Source of the DNA: Ramlibacter rhizophilus
Lineage (GTDB): Bacteria; Pseudomonadota; Gammaproteobacteria; Burkholderiales; Burkholderiaceae_C
NCBI RefSeq assembly: GCF_004681965.1
Contig: NZ_SMLL01000003.1
Location: forward strand, 558,001 to 622,000
Length of the DNA stretch: 64,000 bases
Direction of reading: 5' to 3'
Shown here: piece after piece, positions 1 to 64,000 of the stretch
Layout of the letters: each line of letters begins with the position of its first letter
Numbering within the stretch: position 1 is the first letter of the stretch
The notes under the pieces: model-generated
Seen by the model: only the letters and a program-made list of their open reading frames with translations
Databases searched by the model: none
Told to the model about the DNA's origin: nothing
Program-made: the position numbers and the translations under genes

Positions 1-1073
1 AGCTGCTTGCCGCCCTTGCGGCCGTAAAAGACCCCAACACCGGCCTCGACTTCGTCAGCACCAAGGCCATCAAGAACCTGCGCGTCGAAGGCGGCAAGGC
101 GTCCTTCGACGTGGAGCTGGGCTACCCGGCCCGCAGCCAGGTGCCGGCGCTGCGCAATGCGCTCATCGCGGCCGCCCGGGGCGTGCCCGGCATCAGCGAG
201 GTCGCGGTGCAGGTCACGATGCGCGTGACCGCGCACGCCGTGCAGCGCGGCGTGCAGCTGCTGCCCAAGGTGAAGAACATCATCGCGGTGGCCTCGGGCA
301 AGGGCGGCGTGGGCAAGAGCACCACGGCCGCCAACCTGGCCCTGGCCCTGTCGGCCGAAGGAGCCAGCGTGGGCCTGCTCGACGCCGACATCTACGGCCC
401 CAGCCAGCCCATGATGATGGGCATCGAGGGTCGCCCCGAAAGCCCCGACGGCAAGACCATGGACCCGCTGGAGAACCATGGCGTGCAGGTCATGTCCATC
501 GGCTTCCTGGTCAACCAGGACGAAGCCATGATCTGGCGCGGCCCCATGGCCACCCAGGCGCTGGAGCAGTTGCTGCGCCAGACCAACTGGCGCGAGCTGG
601 ACTACCTCATCGTGGACCTGCCGCCCGGCACCGGCGACATCCAGCTCACGCTCTCGCAGCGCGTGCCCATGACCGGCGCGGTGATCGTCACCACGCCGCA
701 GGACATCGCCCTCCTGGACGCGCGCAAGGGCGTGGCCATGTTCGAGAAGGTGGGCGTGCCCATCCTGGGCCTGGTGGAAAACATGGCCGCGCACGTGTGC
801 AGCCAGTGCGGCCATGTGGAGCACATCTTCGGCGAGGGCGGCGGAAAGCGCTATGCGGCCGAGCGCGGCATCGATTACCTGGGCGCGCTGCCGCTGGACA
901 TGTCCATCCGCCTGCAGGCCGACGGCGGCAAGCCCACCGTGGTGGCCGACCCGGACGGCGCCATTGCGGCGCAGTACAAGGCGGTGGCGCGCCAGGTGGC
1001 GGTGAAGATCGCGGCCAAGGCCAAGGACTTCTCCTCGCGCTTTCCCACCATCACCGTCTCCAAGGACACCTGA
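1..1073 (+). CDS. apbC: ApbC/Mrp-type P-loop iron-sulfur carrier protein (5' end outside window)
   Basis: The reading frame is open from the left edge, so the true start lies upstream. The first codons give the end of a DUF59/MIP18-like domain, and a deviant Walker A motif GKGGVGKSTT follows, typical of the Mrp/NBP35 family. Further on are a Walker B-like segment ending DLPPGTGD and a CxxC pair (CSQCGH) that in this family bridges a 4Fe-4S cluster between two subunits. Family knowledge says these cytosolic ATPases carry Fe-S clusters to apo-proteins. The stop codon overlaps the start of the fused formate dehydrogenase beta gene (TGATG), so the two are probably co-transcribed. That is sensible because the following enzymes contain many Fe-S clusters. 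Confidence 0.93.
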   Translation, partial: LLAALAAVKDPNTGLDFVSTKAIKNLRVEGGKASFDVELGYPARSQVPALRNALIAAARGVPGISEVAVQVTMRVTAHAVQRGVQLLPKVKNIIAVASGKGGVGKSTTAANLALALSAEGASVGLLDADIYGPSQPMMMGIEGRPESPDGKTMDPLENHGVQVMSIGFLVNQDEAMIWRGPMATQALEQLLRQTNWRELDYLIVDLPPGTGDIQLTLSQRVPMTGAVIVTTPQDIALLDARKGVAMFEKVGVPILGLVENMAAHVCSQCGHVEHIFGEGGGKRYAAERGIDYLGALPLDMSIRLQADGGKPTVVADPDGAIAAQYKAVARQVAVKIAAKAKDFSSRFPTITVSKDT

Positions 1074-2818
1074 TGCAGCAATCGCCCGTCCGGCTGTTTC
1101 GCGGGGGCGATCGCACGGGGCGGCTCAAGGGCCGGCCGGTCGACGAGACAGCCCTGGAAGAGGTGCGCGCGCTGCTGGGGCCGGGTCCCCACGCACGCGA
1201 CCTGCTGATCGAGCACCTGCACGTCCTGAACGACCACTGGCACGGCCTGCACGAGCGGCACCTGGCCGCGCTCGCGCGCGAGATGAACCTGCCCATGGCC
1301 GAGGTGTTCGAGGTCGCGAGCTTCTACCACCACTTCGACATCCTGCGCGCGGGGGAAGAGGGCGCGGCGCTGACGGTGCGGGTGTGTGACGGCTTGCCCT
1401 GTGAGATGGCAGGCGCGCGCTCGCTCCTGGATCGCCTCCCGGCGCTCCTGGGGCCTTCGGTGCGCGTGGTGGCGGCGCCGTGCATCGGGCGCTGCGAGCA
1501 GGCGCCGGCGGCCCTGGTGGGGCAGGAGGCGGTGGGGCAGGCGAGTGTGGAGAAGATCGCGGCTTTCGTGGGGGGCAGCCCCCAGCCTGGCCCTCCCCCA
1601 GAGGGGGAGGGGACGCATCCACTCCCTCCCCCTCTGGGGGAGGGCAGGGGTGGGGGCCCGCGCGCCAACCCTATCCTCTACACCGCCTACCGTGCCCAAG
1701 GCGGCTACCGCCTGGCCACCGCGCTTGCCCGAGGCGAGCGCGACCCCGAGTCCATCCTCGCCACCCTCGACCACGCCGGCCTGCGGGGCCTGGGCGGTGC
1801 CGGCTTTCCCGCCGCGCGCAAGTGGCGCATCGTGCGCGAGCAGCCCGCGCCGCGGCTCATGGCCGTGAACATCGACGAGGGCGAACCCGGCACCTTCAAG
1901 GACCGCCATTACCTGGAGCGCGACCCGCACCGCTTCCTCGAAGGCATGCTGGTGGCGGCCCGCGTGGTGGGCTGCGACGCCGTCTACATCTACCTGCGCG
2001 ACGAATACCACGCCTGCCGGCAGCTGCTGCAGGCCGAGATCGCCGCCTTGCAGGCCGACCCGCCTTGTCCGCTGCCGGCCATCCACCTGCGCCGCGGCGC
2101 GGGCGCCTACATCTGCGGCGAGGAGTCGGCCATGATCGAGAGCATCGAGGGCAAGCGCGGCGAGCCGCGCCTGCGACCGCCCTACATCGCGCAGCTCGGC
2201 CTGTTCGGGCGGCCCACGCTGGAACACAACTTCGAGACGCTGTACTGGGTGCGCGAGCTCGTCGAGCGCGGACCCGACTGGTTCGCCCGCCAGGGCCGGC
2301 ACGGCCGCCAGGGCCTGCGCTCCTTCAGCGTGAGCGGCCGCGTGCGCGAGCCCGGCGTCAAGCTGGCGCCGGCCGGCATCACGCTGCGCGAACTCATCGA
2401 CGAATACTGCGGCGGCATGGCCGAGGGGCACACGCTCTACGGCTACCTGCCCGGTGGAGCATCCGGCGGCATCCTGCCGGCGGCGCTGGCCGACGTGCCG
2501 CTGGACTTCGACACGCTCCAGCCGCATGGCGCCTTCATCGGCTCGGCCGCGGTCATCGTCCTGGGGCACCACGACCGGGCCCGTGACGCCGCGCTCAACA
2601 TGATGCGGTTCTTCGCCCACGAGAGCTGCGGCCAGTGCACGCCCTGCCGCGTCGGCACCGCCAAGGCCGCCGTGCTGATGGAGGCGCCGCAGTGGGACGA
2701 TGCCACGCTGGGCGACCTCGCCGAGGTCATGGCCGAGGCCAGCATCTGCGGCCTGGGCCAGGCCGCGCCCAACCCGATTCGCTGCGTGCAACGCTACTTT
2801 CCCCATGAAATCGCCTGA
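1073..2818 (+). CDS. fdsB: NAD-linked formate dehydrogenase beta subunit, NuoE-NuoF fusion
   Basis: This 581-residue protein joins two diaphorase modules. Residues 1 to about 165 are NuoE-like, with the four 2Fe-2S cysteines (CDGLPC, then CIGRC). Residues from about 200 are NuoF-like, with the FMN loop GLGGAGFPAARKW, the NAD-binding GAGAYICGEES segment and the 4Fe-4S motif CGQCTPC plus a later Cys. It should pass electrons from formate to NAD+ in the cytoplasm together with the next gene. The linker between the modules is Pro/Gly-rich low-complexity sequence encoded by a palindromic repeat that looks inserted in frame. The start ATG overlaps the apbC stop, and the end overlaps the alpha-subunit start by 14 nt. 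A NuoF subunit of an unrelated oxidoreductase is less likely given the alpha subunit next door. Confidence 0.92.
   Translation: MQQSPVRLFRGGDRTGRLKGRPVDETALEEVRALLGPGPHARDLLIEHLHVLNDHWHGLHERHLAALAREMNLPMAEVFEVASFYHHFDILRAGEEGAALTVRVCDGLPCEMAGARSLLDRLPALLGPSVRVVAAPCIGRCEQAPAALVGQEAVGQASVEKIAAFVGGSPQPGPPPEGEGTHPLPPPLGEGRGGGPRANPILYTAYRAQGGYRLATALARGERDPESILATLDHAGLRGLGGAGFPAARKWRIVREQPAPRLMAVNIDEGEPGTFKDRHYLERDPHRFLEGMLVAARVVGCDAVYIYLRDEYHACRQLLQAEIAALQADPPCPLPAIHLRRGAGAYICGEESAMIESIEGKRGEPRLRPPYIAQLGLFGRPTLEHNFETLYWVRELVERGPDWFARQGRHGRQGLRSFSVSGRVREPGVKLAPAGITLRELIDEYCGGMAEGHTLYGYLPGGASGGILPAALADVPLDFDTLQPHGAFIGSAAVIVLGHHDRARDAALNMMRFFAHESCGQCTPCRVGTAKAAVLMEAPQWDDATLGDLAEVMAEASICGLGQAAPNPIRCVQRYFPHEIA
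1580..1656. repeat. Palindromic repeat pair inserted in frame in the NuoE-NuoF linker
   Basis: Two copies of a GC-rich palindrome face each other: a CCCTCCCCCAGAGGGGGAGG core at 1591-1610 and its reverse complement at about 1625-1644. Their outer flanks are also imperfectly complementary, so the whole segment can fold into a long hairpin. It is translated as a Pro/Gly/Glu-rich linker with no frameshift. The arrangement resembles bacterial REP/BIME elements, which are normally intergenic. Confidence 0.8.
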
Positions 2819-5756
2819 CCTGCCCCTCGTCTCCTTCCGCCTGGACGGCCAAGACGTGCAGGCCCTGCAGGGCGAAACCATCCTGCAGGCCGCCGAGCGC
2901 GTGGGCGTGGAGATTCCGCGCCTGTGCTTCACCCAAGGCATGCGCGCCGATGGCAACTGCCGCGCCTGCGTGGTGGAGATCGCCGGCGAGCGGGTACTGG
3001 CGCCCAGTTGCTGCCGCATCGTGACGCCCGGCATGGAGGTGCAGGCGCGCAGCGAGCGGGCGCTCAAGAGCCAGAAGATGGTGCTGGAGCTGCTGCTGGC
3101 GGATGTGCCGGCGCGGGGCTTCAAGTGGAACGATGGCGCGGGCCCTTCGACAGGCTCTGGGCGAACGGATTCCTCGCTTCTTCGAACACCCGCTTCCTCC
3201 GTTCGGGCTGAGCCTGTCGAAGCCCAGTCAGCCGGCCAGTCTTTGGAAGCGGGCCCTTCGACGGGCTCAGGGCGAACGGATCCATCGCTCCTTCCCCCCG
3301 GCCAGCATGGCGAGCTGAGCGCCTGGGCCGCGCGCCTGGGCGTCCAGCCCCGACCGGCGCTGAAGGCGCTCGAGCGCACCCAGCCCGCGCCCGACCTCTC
3401 CCACCCGGCCATGGCCGTCAACCTCGACGCCTGCATCCAGTGCACGCGCTGCGTGCGCGCCTGCCGCGAGGTGCAGGTCAACGACGTCATCGGCTTCGCC
3501 GGCCGGGGCGCCGAGGCGCGGATCGTCTTCGACCTGGAGGACCCCATGGGCGCGAGCACCTGCGTGGCCTGCGGCGAATGCGTGCAGGCCTGCCCCACGG
3601 GCGCGCTCATGCCCAAGACCCTGCTCGGCTCCCAGCAGGTCGATCGCGAGGTAGCCTCTGTCTGCCCCTTCTGCGGCGTCGGCTGCCAGATCAGCTACAA
3701 GGTGCGGGACGAGAAGATCGTGGCCGTGGACGGCCGCGACGGACCCGCCAACCATGGCCGCCTGTGCGTCAAGGGCCGCTTCGGCTGGGACTATGCCCAC
3801 CACCCGCAGCGCCTGACCGTGCCCCTGATCCGGCGCGAGGGCGTGCCCAAGGACCCGTACGCGCTGCCGCCCGCCGGCCCCGATGCGCTCGCCGCCACCT
3901 TCCGCGAAGCGAGCTGGGACGAGGCCCTGGACTTCGCCGCCGGCCGCTTGAAAGCGCTGCGCGACACGCACGGCGCCCGCGCGCTCGCCGGCTTCGGCTC
4001 GGCCAAGGGCACCAACGAAGAGGCCTACCTGTTCCAGAAGCTGGTGCGCACGGGCTTTGGCAGCAACAACGTGGACCACTGCACGCGCCTGTGCCATGCC
4101 TCCAGCGTGGCGGCGCTGCTCGAAGGCGTGGGCTCGGGCGCGGTGAGCAATCCGGTGGCCGACGTGGCCGAGGCCGAGCTGGTCCTCGTCATCGGTGCCA
4201 ACCCGACCTCCAACCACCCGGTGGCCGCCACCTGGATGAAGAACGCGGCCCGCGCCGGCACGAAGATCGTGCTGGCCGATCCGCGCGTGACAGACCTGGG
4301 CCGGCACGCCTGGCGCACGCTGCAGTTCCGCGCGGACACCGACGTCGCCCTGCTCAACGCGATGATCCACACCGTCATCGCCGAAGGGCTGGCCGACCAG
4401 GCCTTCATCGAGGCCCGCGCCAGCAACTTCGAGGCGCTGAAGGCTTCCGTTGCGGCCTTCACGCCCGAGGCCATGGAACCCGTCTGCGGCGTGCCGGCAG
4501 CCACCATCCGCGAAGTCGCCCGCGCCTTCGCCGCCGCGCGCAGCGCCATGATCCTGTGGGGCATGGGCGTGAGCCAGCACGTTCACGGCACCGACAACGC
4601 ACGCTGCCTCATCGCCCTGTGCGCCGTCACCGGCCAGATCGGCAAGCCCGGCAGCGGCCTGCATCCCCTGCGCGGGCAGAACAACGTGCAGGGCGCGAGC
4701 GACGCGGGACTCATCCCCATGATGCTGCCCAACTACCAGCGCGTGGACAACGCGGCGGCGCGCACCTGGTTCCAGGACTTCTGGGGCACGACGCTGGACC
4801 CGGAACCCGGCTACACCGTGGTCGAGATCATGGACAAGGCGCTCGCGCCCGACGCCGATCCGCACAAGGTGCGCGGCATGTACGTGCAGGGCGAGAACCC
4901 GGCCATGAGCGACCCCGACCTGAACCACGCGCGCGAGGCCCTCGCGGCGCTGGAGCACCTGGTCGTGCAGGACATCTTCATGACCGAGACGGCTTGGTTG
5001 GCCGACGTGGTGCTCCCGGCCACGGCCTGGCCCGAGAAGACCGGTACCGTCACCAACACCGACCGCACCGTGCAGCTCGGCCGCCAGGCCATCGAGCCGC
5101 CCGGCGACGCCCGGCCCGACCTGTGGCTGATCCAGCAGGTCGCCCGCCGCATGGGCCTGGCCTGGCACTACGAAGGCGAGCACGCCGGCGTGGCCGCCGT
5201 GTACGAGGAGATGCGCCAGGCCATGCACGGCGCCATTGCCGGCATCGGCTGGGAGCGCCTGCAGCGCGAGGGCAGCGTGACCTACCCGTGCCTGGCCGAG
5301 GACGACCCGGGCCAGCCCATCGTCTTCACCGACCGCTTCCCCACCGAGGACGGCCGCGTGCGGCTGGTGCCGACGCAACTCGTGCCCGCCGACGAGCGGC
5401 CCGACCCGGACTACCCGCTGGTGCTGATCACCGGCCGCCAGCTCGAACACTGGCACACCGGCAGCATGACCCGGCGCAGTTTCGTGCTGGACGCCATCGA
5501 GCCGGTGCCCACGGTGGCCCTCAACGGGCGCGAGCTGGCGCGGCGCGGCCTGGTAGCGGGCCAGCCGGCCACGGTGCAGTCGCGCCGGGGGGAAGTCCGC
5601 TGCCATGTGCGCCGCGACGACGGCACGCCCGACGGCGCGGTGTTCATGGCCTTCGCCTATGCCGAGGCGGCCGCCAACCTGCTGACCAACGCGGCGCTGG
5701 ACCCCTTCGGCAAAATTCCCGAGTTCAAGTACTGCGCGGTGCGCCTTCTGCCATGA
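2805..5756 (+). CDS. fdsA: NAD-linked formate dehydrogenase alpha (molybdenum) subunit
   Basis: A 983-residue catalytic subunit of a soluble formate dehydrogenase. An N-terminal 2Fe-2S ferredoxin fold (cysteines in RLCFTQ, GNCRAC and PSCC) is followed by two 4Fe-4S motifs (CIQCTRCVRAC and CVACGECVQAC). Next is the molybdopterin domain with its own 4Fe-4S site starting CPFCGVGC. The proposed Mo-ligating residue is the Cys in CTRLCHASS, with its neighbouring His, so this is a cysteine and not a selenocysteine enzyme. I see no HxxxCxxCxxxxxC motif between the ferredoxin parts. Residues about 112-165 are encoded by translated palindromic repeats. The start is chosen because it overlaps the beta gene by 14 nt in a tight operon. 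The end overlaps the next gene by 4 nt. Confidence 0.95.
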   Translation: MKSPDLPLVSFRLDGQDVQALQGETILQAAERVGVEIPRLCFTQGMRADGNCRACVVEIAGERVLAPSCCRIVTPGMEVQARSERALKSQKMVLELLLADVPARGFKWNDGAGPSTGSGRTDSSLLRTPASSVRAEPVEAQSAGQSLEAGPSTGSGRTDPSLLPPGQHGELSAWAARLGVQPRPALKALERTQPAPDLSHPAMAVNLDACIQCTRCVRACREVQVNDVIGFAGRGAEARIVFDLEDPMGASTCVACGECVQACPTGALMPKTLLGSQQVDREVASVCPFCGVGCQISYKVRDEKIVAVDGRDGPANHGRLCVKGRFGWDYAHHPQRLTVPLIRREGVPKDPYALPPAGPDALAATFREASWDEALDFAAGRLKALRDTHGARALAGFGSAKGTNEEAYLFQKLVRTGFGSNNVDHCTRLCHASSVAALLEGVGSGAVSNPVADVAEAELVLVIGANPTSNHPVAATWMKNAARAGTKIVLADPRVTDLGRHAWRTLQFRADTDVALLNAMIHTVIAEGLADQAFIEARASNFEALKASVAAFTPEAMEPVCGVPAATIREVARAFAAARSAMILWGMGVSQHVHGTDNARCLIALCAVTGQIGKPGSGLHPLRGQNNVQGASDAGLIPMMLPNYQRVDNAAARTWFQDFWGTTLDPEPGYTVVEIMDKALAPDADPHKVRGMYVQGENPAMSDPDLNHAREALAALEHLVVQDIFMTETAWLADVVLPATAWPEKTGTVTNTDRTVQLGRQAIEPPGDARPDLWLIQQVARRMGLAWHYEGEHAGVAAVYEEMRQAMHGAIAGIGWERLQREGSVTYPCLAEDDPGQPIVFTDRFPTEDGRVRLVPTQLVPADERPDPDYPLVLITGRQLEHWHTGSMTRRSFVLDAIEPVPTVALNGRELARRGLVAGQPATVQSRRGEVRCHVRRDDGTPDGAVFMAFAYAEAAANLLTNAALDPFGKIPEFKYCAVRLLP
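3140..3281. repeat. Three REP-like palindromes translated inside fdsA
   Basis: Three copies of a 26-30 nt element occur: forward at 3140-3169, inverted at 3199-3226, and forward at 3251-3281. Their core is CCCTTCGACAGGCTC and its reverse complement GAGCCTGTCGAAG. They are read through in frame, giving the peptides GPSTGSGRTD (twice) and SVRAEPVEA. The element is of the kind often scattered between genes in proteobacteria. Here it lies in the loop between the 2Fe-2S domain and the first 4Fe-4S motif. Confidence 0.88.
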
Positions 5757-6301
5757 CTGAACGTCCCAAGCTCCAGGTCGCGGTGGTGATGCGCCGCGAG
5801 AAGATTGACAACCGCTGGCAGCCCTGGCGCTGGGTGCTGGATGCGGTCGTTCCGCAGGAAGACCGCTTCGGCGCCGAGCCGCGCCTCTTGCGCGAGGACG
5901 CGGGCGAGGCGCTGTGGCTGCATCCCGGCTTCGAGGTGGAGCTGTTCCGCGACGACGCCGAAGGCTACTACCTCAATGCCAGCTCGCCCGCGCCCTGCTG
6001 GTTCGTGCTGTGGCGCATGGAGGAAACGCCCACCGTGGCCGACGAGCCCATCGCCCGCCCGGCCATCGTCACCCTGAGCTACCACGACGCCGGCCGCTGG
6101 CTGGATGCGCAGGAGACGGTGGAGAACGTGCCCGCGCCGCCCGAGGTGGTGGCGCTGATGCGCGAGTTCGTCGAGGCCCACTACGTGCCCGAGCCCAAGC
6201 GGCGCAAGCGCCCCGAGAGCTTCAAGCCCCTGCAGGACCGCTTCGGCAACCCGGTCTCGGTCAGCACGGACAAGGTGCGGGGAGGTGGCGGCCATGGCTG
6301 A
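5753..6301 (+). CDS. DUF3305 family protein
   Basis: A 182-residue protein whose sequence (KLQVAVVMRRE near the start and WRWVLDAV soon after) matches my memory of the DUF3305 family. That family is found beside formate dehydrogenase genes in beta- and alphaproteobacteria. No catalytic motif, signal peptide or membrane segment is visible, so it is probably cytoplasmic. The start overlaps the fdsA stop (ATGA), and the end overlaps the next gene by a few nucleotides, so translation is coupled. The exact role is unknown. Its neighbours suggest a part in assembling or maturing a formate dehydrogenase. Confidence 0.85.
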   Translation: MTERPKLQVAVVMRREKIDNRWQPWRWVLDAVVPQEDRFGAEPRLLREDAGEALWLHPGFEVELFRDDAEGYYLNASSPAPCWFVLWRMEETPTVADEPIARPAIVTLSYHDAGRWLDAQETVENVPAPPEVVALMREFVEAHYVPEPKRRKRPESFKPLQDRFGNPVSVSTDKVRGGGGHG

Positions 6302-6965
6302 TGGATTCCTCGGGCGCTGGGCGCGCCGCAAGCTGGACGTGCAGCAGGGCAAGCCGGTCGAGCCCGATCCGGAGCCGCCGGTTGCGGCGCTGTCGCCGCG
6401 GCCGTCGGAGCTGCCCGTGCCGCCCGCCGCCGCGCCGGAGGCGAAACCGGCCGAGCCCACCGACGAGCGCCCGCCCGCGCCGCCCCCGCCCACCCTGGAG
6501 GACGTTGCCGCCCTTACGCCGGACGACGACTTCAGCCGCTTCGTCGCCTCGGACGTGGCGCCGGACGTGAAGAACGCCGCCGTGAAGAAGCTCTTCGCCG
6601 ACCCGCACTTCAACCTGATGGACGGCCTGGACGTCTATATCGACGACTACTCCAAACCCGATCCGCTGCCCGAGTCCATGTTGCGCGACCTGGCGAGCGC
6701 GGAGTTCCTCGGCCTCTTCCGCGAGGAAAAAGACACGCATCCCGACGTGGCCGCGCCGGCCGGCGGGACAAGGGAAGCTGCCGATGCGCAGGTCGGGCAA
6801 ACCGTGGCACAGTCGCAGCCGCCCGAAGAGACCCCCAGCCAAGGCGTGAACGCCGAAGACGGCCGCCCCGCATCCGAACGCCCGAGCCACCATGCCGACC
6901 CTGATCTGCGACTGCAACAAGACCATGCCCCTGGACCCGAAGGTCCTGGGCCAGGCCCTCGGTGA
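6294..6965 (+). CDS. DUF3306 family protein
   Basis: The protein begins MADGFLGRWARRKLDV. A Pro/Ala-rich spacer follows, and then a conserved block (DDDFSRFVASDVAPDVKNAA, then KKLFADPHFNLMDGLDVYIDDY) that I associate with DUF3306, a partner of DUF3305 in formate dehydrogenase loci. The ATG was preferred over a GTG nine bases upstream because GGAGGTGG stands just before it. The C-terminal tail after the conserved block is low complexity, and its last 74 nt overlap the next gene in another frame, which is unusually long for a translationally coupled pair. Function unknown. Confidence 0.83.
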   Translation: MADGFLGRWARRKLDVQQGKPVEPDPEPPVAALSPRPSELPVPPAAAPEAKPAEPTDERPPAPPPPTLEDVAALTPDDDFSRFVASDVAPDVKNAAVKKLFADPHFNLMDGLDVYIDDYSKPDPLPESMLRDLASAEFLGLFREEKDTHPDVAAPAGGTREAADAQVGQTVAQSQPPEETPSQGVNAEDGRPASERPSHHADPDLRLQQDHAPGPEGPGPGPR

Positions 6966-8982
6966 GGACCTGACGCTCCACTCCACCCTGTGCCGGCGCG
7001 AGGCCGGCGCCTTCCAGCAGGCCCTGCGCGGCGGCAGCGAGCTGGTCGTCGCCTGCACGCAGGAGCAGCGCCTGTTCGCCGAGCTCGCCGAGCAGACCGA
7101 GGGCGTGGGCTGGGTGCCGCTCAAGTTCGTCAACATCCGCGAGACCGGCGGCTGGAGCCGTGACGCCTGGCAGGCCGCGCCCAAGATGGCCGCGCTGCTG
7201 GCCGCCGCGCGCCTGCCGGAGCCGGAGCCCGTGGCCACGGTGAGCTACAGGAGCGAAGGGCGGCTGCTCGTGATCGGTCCGCTGGAGGCGGCCGAGAAGA
7301 TTGCCGCCAGCGTGGCCGACGTGCTGCAGGTCACGGTCTTTTCCACCGGCGGCAGTGGGGCGCAGGAGCGCCGCTGGCCGGTGCTGTCCGGCCGCGTGGA
7401 CCGCGTGAGCGGCTGGCTGGGCGCCTTCGAGCTGGCCTTCACCCAGGACAACCCCATCGACCTGGACCTGTGCACGCGCTGCAACGCCTGCATCGAAGCC
7501 TGTCCGGAAGGCGCCATCGGCTTCGACTACCAGGTCCGCCTGGATGCCTGCACCGGGCACCGCGCCTGCGTGAAGGCCTGCGAGGCGGCCGGCGCCATCG
7601 ACTTCACCCGCGACGCCCGCAGCGACACGCAGGCCTTCGACCTGGTGCTGGACCTGCGCCCGCAGCCGGCCATGCTGCGCCACGCGCTGCCCCAGGGCTA
7701 CCTGCATCTGCCTCCGGACAGCGCCCCCGAGGTGCGCCTGGCGGCCGTGCTGCGCCTGCGCGAGCTGGTGGGCGAGTTCGAGAAGCCCAAGTTCTTCGCC
7801 TACAAGCAGAAGCTGTGCGCCCACAGCCGCAACGAGACGGTGGGCTGCCAGGCCTGCATCGACATCTGCTCGGCCGAGGCCATCTCCAGCGACAAGTCGC
7901 GCCAGCAGGTCAAGGTCAATCCCAATCTGTGCGTGGGCTGCGGCGCCTGCACCACCGTGTGCCCCACGGGCGCCATGAGCTACAGCTACCCGCGCCCGAA
8001 CGAGCAGGGCGACAAGCTGCGCGCCTTGCTGTCCACGTATGCGAAGAGCGGCGGCCGTGATGCCGTCCTGCTGCTGCACAGCCAGGAAGCCGGCCGCCTC
8101 ATGGTCGAGGAACTCGGCCGCGCCGCGCGCGTGGGCACGGCCCAGGGCGTGCCGGCCAACGTGATCCCCGTGCCCCTGTGGCACGTGGCCAGCACGGGCC
8201 TTGAGCTGTGGCTCACGGCCGTGGCCGGCGGTGCGCGGCACATCGCGGTGCTGGCCACGAGCGAGGAGGCGCCGCAGTACCTGGACGCGCTGCGCCAGCA
8301 GATGGACGTGGCGCAGGCCCTGCTCGAAGGCCTGGGCTATGCCGGCACGCACCTGTCACTCCTGCGCTGCGCGCATCCGAGCGACCTGGACCAGGAACTG
8401 CAGCTGGTCACGCGCCGCCTGGGCGCCGTGCCGGCGACCCCGGCGCGCCATGCCGTCTCCGGCGACAAGCGTGCCACGCTGGAGCTGGCGCTGGACCACC
8501 TGGTCGAACAGGCGCGCGTGCGGCCCGAGGTGATCGCCCTCCCGGCGGTCGGCTCGCCGCTCGGAACCATCGCGGTGGACAAGGACAAGTGCACGCTCTG
8601 CATGAGCTGCGTAGGCGCCTGCCCGGCCAGTGCCCTGCAGGACAACACCGAGCTGCCGCAGCTGAAGTTCATCGAGAAGAACTGCGTGCAGTGCGGCCTG
8701 TGCGCCACGACCTGCCCCGAGGACGCCATCTCGCTCACGCCGCGCCTGCTGCTCACGCCCGAGCGCCGCCAGCCGCGCGTGCTGAACGAAACCCAGCCCT
8801 ATGGCTGCGTGCGCTGCGGCAAGCCCTTCGGCACCCTCAAGGCCATCGAAGCCATGCTGGGCAAGCTCTCCGGCCACAGCATGTTCCAGGGCGCGGCGCT
8901 GGAGCGCCTGAAGATGTGCGGCGATTGTCGCGTGGTCGACATCTACTCCGCCGAGAACGAAGCCAAGATCACCGACCTATGA
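6892..8982 (+). CDS. Multi-cluster 4Fe-4S ferredoxin-like protein of formate dehydrogenase loci
   Basis: A 696-residue protein with several 4Fe-4S motifs: CTRCNACIEACPEG at about residue 195, CVGCGACTTVCPTG at about 345, CTLCMSCVGACPAS at about 565 and CVQCGLCATTCPED at about 600. Extra cysteines (CQACIDICS, CVRCGKPF, CGDC) suggest still more cofactor or zinc sites. No transmembrane segment is evident, so it is likely a cytoplasmic electron carrier. Family members commonly sit with DUF3305, DUF3306 and TorD genes next to periplasmic formate dehydrogenases, but the electron partner is not known to me. The start codon lies inside the DUF3306 gene, and the stop overlaps the TorD start (ATGA). 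Confidence 0.85.
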   Translation: MPTLICDCNKTMPLDPKVLGQALGEDLTLHSTLCRREAGAFQQALRGGSELVVACTQEQRLFAELAEQTEGVGWVPLKFVNIRETGGWSRDAWQAAPKMAALLAAARLPEPEPVATVSYRSEGRLLVIGPLEAAEKIAASVADVLQVTVFSTGGSGAQERRWPVLSGRVDRVSGWLGAFELAFTQDNPIDLDLCTRCNACIEACPEGAIGFDYQVRLDACTGHRACVKACEAAGAIDFTRDARSDTQAFDLVLDLRPQPAMLRHALPQGYLHLPPDSAPEVRLAAVLRLRELVGEFEKPKFFAYKQKLCAHSRNETVGCQACIDICSAEAISSDKSRQQVKVNPNLCVGCGACTTVCPTGAMSYSYPRPNEQGDKLRALLSTYAKSGGRDAVLLLHSQEAGRLMVEELGRAARVGTAQGVPANVIPVPLWHVASTGLELWLTAVAGGARHIAVLATSEEAPQYLDALRQQMDVAQALLEGLGYAGTHLSLLRCAHPSDLDQELQLVTRRLGAVPATPARHAVSGDKRATLELALDHLVEQARVRPEVIALPAVGSPLGTIAVDKDKCTLCMSCVGACPASALQDNTELPQLKFIEKNCVQCGLCATTCPEDAISLTPRLLLTPERRQPRVLNETQPYGCVRCGKPFGTLKAIEAMLGKLSGHSMFQGAALERLKMCGDCRVVDIYSAENEAKITDL

Positions 8983-9596
8983 GTGACACCTACACCCCCA
9001 CCTCGGCCCTGGACGAAGAGACGGCGCGTGCCGAGGTCTATGGCGTGCTGGCGCAGCTCTGGTATGCGCCCATCACCCCCGAGCTGCTGGAGGCGCTGCG
9101 CGTCGCACCCACCGACGCGCCCACCCAGGGTGGCTTCCTGGAGGAGCCCTGGCGCGAGCTGGTGGGCATCAGCCGCGCCATGTCGCGCGACGAAGTGGCC
9201 GCCGAATACGACGCGCTCTTCGGCGGCGTGGGCAAGCCCGAGGTGTACCTGTTCGGCTCGCATTACCTCTCCGGCTTCCTGAACGAGAAGCCGCTCGCCA
9301 AGCTGCGCGAGGACCTGGCCGCGCTGTCGCTCACGCGGGGCGATGCCATGTCCGAGACCGAAGACCACTTCGCCTACCTGTGCGAGGTGATGCGTTATCT
9401 CATCGCCGGCGACGACGTGGCGGTGGCCAACCTCACGAAGCAGCGCGAATTCTTCACCGAGCACCTGCAGCCCTGGGCCACGGGGATGTGCGAAGCCGTC
9501 TCCGCCCATCCCCGCGCCCGCTTCTACGCCGTGCTGGCCGACTTCACGCGGGCCTTCCTGAACGTGGAGCAGCAGGGCTTCGACATGCTCGGCTGA
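8979..9596 (+). CDS. TorD/DmsD-type molecular chaperone for a molybdoenzyme
   Basis: A 205-residue all-helical-looking protein with the TorD-family signature around EYDALFGGVGKPEVYLFGSHYLSGF and the EDHFAYLCEVMRYL helix. Proteins of this family bind the twin-arginine signal peptide or apo-form of molybdoenzymes and hold them until the cofactor is inserted. It overlaps the upstream ferredoxin gene by four bases and ends the operon. Its likely client is the Tat-dependent formate dehydrogenase encoded about 9 kb downstream, since the adjacent soluble enzyme has no export signal. That pairing is an inference. Confidence 0.88.
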   Translation: MSDTYTPTSALDEETARAEVYGVLAQLWYAPITPELLEALRVAPTDAPTQGGFLEEPWRELVGISRAMSRDEVAAEYDALFGGVGKPEVYLFGSHYLSGFLNEKPLAKLREDLAALSLTRGDAMSETEDHFAYLCEVMRYLIAGDDVAVANLTKQREFFTEHLQPWATGMCEAVSAHPRARFYAVLADFTRAFLNVEQQGFDMLG

Positions 9597-9629
9597 TCGA
9601 AGGACGGCACCTGTTCACGCTTTGACTCG

Positions 9630-11030
9630 CTACGGCTGCTGCGTCATGCTCCACTGCTGGAAGGCCTGCTGCCATGCCAGCAAGGCCGCAGCGTCCAGGT
9701 CGCCCGCCGGAGGCAGGGGCGGGCCGGGCCAGCTTGCCGGGTCCTGTGCGGTGACGTTGCCCAGGGCGGCCTGAAAGTCGGGGTCGTTCACTTGCGATCC
9801 GCTCAAACGGGCGGCAGGGCGCCAGACGCCCTGTTCAAGCGCAAACGCCTGGGACCGCCCGAACCGGAGAAGGCATTCGGGGTAGGCCATCGCTCCCGCT
9901 GGTGACGTGCACATGCTGTAGCCGGGCTCGGGGAGCACTGGCGAGACCAAGGTCACCGACGTGCCAGCGGGGTCCATCGCCACCAGGGTGCCGAGCTGGT
10001 CGTCGCCCTCGCCCGGGAACACGCTGGCAGGTGTCCAGGCGGGGCGGCCGAAGGGCGCTTCGAAGAGGATGGCCTGTCCGGCATTCCGGGTGACGGACAG
10101 CCGCCCATCCGGTTCTTCTCGCAAGCGCACACCCGGTGCGCCGACCAGCAGGCGCTGGGCGTTGGCGGAGAACGCCACGCTGGTGCCGAATGCCTGGCCC
10201 GCACTGGAGATTCCCAGCCGTGCCACCGGCGCCCAGTCAGCGCTTCCCTGATTCATGTACACCTGCACGGCACCCGCGGGGCGGCCCTGCGCGTCGGGCG
10301 CATCGGGCAGGCCGATCGCCAGTGCGCTGCCGGAGCCGGCCAAGGCCAGCGACAGGCGCGTGGCGCTGCAGTCGCCGGTGGTGCCCAGGTTCAGGCGGTC
10401 GATGCGATCGCGCGCTGCGCTCGTGTCGATCAGGACGATCTCGGTGCAGGTGCCGTTGCGGACCGCGAAGGCCGCACGCGTGCCGGCGGGTGAGATCGAG
10501 AACGTCCGTGCCAGGGCGAAGGCGCGGGCGATGGCGGGTGCGTCCAGGCGGACCGTGGCGGACGCGCCGTTGCAGTCCCAGAAGGTCTTGGGCACGACCA
10601 GCCATCCTTGCCTCATCAGCTTCACAGTGGCCGTGCAGGCTGCGACGCGGTAGTGCGCGCCCAGCACCTGCGCCAGCGCCGTGCCGGCCGGCAGGTTCAG
10701 CGTGGGACTGTTCGTCACGGGGGTGATCGGCCGCTCCGGCAGCGGGCCGCTGCCATCCGGATCCTCCATGAGGCGGTGGTAGCCGGCAGGGGCCTGGACC
10801 ACGAAGGTGCGGTTCATCACGGTGAGCCGCGGTACCGAGGGAGCCAGCGGCATTTCGGGCGGGGCGGGCTCCATGAAGATCGGATCCCCCGTCGACGGGG
10901 CCATGGCCTTGGTGCTGAAGGCGGCTTCTTCTGCCGCAAGGGCGTCGCCGGCTGGCGCATCGCCTCCGCCACATCCCGTGAGCGCGAGGGCGGCGAGCAG
11001 CGGCAGGGCGTGCCACCTGGAATGGATCAT
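9630..11030 (-). CDS. FG-GAP-like beta-propeller lipoprotein
   Basis: The start was placed at the ATG giving MIHSRWHALPLLAALALTGC, a lipoprotein signal with the lipobox LTGC, preceded by GGGAG. The open frame extends further upstream, but that part does not look protein-like. The mature 440-residue region contains repeats resembling integrin FG-GAP blades (AFGTSVAFSANAQRLLVGAPG) and a DPDGSGPLP segment that resembles a calcium-binding loop. A paralog with the same loop (DPDGDGPLP) lies 1.4 kb away on the same strand. Probably anchored in the outer membrane and facing the periplasm or surface. Ligand and role are unknown. Confidence 0.78.
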   Translation of the reverse strand: MIHSRWHALPLLAALALTGCGGGDAPAGDALAAEEAAFSTKAMAPSTGDPIFMEPAPPEMPLAPSVPRLTVMNRTFVVQAPAGYHRLMEDPDGSGPLPERPITPVTNSPTLNLPAGTALAQVLGAHYRVAACTATVKLMRQGWLVVPKTFWDCNGASATVRLDAPAIARAFALARTFSISPAGTRAAFAVRNGTCTEIVLIDTSAARDRIDRLNLGTTGDCSATRLSLALAGSGSALAIGLPDAPDAQGRPAGAVQVYMNQGSADWAPVARLGISSAGQAFGTSVAFSANAQRLLVGAPGVRLREEPDGRLSVTRNAGQAILFEAPFGRPAWTPASVFPGEGDDQLGTLVAMDPAGTSVTLVSPVLPEPGYSMCTSPAGAMAYPECLLRFGRSQAFALEQGVWRPAARLSGSQVNDPDFQAALGNVTAQDPASWPGPPLPPAGDLDAAALLAWQQAFQQWSMTQQP

Positions 11031-11199
11031 GGTCGTATCTCCCTGGTTGTGGACCAGGGCATGGGTGGCCGTGAGCCGGCTCGGGTTCCGAGCGGGCGCA
11101 AGCGCCGCCCCGACGCGCGATATCCTGCCGGGCTCAACGCCCATTCGCTCGCGCCATGATCTCGCCTTCGACCGCTCTCTCGCCCACGTTCCCAGGCGC

Positions 11200-12447
11200 A
11201 TGCTGATGGGGAGCTCCGTCCCCACACCGACCCGCTCGGACCAGGCATCCGCCTGGACCATGCTCCTGGCCTTCACGGCCGTGTTCGCCATGAGCCAGGC
11301 CTTTCGCACGCTGCCGGCCATCGTGGCACCGCCGCTGGTGAGCGAGTTCGGCCTCACGCCTGGCCAGCTCGGGGTCTTCGCCGGCGCCTTCCATTTCGCC
11401 TTCGGCGGGCTGCAGTTCGTGATGGGCGTGGGCATGGACATGTTCGGGCCGCGCCGCACGGTGCTGTGGGTGTTTCCGCTGGCGATCGCGGGCGCGCTGA
11501 TCGCGGCGGCGGCGCCGGGCTACGGCGCGCTGCTGATCGGACAGGTGCTGATCGGGACCGGCTGCGCGCCGGCCTTCGTCGCCTGCACGCTCTTCATCGC
11601 GACGCGCTTCGAGCCGGCGCGGTTTGCATCCATGTCCGGGGCCATCCTGGGGCTGGGCTCCGTGGGGCTGCTGGTGACGGGCACGCCGCTGGCCTGGCTG
11701 ATCGAGGCCTCATCCTGGCGTGCGGCCTTCATCGCCCTGGCGGCAGCCTCGGCCCTGGCCTGGCTGGCGGTGTGGCGCATCGTGAAGGACCCGCCCGGCG
11801 CAGGGGCAGGTGCCCGCATGTCATTGGGCACCGCCCTGCGTGGGTACGGCGAACTGTTCCGCCTGCCGCACACCTGGGGCATCGTGGCCCTGGGCCTGGT
11901 CACCTATGCCTCCTTCATGGCGCTGCGCGGCCTGTGGCTCGGGCCGCTGCTGGTGGACCGCCATGGCTTCAGCCTGGTGGCGAGCGGGCACGTGGCGCTG
12001 GCGGTCTCGGTGGTGGGCATGCTGGGGCCGCCGCTCTTCGGTCGGATCGACCCGGGCACGGGAACGCGCCGGCGCTGGCTGGTGGGCTACAGCCTGCTGA
12101 TCGCGTTGGGTTTCTTCGTGATGGCGGCCACGCACAACCCCGGCGTGGACGTGGGACTGGCCGTCGTGATGAGCCTGGTCTCCGGCTACATGGTGCTGCA
12201 GTACGCGGACGTGAAGTCCGCCTACCCCGCCGCGATGACGGGGCGGGCCATGGCCATCTTCACGATGGCCATGTTCCTGGGGGTGGCGCTGGTGCAGTGG
12301 CTCACGGGCCGGGTGGCGTCCGTGGCGGCAGCGCGGGGCGCGGAGCCCTATGCCTGGATCCTGGCCAGCATCGGCCTGATGCTGGTGGCCGGGGCGCTGG
12401 CCTTCCGCTGGCTGCCTGCGCCGGGGCGGCCGGGCGAACGCGCCTGA
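11200..12447 (+). CDS. MFS transporter
   Basis: About 415 residues with roughly twelve hydrophobic segments. It has the major facilitator loop 2-3 signature region (GVGMDMFGPRRTV) and a GTGCAPAF segment in helix 4. Two starts six bases apart are possible (11200 or 11206), neither with a strong Shine-Dalgarno site. I chose the first. It is transcribed away from the lipoprotein gene on its left and towards the one on its right. The substrate cannot be read from the sequence. Its place between two formate dehydrogenase gene sets could hint at a small anion, but the flanking lipoproteins argue equally for an unrelated accessory unit. Confidence 0.85.
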   Translation: MLMGSSVPTPTRSDQASAWTMLLAFTAVFAMSQAFRTLPAIVAPPLVSEFGLTPGQLGVFAGAFHFAFGGLQFVMGVGMDMFGPRRTVLWVFPLAIAGALIAAAAPGYGALLIGQVLIGTGCAPAFVACTLFIATRFEPARFASMSGAILGLGSVGLLVTGTPLAWLIEASSWRAAFIALAAASALAWLAVWRIVKDPPGAGAGARMSLGTALRGYGELFRLPHTWGIVALGLVTYASFMALRGLWLGPLLVDRHGFSLVASGHVALAVSVVGMLGPPLFGRIDPGTGTRRRWLVGYSLLIALGFFVMAATHNPGVDVGLAVVMSLVSGYMVLQYADVKSAYPAAMTGRAMAIFTMAMFLGVALVQWLTGRVASVAAARGAEPYAWILASIGLMLVAGALAFRWLPAPGRPGERA

Positions 12448-12472
12448 AAAGGGCGAGCAGCGCCGGGAGGCT

Positions 12473-14206
12473 TCAGTACAGGTAGACGGCGCCCGATTCG
12501 GAGGCGCTGCTGTTGCCCTCGACCGGAAAGCGCCGCGCGCCACCCAGGTCGGAGGGCTCCGCTGTGTCGCCTGCGGCCAGGGTCTTTCCGTCGCCCGAGA
12601 TCGCGACGCTGGTCCAGTACGAGCCGAGGCTCCATTCGGTCCCACCCAGCCGGGTGGCGGCGACGGTCCTGCCGGTCTTGAGGTAGGCGGCCTGAGCCCA
12701 GCCGCTGCTGGCGCGTTTGAACACGTACAGGGCGCCCGAGCCCGGGCTGCTGGTGTCGGCGCCATTGAGCACGGCATCCCCCATGCGCGCGGCGCTGTCC
12801 TCGAGCGGCGCGCCGGCCACCAGGGTCTGACCGTCGGCCGAGAGCGCCACGGCCAGCCCGAAGCGGTGATTGCTGCGGGTGTTGGTGCCCTGCACGCTGG
12901 CCGTGAGTTGCCAGCCCATCGCGTCACGATCAAACACGTGCACGGATCCGCCACCGGGCGCGCCGGCGGCCAGCACCTTCCCGTCGGCCGAGAAGGCCAG
13001 GGCGGCGCCGAAATCGGTGAAGGGGGCGCTCGGATCGTTCGTGGCGGGGCTCGCAATCTGGACCGGCATGACCCAGTCCGGGCCCTGCCGGGTGAAGACG
13101 TGGATCGCGCCGTTCGTCGCGGAGTCGGCGGGGTCGCTTACGGCGAGCGTCTGCCCGTCCGGCGCAATCGCCACGGCGCGACCGAAGGCCAAGCTCGTAC
13201 TCGTCGTTGCGAGAGCCGACATCGGGGCCCAGCCACTGTCCTCCAGGCGGGAGGCGAAAGCCCCGACGCCGGCCGACGTGCCGGCCACCACCGTGCGGCC
13301 GTCGGCCGACACCGCCACGCGCCAGCCGAACCCGGCCTCGGCGGGGAGGGTGGACATGCCCTGTCCGGGTCTGAAGGACTGTTCCAGGCGATAGCTTGCG
13401 AACCATCGCCGGAAGACGTAGACCGCACCGGTTTCGCTGGACTCGCCCTGCGCGCCGACCACCACGGTGCTGCCATCCGCGGAGACCGCCACGCTGGAGC
13501 CGAACCGGCCGTTGATTGCCGACGCTGGGCTGTTCAGCGTGCCGTTCAGGACCCACTGCCCGTCCGCTCGCGCATACACGCGCACCTCCCCGCTGCGCAG
13601 CGGCGCACCGTTTGGGGTGGAGGCATTGACGCCGACCACCAGCGTGTCGCCGTCCTGCGACAAGGCGACGGCCGAGCCGAAATGTTCGTTCGTCACCGGC
13701 GCATCCGCCTTGAGGAAACCCATGGTGTCGATCACCCGCGGTGCCACGGCGGCGGAGGCGCTGCTGCAGCCGCTGCCATCGCAGGCGCGCACCGAGAACC
13801 GTGCGTCCGGCAGGCCGTACAGCTCGGGCGGCGGCGTGTACTCCTTCGTAACCCGCGCGTCGCCGCCTGGTGCCGCGATGTCGCCATCGACCGGGTCCGC
13901 CGGGAGCGGACCGTCGCCGTCCGGGTCGAGCAGCAGCTGGTAGAAGCTGGCGCCGGGCAAGGCGTCCCAGCTGAAGGAGTAACGTTTGATGCCGGCGGTG
14001 AACCCGAGACCGGCAGGCGCCGCGAGGGTGACGGCTTGCGCATCGGGCGGCGTGGGCGCGACCGGCGGCGCGGCCGCGTCGTCGGGCGCGGCGACCGCAG
14101 GCGCCTCGGGCTCGGGCGGGGCGCCGGCGCCGCCGCCACAGGCGGCCAGGATCAGGAGGCTGCTGGCGCACAGGCAGCGCGCGAGTCGCAGGGCAACAGG
14201 GGACAT
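12473..14206 (-). CDS. FG-GAP repeat beta-propeller lipoprotein
   Basis: A 577-residue secreted protein with a lipoprotein signal ending LLILAAC followed by GGG, and an SD site (GGAG) just upstream of the ATG. After a Pro/Ala-rich stretch there is a fibronectin-like segment (RYSFSWDALPGASFYQLLLDPDGDG). Then come six or seven FG-GAP-type blades of the form FGSAVALSQDGDTLVVGV followed by GEVRVYAR. Such blades build beta-propellers used in binding or adhesion. It shares the DPDGxGPLP loop and blade type with the lipoprotein upstream at 9.6-11 kb, so the two probably arose by duplication. It lies downstream of the sensor kinase gene on the same strand, 83 nt away. Confidence 0.85.
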   Translation of the reverse strand: MSPVALRLARCLCASSLLILAACGGGAGAPPEPEAPAVAAPDDAAAPPVAPTPPDAQAVTLAAPAGLGFTAGIKRYSFSWDALPGASFYQLLLDPDGDGPLPADPVDGDIAAPGGDARVTKEYTPPPELYGLPDARFSVRACDGSGCSSASAAVAPRVIDTMGFLKADAPVTNEHFGSAVALSQDGDTLVVGVNASTPNGAPLRSGEVRVYARADGQWVLNGTLNSPASAINGRFGSSVAVSADGSTVVVGAQGESSETGAVYVFRRWFASYRLEQSFRPGQGMSTLPAEAGFGWRVAVSADGRTVVAGTSAGVGAFASRLEDSGWAPMSALATTSTSLAFGRAVAIAPDGQTLAVSDPADSATNGAIHVFTRQGPDWVMPVQIASPATNDPSAPFTDFGAALAFSADGKVLAAGAPGGGSVHVFDRDAMGWQLTASVQGTNTRSNHRFGLAVALSADGQTLVAGAPLEDSAARMGDAVLNGADTSSPGSGALYVFKRASSGWAQAAYLKTGRTVAATRLGGTEWSLGSYWTSVAISGDGKTLAAGDTAEPSDLGGARRFPVEGNSSASESGAVYLY

Positions 14207-14289
14207 GAGGGCTCCGGGAAATGAAAGGACGGGCGCGCGAGCAGGCCGCGCGCTGCGCCTCAGTCACAGCCGAAGCGATTTGGTTCTCA

Positions 14290-16271
14290 TCAATTCGAGG
14301 CGGCGGCGATCACCGCCTCGGGCGGCACCGGCTCGGTGGCCAGGCGCAGGCGGAACACCGCGCCGCCGCCGGCACCGGGCAGGGCTTCGAGCCGCCCGCC
14401 GTAGCGCTCCACCAGGCTCTGGCTCACCCACAGGCCCAGGCCATGGCCGTCCGGCCGCGTGGTGAAGAAGGGCCGGAACAGCCGCTCCGTGCTGCCGGGC
14501 GGCAGGCCGATGCCGTTGTCCTCCACCTCCAGGCTGACGCCGGCTTCGATGTCGCGCGTGCGCAGGACGAGGCGTCCGCCCCCGGGCATGGCCTGCACGG
14601 CGTTGAGGATGAGGTTGATGAGGACCTGCTGCAGCTCCTGGTGGTTGAAGCCCACCGTCCCCGTGGCGGCGTAGTCCTTGACCACGTCGATCTTGGCCTG
14701 GGCGAGTTGCGGACCCGCCAGGACCAGGCATTCGTCGAAGACGCGCCCGGGGTGCAGCGACTCGACGTAGCCGGCGTAGTCGGTCGGCCGCGCATGCTGC
14801 AGCAGCTGGTTGACGATGCGCCGCATGCGCTCGACCTGCTGGTCCACCAGCTTCAGTTCGGCCAGCACCGGCGTGGCCTTCGGCCCCAGGGTCTCGCGCA
14901 GCAGGTCGAGGTTGCCCTGGATCACCGCGATGGGGTTGTTGATCTCGTGGGCCACGCTGGCCGTGAGCTGGCCGATGGCGGCGAGCTTTTCCGACTGCAC
15001 GAGCTGCCGCTGCGCCTGCACCAGCGAGGCGTTGCTCTGCGCCAGCTCGCGGGTGCGCTCGGCCACCTTGTGATCGAGCTCGTCGGCCCAGCGCTGGAGG
15101 CTGCGGGTCTTGTCGTCCACCACGTCCAGCAGGTGGTCCAGGTGCTGGGCGAGGGCGCCGATCTCGTCGCGCGAGGCGAGTGCGCCCACGCGCGCCCGGG
15201 CGTCGCCCGCCTCCACCTGCTCGATGGTGCGGTTCATCCGCTCCACCGGCCGGAAGATGCTGCGCGCCAGGCGCAGCGACACGATGGCCGCCAGCGCCAT
15301 CACCGCGAGGAAGAGGAGGGCGATGCTTCCGAGCATGGCCTGCATCACCCACCGGAACGGCTGCTCCAGGAAGCCGACGTAGAGCATGCCCACGCGCTTG
15401 CCCTGCGCATCGACCAGCGGCTCGTAGGCCGAGACGTACCAGTCGTTGACCACGAAGGCGCGGTCCAGCCAGGTGCTTCCGCGCTGCAGCACCGCTTCGC
15501 GCACGGCCTGCGACACGCGGGTGCCCACGGCGCGGCGGTCCTGGAACAGGCGCACGTTGGTGGTGATGCGCACATCGTCCAGGAAGAGGGTGGCCGTGCC
15601 CTGGCTGCCGAAGGGCAGCGAGCCTTCGGGATAGACGATGCGGTTGATGTGGTCGATGAAGTCCAGGTTCTGATTGAGCAGCACGCCGCCGCGCAGCACG
15701 GCCAGCACCTCGCCCGCGTCGCCGCGCACCGGTGAGGCGGCCAGCACCACCAGGGCGCGGTCCTCCACGGTGCGGTCGGTGGGCGTCGCGTTGCGCGTGG
15801 GCACCAGGGGCACCGCCACCCGCTCGGCGGCGTGCGGCGCGAGCGCGGCGAAGCGCTCTCCGTCGATGAGGGCCAGGCGGGCGGCACGGGCGCCGGTCAC
15901 CGCACCGGACCAGGTCGGGTCTCCGGGCGCCGAGATCACGAGGAAGTCCAGGTCCAGCGCCTCGCGCTCGCGGGCGAGCAGGGCGTCCAGCCGCGCGCGG
16001 TCGCGGGCCGCCAGCGCCCGGTGCAGCGCATGGGACTGCGCCACGGACTCGGTGCCGCCGCCCACTTCGCTGACCACCTGGTCGAAGTAGCCACGCGCCA
16101 CCGCCAGGTCGCTGCGCACCTTGGTGATCAGGAGCCGGTCGTAGGCCTGGTCGCCCCAGATCACCAGCGCACCGATCAGGAGCGGCAGGGCCACCAGCAG
16201 CGGCAGCAAGGCCATGGCCAGCAGCTTGCGGCGCACCGAGTGCGCGAGCCACGCCTTGGGGCTGGCGAGGA

Positions 16272-16287
<16 letters not shown>
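14290..16287 (-). CDS. Sensor histidine kinase with periplasmic Cache-type domain
   Basis: 665 residues. An N-terminal membrane segment (LLAMALLPLLVALPLLIGALVIW) is followed by a periplasmic region of about 270 residues that resembles a double-Cache sensor, then a second membrane helix, a HAMP domain, a coiled coil and the kinase core. The phospho-acceptor is in VAHEINNP, with the N box (LINLILNAVQAMP), G1 (DNGIGL) and G2 (GHGLGLW) all present, so the enzyme looks intact. The start overlaps the response-regulator stop by 16 nt, making an operon with it. By position, and because a sigma-54 promoter faces it, the likely target is the divergent formate dehydrogenase operon. The signal is unknown. 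Confidence 0.93.
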
Positions 16288-17654
<1,367 letters not shown>

Positions 17655-17725
17655 GGGATCCTGGGTTGTGCGCTGCGGATTCTAGGAAGCCTCGGCCGAG
17701 CAATTTGCTCGGGTATGCCATGCCC

Positions 17726-17766
17726 GCGACAGCGGCGCGCGACAAGTTGTCGCACGCCGCGCGACA
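17726..17766 (+). promoter_or_regulatory. Candidate upstream activator sites (GCGACA repeats with a perfect palindrome)
   Basis: A perfect palindrome, GCGACAA-G-TTGTCGC, lies at 17739-17753. Further GCGACA half-sites start at 17726 and 17761. Half-site starts 17739 and 17761 are 22 nt apart, about two helical turns. The cluster sits roughly 75-115 nt upstream of the -24/-12 promoter, a usual distance for enhancer-binding activators. Assignment to the adjacent response regulator is inferred from position. Confidence 0.62.
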
Positions 17767-17840
17767 GGATGACGCAGCTCACGTTCATGCTGCAGTGCAA
17801 CCTCCAGTGAAGCGATGCGAACGAGTGGCTGCAGAGCTTG

Positions 17841-17856
17841 TGGCACGGTTTCTGCA
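17841..17856 (+). promoter_or_regulatory. Sigma-54 (-24/-12) promoter of the periplasmic FDH operon
   Basis: The sequence TGGCACGGTTTCTGCA matches the consensus TGGCACG-N4-TTGCA at all but one fixed position, with the invariant GG and GC separated by exactly ten bases. Transcription would begin about 12 nt after the GC, leaving a leader of about 100 nt before the first gene. A gene for a sigma-54 activator lies immediately divergent. Confidence 0.8.
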
Positions 17857-17918
17857 ACCCCGTCGCCTAGGGTCGGTCCCATTGCCGCGGTGAAGGCGTG
17901 GGAATAAATTCCGCGAGC

Positions 17919-17940
17919 GCTATGCACCCGTGTGCATAGC
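17919..17940 (+). promoter_or_regulatory. Perfect inverted repeat in the FDH operon leader
   Basis: GCTATGCAC and GTGCATAGC form a perfect nine-base-pair stem with a four-base loop (CCGT). The repeat lies between the predicted transcription start and the first start codon, ending 26 nt before the ATG. No T-tract follows, so it is not a terminator. It may stabilise the mRNA or be a protein-binding operator. Confidence 0.6.
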
Positions 17941-17966
17941 CCCGAGCTTGCACGTTAGGAGACAAC

Positions 17967-18176
17967 ATGAGCCAGCCCAATCAACGCCAGCTCTCGCGGC
18001 GCACCCTCTTCGCGGGTGCGGGCACCGTCGGTGCCGCCGCCGCAGCCGTCACCCTTTTGCCCACGGTGCGCGTGGAAGCGCCCACGGCTCCGGAGCAGAA
18101 GCAGCCCCCGGCACGCGGGGGTGGCTACCACCTGAGCGAACACGTTCGCCGTTACTTCAAGACCACCCTCATCTGA
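17967..18176 (+). CDS. Small twin-arginine protein of formate dehydrogenase operons
   Basis: A 69-residue protein with a twin-arginine signal (LSRRTLFAGAG followed by a long Ala/Val-rich stretch) and a short conserved tail ending HVRRYFKTTLI. It matches the known family of small Tat-target proteins encoded just before periplasmic formate dehydrogenase alpha genes. GGAG stands 7 nt before the ATG. It is the first gene behind the sigma-54 promoter. Its role is not established, and an accessory or assembly part of the enzyme is plausible. The gene ends 22 nt before the alpha subunit, and the gap holds a small stem-loop just before the next ribosome site. Confidence 0.9.
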   Translation: MSQPNQRQLSRRTLFAGAGTVGAAAAAVTLLPTVRVEAPTAPEQKQPPARGGGYHLSEHVRRYFKTTLI

Positions 18177-18198
18177 CGCCCGAAAGGCGGGAGACCCC

Positions 18199-21168
18199 AT
18201 GTTGCTGACTAAAAAATCGGGCAGCGCTTCCGGCGGCGCGCGTTCGCCCTTCGTCCACAGCCTCCAGCGCGGCCTGGCGCACGCGCTGCCCACCATGGAC
18301 CGTCGCGGCTTCCTACGCCGCTCGGGCATCGGGGTGGGCGTGGGCCTCGCCGCGGGCAGCCTCACGCTGGTGAAGAAAGCCCAGGCGGCGCAGAACGCCC
18401 CGGCCATCGGCCAGGGCAAGATCGAGGTCAAGCGCACCGTCTGCACCCACTGCTCGGTGGGCTGCGCGGTCGATGCCGTCGTCGAGAACGGCGTCTGGGT
18501 GCGCCAGGAGCCGGTGTTCGACTCGCCCATCAACCTGGGCGCGCACTGTGCCAAGGGCGCGGCGCTGCGCGAGCACGGCCACGGCGAGTACCGCCTGCGC
18601 TATCCCATGAAGCTGGTGGACGGCAAGTACCAGCGCATCAGCTGGGACCAGGCCTACAACGAGATCAGCGCCAAGATGCTGGAGCTGCGCAAGGCGAGCG
18701 GCCCGGACTCCATCTACTGGATCGGTTCGTCCAAGCACAACAACGAGCAGGCGTACCTGATGCGCAAGTTCGTGAGCCTCTGGGGCAGCAACAACTGCGA
18801 CCACCAGGCGCGCATCTGCCACTCCACCACGGTCGCCGGCGTCGCCAACACCTGGGGTTATGGCGCCATGACCAATTCGTACAACGACATGCAGAACAGC
18901 AAGTGCGCGTTGTACATCGGCTCCAACGCCGCCGAGGCGCACCCGGTCTCCATGCTGCACATGCTCCACGCCAAGGAGAACGGCTGCAAGATGATCGTGG
19001 TGGACCCGCGCTTCACGCGCACCGCGGCCAAGGCCGACGAGTACGTGCGCATCCGCTCGGGCAGCGACATCCCCTTCCTGTTCGGGCTGATGCACCACAT
19101 CTTCAAGAACGGCTGGGAAGACCAGAAGTACATCAACGACCGCGTCTGGGGCATGGACAAGGTGCGCCAGGAGGTCATGACCAAGTGGACGCCGGACAAG
19201 GTCGAGGAGGCCTGCGGCGTCTCCGAGGCCCAGATGGCCAAGGTGGCCGAGATGATGGCCAAGAACCGGCCCTCGACCATCGTCTGGTGCATGGGCCAGA
19301 CGCAGCACACCATCGGCAACGCCATGGTGCGCGCCTCCTGCCTGCTGCAGCTCGCGCTGGGCAACATCGGCGTCTCCGGCGGCGGTGCCAACATCTTCCG
19401 CGGCCACGACAACGTGCAGGGCGCCACCGACGTGGGCCCCAACCCCGACTCGCTGCCCGGCTACTACGGCATCGCCGAAGGCTCCTGGAAGCACTTCGCC
19501 ACCGTCTGGGGCGTGGACTTCGACTGGATCAAGAACCGCTTCGCCAGCCCCGCGATGCTCACCAAGCCGGGCATCACGGTCTCGCGCTGGATCGACGGCG
19601 TGCTCGAGAAGAACGAGAACATCGACCAGGACCCCAACCTGCGCGGCGTGGTCTTCTGGGGCCACGCGCCGAACTCGCAGACCCGCGGCCTGGAGATGAA
19701 GCAGGCCATGGACAAGTTGGACCTGCTAGTGGTGGTGGACCCCTACCCCTCGGCGACCGCCGCCATGGCGGCCATGCCGGGCCGGGCCGAGGACCGCAAC
19801 CCCAACCGCGCGGTGTACCTGCTGCCCGCGGCCACGCAGTTCGAGACCTCGGGCTCGTGCACGGCGTCCAACCGCTCCATCCAGTGGCGCGAGAAGGTCA
19901 TCGATCCGCTGTGGGAAAGCCGCAGCGACCACATGATCATGTACCAGCTGGCGCAGAAGCTCGGCTTCGGCAACGAGCTGGTCAAGAACTACAAGATGCA
20001 GAAGGTCAAGGGCCTGGACGAGCCCGTGCCCGAGGACATCCTGCGCGAGATCAACCGCTCCGTCTGGACCATCGGCTACACCGGCCAGAGCCCCGAGCGC
20101 CTGAAGGCGCACATGAAGAACATGCACGTGTTCGACGTCAAGTCGCTCAAGGCCAAGGGCGGCAAGGACAAGGACACGGGCTACGACCTCACCGGCGACT
20201 ACTTCGGCCTGCCCTGGCCGTCGTTCGGCACGCCGGAGATGAAGCACCCGGGCACGCCCAACCTGTACGACCCGAGCAAGCACGTCATGGACGGCGGCGG
20301 CAACTTCCGCGCCAACTTCGGCGTCGAGCGTGACGGCGAGAGCCTGCTCGCGGCCGACGGCTCGCACTCGGTCGGCGCGGACATCACTACCGGCTATCCC
20401 GAGTTCGACCACGTCCTGCTCAAGAAGCTGGGCTGGTGGGGCGAGCTGACCGAGGCCGAGCAGAAGGCCGCCGAGGGCAAGAACTGGAAGACCGACCTGT
20501 CCGGCGGCATCCAGCGCGTGGTCATGAAGAACCATGGCTGCCACCCCTTCGGCAACGCCAAGGCACGGGCGGTGGTCTGGAACTTCCCGGACGCCATCCC
20601 GCAGCACCGCGAGGCCCTCTACAGCACCCGGCCCGACCTGGTCGCCAAGTACCCCTCGCACGACGACAAGAAGGCCTTCTGGCGCCTGCCCACGCTGTAC
20701 AAGTCCGTGCAGCAGAAGAACCTGCAGGACAAGGTGCACGAGAAGTTCCCGCTGATCCTCACCTCCGGCCGCCTGGTCGAATACGAGGGCGGCGGCGAGG
20801 AGACGCGCTCGAACCCCTGGCTGGCCGAACTGCAGCAGGAAGCCTTCGTGGAACTCAACCCCAAGGCCGCGGCCGACCGGGGCATCCGCAACGGCGACCG
20901 TGTCTGGCTCACCACGCCCACCGGCGCGCGCCTGAACGTGCAGGCCCAGGTGACCGAGCGTGTGGGGCCCGACACCGCCTTCATGCCCTTCCACTTCTCC
21001 GGCCGCTGGCAGGGACAGGACATGCTGGCCTACTACCCCAAGGGGGCCTACCCCGTGGTGCGCGGCGAGGCGGTCAACACGGCCACCACCTACGGTTATG
21101 ACAGCGTGACGATGATGCAGGAGACCAAGACCACCGTCTGCAACATCGAGCGCGCCACGACGGCATAA
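18199..21168 (+). CDS. Periplasmic formate dehydrogenase, molybdenum alpha subunit
   Basis: 989 residues. A twin-arginine signal (MDRRGFLRRSG, then a hydrophobic stretch ending AQAA) directs folded export. The mature part starts with a 4Fe-4S site (CTHCSVGC, distal Cys in HCAKGAALREH) and the molybdopterin-binding domains. Aligned by eye with E. coli FdnG (QARVUHG), the Mo ligand position is the Cys in QARICHSTT, so no selenocysteine machinery is needed. The C-terminal cofactor-cap domain contains LILTSGRLVEYEGGGEETRSN. GGGAG precedes the ATG. It oxidises formate in the periplasm and hands electrons to the beta and gamma subunits encoded next. Confidence 0.96.
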   Translation: MLLTKKSGSASGGARSPFVHSLQRGLAHALPTMDRRGFLRRSGIGVGVGLAAGSLTLVKKAQAAQNAPAIGQGKIEVKRTVCTHCSVGCAVDAVVENGVWVRQEPVFDSPINLGAHCAKGAALREHGHGEYRLRYPMKLVDGKYQRISWDQAYNEISAKMLELRKASGPDSIYWIGSSKHNNEQAYLMRKFVSLWGSNNCDHQARICHSTTVAGVANTWGYGAMTNSYNDMQNSKCALYIGSNAAEAHPVSMLHMLHAKENGCKMIVVDPRFTRTAAKADEYVRIRSGSDIPFLFGLMHHIFKNGWEDQKYINDRVWGMDKVRQEVMTKWTPDKVEEACGVSEAQMAKVAEMMAKNRPSTIVWCMGQTQHTIGNAMVRASCLLQLALGNIGVSGGGANIFRGHDNVQGATDVGPNPDSLPGYYGIAEGSWKHFATVWGVDFDWIKNRFASPAMLTKPGITVSRWIDGVLEKNENIDQDPNLRGVVFWGHAPNSQTRGLEMKQAMDKLDLLVVVDPYPSATAAMAAMPGRAEDRNPNRAVYLLPAATQFETSGSCTASNRSIQWREKVIDPLWESRSDHMIMYQLAQKLGFGNELVKNYKMQKVKGLDEPVPEDILREINRSVWTIGYTGQSPERLKAHMKNMHVFDVKSLKAKGGKDKDTGYDLTGDYFGLPWPSFGTPEMKHPGTPNLYDPSKHVMDGGGNFRANFGVERDGESLLAADGSHSVGADITTGYPEFDHVLLKKLGWWGELTEAEQKAAEGKNWKTDLSGGIQRVVMKNHGCHPFGNAKARAVVWNFPDAIPQHREALYSTRPDLVAKYPSHDDKKAFWRLPTLYKSVQQKNLQDKVHEKFPLILTSGRLVEYEGGGEETRSNPWLAELQQEAFVELNPKAAADRGIRNGDRVWLTTPTGARLNVQAQVTERVGPDTAFMPFHFSGRWQGQDMLAYYPKGAYPVVRGEAVNTATTYGYDSVTMMQETKTTVCNIERATTA

Positions 21169-21179
21169 GGAGAGCGAAC

Positions 21180-21794
21180 ATGGCACGAATGAAATTTGTT
21201 TGCGACTCCGAGCGCTGCATCGAGTGCAACAGCTGCGTCACCGCCTGCAAGAACGAGCACGAGGTGCCCTGGGGCGTGAACCGCCGCCGCGTCGTCACCC
21301 TCAATGACGGCGTGCCCGGCGAGCGCTCCATCTCCGTGGCCTGCATGCACTGCTCGGACGCCCCCTGCATGGCGGTGTGCCCGGTCAACTGCTTCTACCG
21401 CACGGAAGAAGGCGTGGTGCTGCACGACAAGGACGTGTGCATCGGCTGTGGCTACTGCAGCTACGCCTGCCCCTTCGGCGCACCGCAGTTCCCCTCGGCC
21501 GGCACCTTCGGCGTGCGCGGAAAGATGGACAAGTGCACCTTCTGCGCCGGCGGCCCCGAGGCCAACGGATCGCAGGCCGAGTTCGAGAAGTACGGGCGCA
21601 ACCGCCTGGCCGAAGGCAAGCTTCCGGCCTGCGCCGAGATGTGCTCCACCAAGGCCCTCCTGGCCGGTGACGGCGACATGGTCGCCGACATCTTCCGCAA
21701 CCGCGTGCTGGCACGCGGCAAGGGCGCCGAGGTCTGGGGCTGGGGCACCGCCTACGGCTCGCAGCAGGCCGGTCAACCGAAAGGAAAGTCATGA
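21180..21794 (+). CDS. Formate dehydrogenase beta subunit, four 4Fe-4S ferredoxin
   Basis: 204 residues containing cysteine motifs for four 4Fe-4S clusters: CIECNSCVTACKNEH, CMHCSDAPCMAVCP, CIGCGYCSYACPFG and CTFC...CAEMCSTKAL. This is the usual DmsB/FdhB-type electron wire from the alpha subunit to the membrane. Unlike E. coli FdnH it lacks a C-terminal membrane anchor, so it would rest on the gamma subunit. It has no signal peptide of its own, so it presumably travels with the Tat-exported alpha subunit. GGAG is placed well before the ATG, and the stop overlaps the next start by four bases. Confidence 0.94.
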   Translation: MARMKFVCDSERCIECNSCVTACKNEHEVPWGVNRRRVVTLNDGVPGERSISVACMHCSDAPCMAVCPVNCFYRTEEGVVLHDKDVCIGCGYCSYACPFGAPQFPSAGTFGVRGKMDKCTFCAGGPEANGSQAEFEKYGRNRLAEGKLPACAEMCSTKALLAGDGDMVADIFRNRVLARGKGAEVWGWGTAYGSQQAGQPKGKS

Positions 21795-22024
21795 TCGCGC
21801 GCGTCCTCATCGCCACCTTCGCGCTTGCGGCCCTGGCGGGCTGCGCCGACCGCGAACAGACCGCCACCGGGGTCAAGAGCGACCAGCCTTCCTTCGCCGG
21901 CACGGGCGCTCCAGCCCCCTACGCCCTGGCCGACTGGAAGCAGGGCGACAAGGCCAGCTGGGAACAGCAGCTGCGCGCCCGCACGCAAAGGCAGAACGAA
22001 TATGTCCGTGTCAACCAGCAGTGA
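21791..22024 (+). CDS. Small lipoprotein in the formate dehydrogenase operon
   Basis: A 77-residue protein with a lipoprotein signal (LIATFALAALAGC). The mature part of about 58 residues is polar and ends with a predicted helix rich in Gln and Arg. The start overlaps the beta-subunit stop (ATGA), and the end overlaps the gamma gene by 23 nt, so it is made together with the enzyme. I do not recognise a named family. Periplasmic membrane attachment beside the enzyme is the likeliest location. Confidence 0.8.
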   Translation: MIARVLIATFALAALAGCADREQTATGVKSDQPSFAGTGAPAPYALADWKQGDKASWEQQLRARTQRQNEYVRVNQQ

Positions 22025-23219
22025 GCGTGGCCGCATGCTGCGGGGCCTGGCGGCCTCGCTGCTGATGTGCGTGGGCCTGGTGGCCGGCGTCTCGGCGCAG
22101 ACCGTGCGTCCGGCCGACGAGGCGCCGCCCGCCGCCGCCCCGGCCCAGCCCGGGCCGGGCGGCATCCGCAGCCAGAACATCTTCGACGTGAAGCCCGATG
22201 CCGACCAGCAGAAGGGCTACATGGAGCAGAACAACGCCCAGCGCAACCAGGTCCAGCCTGGCAACAACGCCCCCATGTGGCGGGCCGTGGGTGACGGCGT
22301 GGCCGGCTACAGCAGCCTGCCGGTCTCGCAGGCGCCCGAGGCGGGCGTGCTGATCCAGCGCCAGGTGCAATACCCGGGCTCGCGCCTGACCACGGCCGGC
22401 GAGGCCTGGCGGCAGGTGCGCAACAGCTGGATCGTGCCCTATGGCGGCGCGCTCCTGCTGATCATGCTGGGCGCGCTGGCGATCTTCTACTTCACCAAGG
22501 GCTCCATGGGTTCGGCACAAGGCGGCGGCCGGCGCATCGAACGCTTCACGCCGTTCGAACGCTCGGCTCACTGGGCCAACGCCATTGCCTTCGTGCTGCT
22601 GGCCGTCTCCGGGATCATCATGGCCTTCGGCCGGTTCTTCCTGCAGCCGGTGATCGGCACCACGCTCTTCGGCTGGCTGACCTACGCGCTCAAGAACGTC
22701 CACAACTTCGTGGGGCCGCTCTTCGTGGTGTCGGTGGTCATCGTGTTCTTCACCTTCGTGAAGGACAACCTGCCGCAGCGCGGGGACCTGCGCTGGATGC
22801 TCAAGGCCGGCGGCGTGTTCAGCAAGCACGAGGTGCCCTCGCACCGCTTCAATGCGGGCGAGAAGGTGGTGTTCTGGGGAGGCGTGTTCTTCCTGGGTGC
22901 CATCGTCGCCGGGTCCGGGCTGGTGCTGAACATGCTGATCCCGGGCCTCCTGTACGACCGGGGCACCATGCAGGTGGCGCACATGATCCACGCCGTCGCG
23001 GCCGTGCTCATGATGACCATGTTCCTGCTGCACATCTACATGGGCACCATCGGCATGCGCGGCGCCTACAAGGCCATGCGCACCGGCTACGTGGACGAGG
23101 CCTGGGCGCACGAGCACCACGAGTACTGGGCCGAGGACATCAAGTCCGGCAAGATCCCTGCGCAGCGCAGCAAGCCCGCCGGCGTGACGGCGCCCCCGGC
23201 CGACGTGCGGCCCGCCTGA
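22002..23219 (+). CDS. Formate dehydrogenase gamma subunit, cytochrome b556
   Basis: 405 residues with a cleavable-looking signal (LAASLLMCVGLVAGVSAQ), a periplasmic segment of about 100 residues, and then five hydrophobic helices. Histidines expected to bind two b-type hemes lie in RSAHWANAIAF, KNVHNFVGP and the last helices (AHMIHAV, LLHIYMG). The protein anchors the alpha-beta module and passes electrons to the quinone pool. I used the ATG at 22002, inside the lipoprotein gene. A second ATG at 22035 would leave a shorter but still complete signal peptide, and neither has a strong ribosome site. Confidence 0.92.
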   Translation: MSVSTSSERGRMLRGLAASLLMCVGLVAGVSAQTVRPADEAPPAAAPAQPGPGGIRSQNIFDVKPDADQQKGYMEQNNAQRNQVQPGNNAPMWRAVGDGVAGYSSLPVSQAPEAGVLIQRQVQYPGSRLTTAGEAWRQVRNSWIVPYGGALLLIMLGALAIFYFTKGSMGSAQGGGRRIERFTPFERSAHWANAIAFVLLAVSGIIMAFGRFFLQPVIGTTLFGWLTYALKNVHNFVGPLFVVSVVIVFFTFVKDNLPQRGDLRWMLKAGGVFSKHEVPSHRFNAGEKVVFWGGVFFLGAIVAGSGLVLNMLIPGLLYDRGTMQVAHMIHAVAAVLMMTMFLLHIYMGTIGMRGAYKAMRTGYVDEAWAHEHHEYWAEDIKSGKIPAQRSKPAGVTAPPADVRPA

Positions 23220-23233
23220 CTGGAAGACCCGCG

Positions 23234-23698
23234 ATGAAGAACCTGACCCTGTCCCTCCTCCTCGGCCTGCTCGCCCCCGTGGCCCTGGCCAAGCTGCCGG
23301 CCCCCGTGCTGGACGACGCCGCCAAGGCCAAGGCCGAGGAAGCCAAGGCCAAGACGGCCTGGCAGTCCAAGGTCGATGCCTTCCAGCTGTGCAAGGCGCA
23401 GGACCGCGCCGTGGCCAATGCGCGCAAGTCCGGCAATGGCGCGAAGCAGGCCCCCGCGGCGGCGGGTTCGGCGAACGGCACCGCGCCCACCGCAGCCGCT
23501 GGCGCGGCGCCCGCGGTGCCGACGCCGGTGTCCTCGCCCATGGCGGCCGTGGCCTGCATGGACCCGGGGCCCTTCGCCTACACGCCTCCGGCGCAAAAGC
23601 CGCTGGAGGCCTCGGGGGCCCACTCGCCCACCGGCACCGCGATCAGCCCGCCCAGCACCAAGCAGCCCGCCGCGGCGACGCCCGACAAGAAGTCCTGA
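23234..23698 (+). CDS. Secreted Ala/Pro-rich protein of unknown function in the FDH operon
   Basis: 154 residues with a clear signal peptide (MKNLTLSLLLGLLAPVALA). The mature part starts with a Lys/Ala-rich predicted helix containing one Cys (QLCKAQD). A low-complexity Ala/Pro/Thr region follows, with a second Cys in VACMDPGPF. The two cysteines could form a disulfide in the periplasm. It follows the gamma gene by 14 nt and precedes a terminator-like hairpin, so it is the last gene of the operon. I do not recognise the family. Confidence 0.75.
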   Translation: MKNLTLSLLLGLLAPVALAKLPAPVLDDAAKAKAEEAKAKTAWQSKVDAFQLCKAQDRAVANARKSGNGAKQAPAAAGSANGTAPTAAAGAAPAVPTPVSSPMAAVACMDPGPFAYTPPAQKPLEASGAHSPTGTAISPPSTKQPAAATPDKKS

Positions 23699-23724
23699 GG
23701 CTGGCCCAGCCAGCCCTCGAACCG

Positions 23725-23763
23725 GGCCCCGGCGCCGCGGCTTGCCGCGGGTCGGGGCCTTTG
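23725..23763 (+). terminator. Terminator-like hairpin after the periplasmic FDH operon
   Basis: A long GC stem is formed by GGCCCC with GGGGCC and an inner CCGCGG with CCGCGG, closing a four-base loop and followed by TTT. The short T-run makes it weaker than a classical intrinsic terminator. It separates the operon from fdhD. A second perfect hairpin (CCGCGCG/CGCGCGG) lies just downstream at 23774-23794. Confidence 0.6.
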
Positions 23764-23796
23764 CACGTCCTGCCCGCGCGCTGTGAACGCGCGGCC

Positions 23797-23802
23797 TACA
23801 CT
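23797..23802 (+). promoter_or_regulatory. Putative -10 box of a leaderless fdhD transcript
   Basis: TACACT stands eight bases before the fdhD ATG, with no Shine-Dalgarno sequence between. Transcription would start within a few bases of the start codon. No convincing -35 box is visible. Confidence 0.4.
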
Positions 23803-23810
23803 CGCCTGCC

Positions 23811-24665
23811 ATGTCCCTGCCCCACCTGACCGAAGCCCGCGCCGACCTCGTCCGCGAGGTCGAGGTGACCGACGAGCACGGCGTGCGGCAGACCCTGCAG
23901 ATTCCCGCCGAGCGTGACCTCACGGTGTACGTGGACCGGCGTGAGCTGGTCACCCTCATGACGCTGGGCGCGCGGCCGGAATGGCTGGTGCTGGGATACC
24001 TGCGCAACCAGCGACTGGTGCGCTCACCCGAGGAGGTGGAGTCCATCACGGTGGACTGGGAGGTGGGCGCCGCGGCCGTGCGCACCCGCAGCGGCATCGA
24101 GCGCATCGAGGAGCGCACCGCCAAGCGCGTGGTCACCACCGGCTGCGGCCAGGGCAGCGTGTTCGGCGGCCTGATGGACGAGGTGAACGCGCTCGCGCTG
24201 CCCGAGGCACGCCTCGCGCAGGGGCAGCTCTATGCCATCGTCAACGCCATCCGCCTCCAGGAGAGCACCTACAAGTCGGCCGGCTCGGTGCATGGCTGCG
24301 CGTTGTTCCGGGGTCCGGAGATGCTGGTCTTCGTGGAAGACGTGGGCCGCCACAACGCCATCGACACCATCGCCGGCTGGATGTGGATGCACGGCGTGAG
24401 CACCGATCATGCCCGGCCCGACGAGCCTTTCGTCTTCTACACCACCGGCCGGCTCACCAGCGAGATGGTCATCAAGTCGGCGCAGATGGGCGTGGCCCTG
24501 GTCGTCTCGCGCAGCGGCATCACGCAGATGGGCCATGCCATTGCGGCCCAGATCGGCCTGTGCGCCATCGGGCGCGCGACCAACCGGCACTTCTACTGCT
24601 ACACCGCGCCCGAGCGGCTGCTGTGGCAGCCGGAGCTGGCCTCGGCGCCGCGGCAGGCGGGCTGA
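23811..24665 (+). CDS. fdhD: Formate dehydrogenase accessory sulfurtransferase FdhD
   Basis: 284 residues, the usual FdhD length, with the conserved blocks TTGCGQGS, EDVGRHNAID and FYTTGRLTSEMV. FdhD moves sulfur from the cysteine desulfurase IscS to the molybdenum cofactor before it enters formate dehydrogenase. E. coli FdhD has a CxxC-type pair at the active loop. Here only one cysteine is present in that loop, as I read it. Both dehydrogenases of this region should depend on it. It follows the FDH operon but is separated from it by a hairpin and has its own promoter-like box. Confidence 0.95.
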   Translation: MSLPHLTEARADLVREVEVTDEHGVRQTLQIPAERDLTVYVDRRELVTLMTLGARPEWLVLGYLRNQRLVRSPEEVESITVDWEVGAAAVRTRSGIERIEERTAKRVVTTGCGQGSVFGGLMDEVNALALPEARLAQGQLYAIVNAIRLQESTYKSAGSVHGCALFRGPEMLVFVEDVGRHNAIDTIAGWMWMHGVSTDHARPDEPFVFYTTGRLTSEMVIKSAQMGVALVVSRSGITQMGHAIAAQIGLCAIGRATNRHFYCYTAPERLLWQPELASAPRQAG

Positions 24666-24747
24666 AGCCCGCGGCAGGCCTGGTCAAGGATCTTTCCAGC
24701 GTCGCCTCTCGTCGCGCCGATGCCGAAGCGACGCGGCGAAAAAGCCC

Positions 24748-25788
24748 TTAGTCGATGCGCCTGAACCAGCGCACCGACAGCCCCACGGCCGCCAACGTGA
24801 GCAGCGCCGCCAGCAAGGCCAGCACCGCGGTGATCTCCGTCTCGCGCATCTCCACCTGCGCGCGCGTGCCCAGGCCCTGGTACACCTCACGCAGCCTGTC
24901 GGCCGTTCCGGCGTGCTGGTAGATGCCGCCGGTGATGCGGGCCACCTCGCGGAGCGTGGGCTCGTCCAGGCGCAGGTAGATGGCCATGCCTTCGGGGTGG
25001 GTGCCTTCGCCATCGGCGGTGCCCAGCCCGATCACGTCGATGCGCACGCCGCGCTCGGCGGCCATCTTCGCGGCTTCCAGCGTGTCCACGCCCGTGGTGC
25101 GGCGGCCGTCGCTCAGCAGGATGATCGCGGCCGACTTGTACGAGCCGGGCGCCACGGGCGTGATGCTCTTGGGGGCGACCTTCGGCTTCTCGTCCAGGCT
25201 GCGCGCCGCAGCGCGCTGGCTGCCGAAGGTCATCTCGCCGACGTCCAGGCCGTGGTCCGGGAACAGCTCGGCCAGGCTCACCACGATGGCGTTGCCCACC
25301 GCGGTGGCGGTCTGCATCTGGAAGCTGTCGATGGCTTCGGCCAGCACGGCGCGGTCGAGCGTGGGACGCTGGGCCACCTGCGCGGTGCCGGCGAAGGTGA
25401 CGATGCCGACCTCGATGTCGCGCGGCAGCTCACGCAGGAACTGCCGGGCCGCGGCCTGCGCAGCCACCATCCGGCTCGGCTCCACGTCGCGCACGCGCAT
25501 GCTGAGCGACACGTCCATGGCCAGGATGAGGGTGGTGCGCGCCCAGGGCAAGGGGATGCGCGAGACCGGCCGGGCTGCCGCGACCAGCAGGGCCGCGCAG
25601 GCCAGCAGCAGCAGCAGCGGTGGCATGTGGCGGCGCCAGCTCGGCCTGTCCAGCGCCGCCCGCACCGTCGCAAGGCTGCTCAAGCGCACGGCCGCCCGCC
25701 TGCGCCGGCGCAGCAGCCAGGCGTAGAGCAGGGGCAGTACGGGCAGCGCCAGTAGCAGCCAGAGGAAGTCGGGCCAAAGGAAAGACAT
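24748..25788 (-). CDS. VWA-domain membrane protein (BatA-like)
   Basis: 346 residues. Two N-terminal hydrophobic segments (FLWLLLALPVLPLLYAWLL and PPLLLLLACAALLVAAA) come first. A von Willebrand A domain starts at LILAMDVSLSMRV, whose DxSxS is the metal-ion adhesion motif, and contains AIILLSDGRRTTG. A C-terminal membrane helix ends the protein. This is the layout of Bat-type proteins, which usually occur in MoxR-associated operons. I chose the ATG giving MSFLWPDFLW rather than the long open frame upstream, because the protein signature starts there. Here it stands alone, with no MoxR or DUF58 gene beside it, and the NRPS-PKS pair begins on the other side of a 0.5-kb gap. Confidence 0.88.
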   Translation of the reverse strand: MSFLWPDFLWLLLALPVLPLLYAWLLRRRRRAAVRLSSLATVRAALDRPSWRRHMPPLLLLLACAALLVAAARPVSRIPLPWARTTLILAMDVSLSMRVRDVEPSRMVAAQAAARQFLRELPRDIEVGIVTFAGTAQVAQRPTLDRAVLAEAIDSFQMQTATAVGNAIVVSLAELFPDHGLDVGEMTFGSQRAAARSLDEKPKVAPKSITPVAPGSYKSAAIILLSDGRRTTGVDTLEAAKMAAERGVRIDVIGLGTADGEGTHPEGMAIYLRLDEPTLREVARITGGIYQHAGTADRLREVYQGLGTRAQVEMRETEITAVLALLAALLTLAAVGLSVRWFRRID

Positions 25789-26289
25789 GGGCGCGGGTTG
25801 TCGTTGACGCCCCATCGTGGGAGGCCGTGGGTGACTTGGCAATCCCGGCGCGAAATCACGCCTGCGTCGCGGCGCGCAGACGGTGCGCCGGCGCCACCAT
25901 GGGCCCGCGGTGTAGGTAAGTGCCGCATCCTTCTGTAATCGCCCCCGTTGCGCGGCCGAGCCAGGCTTTGCGGGCCCCACGAGGCTCGACAGAAGTAGCA
26001 AGATGAGCCTTGACCGCGCGGAATTCGACCACTGCGCGGACGCTCGAGATTTCGACACGCGATGACCTGTACCCCTTGCTTCATCACCGCCGAACCGGCC
26101 TTCATACGAGCGGCGGCGCATCGTGTCCATAGCTCTTTGGGGCTGTGCAGTCCCCGCCTGCCGCGCGCGTCCAATCGGGTGCGGCTTCCACTTCCGAATT
26201 CCCGCGAGACCGACCGCCGGGCTGCCGCACCCGGCACGCCTGGCAATGGATTTTTCTCACCGGTGAATCATTCTTTTGCGAGACCCTGA
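25789..26289. other. 501-bp intergenic region upstream of the NRPS-PKS genes
   Basis: No open frame here has protein-like composition or family motifs. The last 40 bases are clearly more AT-rich than the surroundings and contain a perfect ten-base palindrome, TCACCGGTGA, at 26257-26266, which could be an operator. I see no convincing promoter and no strong ribosome site before the NRPS start. The region must nevertheless drive both the VWA gene and the NRPS gene, since they diverge from it. Confidence 0.5.
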
Positions 26290-30855
<4,566 letters not shown>

Positions 30856-30880
30856 GACGACCAGGGAGGACGACAACAAG

Positions 30881-37234
<6,354 letters not shown>

Positions 37235-37315
37235 CCGGATCGGGCCTGTGTGATGGCGGCGGGCCAATGTCCCAGCAGGTGAGGTCCGCACCCGGTCTGC
37301 GGTATGGTCCGCCGC

Positions 37316-39841
37316 ATGACCACCGGCACTTCCTTCTGGCACCTGGGCTGGCGCACCCTCTGGCGTGACTTGCGCGCGGGCGAGCTGCGCCTCTTGATCG
37401 TCGCGGTCGTGCTCGCGGTGGGCGCCCTCACCGCCGTCGGCTTCTTCGCCGACCGGCTCAAGGGCGGCTTGAACCGCGATGCGCGCCAGCTGCTCGGCGG
37501 CGATGCGGTGGTCTCCAGCGACCATCCGGCGCCACCCGCGTTCCTCGACCGGGCGCGTGAGCTGGGCCTGGAGACCGCCCGCACCCTCACCTTTCCCACG
37601 ATGGCGCGCGCCGCGCAGGCGCAGGGCGGCGCCGTGCGCCTGGTGGCGCTCAAGGCGGTGGAGGCTGGCTATCCGCTGCGGGGACGGGTGCGCACGGCGC
37701 CGGCCGTCGGTGCCTCGGGCAGCGAGACCGCCGAGGTGCCCGCTGCCGGCGAGGCCTGGGTCGATGCGCCGCTGCTGGAGGCGCTGTCGCTGCGCGTGGG
37801 CGACGCCTTGCTGCTTGGCGACGCGAGCCTGCGCATCGCCCGCATCATCACGCTGGAGCCCGACCGTGGCGCCGGCTTCATGAGCTTCGCGCCGCGCGTG
37901 ATGATCAACGAGGCGGACCTCGCGGCCACCGCGCTGGTGCAGCCGGCCAGCCGCGTGCGTTACCGCCTCGCGGTGGCGGGGCCCGACCCGGCAGTGTCGC
38001 GCTTCGTGGACTGGGCCGAGCAGCGCCTGGAGGCGCGCGAGCTGCGCGGCATGCGCATCGAGTCGCTGCAGGCCGGCCGGCCGGAGATGAGCCAGACGCT
38101 GGACCGTGCCGAGAAATTCCTCAACCTGGTGGCGCTGCTGGCTGCCTTGCTCAGTGCCGTGGCCGTGGCCCTGGCCGCACGGGGGTTCGCGGCGCGGCAC
38201 CTGGACGACTGCGCCATGCTGCGCGTGCTGGGGCAGAGCCAGCGCACCATCGCGCTGGCCTACGCGGTGGAGTTCGCGGTGGTCGGCCTCGCGGCCTCCG
38301 CGCTCGGCGTGGCGCTGGGCTTCGGCGTCCACTTCGTCTTCGTGCTGCTGCTCGCCGGGCTGGTGGAGACGGCGTTGCCGGCACCGGGCCTGTGGCCCGT
38401 GGCCTTCGGCTTCGGCATGGGGCTGACGCTGCTCTTCGCCTTCGGCCTGCCGCCCGTGCTGCAGCTGGCACGCGTGCCGCCGCTGCGGGTCATCCGCCGT
38501 GAGCTGGGCGCGCTCAAGCCGGCCTCGCTCGCGGTGCTGGGCGTGGGCATCACCGGCTTCGCCACCTTGCTGCTCGCGGCCAGCAGCGACCTGAAGCTGG
38601 GCGGCATCGCCGTGGGCGGCTTCGCCGGCGCCGTGCTGCTCTTCGCCGGCCTGAGCTGGGCGGCGGTGAAGCTGTTGCGCCGCGTGGTCAACGAGAGCAC
38701 GGCGCCGCGCTGGCTGGTGCTGGCCACGCGCCAGGTCTCGGCCCGGCCGGTCTATGCGGTGGTACAGGTCAGCGCGCTGGCCGTGGGCCTGCTGGCGCTC
38801 ATGCTGCTGGTGCTGCTGCGCACCGACCTCATCGCCAGCTGGCGCGCGGCCACGCCGCCGGACGCACCCAACCGCTTCGTCATCAACGTGATGCCCGAGC
38901 AGGAGGAGGGCTTCCGAGCGCTGCTGCGCGAGGCGGGCGTGCCGCGCTACGACTGGTACCCCATGTTCCGGGGTCGTCTCGTCGCGGTGAACGATCGGCC
39001 CGTGTCGCCGGACGATTTCACCGACGACCGCGCGCAGCGCCTGGTGGACCGCGAGTTCAACCTCTCGCACAGCGCCGAGCAGCCGCCCCACAACCAGATC
39101 GTGGCCGGCCGCTGGCAGACCGAGGAGGCTGGCGCGGTGAGCGTGGAGGAGGGGCTGGCCGAGACCCTGGGCCTGAAGCTGGGCGACGTGCTGCGCTTCG
39201 ACATCGGCGGCGTGCAGAGCGAGGCGCGCGTCACCTCGCTGCGCAAGGTGGACTGGGGCTCCATGCGGGCCAACTTTTTCGTCATGTACCCGGTCAGCCG
39301 CCTGCCCGAGGTGCCTGTGACCTACATGGGCGCCTACCGGGCGCCCGACCGGCCGGGCTTCGACAACGCGGTGGTGCGCGCCTTCCCCAATGTCACCAGC
39401 GTGGACATGACCGCCACCTTGAACCAGGTGCAGCGGGTGCTGGACCAGGTGATCCGCGCCGTGGAGTTCCTCTTCGGCTTCACCCTGGCCGCCGGGCTGG
39501 TGGTGCTGTTCGCGGCCGTGACGGCCACGCGCGAGGAGCGCGCTCGCGAGTACGCGATCATGCGCGCGGTCGGCGCGCAGTCCTCGCTGCTGCGGCAGGT
39601 GCAGCGCGCCGAGCTGGCCGGCGTCGGCCTGCTGGCGGGCTTCCTGGCCAGCGTGGTGGCCATCGCGGTGGGCTGGGCGCTGGCGCGCTACGCCTTCGAC
39701 TTCAGCTGGCGCGCGTCCCCGTGGGTGCCGCTCTTCGGCGCGCTGGCCGGCGCCGCGCTCGCACTGGCGGCCGGGTGGTGGGGCTTGCGGGAAGTGCTGA
39801 ACCGGCCGGTGATCGTGACGCTGCGGCAGGCCAGCGAGTAA
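37316..39841 (+). CDS. FtsX-like ABC transporter permease (YbbP type)
   Basis: 841 residues with a membrane helix near the N-terminus (LLIVAVVLAVGALTAVGFFA), a large periplasmic domain, and then two FtsX-type permease repeats. The second ends near the C-terminus (EYAIMRAVGAQSSLLRQVQRAELAGVGLLAG). This is the YbbP architecture. Its usual ATPase partner YbbA is not next to it here, so the partner must lie elsewhere or be shared. I used the second ATG because it gives the family-like beginning. An in-frame ATG 12 nt upstream is possible. A TATGGT box lies seven bases before the ATG, without a ribosome site. Probably moves lipophilic or envelope molecules, but the substrate is unknown. Confidence 0.87.
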   Translation: MTTGTSFWHLGWRTLWRDLRAGELRLLIVAVVLAVGALTAVGFFADRLKGGLNRDARQLLGGDAVVSSDHPAPPAFLDRARELGLETARTLTFPTMARAAQAQGGAVRLVALKAVEAGYPLRGRVRTAPAVGASGSETAEVPAAGEAWVDAPLLEALSLRVGDALLLGDASLRIARIITLEPDRGAGFMSFAPRVMINEADLAATALVQPASRVRYRLAVAGPDPAVSRFVDWAEQRLEARELRGMRIESLQAGRPEMSQTLDRAEKFLNLVALLAALLSAVAVALAARGFAARHLDDCAMLRVLGQSQRTIALAYAVEFAVVGLAASALGVALGFGVHFVFVLLLAGLVETALPAPGLWPVAFGFGMGLTLLFAFGLPPVLQLARVPPLRVIRRELGALKPASLAVLGVGITGFATLLLAASSDLKLGGIAVGGFAGAVLLFAGLSWAAVKLLRRVVNESTAPRWLVLATRQVSARPVYAVVQVSALAVGLLALMLLVLLRTDLIASWRAATPPDAPNRFVINVMPEQEEGFRALLREAGVPRYDWYPMFRGRLVAVNDRPVSPDDFTDDRAQRLVDREFNLSHSAEQPPHNQIVAGRWQTEEAGAVSVEEGLAETLGLKLGDVLRFDIGGVQSEARVTSLRKVDWGSMRANFFVMYPVSRLPEVPVTYMGAYRAPDRPGFDNAVVRAFPNVTSVDMTATLNQVQRVLDQVIRAVEFLFGFTLAAGLVVLFAAVTATREERAREYAIMRAVGAQSSLLRQVQRAELAGVGLLAGFLASVVAIAVGWALARYAFDFSWRASPWVPLFGALAGAALALAAGWWGLREVLNRPVIVTLRQASE

Positions 39842-39854
39842 GGATCGCAGCTTC

Positions 39855-40583
39855 TCAGGGCAGCTGCGCCGAACGCATGCGGGCGCTGATCACCCCGGCC
39901 CGGTCGGCCAGGTAGTCGGACTGGGGCAGCTTCTCGTAATGCTTGGGCCGCGGCAGCATGACGGCCAGGCGCGCCGCTTCCCAGGCGCTGAGCTGGGAGG
40001 CGCTCTTGCCGTGGTAGCGCCGCGCCGCGGCTTCCGCCCCGAACACGCCTTCACCCCACTCGACGCTGTTGAGGTACAGCTCCAGGATGCGCTCCTTGGG
40101 CAGAAGGATTTCCAGCGCCAGGGTCAGCACGGCTTCCTGGCCCTTGCGCAGCAGGGTGCGCTCGCCCGAGAGGAACAGGTTCTTCGCCAGCTGCTGCGTG
40201 ATGGTGGAGCCGCCGATGATCCTGGGGCTGCGGCCCGCGGCGAGCCGGGCGCGGCGGGCGGCCTGGCGCTCGGCCCGCGCGTTGCGTTCCCAGGCGGACT
40301 CGATGGCTTCCCAGTCGAGGCCGTCGTGCTGGGTGAAGCTGTCGTCCTCGGAGGCGATGACGGCGCGCTTGAGGTGGTCGGACAGCTCGCCATAGGGCAC
40401 CCACTCCTGGCGCCAGCGCCAGCGCTTGCCGGGCTCGGTCGCGAGGCGCCAGGCTTCGGAGCGCTGGAAGGCGGTGGACTGCGGGTCGATCCAGGCCATG
40501 AGCGCGATGCGCAGCACGAAGAACAGCTGCAGCGCGAGGAAGGCCGCGAGCACGAGCAGCAGCCAGCGCAGGGCGATCTTCAT
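39855..40583 (-). CDS. mtgA: Monofunctional biosynthetic peptidoglycan transglycosylase
   Basis: 242 residues with one N-terminal membrane anchor (LRWLLLVLAAFLALQLFFVL) followed by a GT51 domain. The catalytic Glu lies in VIASEDDSFTQHDGLDW, and further conserved blocks are GGSTITQQLAKNLFLS and KERILELYLNSVEWGEG. It polymerises lipid II into glycan strands outside the inner membrane, without a transpeptidase domain. The start overlaps the aroE stop by four bases, so the two are co-transcribed in the order aroE-mtgA. Confidence 0.96.
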   Translation of the reverse strand: MKIALRWLLLVLAAFLALQLFFVLRIALMAWIDPQSTAFQRSEAWRLATEPGKRWRWRQEWVPYGELSDHLKRAVIASEDDSFTQHDGLDWEAIESAWERNARAERQAARRARLAAGRSPRIIGGSTITQQLAKNLFLSGERTLLRKGQEAVLTLALEILLPKERILELYLNSVEWGEGVFGAEAAARRYHGKSASQLSAWEAARLAVMLPRPKHYEKLPQSDYLADRAGVISARMRSAQLP

Positions 40584-41431
40584 GCGCGCGGCGCTGCGCC
40601 TTCGAGCAGCGTGCGCAGTTGCGAAAGCACCGCCGCCGTGGGCGGCCGAACGCCGCGCCAGCGGAGGAAGGACTCCGCCGCCTGCTCCACCAGCATGCCC
40701 AGGCCGTCGCGCGGCACCGCGCCATGGCTGGCCGCCCAGTCCAGGAAGCCACGCGCCGCCGGCCCGTACATCAGGTCGCAGGCGAGGGCGCCGCGCGCCA
40801 GCACGTCAGGGCGCACCGGCACGGCCGCCTCCTTGAGGCTGCTGGCCGTGGCGTTGACGACGAGCTCGTGGGCCTCGCCCGCCTCGTCGAGGGTTCCGCA
40901 GGCAAGCTGCACGCCGTGCTCGTCGGCCCATGCCTGATGCGCCGCGACCAGTGCCTCGGCCTTGGCCACCGTGCGATTGACCATCATGACCCGTGCCGGC
41001 CGCGCCGAAATCACCGGTCCCAGCAGCCCGGCGGCGGCGCCGCCGGCGCCGACCAGCAGCACGCGCCGCCCAGCCAGCGCGAAGCCCGCGCCCTGCTCAA
41101 TGTCGCGCACCCAGCCGGCACCGTCCGTGTTGTCGCCCAGGATGCTGCCGTCCTCGCGCAGCACCAGCGTGTTGCAGGCGCCTGCGAGTGTGGCGCGGTC
41201 GGTCAGTTCCGAGGCCAGGGCCGCGGCCTCGAACTTGAAGGGCACGGTGACGTTGCAGCCGCGCCCGCCTTCGGCCTGGAAGCGCCGCACCGCATCGGCA
41301 AAGCCGTCCAGCGGCGCCAGCAGGGCGTCATAGCGCAGGGCCTGCCCGGTGAGCTCGGCGAAGCGGGCGTGGATCCAGGGCGACTTGCTGTGCGCCACGG
41401 GATGGCCGATCACGCAGTAGCGATCCATCAT
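40580..41431 (-). CDS. aroE: Shikimate dehydrogenase
   Basis: 283 residues with the substrate-binding start VIGHPVAHSKSPWIH, the catalytic Lys in NVTVPFKFEA, the conserved DNTDGAGW, and the NADP-binding loop LLVGAGGAAAGLL followed by NRT. It reduces 3-dehydroshikimate to shikimate in aromatic amino-acid synthesis. Two adjacent ATG codons start the frame, and I used the first. It lies 10 nt after the TonB-like gene on the same strand and overlaps mtgA. Together with the exonuclease gene these form one run of genes, an arrangement I associate with Burkholderiales. Confidence 0.96.
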   Translation of the reverse strand: MMDRYCVIGHPVAHSKSPWIHARFAELTGQALRYDALLAPLDGFADAVRRFQAEGGRGCNVTVPFKFEAAALASELTDRATLAGACNTLVLREDGSILGDNTDGAGWVRDIEQGAGFALAGRRVLLVGAGGAAAGLLGPVISARPARVMMVNRTVAKAEALVAAHQAWADEHGVQLACGTLDEAGEAHELVVNATASSLKEAAVPVRPDVLARGALACDLMYGPAARGFLDWAASHGAVPRDGLGMLVEQAAESFLRWRGVRPPTAAVLSQLRTLLEGAAPRA

Positions 41432-41441
41432 CGTGCGGCGA

Positions 41442-42296
41442 TCAGCGGTCCGAGAGCTGGGTTTCCAGCGTCTCCTCGCGGGTGAAGCGGAAGCGCGAGA
41501 CCACCACGATCTGGTCGGCCCGCGCACGCATGCCCTGGTTGAAGCGGCCGAAGGGGCTGGCCGCGCGGGCAATGCTGACCGCACGGCGGTCCAGCGTGGG
41601 GTTGCCCGATCCGGAGACGATCTCGGCGGCCAGCATGCGGCCGTCGTGGTTGACGGTCAGGAGCATGGTGAGCTCGCCATAGAGCTTGTTGCCGGCGAGC
41701 TCGGGGAAGTTCTGCGTGCCGCGGTCCTCGATCCTGCGACGCAGCGCGTCGTAGTAGATGGCGTAGACCTCCTCGCGGGTGGAGGGGCTGATGTAGCGCT
41801 TCTTGGGTCGCGCGTTCTCTTCGTTGATGCGGCGTTCGATCTCGGCGAGCAGCTGCAGCAGCTGGCGCCGCTTGTCCTCGCGGGCACGCGCCTCGGGGTT
41901 GTTGGCACGCTGGCGCGGATCGGGCGGGGGCAGGGCCGCGAGCTGCCGCTGCGCCTGGGCCAGCAGCAGCATCTGCTGCTCCTGCATAGCCTCCACGCGG
42001 GCTTGCGCGTCCTCGGCCGAGTCGCCGGTGGCCGTGAGCGCCGAGGGCGGCAGGGGCGAAGTGGCGCGGCCCTTGTCCAGATCTCCGCCGCCGGCCAGCG
42101 AGAACTGCGCGATGGCCTGGGCCTTGTCCGGGCGTTCGTCGCTGCGGGCGTTGACCAGCACCACCTCCAGGGGCGTGTCCTGGAAAACGCGGTTGAAGGC
42201 CTCCGGGTCGACGATGCGGACCGTGAGCAGCGCCGCATGCACGGCGACCGACAGTCCCAGGGCAATCTGCAGGGTGCTCAGGCGCTTGAGGTTCAC
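41442..42296 (-). CDS. TonB-family energy transducer-like protein
   Basis: 284 residues beginning with a GTG codon. One N-terminal membrane segment (LQIALGLSVAVHAALLTVRIV) is followed by a Gln-rich coiled-coil spacer with Pro-rich joints. The C-terminal domain, of TonB/TolA type, contains LTVNHDGRMLAAEIVSGSGNPTLDRRAVSIARAASPF. Proteins of this kind link the inner membrane to outer-membrane receptors or serve in envelope stability. No ExbB or ExbD gene is near. The start overlaps the exonuclease stop by four bases. A GATAAT box lies eight bases before the start, inside the end of that gene. Confidence 0.86.
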   Translation of the reverse strand: MNLKRLSTLQIALGLSVAVHAALLTVRIVDPEAFNRVFQDTPLEVVLVNARSDERPDKAQAIAQFSLAGGGDLDKGRATSPLPPSALTATGDSAEDAQARVEAMQEQQMLLLAQAQRQLAALPPPDPRQRANNPEARAREDKRRQLLQLLAEIERRINEENARPKKRYISPSTREEVYAIYYDALRRRIEDRGTQNFPELAGNKLYGELTMLLTVNHDGRMLAAEIVSGSGNPTLDRRAVSIARAASPFGRFNQGMRARADQIVVVSRFRFTREETLETQLSDR

Positions 42297-44341
42297 GAGG
42301 GCGGATTATCGTCGGCCGCCGCGGGCTCGCTCACGTCCACCGCGATGGCGATGGGCCCGGCCACGGTTTCTTCCTCCGCGGTGTCGTCGAGGGCCGACAC
42401 CGCAGCCGGCCCGGTGTCCAGGCGCTCCACCACCGTGCCATGCACGTCCAGCGCGATCTCGTCGATCTCGCCGAGGCGCACGCGCACGCGGGCGCCGCGC
42501 GGCAGGTCGCCCGCGCCCAGCACGGGCAGCACCAGGGGGAGGGTGTCGGCACGCACCAGCCCCTCCTTGATCACGCTGGCCTCCAGCTCCGTGATGCCCT
42601 GCTGGCGCAGGTAGCGCAGCGTCCAGAAACGCTCCATGGCGGCCTGGTGGCCGTTGTAGGCCGAGTAGGCCGCGTCGAAGCCCGAGATGATGGAAAAGAG
42701 CTCGGCGTCCTTGGGCTTGAAGGGTGCGGCCAGGGCCGCGGTGCGGCCGTGGCGCGCGGCCGCGATGATCTGCCACTGGTTCACCAGGTCGGTGTAGCGG
42801 CGAAGCGGCGAGGTGCTCCAGGCATAGCACTTGACACCGATGCCCGCGTGGGGCGCCGGCTTGGTTCCCATGCGCACCTTCACGCCCGGAGCCATGCTGG
42901 CCTGGCTGCGGTAGATGGCGGGCACGCCCAGGTCGGCCAGCCACTGGCCCCAGCTGCTGTTGGCGAGGATCATGGCCTCGGCCACGATCAGGTCCAGCGG
43001 CGCGCCGCGACGGCGCACGCCGATCTCCACCTGCTCGGCCCCAGAGGGCTCGGCGCCGTCCTTGCCGACCAGGCGGAAGTTGTAGTCGGGCCGGCTGAAG
43101 TTCTCCGGCTTGCCCCGCACCAGCTCGCGCAGCGACTTCAGGTGCCGGGCGAGGCGCCAGAGAAAGGCCAGTGGCTCACGCAGGCGCGCGGCGAAGTCGG
43201 GCACGTCGGCAGCGCCATCGTCTGCGCCTTCCAGCCAGGCTTCGGTGATGGCGGTGTCGAGCTGGTCGTGCCGCAGGTTGACTTCGATGGGGACACGCTC
43301 GAGGCGCGTCTGCGTGTCCTCGATCGCCAGGCTGGCTTCGTCGAAGGTGACGTAGAGCGACACGGCGGGGCAGGCGCGCCCGGCCTCCAGGGTGTAGGCC
43401 TGTACCACCTCGTCGGGCAGCATGGTGATCTTGTGGCCCGGCATGTACACCGTGGACAGGCGCTGGCGGGCGACGCCGTCGAGCGGGCTGCCCGGTTGCA
43501 GCGCCAGCCCCGGCGCGGCGATGTGGATGCCCACGGTGACGCGGCCGCTGCCCAGGCCCTGCACGGACAGCGCGTCGTCGATCTCCGTGGTGGCGGAGTC
43601 GTCGATGGACCAGGCCGACACCTGGGCGAGCGGCAGCTCGCCGGTGCTGTCCGGCACGGGCAGGGCGGCAAAGCCGGTGCCCTTGGGAAAGTACTCCAGC
43701 AGGAAGCGCTTCCAGTGGAACTGGTAGGGCGAGTCGATGGCGCCGGCCTTCTGCAGCAGCGCCAGCGGCGCCAGGTGCGTGCTGCGCGAGGCTTCCACCA
43801 CGGCCTTGTACTCGGGCGCGTTCTTGTCCGGCTTGAAAAGAATGCGATAGAGCTGCTCGCGGATCGCGGCCGGGCAGGTGCCTGCCGCCAGTTCGGCGGC
43901 CCAGGCCTCGATCTGCGCCTGCTGCTGCTTTTTCTTCTCGATGGCGGCCAGGGCCTGCTGCACGATCTCCGCCGGCGCCTTGCGGAAGCGCCCCTTGCCC
44001 GCGCGGCGGAAATAGTGCGGCGCCTCGAAGAGGCGGAACAGGGCGCCCGCCTGCTGCGCCAGGCTGGCCTGCTCGCTGAAATAGTCGCGCGCCAGGTCGG
44101 CGAAGCCGAACTCCTCGTCGGGCGCGAACTCCCAGGCCAGCTCCAGCTCGATGCTCTGGGCCACGGCCTGCGCCTGCGCGATCAGTTCGGCCGGCTGCGG
44201 CTTGTCGAACTTCAGCAGGACGTTGGACGCCTTGACCTTCACGCGCTTGCCGCTTTCCAACTCCACCTGCGCGGAGGACTCTGCCTCGGACAGGATGCGG
44301 CCGGCCTGGAACTTCCCGGCCTCTTCAAACAGGATGAACAT
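42293..44341 (-). CDS. RNB-domain exoribonuclease (RNase II/R family)
   Basis: 682 residues. The central RNB domain has the metal-binding aspartates in DDSATTEIDDALSV and the blocks ITMLPDEV, EAMILANSSWGQW and YAWSTSPLRRYTDLVNQ. An S1-like RNA-binding part follows at the C-terminus (GARVRVRLGEIDEIALDVHGTVV). It degrades RNA processively from the 3' end in the cytoplasm. It is shorter than E. coli RNase R and its N-terminus differs, so I give no gene symbol. A GACAAT box lies six bases before the ATG. The start overlaps the esterase gene by 17 nt. Confidence 0.93.
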   Translation of the reverse strand: MFILFEEAGKFQAGRILSEAESSAQVELESGKRVKVKASNVLLKFDKPQPAELIAQAQAVAQSIELELAWEFAPDEEFGFADLARDYFSEQASLAQQAGALFRLFEAPHYFRRAGKGRFRKAPAEIVQQALAAIEKKKQQQAQIEAWAAELAAGTCPAAIREQLYRILFKPDKNAPEYKAVVEASRSTHLAPLALLQKAGAIDSPYQFHWKRFLLEYFPKGTGFAALPVPDSTGELPLAQVSAWSIDDSATTEIDDALSVQGLGSGRVTVGIHIAAPGLALQPGSPLDGVARQRLSTVYMPGHKITMLPDEVVQAYTLEAGRACPAVSLYVTFDEASLAIEDTQTRLERVPIEVNLRHDQLDTAITEAWLEGADDGAADVPDFAARLREPLAFLWRLARHLKSLRELVRGKPENFSRPDYNFRLVGKDGAEPSGAEQVEIGVRRRGAPLDLIVAEAMILANSSWGQWLADLGVPAIYRSQASMAPGVKVRMGTKPAPHAGIGVKCYAWSTSPLRRYTDLVNQWQIIAAARHGRTAALAAPFKPKDAELFSIISGFDAAYSAYNGHQAAMERFWTLRYLRQQGITELEASVIKEGLVRADTLPLVLPVLGAGDLPRGARVRVRLGEIDEIALDVHGTVVERLDTGPAAVSALDDTAEEETVAGPIAIAVDVSEPAAADDNPPS

Positions 44342-44963
44342 CGGGCGATTGTCCCATCCCAGGTTCAGCCGCCAGTCCCAGGAAGCCGAGCACGCGCGGC
44401 AGGCGCTCGGCGAAGTCGGAGATGGCGTGGTCGCCGCCTTCGATCAGCTCGATGCGCGCGCCGGGGTACCGGCCTGTCATCTCCCGCCAGTCCAGCACCT
44501 CGTCGCCCTTGGCGATGATCGCGAAGTAGCGCGCCGGGTCGGTGATCGCGCCCGGTTCCAGGGCCCGCAGTTCGTCGATGAAGCGCGGCTCGAACCAGAA
44601 GCGCTGCCCGGGGTCGTGCCAGGCGCTGTGTTCGCCGACATGGCCGGCCAGGTCGCGCGCGGGGTTCACCGCCGGGTTCAGCAGCACCGCCCGGCATCCG
44701 GTGGCCTGGGCGACGCAGGTGGCATAGAAGCCGCCGAGCGACGAGCCGATCACCCCCATGCGTTCGCGTGGCCAGTTCGCCACGCCGTGCAGAACCATTT
44801 CCATGGCCTCGCGCGGCGAAGGCGGCAGCTGCGGACACCACCAGTGCAGCGGCGGATGCGCCTTCGCCACGCACTCGGCCACCATCACGGCCTTGGTGGA
44901 GCGGGGCGAGGAGCGGAAGCCGTGGAGGTACAGCAGATGTGTAACCGGCTGGGCTAGGGTCAT
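44325..44963 (-). CDS. YqiA-like alpha/beta-hydrolase esterase
   Basis: 212 residues with the compact UPF0227 fold. It begins LLYLHGFRSSPRSTKA, has the nucleophile Ser in VIGSSLGGFYATCVAQ, an acid in AIIAKGDEVLDW and the catalytic His in EGGDHAISDF. Related E. coli YqiA hydrolyses short acyl esters, and the natural substrate is unknown. It is the first gene of the leftward run towards mtgA and starts 35 nt from the divergent rodA. Three in-frame features (start position, HGF motif, spacing) support the chosen ATG. Confidence 0.92.
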   Translation of the reverse strand: MTLAQPVTHLLYLHGFRSSPRSTKAVMVAECVAKAHPPLHWWCPQLPPSPREAMEMVLHGVANWPRERMGVIGSSLGGFYATCVAQATGCRAVLLNPAVNPARDLAGHVGEHSAWHDPGQRFWFEPRFIDELRALEPGAITDPARYFAIIAKGDEVLDWREMTGRYPGARIELIEGGDHAISDFAERLPRVLGFLGLAAEPGMGQSPDVHPV

Positions 44964-44983
44964 GGCCGCATGATGCCAGCGGC

Positions 44984-44989
44984 GATAAT
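44984..44989 (+). promoter_or_regulatory. Putative -10 box of a leaderless rodA transcript
   Basis: GATAAT stands nine bases before the rodA ATG, with no ribosome-binding sequence between them. Transcription would start within about three bases of the start codon. Confidence 0.45.
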
Positions 44990-44998
44990 CGCCGCCCT

Positions 44999-46153
44999 AT
45001 GTCAGCCGTGTTCGAGAAGCCTCCGCTGTGGCGCCGCGCCGCGCCCCTGCTGCAGGGCTTCGACGGGCCGCTCGCGTTCGCCGTGTTCCTGCTCGCCGGT
45101 GCGGGCCTGCTGGCCATGTATTCCTCGGGGTTCGACCACGGCACGCGCTTCGTGGACCATGGCCGGAACATGCTCATCGCGGGCTTCGTGATGTTCGTGG
45201 TGGCGCAGATTCCGCCGCAGCGGCTCATGGCGTTGGCGGTGCCGCTCTACGTGCTCGGCGTGTCGCTCCTGGTCGCGGTGGCGATCTTCGGCATCACCAA
45301 GAAGGGCGCCAAGCGCTGGGTCAACGTCGGCATCGTCATCCAGCCCAGCGAGTTGCTGAAGATCGCCACGCCCCTGATGCTGGCCTGGTGGTTCCAGAAG
45401 CGCGAGGGACAGCTTCGACCGCTGGACTTCCTCGTGGCCGGCGCGCTCCTCCTGCTGCCCGTGGGCCTGATCATGAAGCAGCCGGACCTGGGCACGTCGC
45501 TGCTGGTCATGGCGGCGGGACTCTCGGTCATCTTCTTCGCCGGCCTGCCTTGGCGGCTCATCGTGCCGCCTTTCCTGCTGGTACTCGTGGGCATGGTGCT
45601 GCTGGTCGCCTTCGAGCCGCAGCTGTGCGAGGCCGGCAACCGCTGGCCCGTGCTGCACGACTACCAGCAGCAGCGCATCTGCACCCTGCTCGATCCCGGC
45701 AAGGACCCGCTCGGCAAGGGCTTCCACATCATCCAGGGCATGATCGCCATCGGCTCGGGGGGCCTGTTCGGCAAGGGCTTCATGCAGGGCACGCAGACGC
45801 ACCTGGAGTTCATTCCCGAGCGCACGACGGACTTCATCTTCGCCGCGTACTCCGAGGAGTTCGGCCTGGCGGGCAACCTGCTGCTCATCGCCGGCTTCGT
45901 GTTCCTGATCCTGCGCGGCTTCGCCATCGCCCTGGAAGGCTCGACCCTGTTCGCGCGCCTCATGGCCGGCGCGGTGACCATGATCTTTTTCACCTACGCC
46001 TTCGTGAACATGGGCATGGTCAGCGGCATCCTGCCCGTGGTGGGCGTGCCGCTTCCCTTCATCAGCTACGGCGGCACGGCCATGGTGACGCTGGGCCTGG
46101 CCCTGGGCATCCTGATGTCCATCGCGCGGACCAAGCGGCTCGTGCAGAGCTAG
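44999..46153 (+). CDS. rodA: Rod-shape SEDS peptidoglycan polymerase RodA
   Basis: 384 residues with about ten membrane helices. SEDS-family signatures are GITKKGAKRWVNVG and QPSELLKI, then QPDLGTSLLV, the catalytic-loop region WPVLHDYQQQRI, and near the C-terminus GVPLPFISYGGTA. RodA polymerises glycan strands in the elongation machinery with PBP2, which in many relatives is encoded just upstream but is not here. The first residues (PPLWRRAAPLLQGFDGPLAF) fit the family start. Confidence 0.95.
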   Translation: MSAVFEKPPLWRRAAPLLQGFDGPLAFAVFLLAGAGLLAMYSSGFDHGTRFVDHGRNMLIAGFVMFVVAQIPPQRLMALAVPLYVLGVSLLVAVAIFGITKKGAKRWVNVGIVIQPSELLKIATPLMLAWWFQKREGQLRPLDFLVAGALLLLPVGLIMKQPDLGTSLLVMAAGLSVIFFAGLPWRLIVPPFLLVLVGMVLLVAFEPQLCEAGNRWPVLHDYQQQRICTLLDPGKDPLGKGFHIIQGMIAIGSGGLFGKGFMQGTQTHLEFIPERTTDFIFAAYSEEFGLAGNLLLIAGFVFLILRGFAIALEGSTLFARLMAGAVTMIFFTYAFVNMGMVSGILPVVGVPLPFISYGGTAMVTLGLALGILMSIARTKRLVQS

Positions 46154-46190
46154 GCTTGTCCCCGGTCCGCAGCGGGTGAGACCTTCACCC

Positions 46191-46196
46191 TAGAAT
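46191..46196 (+). promoter_or_regulatory. Putative -10 box of a leaderless tldD transcript
   Basis: TAGAAT lies five bases before the tldD ATG. The expected start of transcription falls on or next to the A of the start codon. No -35 box or Shine-Dalgarno site is evident. Confidence 0.5.
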
Positions 46197-46201
46197 GCCC
46201 C

Positions 46202-47662
46202 ATGCTTTCCCGCGACCCCACCATCGAACGGCTGGCCACCGCCCAGCGCCTGCTGCTGGAGCCCTTCGGGCTCGATGAATCCCACCTCACCCGCGCCCTG
46301 GCGGAGATCACCCGCCACCGCGTGGACGACGCCGACCTGTACTTCCAGTACACCCGCAGCGAAGGCTGGAGCCTGGAAGAGGGCATCGTCAAGACCGGCA
46401 GCTTCAGCATCGACCAGGGCGTGGGCGTGCGGGCGGTCAGCGGTGAGAAGACCGCCTTCGCCTATTCCGACGACATCTCCGAAGCCTCGCTGCTCGATGC
46501 CGCGCAGACCGTGCGCACCATCGCCGCCGCCGGCCGCTCCGCGCGTGCCAAGGTGCCCGCGCGCCGCGTGGCCAGCAGCCGCTCGCTCTACGACGGGCTG
46601 GACCCCATCGCCACGCTGGACAGCACGGCCAAGGTCAAGCTGCTGGAAAAAGCCGAACAGCTCGCCCGCGCCAAGGACCCGCGCATCGTGCAGGTCATGG
46701 CGGGCCTGGCCAGCGAGTGGGACGTGGTGCTGGTGGCCCGTGCCGACGGCACCCTCGCCGCCGACGTGCGCCCGCTGGTGCGCCTGTCGGTCACCGTCAT
46801 CGCCGAGCAGGACGGCCGCCGCGAGGTGGGCTCCCATGGCGGCGGCGGCCGCTTCGGGCTGGCCTACTTCGATGAAGCCCGCGTGCAGGAGTACGTGGAT
46901 GCAGCGGTGAACGCCGCCCTCACCAACCTGGAGTCGCGTCCCGCGCCGGCCGGCGAGATGACGGTGGTGCTGGGTTCGGGCTGGCCGGGCATCCTGCTGC
47001 ATGAGGCCGTGGGCCATGGCCTTGAAGGCGACTTCAACCGCAAGGGCTCCAGCGCGTTCTCCGGCCGCATTGGCAAGCGCGTGGCGGCCAAGGGCGTCAC
47101 GGTGCTGGACGACGGCACCATCGCCGACCGTCGCGGCTCGCTCAACGTCGATGACGAGGGCAACGCCAGCCAGCGCAACGTGCTGATCGAGGACGGCATC
47201 CTGCGCGGCTACATCCAGGACTCGCTCAATGCGCGGCTCATGGGCGTCAAGCCCACCGGCAACGGCCGGCGCGAGAGCTATGCGCACGTGCCCATGCCGC
47301 GCATGACCAACACCTACATGCTCGGCGGCGACAGGTCGCCCGACGAGATTGTGGCCAGCATCAAGAAAGGCCTGTTCGCCACCAACTTCGGCGGCGGCCA
47401 GGTGGACATCACCTCGGGCAAGTTCGTCTTCTCCGCCAGCGAGGCTTTCTGGGTCGAGAACGGAAAGATCCTGTACCCGGTCAAGGGCGCGACCATCGTG
47501 GGCAACGGCCCCGATGCGCTCACGCGCGTGAGCATGATCGGCAACGACATGCGCCTGGACTCGGGCGTGGGCACCTGCGGCAAGGAAGGCCAGAGCGTGC
47601 CGGTGGGCGTGGGCCAGCCGACGCTGCGCATCGACGGCCTGACCGTGGGCGGCACGGCCTGA
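46202..47662 (+). CDS. tldD: Metalloprotease TldD
   Basis: 486 residues with the TldD-type zinc motif HEAVGHGLEGD near residue 268 and the conserved C-terminal block ENGKILYPVKGATIVGNGP. With its partner TldE/PmbA it forms a heterodimer that degrades unfolded peptides and trims microcins in other bacteria. The partner gene is not in this window. It stands alone between rodA and the aroG leader. Confidence 0.95.
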   Translation: MLSRDPTIERLATAQRLLLEPFGLDESHLTRALAEITRHRVDDADLYFQYTRSEGWSLEEGIVKTGSFSIDQGVGVRAVSGEKTAFAYSDDISEASLLDAAQTVRTIAAAGRSARAKVPARRVASSRSLYDGLDPIATLDSTAKVKLLEKAEQLARAKDPRIVQVMAGLASEWDVVLVARADGTLAADVRPLVRLSVTVIAEQDGRREVGSHGGGGRFGLAYFDEARVQEYVDAAVNAALTNLESRPAPAGEMTVVLGSGWPGILLHEAVGHGLEGDFNRKGSSAFSGRIGKRVAAKGVTVLDDGTIADRRGSLNVDDEGNASQRNVLIEDGILRGYIQDSLNARLMGVKPTGNGRRESYAHVPMPRMTNTYMLGGDRSPDEIVASIKKGLFATNFGGGQVDITSGKFVFSASEAFWVENGKILYPVKGATIVGNGPDALTRVSMIGNDMRLDSGVGTCGKEGQSVPVGVGQPTLRIDGLTVGGTA

Positions 47663-47701
47663 GTGGCCGCACGCCGGTTCCCTGTGCTACATTCCCGCCC
47701 C

Positions 47702-47779
47702 ATGCCTCGCAGCAGCGTTTTCTTCTTCGGCTACTTTTGGTTTTTCTCCAGCCCCGGCGGCCGAGAGACCTGCGCGTAG
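47702..47779 (+). CDS. Aromatic amino-acid leader peptide of the aroG attenuator
   Basis: A 25-codon frame that ends 100 nt before aroG. Codons 7-15 read FFFGYFWFF, that is six Phe, one Tyr and one Trp in nine codons, exactly what a ribosome-mediated attenuator for an aromatic pathway needs. A TACATT box lies eight bases before the ATG and there is no Shine-Dalgarno site, so the leader may be translated from a leaderless mRNA. The last part of the frame (CCCCGGCGGC at 47752-47761) is complementary to the 5' arm of the downstream terminator and could form the antiterminator. The peptide itself presumably has no other role. Confidence 0.85.
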   Translation: MPRSSVFFFGYFWFFSSPGGRETCA

Positions 47780-47807
47780 CCCGAACAGACAGCGCAAGAA
47801 TCCCGAG

Positions 47808-47837
47808 AAAACCGCCGGACCCCCGGCGGTTTTTTTT
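47808..47837 (+). terminator. Intrinsic attenuator terminator upstream of aroG
   Basis: AACCGCCGG pairs perfectly with CCGGCGGTT around a four-base loop, and the stem extends by A-T pairs to 11. A run of eight T residues follows. It lies after the leader-peptide stop and 42 nt before aroG. The 5' arm can instead pair with CCGGCGG inside the leader frame, giving mutually exclusive structures. Confidence 0.9.
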
Positions 47838-47879
47838 CGTCCCCGGCTTTCTTTCCGACCCTTCAGCAAGGAGCTTCCG

Positions 47880-49004
47880 ATGTCCACCGCCCCCAACGCT
47901 TCCGCCGCCGATGACTGGCGCACGCATCCCGTCGACAAGACCAGCCGGACCGACGACGAGCGCATCAAGGACATCACCGTGCTGCCCCCGCCGGAACACC
48001 TGATCCGCTTCTTCCCGATCCGGGGCACGCCGGTCGAGCAGCTCATCTCGGACACGCGGCGGCGCATCCACGACATCATGGCCGGCACCGACGACCGCCT
48101 GCTGGTGGTGGTCGGACCCTGCTCCATCCACGACCCCGTCGCCGCGCTGGACTACGCGCGCCGGCTCAGGGAGGTGCGGGCGCGGCACGCGGACACGCTG
48201 GAGGTCGTTATGCGGGTGTACTTCGAGAAGCCCCGCACCACGGTGGGTTGGAAGGGCCTGATCAACGACCCCTACCTGGACGAGAGCTTCCGCATCGACG
48301 AGGGCCTGCGCATCGCGCGCCAGCTCCTGATCGACATCAACCGCCTGGGCGTTCCGGCCGGCAGCGAGTTCCTGGACGTCATCTCGCCGCAGTACATCGG
48401 CGACCTGATCGCCTGGGGCGCCATCGGTGCGCGCACCACGGAAAGCCAGGTGCACCGCGAGCTGGCCTCGGGCCTGTCGGCGCCGATCGGATTCAAGAAC
48501 GGCACCGACGGGAACATCCGCATCGCCACGGACGCCATCCAGGCGGCCGCGCGCGGCCACCACTTCCTGTCGGTGCACAAGAACGGGCAGGTCGCCATCG
48601 TGCAGACCCAGGGCAACCGCGACTGCCACGTGATCCTGCGGGGCGGCAAGGCCCCCAACTACGATGCCCGAAGCGTGGCCGCCGCCTGCGCCGACCTCGA
48701 AGCCGCGGGCCTGCCGCCGCGCCTGATGGTGGACTGCAGCCATGCCAACAGCAGCAAGCAGCACGAGCGGCAGCTGGAGGTGTCCCGCGACATCGCCGGG
48801 CAGCTCGCGAGCGGATCGCGCCAGGTCTTCGGGGTCATGATCGAAAGTCATCTGGAAGCCGGCGCCCAGAAGTTCACGCCCGGCAAGGACGACGCGAGCC
48901 GGCTCGCCTACGGCCAGAGCATCACCGATGCGTGCCTCGGCTGGGACCAGTCCATGCAGGCGCTGGACCAGCTCGCACAAGGCGTGAAGGCGCGGCGCGG
49001 CTGA
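47880..49004 (+). CDS. aroG: DAHP synthase (class I, AroG type)
   Basis: 374 residues with the class I signatures VVVGPCSIHDPVAAL, RVYFEKPRTTVGWKGLINDP, GARTTESQVHRELASG, GFKNGTDGN and the metal/substrate block VDCSHANSSKQ. It joins phosphoenolpyruvate and erythrose 4-phosphate, the first step of aromatic synthesis. AAGGAG stands before the ATG. An attenuator in the leader makes expression depend on charged tRNAs for Phe, and possibly Tyr and Trp. Feedback specificity cannot be read from the sequence. Confidence 0.96.
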   Translation: MSTAPNASAADDWRTHPVDKTSRTDDERIKDITVLPPPEHLIRFFPIRGTPVEQLISDTRRRIHDIMAGTDDRLLVVVGPCSIHDPVAALDYARRLREVRARHADTLEVVMRVYFEKPRTTVGWKGLINDPYLDESFRIDEGLRIARQLLIDINRLGVPAGSEFLDVISPQYIGDLIAWGAIGARTTESQVHRELASGLSAPIGFKNGTDGNIRIATDAIQAAARGHHFLSVHKNGQVAIVQTQGNRDCHVILRGGKAPNYDARSVAAACADLEAAGLPPRLMVDCSHANSSKQHERQLEVSRDIAGQLASGSRQVFGVMIESHLEAGAQKFTPGKDDASRLAYGQSITDACLGWDQSMQALDQLAQGVKARRG

Positions 49005-49015
49005 GCCGGCAGGCG

Positions 49016-50383
49016 TCAGCCCAGGGCCTGCAGCAGCCGGCCGTGGATGCCGCCGAAGCCGCCGTTGCTCATGCACAGCACTTGGTCGCCTTCGCGCACC
49101 TCGGCCAGCACGAGCGCGAGCAGGGCGTCGATGTCGTCCGCCACCCGGGCCCGCGGCCCCATGGGCGCCAGCGCCTCGCGCGGGTCCCAGCCCAGGCCGC
49201 CGGCATGGCAGAAGGCGAGGTCGGCCTGTTCCAGGCTCCAGGGCAGCTGGGACTTCATGGTGCCCAGCTTCATGGTGTTGCTGCGCGGCTCGAACACCGC
49301 CAGCAGGCGCTGGCCCGGTGCGAGCCGCCGGCGCAGGCCGTCCACCGTGGTGCGGATGGCGGTGGGGTGGTGGGCGAAGTCGTCGTAGACGGCGATGCCG
49401 CGCACCGTCCCGCGCAACTCCATGCGCCGCTTGACGTTGCGGAACTCGCCCAGCGCCCGGCAGGCGTGCGCGGGCGCCACGCCCAGGTGATCGGCGGCGG
49501 CGATGGCGGCCAGGGCATTGAGCTGGTTGTGCACGCCGCCCAGAGCCCACTCGACGCGCCCGCAGACCTTGCCGCCCTGCAGCACGTCGAAAGCCTCCGG
49601 TTCGCCCCGCGCGGTGAAGTCGCTCACCGCCGCGCCGAAGCTGCGCACCTCGCTCCAGCAGCCCGCGTGCAGAACGCGCGTGAGGCTTTCTTCCAGGCCG
49701 TTGACGACGACACGACCGCTGGCCGGGACCGTGCGCACCAGGTGGTGGAACTGCCGCTCGATGGCCGCCAGGTCGTCGAAGATGTCCGCGTGGTCGAACT
49801 CCAGGTTGTTCAGGACGGCCGTGCGCGGCCGGTAGTGGACGAACTTGCTGCGCTTGTCGAAGAAGGCGGTGTCGTACTCGTCGGCCTCGATCACGAAGGG
49901 CCGTCCTTGGCCGAGGCGGGCCGAGACGCCGAAGTTCACCGGCACCCCACCCACCAGGAAGCCCGGCGACAGCCCCGCCTGCTCGAGGACCCAGGCCAGC
50001 ATCGAGGTGGTGGTGGTCTTGCCGTGCGTGCCGGCCACGGCGAGCACATGGCGGCCCTGCAGCACATGCTCGGCCAGCCACTGCGGGCCGCTGGTGTAGG
50101 GCTGGCCGGACTCGAGAATGGCCTCCATCAGCGGGAATTTCGGCGAGCCGTCGGCCTGGCGGGCGCGCGAGACCACGTTGCCGATCACCCAGACGCCGGG
50201 TGCCAGGCTCATCTGGTCAGTGCCCCAGCCCTCGATCAGCTCGATGCCCAGGGCCCGCAGCTGGTCGCTCATGGGCGGATAGACACCGGCGTCGCAGCCG
50301 GTGACGCGGTGCCCGGCCTCTCGCGCCAGCGCGGCCAGGCCGCCCATGAAGGTCCCGCAGATGCCCAGGATGTGAATGTGCAT
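49016..50383 (-). CDS. mpl: UDP-MurNAc:L-alanyl-gamma-D-glutamyl-meso-DAP ligase
   Basis: 455 residues of the Mur-ligase fold. The N-terminal Rossmann start is HILGICGTFMGGLAALAREAGH, the ATP loop is VAGTHGKTTTTSM, and further blocks are NNLEFDHADIFDDLAAI, GVHNQLNALAAI and YDDFAHHPTAI. The GTFMGG variant and the length distinguish Mpl from MurC. It recycles cell-wall tripeptide onto UDP-MurNAc. A GATAAT box lies eight bases before the ATG on the minus strand. The gene converges on aroG, with only 11 nt between stops. Confidence 0.95.
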   Translation of the reverse strand: MHIHILGICGTFMGGLAALAREAGHRVTGCDAGVYPPMSDQLRALGIELIEGWGTDQMSLAPGVWVIGNVVSRARQADGSPKFPLMEAILESGQPYTSGPQWLAEHVLQGRHVLAVAGTHGKTTTTSMLAWVLEQAGLSPGFLVGGVPVNFGVSARLGQGRPFVIEADEYDTAFFDKRSKFVHYRPRTAVLNNLEFDHADIFDDLAAIERQFHHLVRTVPASGRVVVNGLEESLTRVLHAGCWSEVRSFGAAVSDFTARGEPEAFDVLQGGKVCGRVEWALGGVHNQLNALAAIAAADHLGVAPAHACRALGEFRNVKRRMELRGTVRGIAVYDDFAHHPTAIRTTVDGLRRRLAPGQRLLAVFEPRSNTMKLGTMKSQLPWSLEQADLAFCHAGGLGWDPREALAPMGPRARVADDIDALLALVLAEVREGDQVLCMSNGGFGGIHGRLLQALG

Positions 50384-50453
50384 GGGCGGCGATTATCGAT
50401 GGGCAGGCGGGTGCAACACCGGGCATCCGCATCGGGGCGAGAATCGTCGGCTT

Positions 50454-51059
50454 ATGGACAGCCTGAAGAACGAGATCGCCGCGACGGCCGCCCGCCTGGT
50501 GGTGGAGGAGGGCCTGGAATGGGGCCCGGCCAAGCGCCGCGCCGTGCGCCAGATGGGTCTGGGCCCGCGCACGGCACTCCCGGACAACGACATCCTGGAG
50601 GATGCGGTGCGCGAGTACCTGCAGCTTTTCTGCGCCGACACCCAGCCGGCCGAGCTGGCCGCGCTGCGGCGCCTGGCCCTGGCGTGGATGCAGCGGCTGG
50701 CCGAGTTCCGACCGCACCTGTGCGGCGCCGTCTGGCACGGCACGGCCACGCGGCTGTCGGACGTGTACCTCCAGCTCTTCTGCGACGACCCCAAGTCGGC
50801 CGAGATCGCCCTCATCGAGCGCGGCGTGAGTTACGACGCGCGCACCATCACCGGCTTCAACGGTGAGGCGGTCGATGCGCTGAGCCTCTCCAGCCCTTGC
50901 CCGGAGTTGGGCGAGAGCATCGGCGTTCACCTGATGATCCACGACCACGACGACCTGCGTGGCGCCCTGCGGCCGGACGGTCGCGGTCGGCAGCCCCGCG
51001 GCGACCTGCAGGACCTGCGGCAGCGCATGAGCGAGGAGGGCACCGATGGCCCGACCTGA
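50454..51059 (+). CDS. Conserved hypothetical protein
   Basis: 201 residues starting MDSLKNEIAATAARLVVEEGLEWGPAKRRA. It is charged and mostly helical-looking, with no signal peptide, membrane segment or catalytic motif that I can identify. The middle part (VYLQLFCDDPKSAEIALIERGVSYDART) looks like a folded core and the tail is polar. A longer frame starts upstream, but the chosen ATG has a GAGAAT box nine bases ahead and a better N-terminus. It is divergent from mpl and overlaps the following thioredoxin gene by 14 nt, suggesting a shared transcript. Function unknown. Confidence 0.8.
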   Translation: MDSLKNEIAATAARLVVEEGLEWGPAKRRAVRQMGLGPRTALPDNDILEDAVREYLQLFCADTQPAELAALRRLALAWMQRLAEFRPHLCGAVWHGTATRLSDVYLQLFCDDPKSAEIALIERGVSYDARTITGFNGEAVDALSLSSPCPELGESIGVHLMIHDHDDLRGALRPDGRGRQPRGDLQDLRQRMSEEGTDGPT

Positions 51060-51588
51060 ATCCCGCCGCGGCCTCCTGTTCGCGGGCGTGGCGGCGCTCG
51101 CCGGCCTGGCCGGCGGCGGCCTGGCCTGGTGGCGCTTCAGAGACGATTCGCCAGCCGATGAACGCATCGCACCGACGTTCTGGTCGCTGCGCTTCCCGAC
51201 GCCACAGGACGGCGAACTGCGCATGGACGCCTTCCGGGGCCGGCCGCTGCTCGTGAACTTCTGGGCCACCTGGTGCCCGCCCTGCGTGGAGGAGATGCCG
51301 CTGCTGGACCGCTTCCATCGCGAGCACGCGGCCGCGGGCTGGCAGGTGGTGGGCGTGGCCGTGGACCAGGCGCCGGCGGTGCGGCAGTTCCTCGGCCGCA
51401 CGCCCGTGGGCTTTCCGATCGCACTGGCCGGGCTGGACGGGGCCAGCCTCGGGCGGGACCTCGGCAACCGGGTCGGGGGCCTGCCCTTCACGGTGCTGAT
51501 CGGCCCGGACGGGCGCATCCTCCAACGTAGAATCGGCCAGCTTTCTGCTGATGAGCTAGCCCGCTGGCGTTCCGCCAGCACCGGCTGA
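51046..51588 (+). CDS. TlpA-like membrane-anchored thioredoxin
   Basis: 180 residues. An N-terminal anchor (LLFAGVAALAGLAGGGLAWW) preceded by a twin-arginine-like SRRGLLF is followed by a periplasmic thioredoxin domain with the active site WATWCPPCVEEMP and the cis-Pro in GGLPFTVLIGPDG. The CPPC active site and the TlpA-type insert suggest a reductant, for example in cytochrome c maturation or oxidative defence. The start lies inside the end of the preceding gene. Confidence 0.9.
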   Translation: MARPESRRGLLFAGVAALAGLAGGGLAWWRFRDDSPADERIAPTFWSLRFPTPQDGELRMDAFRGRPLLVNFWATWCPPCVEEMPLLDRFHREHAAAGWQVVGVAVDQAPAVRQFLGRTPVGFPIALAGLDGASLGRDLGNRVGGLPFTVLIGPDGRILQRRIGQLSADELARWRSASTG

Positions 51589-51690
51589 GGCTTGGCGCAC
51601 CGCCCTGTCGCATGTAAAAAGGCGACAAGAAAAACGTAAATAACGGTGAATCGATGTACATTCGCCGCTTTTCTGGACTCGGGAGATTTG
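51589..51690 (+). promoter_or_regulatory. AT-rich promoter region upstream of accB
   Basis: This short gap is the most AT-rich in its neighbourhood (TAAAAAGGCGACAAGAAAAA, then a TACATT at 51657-51662). It ends with GGGAG a few bases before accB. TACATT is a candidate -10 box, but no clear -35 box is placed correctly. Confidence 0.4.
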
Positions 51691-52149
51691 ATGGACCTGC
51701 GCAAACTGAAGACCTTGATCGACCTGGTTTCAGAGTCCAACGTCTCGGAACTTGAGATCACCGAGGCCGAGGGCAAGGTTCGCATCGTCAAGGGGCAGCC
51801 TCCCGTCATGCAGGTTCCCATGGCCGCTCCCCTGGTCCAGGCGAGCGCGCCGGCACCGGCGCAGGCCGCTCCCGCAGCCGCGCCTGCCGTGGCCGCCGCC
51901 CCGGCCCAGGAGAGCGGCCACGTGGTCAAGTCGCCGATGGTCGGCACCTTCTACCGCGCATCCAGCCCGGGGGCCAAGCCCTTCGTGGAGCTCGGCGCGC
52001 AGGTCAAGGCCGGCGACACGATCTGCATCATCGAGGCCATGAAGATCCTCAACGAGATCGAGACCGACAAGGCCGGCACCATCGTCAAGGTGCTGTGCGA
52101 GAACGGCCAGCCAGTCGAGTACGGTCAGCCGCTGTTCGTCATCGAGTGA
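51691..52149 (+). CDS. accB: Biotin carboxyl carrier protein of acetyl-CoA carboxylase
   Basis: 152 residues: an N-terminal helix region ([17 protein letters not shown]), a flexible Ala/Pro-rich linker of about 35 residues, and a biotinyl domain with the acceptor Lys in [11 protein letters not shown] near residue 117. It carries carboxybiotin between AccC and the AccAD transferase for malonyl-CoA synthesis. The ATG was chosen over a GTG 45 nt upstream because GGGAG precedes it and it gives the standard AccB start. accC follows 196 nt later. Confidence 0.97.
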
Positions 52150-52345
52150 GATCGCCGGCCGTACCAGCCGGACGCTTCGGGCAGGCGGCCCGCGCCGTAT
52201 CGGCGGGCGCCTTTCCTGCCGCCCTCGGCCTGTGCGGCGGACGGCGGCAGAAGAACATGTTCAACCCACACCATCCCGATCCCCGGCCGCAGCGCGTGCG
52301 CTGCCACGGCACGGCCGGGCGGTCCCCCTGCGACGGAGGCATCGC

Positions 52346-53695
<1,350 letters not shown>

Positions 53696-53701
53696 GGGCT
53701 T

Positions 53702-53825
53702 CCCCCCCCCCCCCGGGGCGGCCTGCGGCCGCTTTCCCTTCAAGGGGGCGGCATCAGCGGCCCGGCGAAGCCGGTTCCGCGATGGCCCTGCCGTGGGGGA
53801 CACCCCCCTTGCGGCCTGCGGCCGC
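53702..53825. repeat. Intergenic repeats: C13 tract and duplicated GCGGCC palindrome
   Basis: The accC-prmA gap holds an uninterrupted run of 13 C residues (53702-53714). Two identical 15-base copies of GCGGCCTGCGGCCGC follow (53718-53732 and 53811-53825), and between them a GGGGGACACCCCCC hairpin. The mix resembles a mobile or recombining intergenic palindrome family. It may also end the acc transcript, but no T-run follows. Confidence 0.65.
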
Positions 53826-53903
53826 GTCCCCCGCTTGAGAGCGGGCTTGTTATCGTGAGCTCGCTGCGCGGCGCGTGGCTCCTTATTCGCTTCGGAGCTT
53901 TTT

Positions 53904-54785
53904 ATGTTCGAGTTGACCCTGCTGGTTCCCGAGGCGGCCGTCGAGGCCGTGGGCGATGCTCTGGAGGCGTTGGAGGCCTTGAGCGTGTCCGTCGAGGACG
54001 CGGACGCGCAGACGCCGGCGGAGCAGGCGCTGTTCGGGGAGCCGGGCATGCCGCCGCCCAAGGAAGGATGGCAGCGCTCGCGGCTGGTGGCCTTGTTCGC
54101 CGAGGAGGCGCAGGCGCGCGAGGCGGCGGGCCTGTTGCAGCTGCAGGACTTTTTTGCGGGCAGCGCGGTGCTCGGCATCGCCGAGTTGCCTGAGCAGGAC
54201 TGGGTGCGCCTGACGCAGTCGCAGTTCGAGCCGGTGGAGATCACGCCGGAGTTCTGGATCGTGCCGAGCTGGCACGCGCCGCCGGCCCAGGCGCGCGAGG
54301 TGATCCGCCTGGACCCGGGGCTGGCCTTCGGCACCGGCACCCACCCCACCACGCGCATGTGCCTGCGCTGGATCGCCACGCACCCGGTTGCCGGGCGGCG
54401 GGTGCTGGACTACGGCTGCGGCTCGGGCATCCTGGCCATCGGCGCGGCGCGCTTCGGGGCCGGCGAGATCGATGCGGTGGACATCGACGAAGCGGCGGTC
54501 CAGGCCACGCGGGACAACGCGGTGGCCAACCAGGCCCTCGTGCGCGCCGGCCTGCCCGACGCGGCCACGGGACGCTATGGCCTGGTGCTGGCGAACATCC
54601 TGGCCTCGCCGCTGAAGGTCCTCGCGCCCTTGCTGTGCGCCCATGTGGACGCCGGCGGCGACCTGGTGCTCGCGGGCATCCTGGAGCGGCAGGCCGATGA
54701 GCTGCGCGCGGCCTATGCGCCCTGGTGCCGGCTGGACGTGGCCGATACCCAGGAGGGCTGGGTGCTGATGACGGCGCATTTCTGA
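53904..54785 (+). CDS. prmA: Ribosomal protein L11 methyltransferase
   Basis: 293 residues with an N-terminal substrate-recognition domain and a Rossmann methyltransferase. Motif I is VLDYGCGSGILAIGA, the preceding signature is LDPGLAFGTGTHPTT, and the catalytic-loop block is LVLANILASPL. It trimethylates L11 at several sites with S-adenosylmethionine. GGAG lies shortly before the ATG. Confidence 0.96.
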   Translation: MFELTLLVPEAAVEAVGDALEALEALSVSVEDADAQTPAEQALFGEPGMPPPKEGWQRSRLVALFAEEAQAREAAGLLQLQDFFAGSAVLGIAELPEQDWVRLTQSQFEPVEITPEFWIVPSWHAPPAQAREVIRLDPGLAFGTGTHPTTRMCLRWIATHPVAGRRVLDYGCGSGILAIGAARFGAGEIDAVDIDEAAVQATRDNAVANQALVRAGLPDAATGRYGLVLANILASPLKVLAPLLCAHVDAGGDLVLAGILERQADELRAAYAPWCRLDVADTQEGWVLMTAHF

Positions 54786-54918
54786 GCCCGGGCGCGCTGG
54801 CCCGCGTGCCGGCCCTGCGCGTGAGGCCGGCGCACTAGAATCGGCGGCTCATGAGCCATACACCCTCGTCGCACCCCAGCCGCTCGAAGCGCCGGGCCAG
54901 GCGCACCCGCATGGGAGC

Positions 54919-56061
54919 ATGGCGGGCGTGATCACCCGCTGCCCAGCCTGTGCCACGCTGTTTCGGGTCGTCCCGGACCAGTTGCGCATCGCCGAAGGCT
55001 GGGTTCGTTGCGGGCACTGCTCGGAGGTCTTCGACGCCAACGAGCACCTGCATTCGGAGCTCGCGCAAGCGCCCGAGCCGGCGCCGGTTGCGCCCGAGGC
55101 GGGCGGGCACGAGGCCCCGGCTCCGGCGCCCGCCGAGGGCGAGGCCGACGTTGAGGCCGACGTTGAGGCCGACGTTGAGGCCTCCAGCGCACCGGAGCTG
55201 CCCGGCGCGCTGGACGCGCACCAGCCACTGCCCGGGCCCATGCCCATCGACATCCTCCTGGACGAGCCGGGCCCGCACACGCCTGCGGCGAACGAACCCT
55301 TGAGCGCGCCGCCGGACCCGGCGGGCACTGCGGCCGACGCCGATGCCCAGTCCGAGGTCCCTGCATCCGCGAGCGCGACCGCGAGCGCACCCGCGTTGCC
55401 CTCCACCGAACTCGTGCCGGTTCAGGCGGGCGCCGCCCCCGCCAACGAGCCCGCCTGGTACGCCGAGTACAAGCGCGGCTTCGACAGCCCACCCGAGCCG
55501 GGCGCCGAGGACGAACTCGTCGGCCCCGACCTGGACGAACTCTCCTTCGTGCGCGAGGCGCGCAGCCGCGCCTTCTGGGACAGCCCCGCCGTGAAAACCG
55601 TGCTGGCGCTGCTGGCGCTCACGCTGGTGCTGCTGCTGGCCGCGCAGGTGGCCCTGTACTGGCGCGACCGGCTCGCAGCCATGCAGCCGGCCTTGCGGCC
55701 GCTGCTGGAGCTGCTGTGCCGGCCGAGCGGCTGCGTGGTCGGCACGCCGCGCCAGATCGAGTCGGTGGTGATCGACAACTCGTCCTTCAACCGGCTGGGC
55801 CCCGACAACTACCGGCTCTCGCTCACGCTGCGCAACCGCTCCGTGACGAACGTCGCCTTGCCCTCGATCGAACTCACGCTGACCGACGCGGCCGAACAGC
55901 CCCTGGTGCGCCGCGTGCTCTCGCCACAGGAGCTCGGCTTCACCACGCCTGCGGTCATCAGTCCGGGCAGCGAGCGCTCGACCACGGTGGACCTGAGCCT
56001 CGGGGCGGACCCGCTCGCCACGCGCGTGGCGGGCTACCGCCTGCTGGCCTTCTACCCCTGA
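54919..56061 (+). CDS. DUF3426 protein with N-terminal zinc ribbon
   Basis: 380 residues. A zinc-ribbon (CPACATLFRV...VRCGHCSEVFDA) is followed by an acidic Ala/Pro/Glu-rich region of about 170 residues, one membrane helix (TVLALLALTLVLLLAAQVALYW), and a C-terminal DUF3426 domain ending GYRLLAFYP. The helix suggests a cytoplasmic zinc finger and a periplasmic C-terminus. Function unknown. The family usually follows prmA in Burkholderiales, as here. The linker contains a 12-base tandem repeat. Confidence 0.9.
   Translation: MAGVITRCPACATLFRVVPDQLRIAEGWVRCGHCSEVFDANEHLHSELAQAPEPAPVAPEAGGHEAPAPAPAEGEADVEADVEADVEASSAPELPGALDAHQPLPGPMPIDILLDEPGPHTPAANEPLSAPPDPAGTAADADAQSEVPASASATASAPALPSTELVPVQAGAAPANEPAWYAEYKRGFDSPPEPGAEDELVGPDLDELSFVREARSRAFWDSPAVKTVLALLALTLVLLLAAQVALYWRDRLAAMQPALRPLLELLCRPSGCVVGTPRQIESVVIDNSSFNRLGPDNYRLSLTLRNRSVTNVALPSIELTLTDAAEQPLVRRVLSPQELGFTTPAVISPGSERSTTVDLSLGADPLATRVAGYRLLAFYP
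55141..55182 (+). repeat. 12-base tandem repeat in the DUF3426 gene
   Basis: Three and a half identical units of GAGGCCGACGTT encode E-A-D-V repeats in the acidic linker. Units are perfect and in frame, so copy number can change without a frameshift. Confidence 0.9.
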
Positions 56062-56097
56062 TCCCTCTTTTCTTTTTCCTCTCACGGAACGCACCAC

Positions 56098-56985
56098 ATG
56101 GCAGCAGTGATCTGTGGCTCCCTGGCCTTCGACACCATCATGAATTTCGAGGGCCGCTTCGCGCAGCAGATCCTGCCGGAGCAGCTCCACATCCTGAACG
56201 TGTCCTTCCTGGTGCCGGCCCTGCGGCGGGACTTCGGCGGCTGCGCGGGCAATATCGCCTACGCGCTCAAGCAGCTGGGGGGCGAGCCGCTGCCCATGGC
56301 CACGCTCGGCAGCGACGGCGGCGAGTACCTCGCGCGCCTGCGTGAACTGGGCATCAGCACCGACTTCGTGCGGCAGGTGGAGGACAGCTACACCGCGCAG
56401 GCCATGATCATGACCGACCGTGACAACAACCAGATCACGGCATTCCACCCCGGCGCCATGATGCAGGCGCACGGCACGCGCATCGAGGCACGAGCGGACA
56501 TCCGCCTGGGCATCATCTCGCCGGATGGCAGGGACGCGATGCTGCAGCACGCCGAGCAGTTCCAGGCCGCCGGCATTCCCTTCGTCTTCGATCCCGGCCA
56601 GGGCCTGCCCATGTTCGACGGTCCCGAGCTGGCCCGCTTCGTCGATCAGGCGAGCTGGGTCACCGTGAACGATTACGAGGGCAAGATGCTGTGCGAACGC
56701 ACCGGCTGGACGCTGGCCGAGATCTCGCGGCGCGTGAAGGGCCTGGTGGTGACACTCGGTGCCGAGGGCTGCGAGCTGTGGATCGATGGCGAACGCACGC
56801 ATGTCGCGGGCGTGCAGGCCACCGAGGTGGTCGATCCGACGGGCTGCGGCGACGCCTGGCGCGGCGCCCTGCTGCACGGCCTGGAACAGGGCTGGACGCT
56901 GGAGCAGTGTGCGGTGCTGGGCAACCGCGTCGGCGCGCTCAAGATCGCGAGCCGTGGGCCGCAGAACTGGAACTACAGGGACTAG
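56098..56985 (+). CDS. PfkB-family carbohydrate/nucleoside kinase
   Basis: 295 residues of the ribokinase fold. GSLAFDTIMNFEGRF opens the substrate site, FGGCAGNIAYALKQLGG is the Gly-rich N-terminal signature, and VDPTGCGDAWRGALL holds the catalytic Asp in the anion hole. The last block reads GCGDA instead of the usual GAGDA. The substrate cannot be told from the sequence. Relatives are often labelled adenosine kinase or sugar kinase. It lies 36 nt behind the DUF3426 gene, possibly in one transcript. Confidence 0.9.
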   Translation: MAAVICGSLAFDTIMNFEGRFAQQILPEQLHILNVSFLVPALRRDFGGCAGNIAYALKQLGGEPLPMATLGSDGGEYLARLRELGISTDFVRQVEDSYTAQAMIMTDRDNNQITAFHPGAMMQAHGTRIEARADIRLGIISPDGRDAMLQHAEQFQAAGIPFVFDPGQGLPMFDGPELARFVDQASWVTVNDYEGKMLCERTGWTLAEISRRVKGLVVTLGAEGCELWIDGERTHVAGVQATEVVDPTGCGDAWRGALLHGLEQGWTLEQCAVLGNRVGALKIASRGPQNWNYRD

Positions 56986-57012
56986 GGGCGAGGGGCTGGC
57001 GCCGCAGGGTCT

Positions 57013-57780
57013 TCAGCCCCTTCCGAGCATCGATCCCCCATCCACCACCACGGTGTGCCCCACCACGTAGTCACCCGCGCGTGAGGCGAGGAAGATGGCG
57101 GCGCCGGCCATGTCCTCGGTCTGGCCGATCCTCCGCACGGGCACCCGCAGGGCAACCTCGTCGGCGTGGTCGCGCGCCTGCCGGTTCATCTCCGAGGCGA
57201 AGGGGCCCGGCGCAATGCCGCTCATGACGATGTTGTCCTGCGCGAGGCGCAGGGCCATCCGGCGGGTGAGGTGGACCAGGCCCGCCTTGCTGGCGGCGTA
57301 GGAATAGGTCTCCCACGGATTGACCGAGAGCCCGTCGATGGAGGCGATGTTGATCACCTTCGCGGGCCGCTCGGCGGCGGCCGCCTTGAGCATGCCATGC
57401 AGGGCCTGCGTGAGGAAGAAGGGCGCCTTCATGTTCAGGTCCACCACCTTGTCCCAGCCTTGTTCGGGGAAGGTGTCGAAGGACTCTCCCCAGGCTGCGC
57501 CGGCGTTGTTCACCAGGATGCCCAGGCGCGGTTCGCGTGCGGCCAGGCGGGCGGCAAGTTCGCGGGCCGCGTCCACGGTAGAGACATCGGCCGGCAGGGA
57601 GTGGCATTCGCCCAGGGCCGAGAGTTCCCGTGCAGCCTCGTCGCAGGCCTGCGCCTTGCGGGCGCTGATGTAGACCCGTGCGCCCTGGCGCAGGAAACCC
57701 TCGGCGATCATGCGGCCGATGCCGCGTGATCCCCCCGTCACCAGCGCGACGCGGTCCTGGAGCGAGAAGAGGGTGTCCAT
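57013..57780 (-). CDS. Short-chain dehydrogenase/reductase
   Basis: 255 residues of the classical SDR type, with the cofactor loop VTGGSRGIGRMIAEGF (NADP-like), NNAGAAWGES, the catalytic Ser in INIASIDG, YSYAASKAG for the Tyr-Lys pair, and a C-terminal VVVDGGSMLGRG. The substrate is unknown. RhlG-like 3-oxoacyl reductases have this layout. Its start abuts the livM stop, so it is the last gene of the branched-chain amino-acid transporter operon. Confidence 0.91.
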   Translation of the reverse strand: MDTLFSLQDRVALVTGGSRGIGRMIAEGFLRQGARVYISARKAQACDEAARELSALGECHSLPADVSTVDAARELAARLAAREPRLGILVNNAGAAWGESFDTFPEQGWDKVVDLNMKAPFFLTQALHGMLKAAAAERPAKVINIASIDGLSVNPWETYSYAASKAGLVHLTRRMALRLAQDNIVMSGIAPGPFASEMNRQARDHADEVALRVPVRRIGQTEDMAGAAIFLASRAGDYVVGHTVVVDGGSMLGRG

Positions 57781-58781
57781 CAGGAGCTGGCGCTGTGGCC
57801 GGCCGCGGGCGCGCCCGCATTCGCTTCGGCGCTTGCGGTGGCGGCACGCGCGCGGCGCCGGTCGTTCCAGGCGAGCAGCTCGCCGACCATGCCCTTGCGG
57901 AAGGCCAGCACGCAAACCACGAAGATGGCGCCGATGATCACCGTGACCCAGGCCCCCACCTTGTCGGCCAGCATGTTCTGCAGCGCGATGACCACGCCAG
58001 CGCCGAGCACCGGGCCGAAGAAGGTGCCCACGCCGCCCAGCAGGCTCATGAGGATGACCTCGCCGGACATGGACCAGTGCACGTCCGAGAGGGTGGCGAA
58101 GCCCATGACCACGGTCTTGAGCGAGCCGGCCAGTCCGGACAGCGCGGCCGACAGCACGAAGGCCAGCAGCTTGTAGCGATCGACCTCGTAGCCCAGCGAG
58201 ATGGCGCGCGGCTCGTTCTCCCGGATCATCTTGAGCACCTGGCCGAAGGGCGAGGTGACGATGCGCATGATGCCCAGGAAACAGGCCACGAAGACTGCCA
58301 GCACCACGTAGTACATGGTGATGTCCGGCCGCAGCGGCAACACGCCGAAGAGGTGGCCGCGCGGCACGCCCTGCAGGCCGTCCTCGCCGCCGGTGAAGGG
58401 CGCCTGCAACGCGATGAAGAAGACCATCTGCGCCAGCGCCAGCGTGACCATGGCGAAGTAGATGCCCTGCCGGCGGATGGCCACCGCGCCGAACAGCAGG
58501 CCGAGGAAGGCCGCCACCACCACGCCGGCCAGGATGCCCAGCTCCGGCGTCCAGCCCTGGGAGCGGATGAACCAGCCGGTGACGTAGGCTGCGCCGCCGA
58601 AGAAGGCCGCGTGCCCGAAGGACAGCAGGCCGGTGAAGCCCAGCAGCAGGTTGAAGGCGCAGGCGAACAGGGCGAAGCACAGGAGCTTCATCACGAAGAT
58701 CGGGTACAGCCCCAGGAAGGGCGCCGCCAGGCCCAGGGCCAGCAGCAGCAGGTACGTGACGCGAAGGACGTTGCGGCTCAT
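57780..58781 (-). CDS. livM: Branched-chain amino-acid ABC transporter permease LivM
   Basis: 333 residues with about nine membrane helices and the LivM signature GFTGLLSFGHAAFFGGAAYVTGW, plus the conserved loop ENEPRAISLGYEV that contacts the ATPase. The ATG was chosen because it overlaps the livH stop by one base. The open frame continues further upstream, but that part is the shadow of livH. The C-terminal tail is Ala-rich. Confidence 0.95.
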   Translation of the reverse strand: MSRNVLRVTYLLLLALGLAAPFLGLYPIFVMKLLCFALFACAFNLLLGFTGLLSFGHAAFFGGAAYVTGWFIRSQGWTPELGILAGVVVAAFLGLLFGAVAIRRQGIYFAMVTLALAQMVFFIALQAPFTGGEDGLQGVPRGHLFGVLPLRPDITMYYVVLAVFVACFLGIMRIVTSPFGQVLKMIRENEPRAISLGYEVDRYKLLAFVLSAALSGLAGSLKTVVMGFATLSDVHWSMSGEVILMSLLGGVGTFFGPVLGAGVVIALQNMLADKVGAWVTVIIGAIFVVCVLAFRKGMVGELLAWNDRRRARAATASAEANAGAPAAGHSASS

Positions 58782-59665
58782 CACGCCACCTTTCCGAACA
58801 GGCCCGCCGGCCGCAGCATGAGGACGATGGCCATGATGACGAAGACCACCACGTTGGACGCCTCGGGATAGAAAACGCGCGTGAGCCCCTCGACGATGCC
58901 CAGGCCCAGGCCGGTGAGCACCGAGCCCATGATGGAGCCCATGCCGCCGATCACCACCACGGCGAACACCACGATGATGAGGTTGGAGCCCATGAGCGGC
59001 GTGACCTGCACGATGGGCGCGGCGAGCACGCCGGCGAAGGCGGCCAGCGCGGCGCCCGCGCCGTAGGTCAGCATGACCATCAGGGGAACGTTCACGCCGA
59101 AGGCCTGGACCAGCTTGGAATTTTCGGTGCCGGCGCGCAGGTAGGCGCCCAGGCGCGTGCGCTCGATCAGGAACCACGTGCCCAGGCAGACGATGAGAGA
59201 GGCGACCACAACCCAGGCCCGGTAGTTGGGCAGGATCATGAAGCCGAGATTGGTGGCGCCGGACAGCAGCTCCGGCACGGGATAGGACTGCCCCGAGACG
59301 CCGTAGCGATCGCGGAACACACCCTCCAGGATCAGGGACAGCCCGAACGTGAGCAGCAGCCCGTAGAGCGGATCGAGCCCGTAGAGGCGCTTGATCATGG
59401 TGCGCTCGATGATCACCCCCAGCACACCGACCACCAGCGGCGCGACGATGAGCGCGAGCCAGTAGTTGATGCCGAAGCTGTCCAGCGCGATCCAGGCCGC
59501 GAAGGCACCCAGCATGTAGAGCGCTCCGTGCGCGAAGTTCACGATGTCCAGCAGGCCGAAGATCACCGCCAGCCCGAGGCTGAGGATCGCGTAGAACGCG
59601 CCGTTGACCAGGCCCAGCATGAGCTGGCCCAGGAAGGCCTGGTGGGGGATGCCGAAGATTTCCAT
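58781..59665 (-). CDS. livH: Branched-chain amino-acid ABC transporter permease LivH
   Basis: 294 residues with about eight membrane helices. Signatures are GLVNGAFYAILSLGLAVIFGLLDIVNFAHGALYMLG near the start and the ATPase-contact loop RAGTENSKLVQAFGVNV. It forms the channel with LivM. It lies downstream of the binding-protein gene, separated from it by a 176-nt repeat-filled gap. Confidence 0.95.
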   Translation of the reverse strand: MEIFGIPHQAFLGQLMLGLVNGAFYAILSLGLAVIFGLLDIVNFAHGALYMLGAFAAWIALDSFGINYWLALIVAPLVVGVLGVIIERTMIKRLYGLDPLYGLLLTFGLSLILEGVFRDRYGVSGQSYPVPELLSGATNLGFMILPNYRAWVVVASLIVCLGTWFLIERTRLGAYLRAGTENSKLVQAFGVNVPLMVMLTYGAGAALAAFAGVLAAPIVQVTPLMGSNLIIVVFAVVVIGGMGSIMGSVLTGLGLGIVEGLTRVFYPEASNVVVFVIMAIVLMLRPAGLFGKVA

Positions 59666-59671
59666 GTTGTT

Positions 59672-59837
59672 CTAGGGGCTGGAGGCCAGGGGCGAGAGGC
59701 TAGAGACTAGAGCCTGGGGAAAGGCGCGGGGCACCGGGGGCGGGTGGGGGCAGGGGCTGCAAGCGCTGGAGGGCGAGGGAATCGGCTGTTTCCCCAGCGT
59801 CCAGCCTCCAGCCTCCAGCCTCCAGCCCCTCCCCTAG
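59672..59837. repeat. Large inverted repeat with CCTCCAG heptamers between the binding-protein gene and livH
   Basis: CTAGGGGCTGGAGGC at 59672-59686 is matched by GCCTCCAG-CCCC-TCCCCTAG at 59818-59837, so the whole gap can close into a stem. The right part contains tandem CCTCCAG units (59805-59825), and the left part has related AGGCTAGAG/ACTAGAG units. The element lies inside an operon and may reduce read-through from the binding-protein gene into the permeases or protect the upstream mRNA. Confidence 0.75.
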
Positions 59838-59841
59838 CAGA

Positions 59842-61041
59842 TCACTTCTTCACCAGCGGGCACTTGCTCTCGGCCAGCGTGGTGAAGGCCTGGTCGCCGG
59901 GCACCTTGGTCACGAGCTTGTAGTAGTCCCAGGGCTGGGTGGACTCCTTGGGGCCCTTGACCTGGAACAGCGACATCTCGTGGATCATGCGGCCGTCCTG
60001 GCGGATCTTGCCTTTGGAATAGAAGTCGTTGACCTGCATCTTCTTCGCCTGCTCCATGACCTTGTCCGCGTCGGTGGTGCCGGCGGCCTGCACGGCCTTC
60101 AGGTAGGTGGTGGTGGCGGAGTAGTCGGCCGCCTGCAAGCTGGAGGGCATGCGCTTGTACTTCTCGAAGAAGCGCTTGGCGAACTTGCGCGATTCGTCGT
60201 CCTGGTTCCAGTACCAGCTGTCGGCCAGCTGCAGGCCCTCGGTGTTGTTCAGGCCCAGGCTGTGCACGTCGTTGATGAACACCAGCAGGCCGGCGACTTT
60301 CATGCTCTTGTTGACGCCGAACTCCTTGGCCGCCTTCACCGCGTTGGTGAAGTCGCCGCCCGCGTTGGCCAGCCCCAGGATGTCGGCCTTGGAGCCCTGG
60401 GCCTGCAGCAGGAAGGAGGAGAAGTCCGAGGCGTTGAGCGGGTGGCGCACGGTGCCCACCACCTGGCCGCCGTTGGCCTTGACCACCGAGGCGGCGTCGT
60501 TCTCCAGCGAGTGGCCGAAGGCGTAGTCAGCGGTGAGGAAATACCACTTCTTGTTGCCGGCCTTGACCAGCGCGGAGCCGGCCACCTTGGCCAGTGCCAC
60601 CGTGTCGTAGGCGTAGTGGACGGTGTAGGGCGTGCAGTCTTCGTTGGTCAGGCGGGCCGAGCCGGCGCCGATCACGAAGAAGGGCACCTTCTTCTGCGAG
60701 GCCACCTTGGACATGGCCAGGGCGGTGCCGGAGTTGGTGCCGCCCACCAGCATGGCGAGCTTGTCGTTGTCGATCCACTCGCGGGCCTTGGAGCTCGCGA
60801 CGTCGGCCTTGTTCTGGTGGTCGGCCGTGAGCACCTCGATCGGGCGGCCCAGCACCTTGCCGCCGAAGTCCTGCACGGCCCACTTGACCATCTCGCCACC
60901 GGCGGGGCCGTCGATGTCGGCGTACAGGCTGGACATGTCCGTGATGAAGCCGATGCGCACCGGCTCGTTGTTGCTCTGGGCCAGGACGGTGGTGCCGCCG
61001 AGGGCCACGGCCATGGCCGCGACGAGGGTCTTGAGTTTCAT
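59842..61041 (-). CDS. Branched-chain amino-acid-type ABC transporter substrate-binding protein
   Basis: 399 residues with a signal peptide (LVAAMAVALGGTTVLAQ) and the periplasmic-binding fold of the LivJ/LivK group, starting EPVRIGFITDMSSLYADIDGPAGGEM. GGAG precedes the ATG. Homologs bind branched-chain amino acids, but many relatives take up amides, aromatic acids or other ligands, so the substrate is not certain. Its place between the ATPase and permease genes shows it is part of one uptake system. Confidence 0.93.
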   Translation of the reverse strand: MKLKTLVAAMAVALGGTTVLAQSNNEPVRIGFITDMSSLYADIDGPAGGEMVKWAVQDFGGKVLGRPIEVLTADHQNKADVASSKAREWIDNDKLAMLVGGTNSGTALAMSKVASQKKVPFFVIGAGSARLTNEDCTPYTVHYAYDTVALAKVAGSALVKAGNKKWYFLTADYAFGHSLENDAASVVKANGGQVVGTVRHPLNASDFSSFLLQAQGSKADILGLANAGGDFTNAVKAAKEFGVNKSMKVAGLLVFINDVHSLGLNNTEGLQLADSWYWNQDDESRKFAKRFFEKYKRMPSSLQAADYSATTTYLKAVQAAGTTDADKVMEQAKKMQVNDFYSKGKIRQDGRMIHEMSLFQVKGPKESTQPWDYYKLVTKVPGDQAFTTLAESKCPLVKK

Positions 61042-61095
61042 CGAACGTCTCCTTGGTTGAAAAGGGAATCGGTGTCCCGGGCCCGGTGGGGGGCC

Positions 61096-61803
61096 TCAGA
61101 CACCCAGGTATTCATGGACGACCGCTGTATTGGCCAGCAACTCGTCCTTCGCGAACTCGCGCACGATCTTGCCGTGCTCCATGACATAGAAGCGGTCGGC
61201 CAGCGGCGCGGCAAAGCGGAAGTTCTGCTCTACCAGCACGATGGTGTAGCCCCTGGCGCGCAGCGTGCGGATCATCTCGGCGAGCTTTTGCACGATGACG
61301 GGGGCCAGGCCCTCGGAGATCTCGTCGAGCAGCAGCAGGCGCGCGCCGGTGCGCAGGATGCGGGCCACCGCCAGCATCTGCTGCTCGCCGCCGGACAGGC
61401 GCGTGCCGGGGCTGCTGGCGCGTTCCTTGAGGTTGGGGAACATCTCGTAGATCTCGGCCACGCTCATGCCGCCCGCGCCCACGGTGGGCGGCAGCATCAG
61501 GTTCTCCTGCGCCGAGAGGCTGGCGAAGATGCCGCGTTCCTCGGGGCAGTAGCCCACGCCCAGGCGCGCCACCTTGTGCGACGCGAGCTTGATGGCCTCC
61601 TGCCCGGCGATGCGGATGGAGCCGGTGCGCCGGCCCGTGAGTCCCACGATGGCGCGCAGCGTGGTGGTCCGGCCGGCGCCGTTGCGCCCCAGCAGCGAGA
61701 CCACCTCGCCCTCGCGCACCGAGAGGTTCACGCCGTGCAGCACGTGCGACTCGCCGTACCAGGCGTGCAGGTTCTCGATGCGAAGCAGTTCGTTGGCCGC
61801 CAT
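61096..61803 (-). CDS. livF: Branched-chain amino-acid ABC transporter ATPase LivF
   Basis: 235 residues of the LivF type, with signature LSGGEQQMLAVAR, Walker B LLLLDEISEGLAP and switch His region VLVEQN. The Walker A reads GRNGAGRTT, so the usual catalytic Lys is Arg (codon CGG). I believe similar Arg variants exist in betaproteobacterial LivF proteins, but I cannot check this here. The partner LivG has a normal Walker A. The start lies one base after the livG stop. Confidence 0.94.
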   Translation of the reverse strand: MAANELLRIENLHAWYGESHVLHGVNLSVREGEVVSLLGRNGAGRTTTLRAIVGLTGRRTGSIRIAGQEAIKLASHKVARLGVGYCPEERGIFASLSAQENLMLPPTVGAGGMSVAEIYEMFPNLKERASSPGTRLSGGEQQMLAVARILRTGARLLLLDEISEGLAPVIVQKLAEMIRTLRARGYTIVLVEQNFRFAAPLADRFYVMEHGKIVREFAKDELLANTAVVHEYLGV

Positions 61804-61804
61804 G

Positions 61805-62578
<774 letters not shown>

Positions 62579-62682
62579 CAGGCTCTCCAGTGCAGGTCGC
62601 GCGGAGTCCTCCCTCCGCAAGCCCGCGACTGTAGGCAGGTGCCGGGCACAGCGCCAGAGGGGGAAACCTTAGGTAGTTCCGC

Positions 62683-64000
62683 TCACATGTTGCGCCGGTA
62701 CTGGCCGCCCACCTCGAACAGCGCATGCGTGATCTGTCCGAGCGAGCACACCCGCACGGCGTCCATCAGCACCTCGAACACGTTGGCGTCGGCGATCACG
62801 GCCTGCTGCAGCCGGCGCAGCTGGACCGGCGCCTCCTCGGCATGGCGCGCCTGGAAGTCGCGCAGGCGCGCCAGCTGGCCCTGCTTTTCCTCCTCGGTGG
62901 AGCGGGCCAGCTCCAGGGTCTCGGGGACCACGTCGCCCTGCGGGTTGCGAAAGGTGTTGACGCCGATGATGGGCAGCTCGCCCGTGTGCTTGAGCATCTC
63001 GTAATGCATGCTCTCGTCCTGGATGCGGCCGCGCTGGTAGCCGGTCTCCATGGCGCCCAGCACGCCGCCGCGCTCGGCGATGCGCTCGAACTCGGCCAGC
63101 ACCGCTTCCTCCACCAGTTCGGTCAGCTCCTCGATCACGAAGCTGCCCTGGTTGGGGTTCTCGTTCTTCGCCAGCCCCCACTCGCGGTTGATGATGAGCT
63201 GTATGGCCATGGCCCGGCGCACGCTGTCGGCCGTGGGCGTGGTGATGGCCTCGTCGAAGGCATTGGTGTGCAGGCTGTTGCAGTTGTCGTAGATGGCGAT
63301 CAGCGCCTGCAGCGTGGTGCGGATGTCGTTGAACTGGATCTCCTGCGCGTGCAGGCTGCGGCCCGAGGTCTGGATGTGGTACTTGAGCTTTTGCGAGCGC
63401 TCGTTGCCGCCGTACTTCTCCTTCATGGCCACGGCCCAGATGCGCCGCGCCACGCGACCCATCACGGTGTACTCCGGATCCATGCCGTTGCTGAAGAAGA
63501 AGCTCAGGTTGGGCGCGAAGTCGTCGATGTGCATGCCCCGCGCGAGGTAGGCCTCCACGAAGGTGAAGCCGTTGGACAGGGTGAAGGCCAGCTGGCTGAT
63601 CGGGTTGGCGCCGGCCTCGGCGATGTGGTAGCCGCTGATGGAGACCGAATAGAAGTTGCGCACCTTGTGATGCACGAAGTACTGGGCGATGTCGCCCATC
63701 ACCTTGAGGCTGAACTCGGTGGAGAAGATGCAGGTGTTCTGGCCCTGGTCTTCCTTCAGGATGTCCGCCTGCACGGTGCCGCGCACGTTGGCCAGCACCC
63801 ATTCGCGGATCTTGGCGGCCTCGGTGTCGGTGGGCTCGCGGCCGTTGTCGGCCTGGAACTTCTCCAGCTGCTGGTCGATGGCCGTGTTCATGAACATGGC
63901 CAGGATGCATGGCGCCGGCCCGTTGATGGTCATGGACACCGAGGTGCTGGGCGAGCACAGGTCGAAGCCCGAGTACAGCACCTTCATGTCGTCCAGTGTG
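62683..64000 (-). CDS. icmF: Fused isobutyryl-CoA mutase IcmF, C-terminal part (5' end outside window)
   Basis: The frame stays open to the right edge, so only the last 439 or so residues are seen. They are the mutase TIM-barrel region: [62 protein letters not shown] and FGIE-like end blocks. The block order and the C-terminus (GGQYRRNM) are what I associate with IcmF, the B12-dependent mutase fused to its G-protein chaperone, which interconverts isobutyryl- and butyryl-CoA. Separate methylmalonyl-CoA mutase is less likely, but the fusion itself lies outside the window. It ends 104 nt before livG on the same strand. Confidence 0.88.

Follow-up and report, generated by a model that had tools for sequence, protein, structure and literature searches.

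The window analyzed here, a 64,000-nucleotide stretch of a Ramlibacter rhizophilus contig, carries aroG at positions 47880 to 49004 of the + strand. The predicted product of 374 amino acids was identified as a class I DAHP synthase (Pfam PF00793, 1.7e-92; TIGR00034, 1.8e-160). Upstream, the stop codon of tldD lies at 47660 to 47662. Downstream, a Mur ligase family gene at 49016 to 50383 on the − strand is convergent with aroG, with 11 nt between both stop codons; it contains three Mur ligase domains according to Pfam and is presumably Mpl-like.

The tldD-aroG gap, read directly from the sequence, houses a 25-codon frame, a terminator, and an upstream CCGGCGG segment, all on the + strand. The leader peptide frame, MPRSSVFFFGYFWFFSSPGGRETCA, extends from the ATG at 47702 to the TAG at 47779 (25 codons plus TAG; relatives are compared below) and includes the run FFFGYFWFF at 47720 to 47746, composed of eight aromatic codons and one Gly codon, which are the putative control codons. 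Still inside the frame is CCGGCGG at 47754 to 47760 (segment 2), assigned from its sequence and from comparative pairing as the 5′ strand of an antiterminator. Segment 3, AAAACCGCCGG, at 47808 to 47818, consists of AAAA (47808 to 47811) followed by CCGCCGG (47812 to 47818), which would serve both as the antiterminator 3′ strand and as the terminator 5′ arm. After the loop ACCC, the terminator 3′ arm CCGGCGG (47823 to 47829) and eight T residues (47830 to 47837) complete the element at 47823 to 47837, the hairpin being located about 150 nt beyond the end of tldD. Since segment 2 has the same sequence as the terminator 3′ arm, it pairs with the same 5′ arm at 7/7 positions. The antiterminator and the terminator both need this arm and are therefore mutually exclusive. 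The original prediction, which had placed a 25-codon frame with FFFGYFWFF, a perfect terminator with eight T residues, and an in-frame segment complementary to the terminator 5′ arm in this gap, was borne out on all three points, with coordinates correct within a base or two.

The predicted fold of positions 47686 to 47850 had an energy of −58.4 kcal/mol (z = −3.0), and 0/200 shuffled sequences folded as low. A rule-based terminator scan of the locus reported no terminator, which was taken as a limit of the rule, as it counts the first T residues as part of the stem.

Aromatic leaders upstream of aroG in relatives

The comparative sample comprised 135 aroG upstream regions of the order from 25 families, made up of 29/30 loci of a first set, 27 new loci, and 79/80 further places; L026, which is cut off before the gene start, and L060, which repeats L028, were left out. 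Most regions represent the best-matching aroG copy of a genome, while two genomes contributed two copies. As in the window, an intrinsic terminator of the form CCGCC..GGCGG-T between leader and first gene, together with an upstream GG(C/T)G(G/A/C) segment, was found in 85/135 regions, distributed over 13 families. Of these regions, 81 contained a leader with at least five Phe, Tyr, or Trp codons in 10 codons. They came from 12 of the 25 families sampled, and in 13/25 no aromatic leader was found at the copy examined. When the 85 regions were resampled with a Markov model, such an aromatic frame arose in the same stretch in 53/4,250 cases, versus the 81/85 observed. Phe codons were present in all 81 aromatic leaders, Tyr codons in 77, and Trp codons in 51. 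Both the short frame with its run of codons for products of the pathway and the position of this run, at a similar place relative to the antiterminator segment, were conserved in the 81 leaders.

Among 22 leaders of the genus, a seven-codon block varied solely at second and third codon positions, and 183/265 pairwise second-position differences were Phe versus Tyr; the run stayed aromatic. Beyond this aromatic character, the sequence of the leader peptide was not conserved.

The four terminator-bearing regions without a rich run were L009, with a broken frame, and L056, L126, and L100, with four, three, and one aromatic codons, respectively. L009 lacks one T that its close relatives have in the Phe codon run, and the frame is thereby lost; this is perhaps an assembly error. 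In family f44, to which L126 and L100 belong, leaders with one (L349) and four (L353) aromatic codons were also found, and an extra T in L351 breaks the frame that is present in L350; L350, L354, and L356 have five or six aromatic codons. In several f44 regions with fewer aromatic codons, a promoter-like sequence, the GGCGG segment, and the terminator persist, and these leaders may be decaying or re-tuned sensors. Relatives that keep the terminator and lack the aromatic codons had been named in advance as evidence against attenuation. This combination is absent from 81/85 regions and was seen in L009, L056, L126, and L100, plus L349, L353, and L351 of f44.

A separate arrangement was observed in family f28, where L104, L116, and L129 have a different terminator, GCACCC..GGGTGC with a T run, approximately 190 to 200 nt before aroG. 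It lies near short Phe-rich frames with non-ATG starts and is possibly another kind of leader before aroG.

Predicted transcription start

In the family to which the window belongs, an extended −10 element (TGnTAnnnT) ended 6 to 8 nt before the start codon in 31/32 leaders. In the exception, L031, the −10 element was 14 nt from the chosen ATG and 8 nt from an in-frame upstream ATG. The predicted element of the window, TGCTACATT at 47685 to 47693 of the + strand with the hexamer TACATT at 47688 to 47693, is the best −10 candidate in the 50 nt upstream of the leader ATG. The spacing of 6 to 8 nt predicts that transcription starts within about 3 nt of the AUG, which in the window would be near 47700 to 47702, and the leader transcript in this family is thus probably nearly leaderless. 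The same spacing was observed in families f13 (4/4), f23 (5/5), and f4 (4/5), as well as in f12 and f40, each represented by one leader; f10 was mixed. In f3, f8, f11, f20, and f32, the 18 nt preceding the leader start contained no −10 element, the best candidate being at least 19 nt away or absent, and a near-leaderless start is therefore not general.

With a start at or near the AUG, as predicted, the terminated RNA would be a small leaderless mRNA resembling rnTrpL as described in PMC7298713. By analogy, this RNA or the leader peptide might also work in trans, adding to attenuation and not replacing it. Against a trans role stands a peptide sequence that is conserved only in its aromatic character, and we regard such a role as unlikely.

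Conservation and covariation of the competing pairings

The GGCGG:CCGCC core was unchanged in 76/85 regions, and the other nine differed by one base. At the base flanking GGCGG, the combination across segment 2, segment 3, and the terminator 3′ arm was C-G-C in 41 and T-A-T in 24 of the 85 regions, followed by T-G-C with a wobble pair (3), T-A-A (2), and C-G-A (1). The flanking antiterminator pair was broken in 14/85 (C-A-T in 7, A-A-T in 6, and G-A-T in 1). Thus, as judged from the aligned regions, a single antiterminator pair shows covariation across families, being C:G in some and U:A in others.

An alignment of 47 sequences (A1) was used for the antiterminator and terminator pairing tests. 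For the antiterminator, 94.2% of cells paired, compared with 14.9 to 59.7% when the strands were slid, and 16 double changes were counted, all at one pair (16/47 rows with both sides changed). Neither the number of pairs with double changes (1, against a shuffled mean of 1.2) nor the number of pair types (5, against 5.2) was above that of shuffled alignments, and the covariation evidence for the antiterminator in these sequences comes from that one pair. For the terminator, 96.6% of cells paired, with 21 double changes at two pairs. In a set of 13 sequences, each from a different family, 3/2,000 between-family swaps matched the pairing beyond the core. An extension of the antiterminator by GAGAG:CUC was not established, 163/1,000 swaps being as good. 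Conservation in A1 was confined to the columns of the GGCGG segment and the terminator, and no additional conserved domain was seen. The conserved leader and pairing that the original prediction suggested seeking in Burkholderiales relatives were both found.

The minimum-energy fold of the window also contains a candidate protector hairpin at 47739 to 47770 of the + strand, in which GGTTTTTC pairs with GAGAGACC and CCGGCGG lies in between. In a longest-helix swap test, 420/1,000 swaps were as good, positional tests gave 25 to 61 of 1,000 swaps, and the column count was no better than controls in a part of A1 where the columns are not well aligned. A 1:2 protector hairpin at the element was not established by these tests, its comparative support being weak.

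In four leaders of the genus (L012, L013, L017, and L019), the GGCGG stretch is read in another frame, giving PAVE in place of the GGRE of the other genus leaders. GGCGG is therefore conserved as nucleotides and not as codons. The same observation bears on the idea that the signal is not codon starvation but a nascent peptide that arrests the ribosome on sensing a ligand, in the manner of TnaC. The same competing RNA structures would serve such an arrest, and the run is very hydrophobic. However, arrest peptides usually need fixed residues, whereas here Phe, Tyr, and Trp interchange and the residues past the run differ, some of them being encoded in another frame (GGRE versus PAVE), which makes peptide arrest very unlikely.

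Placement of the aromatic codons

For each leader, a fold was computed in which the RNA was masked as far as 13 nt past the first nucleotide of the codon at which the ribosome stalls, the 13-nt ribosome edge being an assumption. With a stall in the middle of the run, the antiterminator had a modeled probability of >0.5 in 80/81 leaders. The corresponding counts were 73/81 for a stall at the first codon, 60/81 for the last codon, 37/81 with no ribosome, and 0/81 with the ribosome at the stop codon. The zeros at the stop codon, like those from codon −4 on, follow from the masking rule. In this model, folding without a ribosome does not on its own discriminate between the two states.

Counted in codons from GGCGG, the aromatic fraction was 0.57 to 0.95 at positions −12 to −5, the value at −5 being 0.83; it then dropped to 0.25 at −4 and to 0.01 at −3. 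Codon −5 is the last at which the assumed 13-nt edge leaves GGCGG free. Since the aromatic fraction falls where the mask reaches GGCGG, the control codons appear to fill just the stretch in which a stalled ribosome would leave segment 2 free. With the same edge, segment 2 would be left free by stalls at 346/381 Phe, 121/131 Tyr, and 52/54 Trp codons of the 81 leaders.

The antiterminator pairing predicted without a ribosome in 37/81 leaders would also suit premature termination under the control of an RNA-binding protein or of a small-molecule riboswitch, to which the frame is incidental. Such control would not account for aromatic codons that end where the ribosome edge would matter, nor does it fit with conserved columns limited to the GGCGG segment and the terminator. 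Rfam, including its amino-acid leader families and the T-box, gave no match at the gathering score in eight loci. Taken together, these data render control of this kind highly improbable. In the window, a search of positions 46000 to 49500 with E values up to 10 returned four sub-threshold matches (nhaA-II, RNAI, mir-49, and RsmW), of which RNAI overlaps the element at 20 bits versus a gathering score of 47. No Pfam or NCBIfam model matched the four leader peptides tested.

Range and specificity of the element

A covariance model of the element was searched against 299 genomes of the order with an E value cut of 1e-7. It matched 78 genomes, with one match each, and 77/78 matches were directly before aroG. 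By coordinates, 63 adjoined aroG; the other 15 were fetched, and 14 were found to have aroG directly downstream. The remaining match (L352 in G197), which has no aromatic leader of the kind and is not before aroG, looks like a chance match. Training sequences for the model had been supplied by 40/78 of the matched genomes; in the 38 outside the training set, 37 matches were before aroG. An aroG of this type was present in 238/299 genomes of the order. The count of 78 is a lower bound, as G199 (L036), with both leader and terminator present, was missed at the cut.

A class-wide sample of 281 genomes gave four out-of-order matches better than 1e-7, in families f59 and f64. In the two orders to which these families belong, 17/81 genomes (f59 and f206) and 3/79 genomes (f64) were matched, and all 20/20 loci were located before aroG with an aromatic leader present. 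Within the genome of the window, the aroG leader was matched at an E value of 2.5e-12, and the next-best match of the model had an E value of 5e-4. The three candidates for further copies in this genome that were inspected (L139, L140, and L142) were rejected; an aromatic leader is absent from each, and they resemble ordinary terminators.

A pattern scan of named genomes, which requires F-F/Y-F and gives no frequency, returned at least 118 stretches. Among the matches listed, 39 had aroG within 400 nt downstream, and 38 of these had a leader with at least five aromatics, the exception being L220. Seven further listed sequences end within 300 nt, five of them with a leader of 7, and the 72 listed without aroG downstream were taken as chance. 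Among the matches listed, the genera in which the leader was found before aroG include Burkholderia, Caballeronia, Paraburkholderia, Massilia, Rugamonas, Janthinobacterium, Hydrogenophaga, Acidovorax, Ramlibacter, and Oxalobacter. The megaplasmid aroG copies examined, from Cupriavidus and Burkholderia arboris (two), were without the element. The one E. coli aroG upstream region examined had no such leader or terminator, and the sole model match in that stretch was weak, on the other strand, and downstream.

The end of tldD at 47662, about 150 nt upstream of the hairpin, could be taken to mean that the hairpin is a plain tldD terminator next to a chance aromatic frame, but this was rejected as contradicted by the comparative data, in which 16 of 56 loci searched have the element before aroG with no tldD in the 1,500 nt upstream, five loci (one in f6 and four in f32) have tldD upstream of aroG without the element, and resampled sequence seldom yields the frame (53/4,250, as above).

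DAHP synthase copies

In the genome of the window, aroG was the only class I DAHP synthase match, and no class II DAHP synthase was found by search. A second DAHP synthase gene, 52 to 60% identical, is present in 17/24 genomes of the same genus and is not in this genome. The second aroG copies of the genus (L293 to L311) carried the element in 0/19 cases; L305 has a chance frame with five aromatics and no terminator. In family f32, the one second aroG copy examined does carry the element. A mixed response is favored by the search result of a single class I DAHP synthase with no class II counterpart in the genome, and we infer that the leader would answer to the supply of Phe, Tyr, and Trp jointly.

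A proposed attenuator of aroG

We estimate a probability of roughly 90% that aroG is controlled by a ribosome-mediated transcription attenuator, as originally predicted. The predicted −10 element close to the leader start in this family, the occurrence outside the order, and the lack of the element at the 19 second aroG copies of the genus go beyond the original prediction. Aromatic leaders in 81/85 terminator-bearing regions, the covarying antiterminator pair, and the location of 77/78 model matches before aroG all argue for this reading. The frame, both competing pairings with their conservation and covariation, the placement of the codons, and the link to aroG are established from the sequence. 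From these, we infer that the leader is translated, where transcription starts, that ribosomes stall and transcription terminates, and which amino acids are sensed.

In the proposed mechanism, transcription would begin at or just before the leader start codon, and a ribosome would trail RNA polymerase through MPRSSVFFFGYFWFF. If charged tRNA for Phe, Tyr, or Trp is scarce, the ribosome would stall at the aromatic codons, leaving CCGGCGG at 47754 to 47760 free to pair with CCGCCGG at 47812 to 47818. The antiterminator so formed would block the terminator, and aroG would be transcribed. With a good supply, the ribosome would reach the stop codon and cover or disrupt the CCGGCGG segment, the hairpin at 47812 to 47829 with its eight T residues would form, and the transcript would end near 47837.

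The pheA, pheST, and trp leader attenuators of Enterobacteria likewise have codons for the end product in the leader, a terminator, and a competing antiterminator. The aroG element shares with them a leader frame rich in end-product codons, a terminator before the gene, and a competing antiterminator. It differs in that it would control the first common step, DAHP synthase, in that its leader combines Phe, Tyr, and often Trp codons, and in that it is found in Burkholderiales and parts of other orders. In the thr and ilvGMEDA attenuators, one leader carries codons for more than one end product of a branched pathway, a property shared with the aroG element, although the amino acids and genes differ. 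The control of E. coli aroG acts on the same enzyme class for the same purpose and differs in its use of TyrR, a DNA-binding regulator. In Sinorhizobium meliloti, according to PMC7298713, rnTrpL begins with the leader start codon and trpE(G) is under attenuation, not repression. The likeness of S. meliloti trpL (rnTrpL/peTrpL) lies in an RNA that begins at the leader start codon, as predicted for the aroG leader; trpL has Trp codons and controls trpE(G).

No description of this aroG attenuator was found in the open-access literature searched, and novelty holds within that scope; a web database of predicted attenuators, cited in PMC1173090, may list it. The novelty lies in the gene controlled, the three-amino-acid run, the probable near-leaderless start in the family of the window, and the range, while the type of mechanism is old.

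Expression data for Ralstonia solanacearum are given in PMC6379268. There, expression of the aroG1-lacZ and aroG2-lacZ fusions rises about 10- to 20-fold upon deletion of the respective other gene. Addition of 1 mM Phe reduces these elevated levels 2- to 3-fold, and Phe has a slight effect in the wild type (47 to 40 and 49 to 41 units). Neither “attenuat” nor “leader” occurs as a word beginning in the main text of that paper. This behavior fits that expected of an attenuator, the presence of the element in that species being putative.

A farther-reaching proposal, which we hold only tentatively and consider rather doubtful, is that, in a large fraction of Burkholderiales and in parts of two or more further orders, a single, nearly leaderless Phe-Tyr-Trp leader forms the main transcriptional gate into the shikimate pathway, replacing the E. 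coli arrangement of isoenzymes plus TyrR/TrpR, and that the terminated RNA of ∼138 nt, starting at or next to the start codon, may act in trans.

The attenuator reading provides a concrete, testable account of how flux toward aromatic amino acids may be adjusted in many Burkholderiales. If the element is present in Ralstonia, it would explain the reported effect of Phe on aroG expression. If the reading is true, the leader would also serve as a natural sensor that is compact and responds to three amino acids simultaneously.
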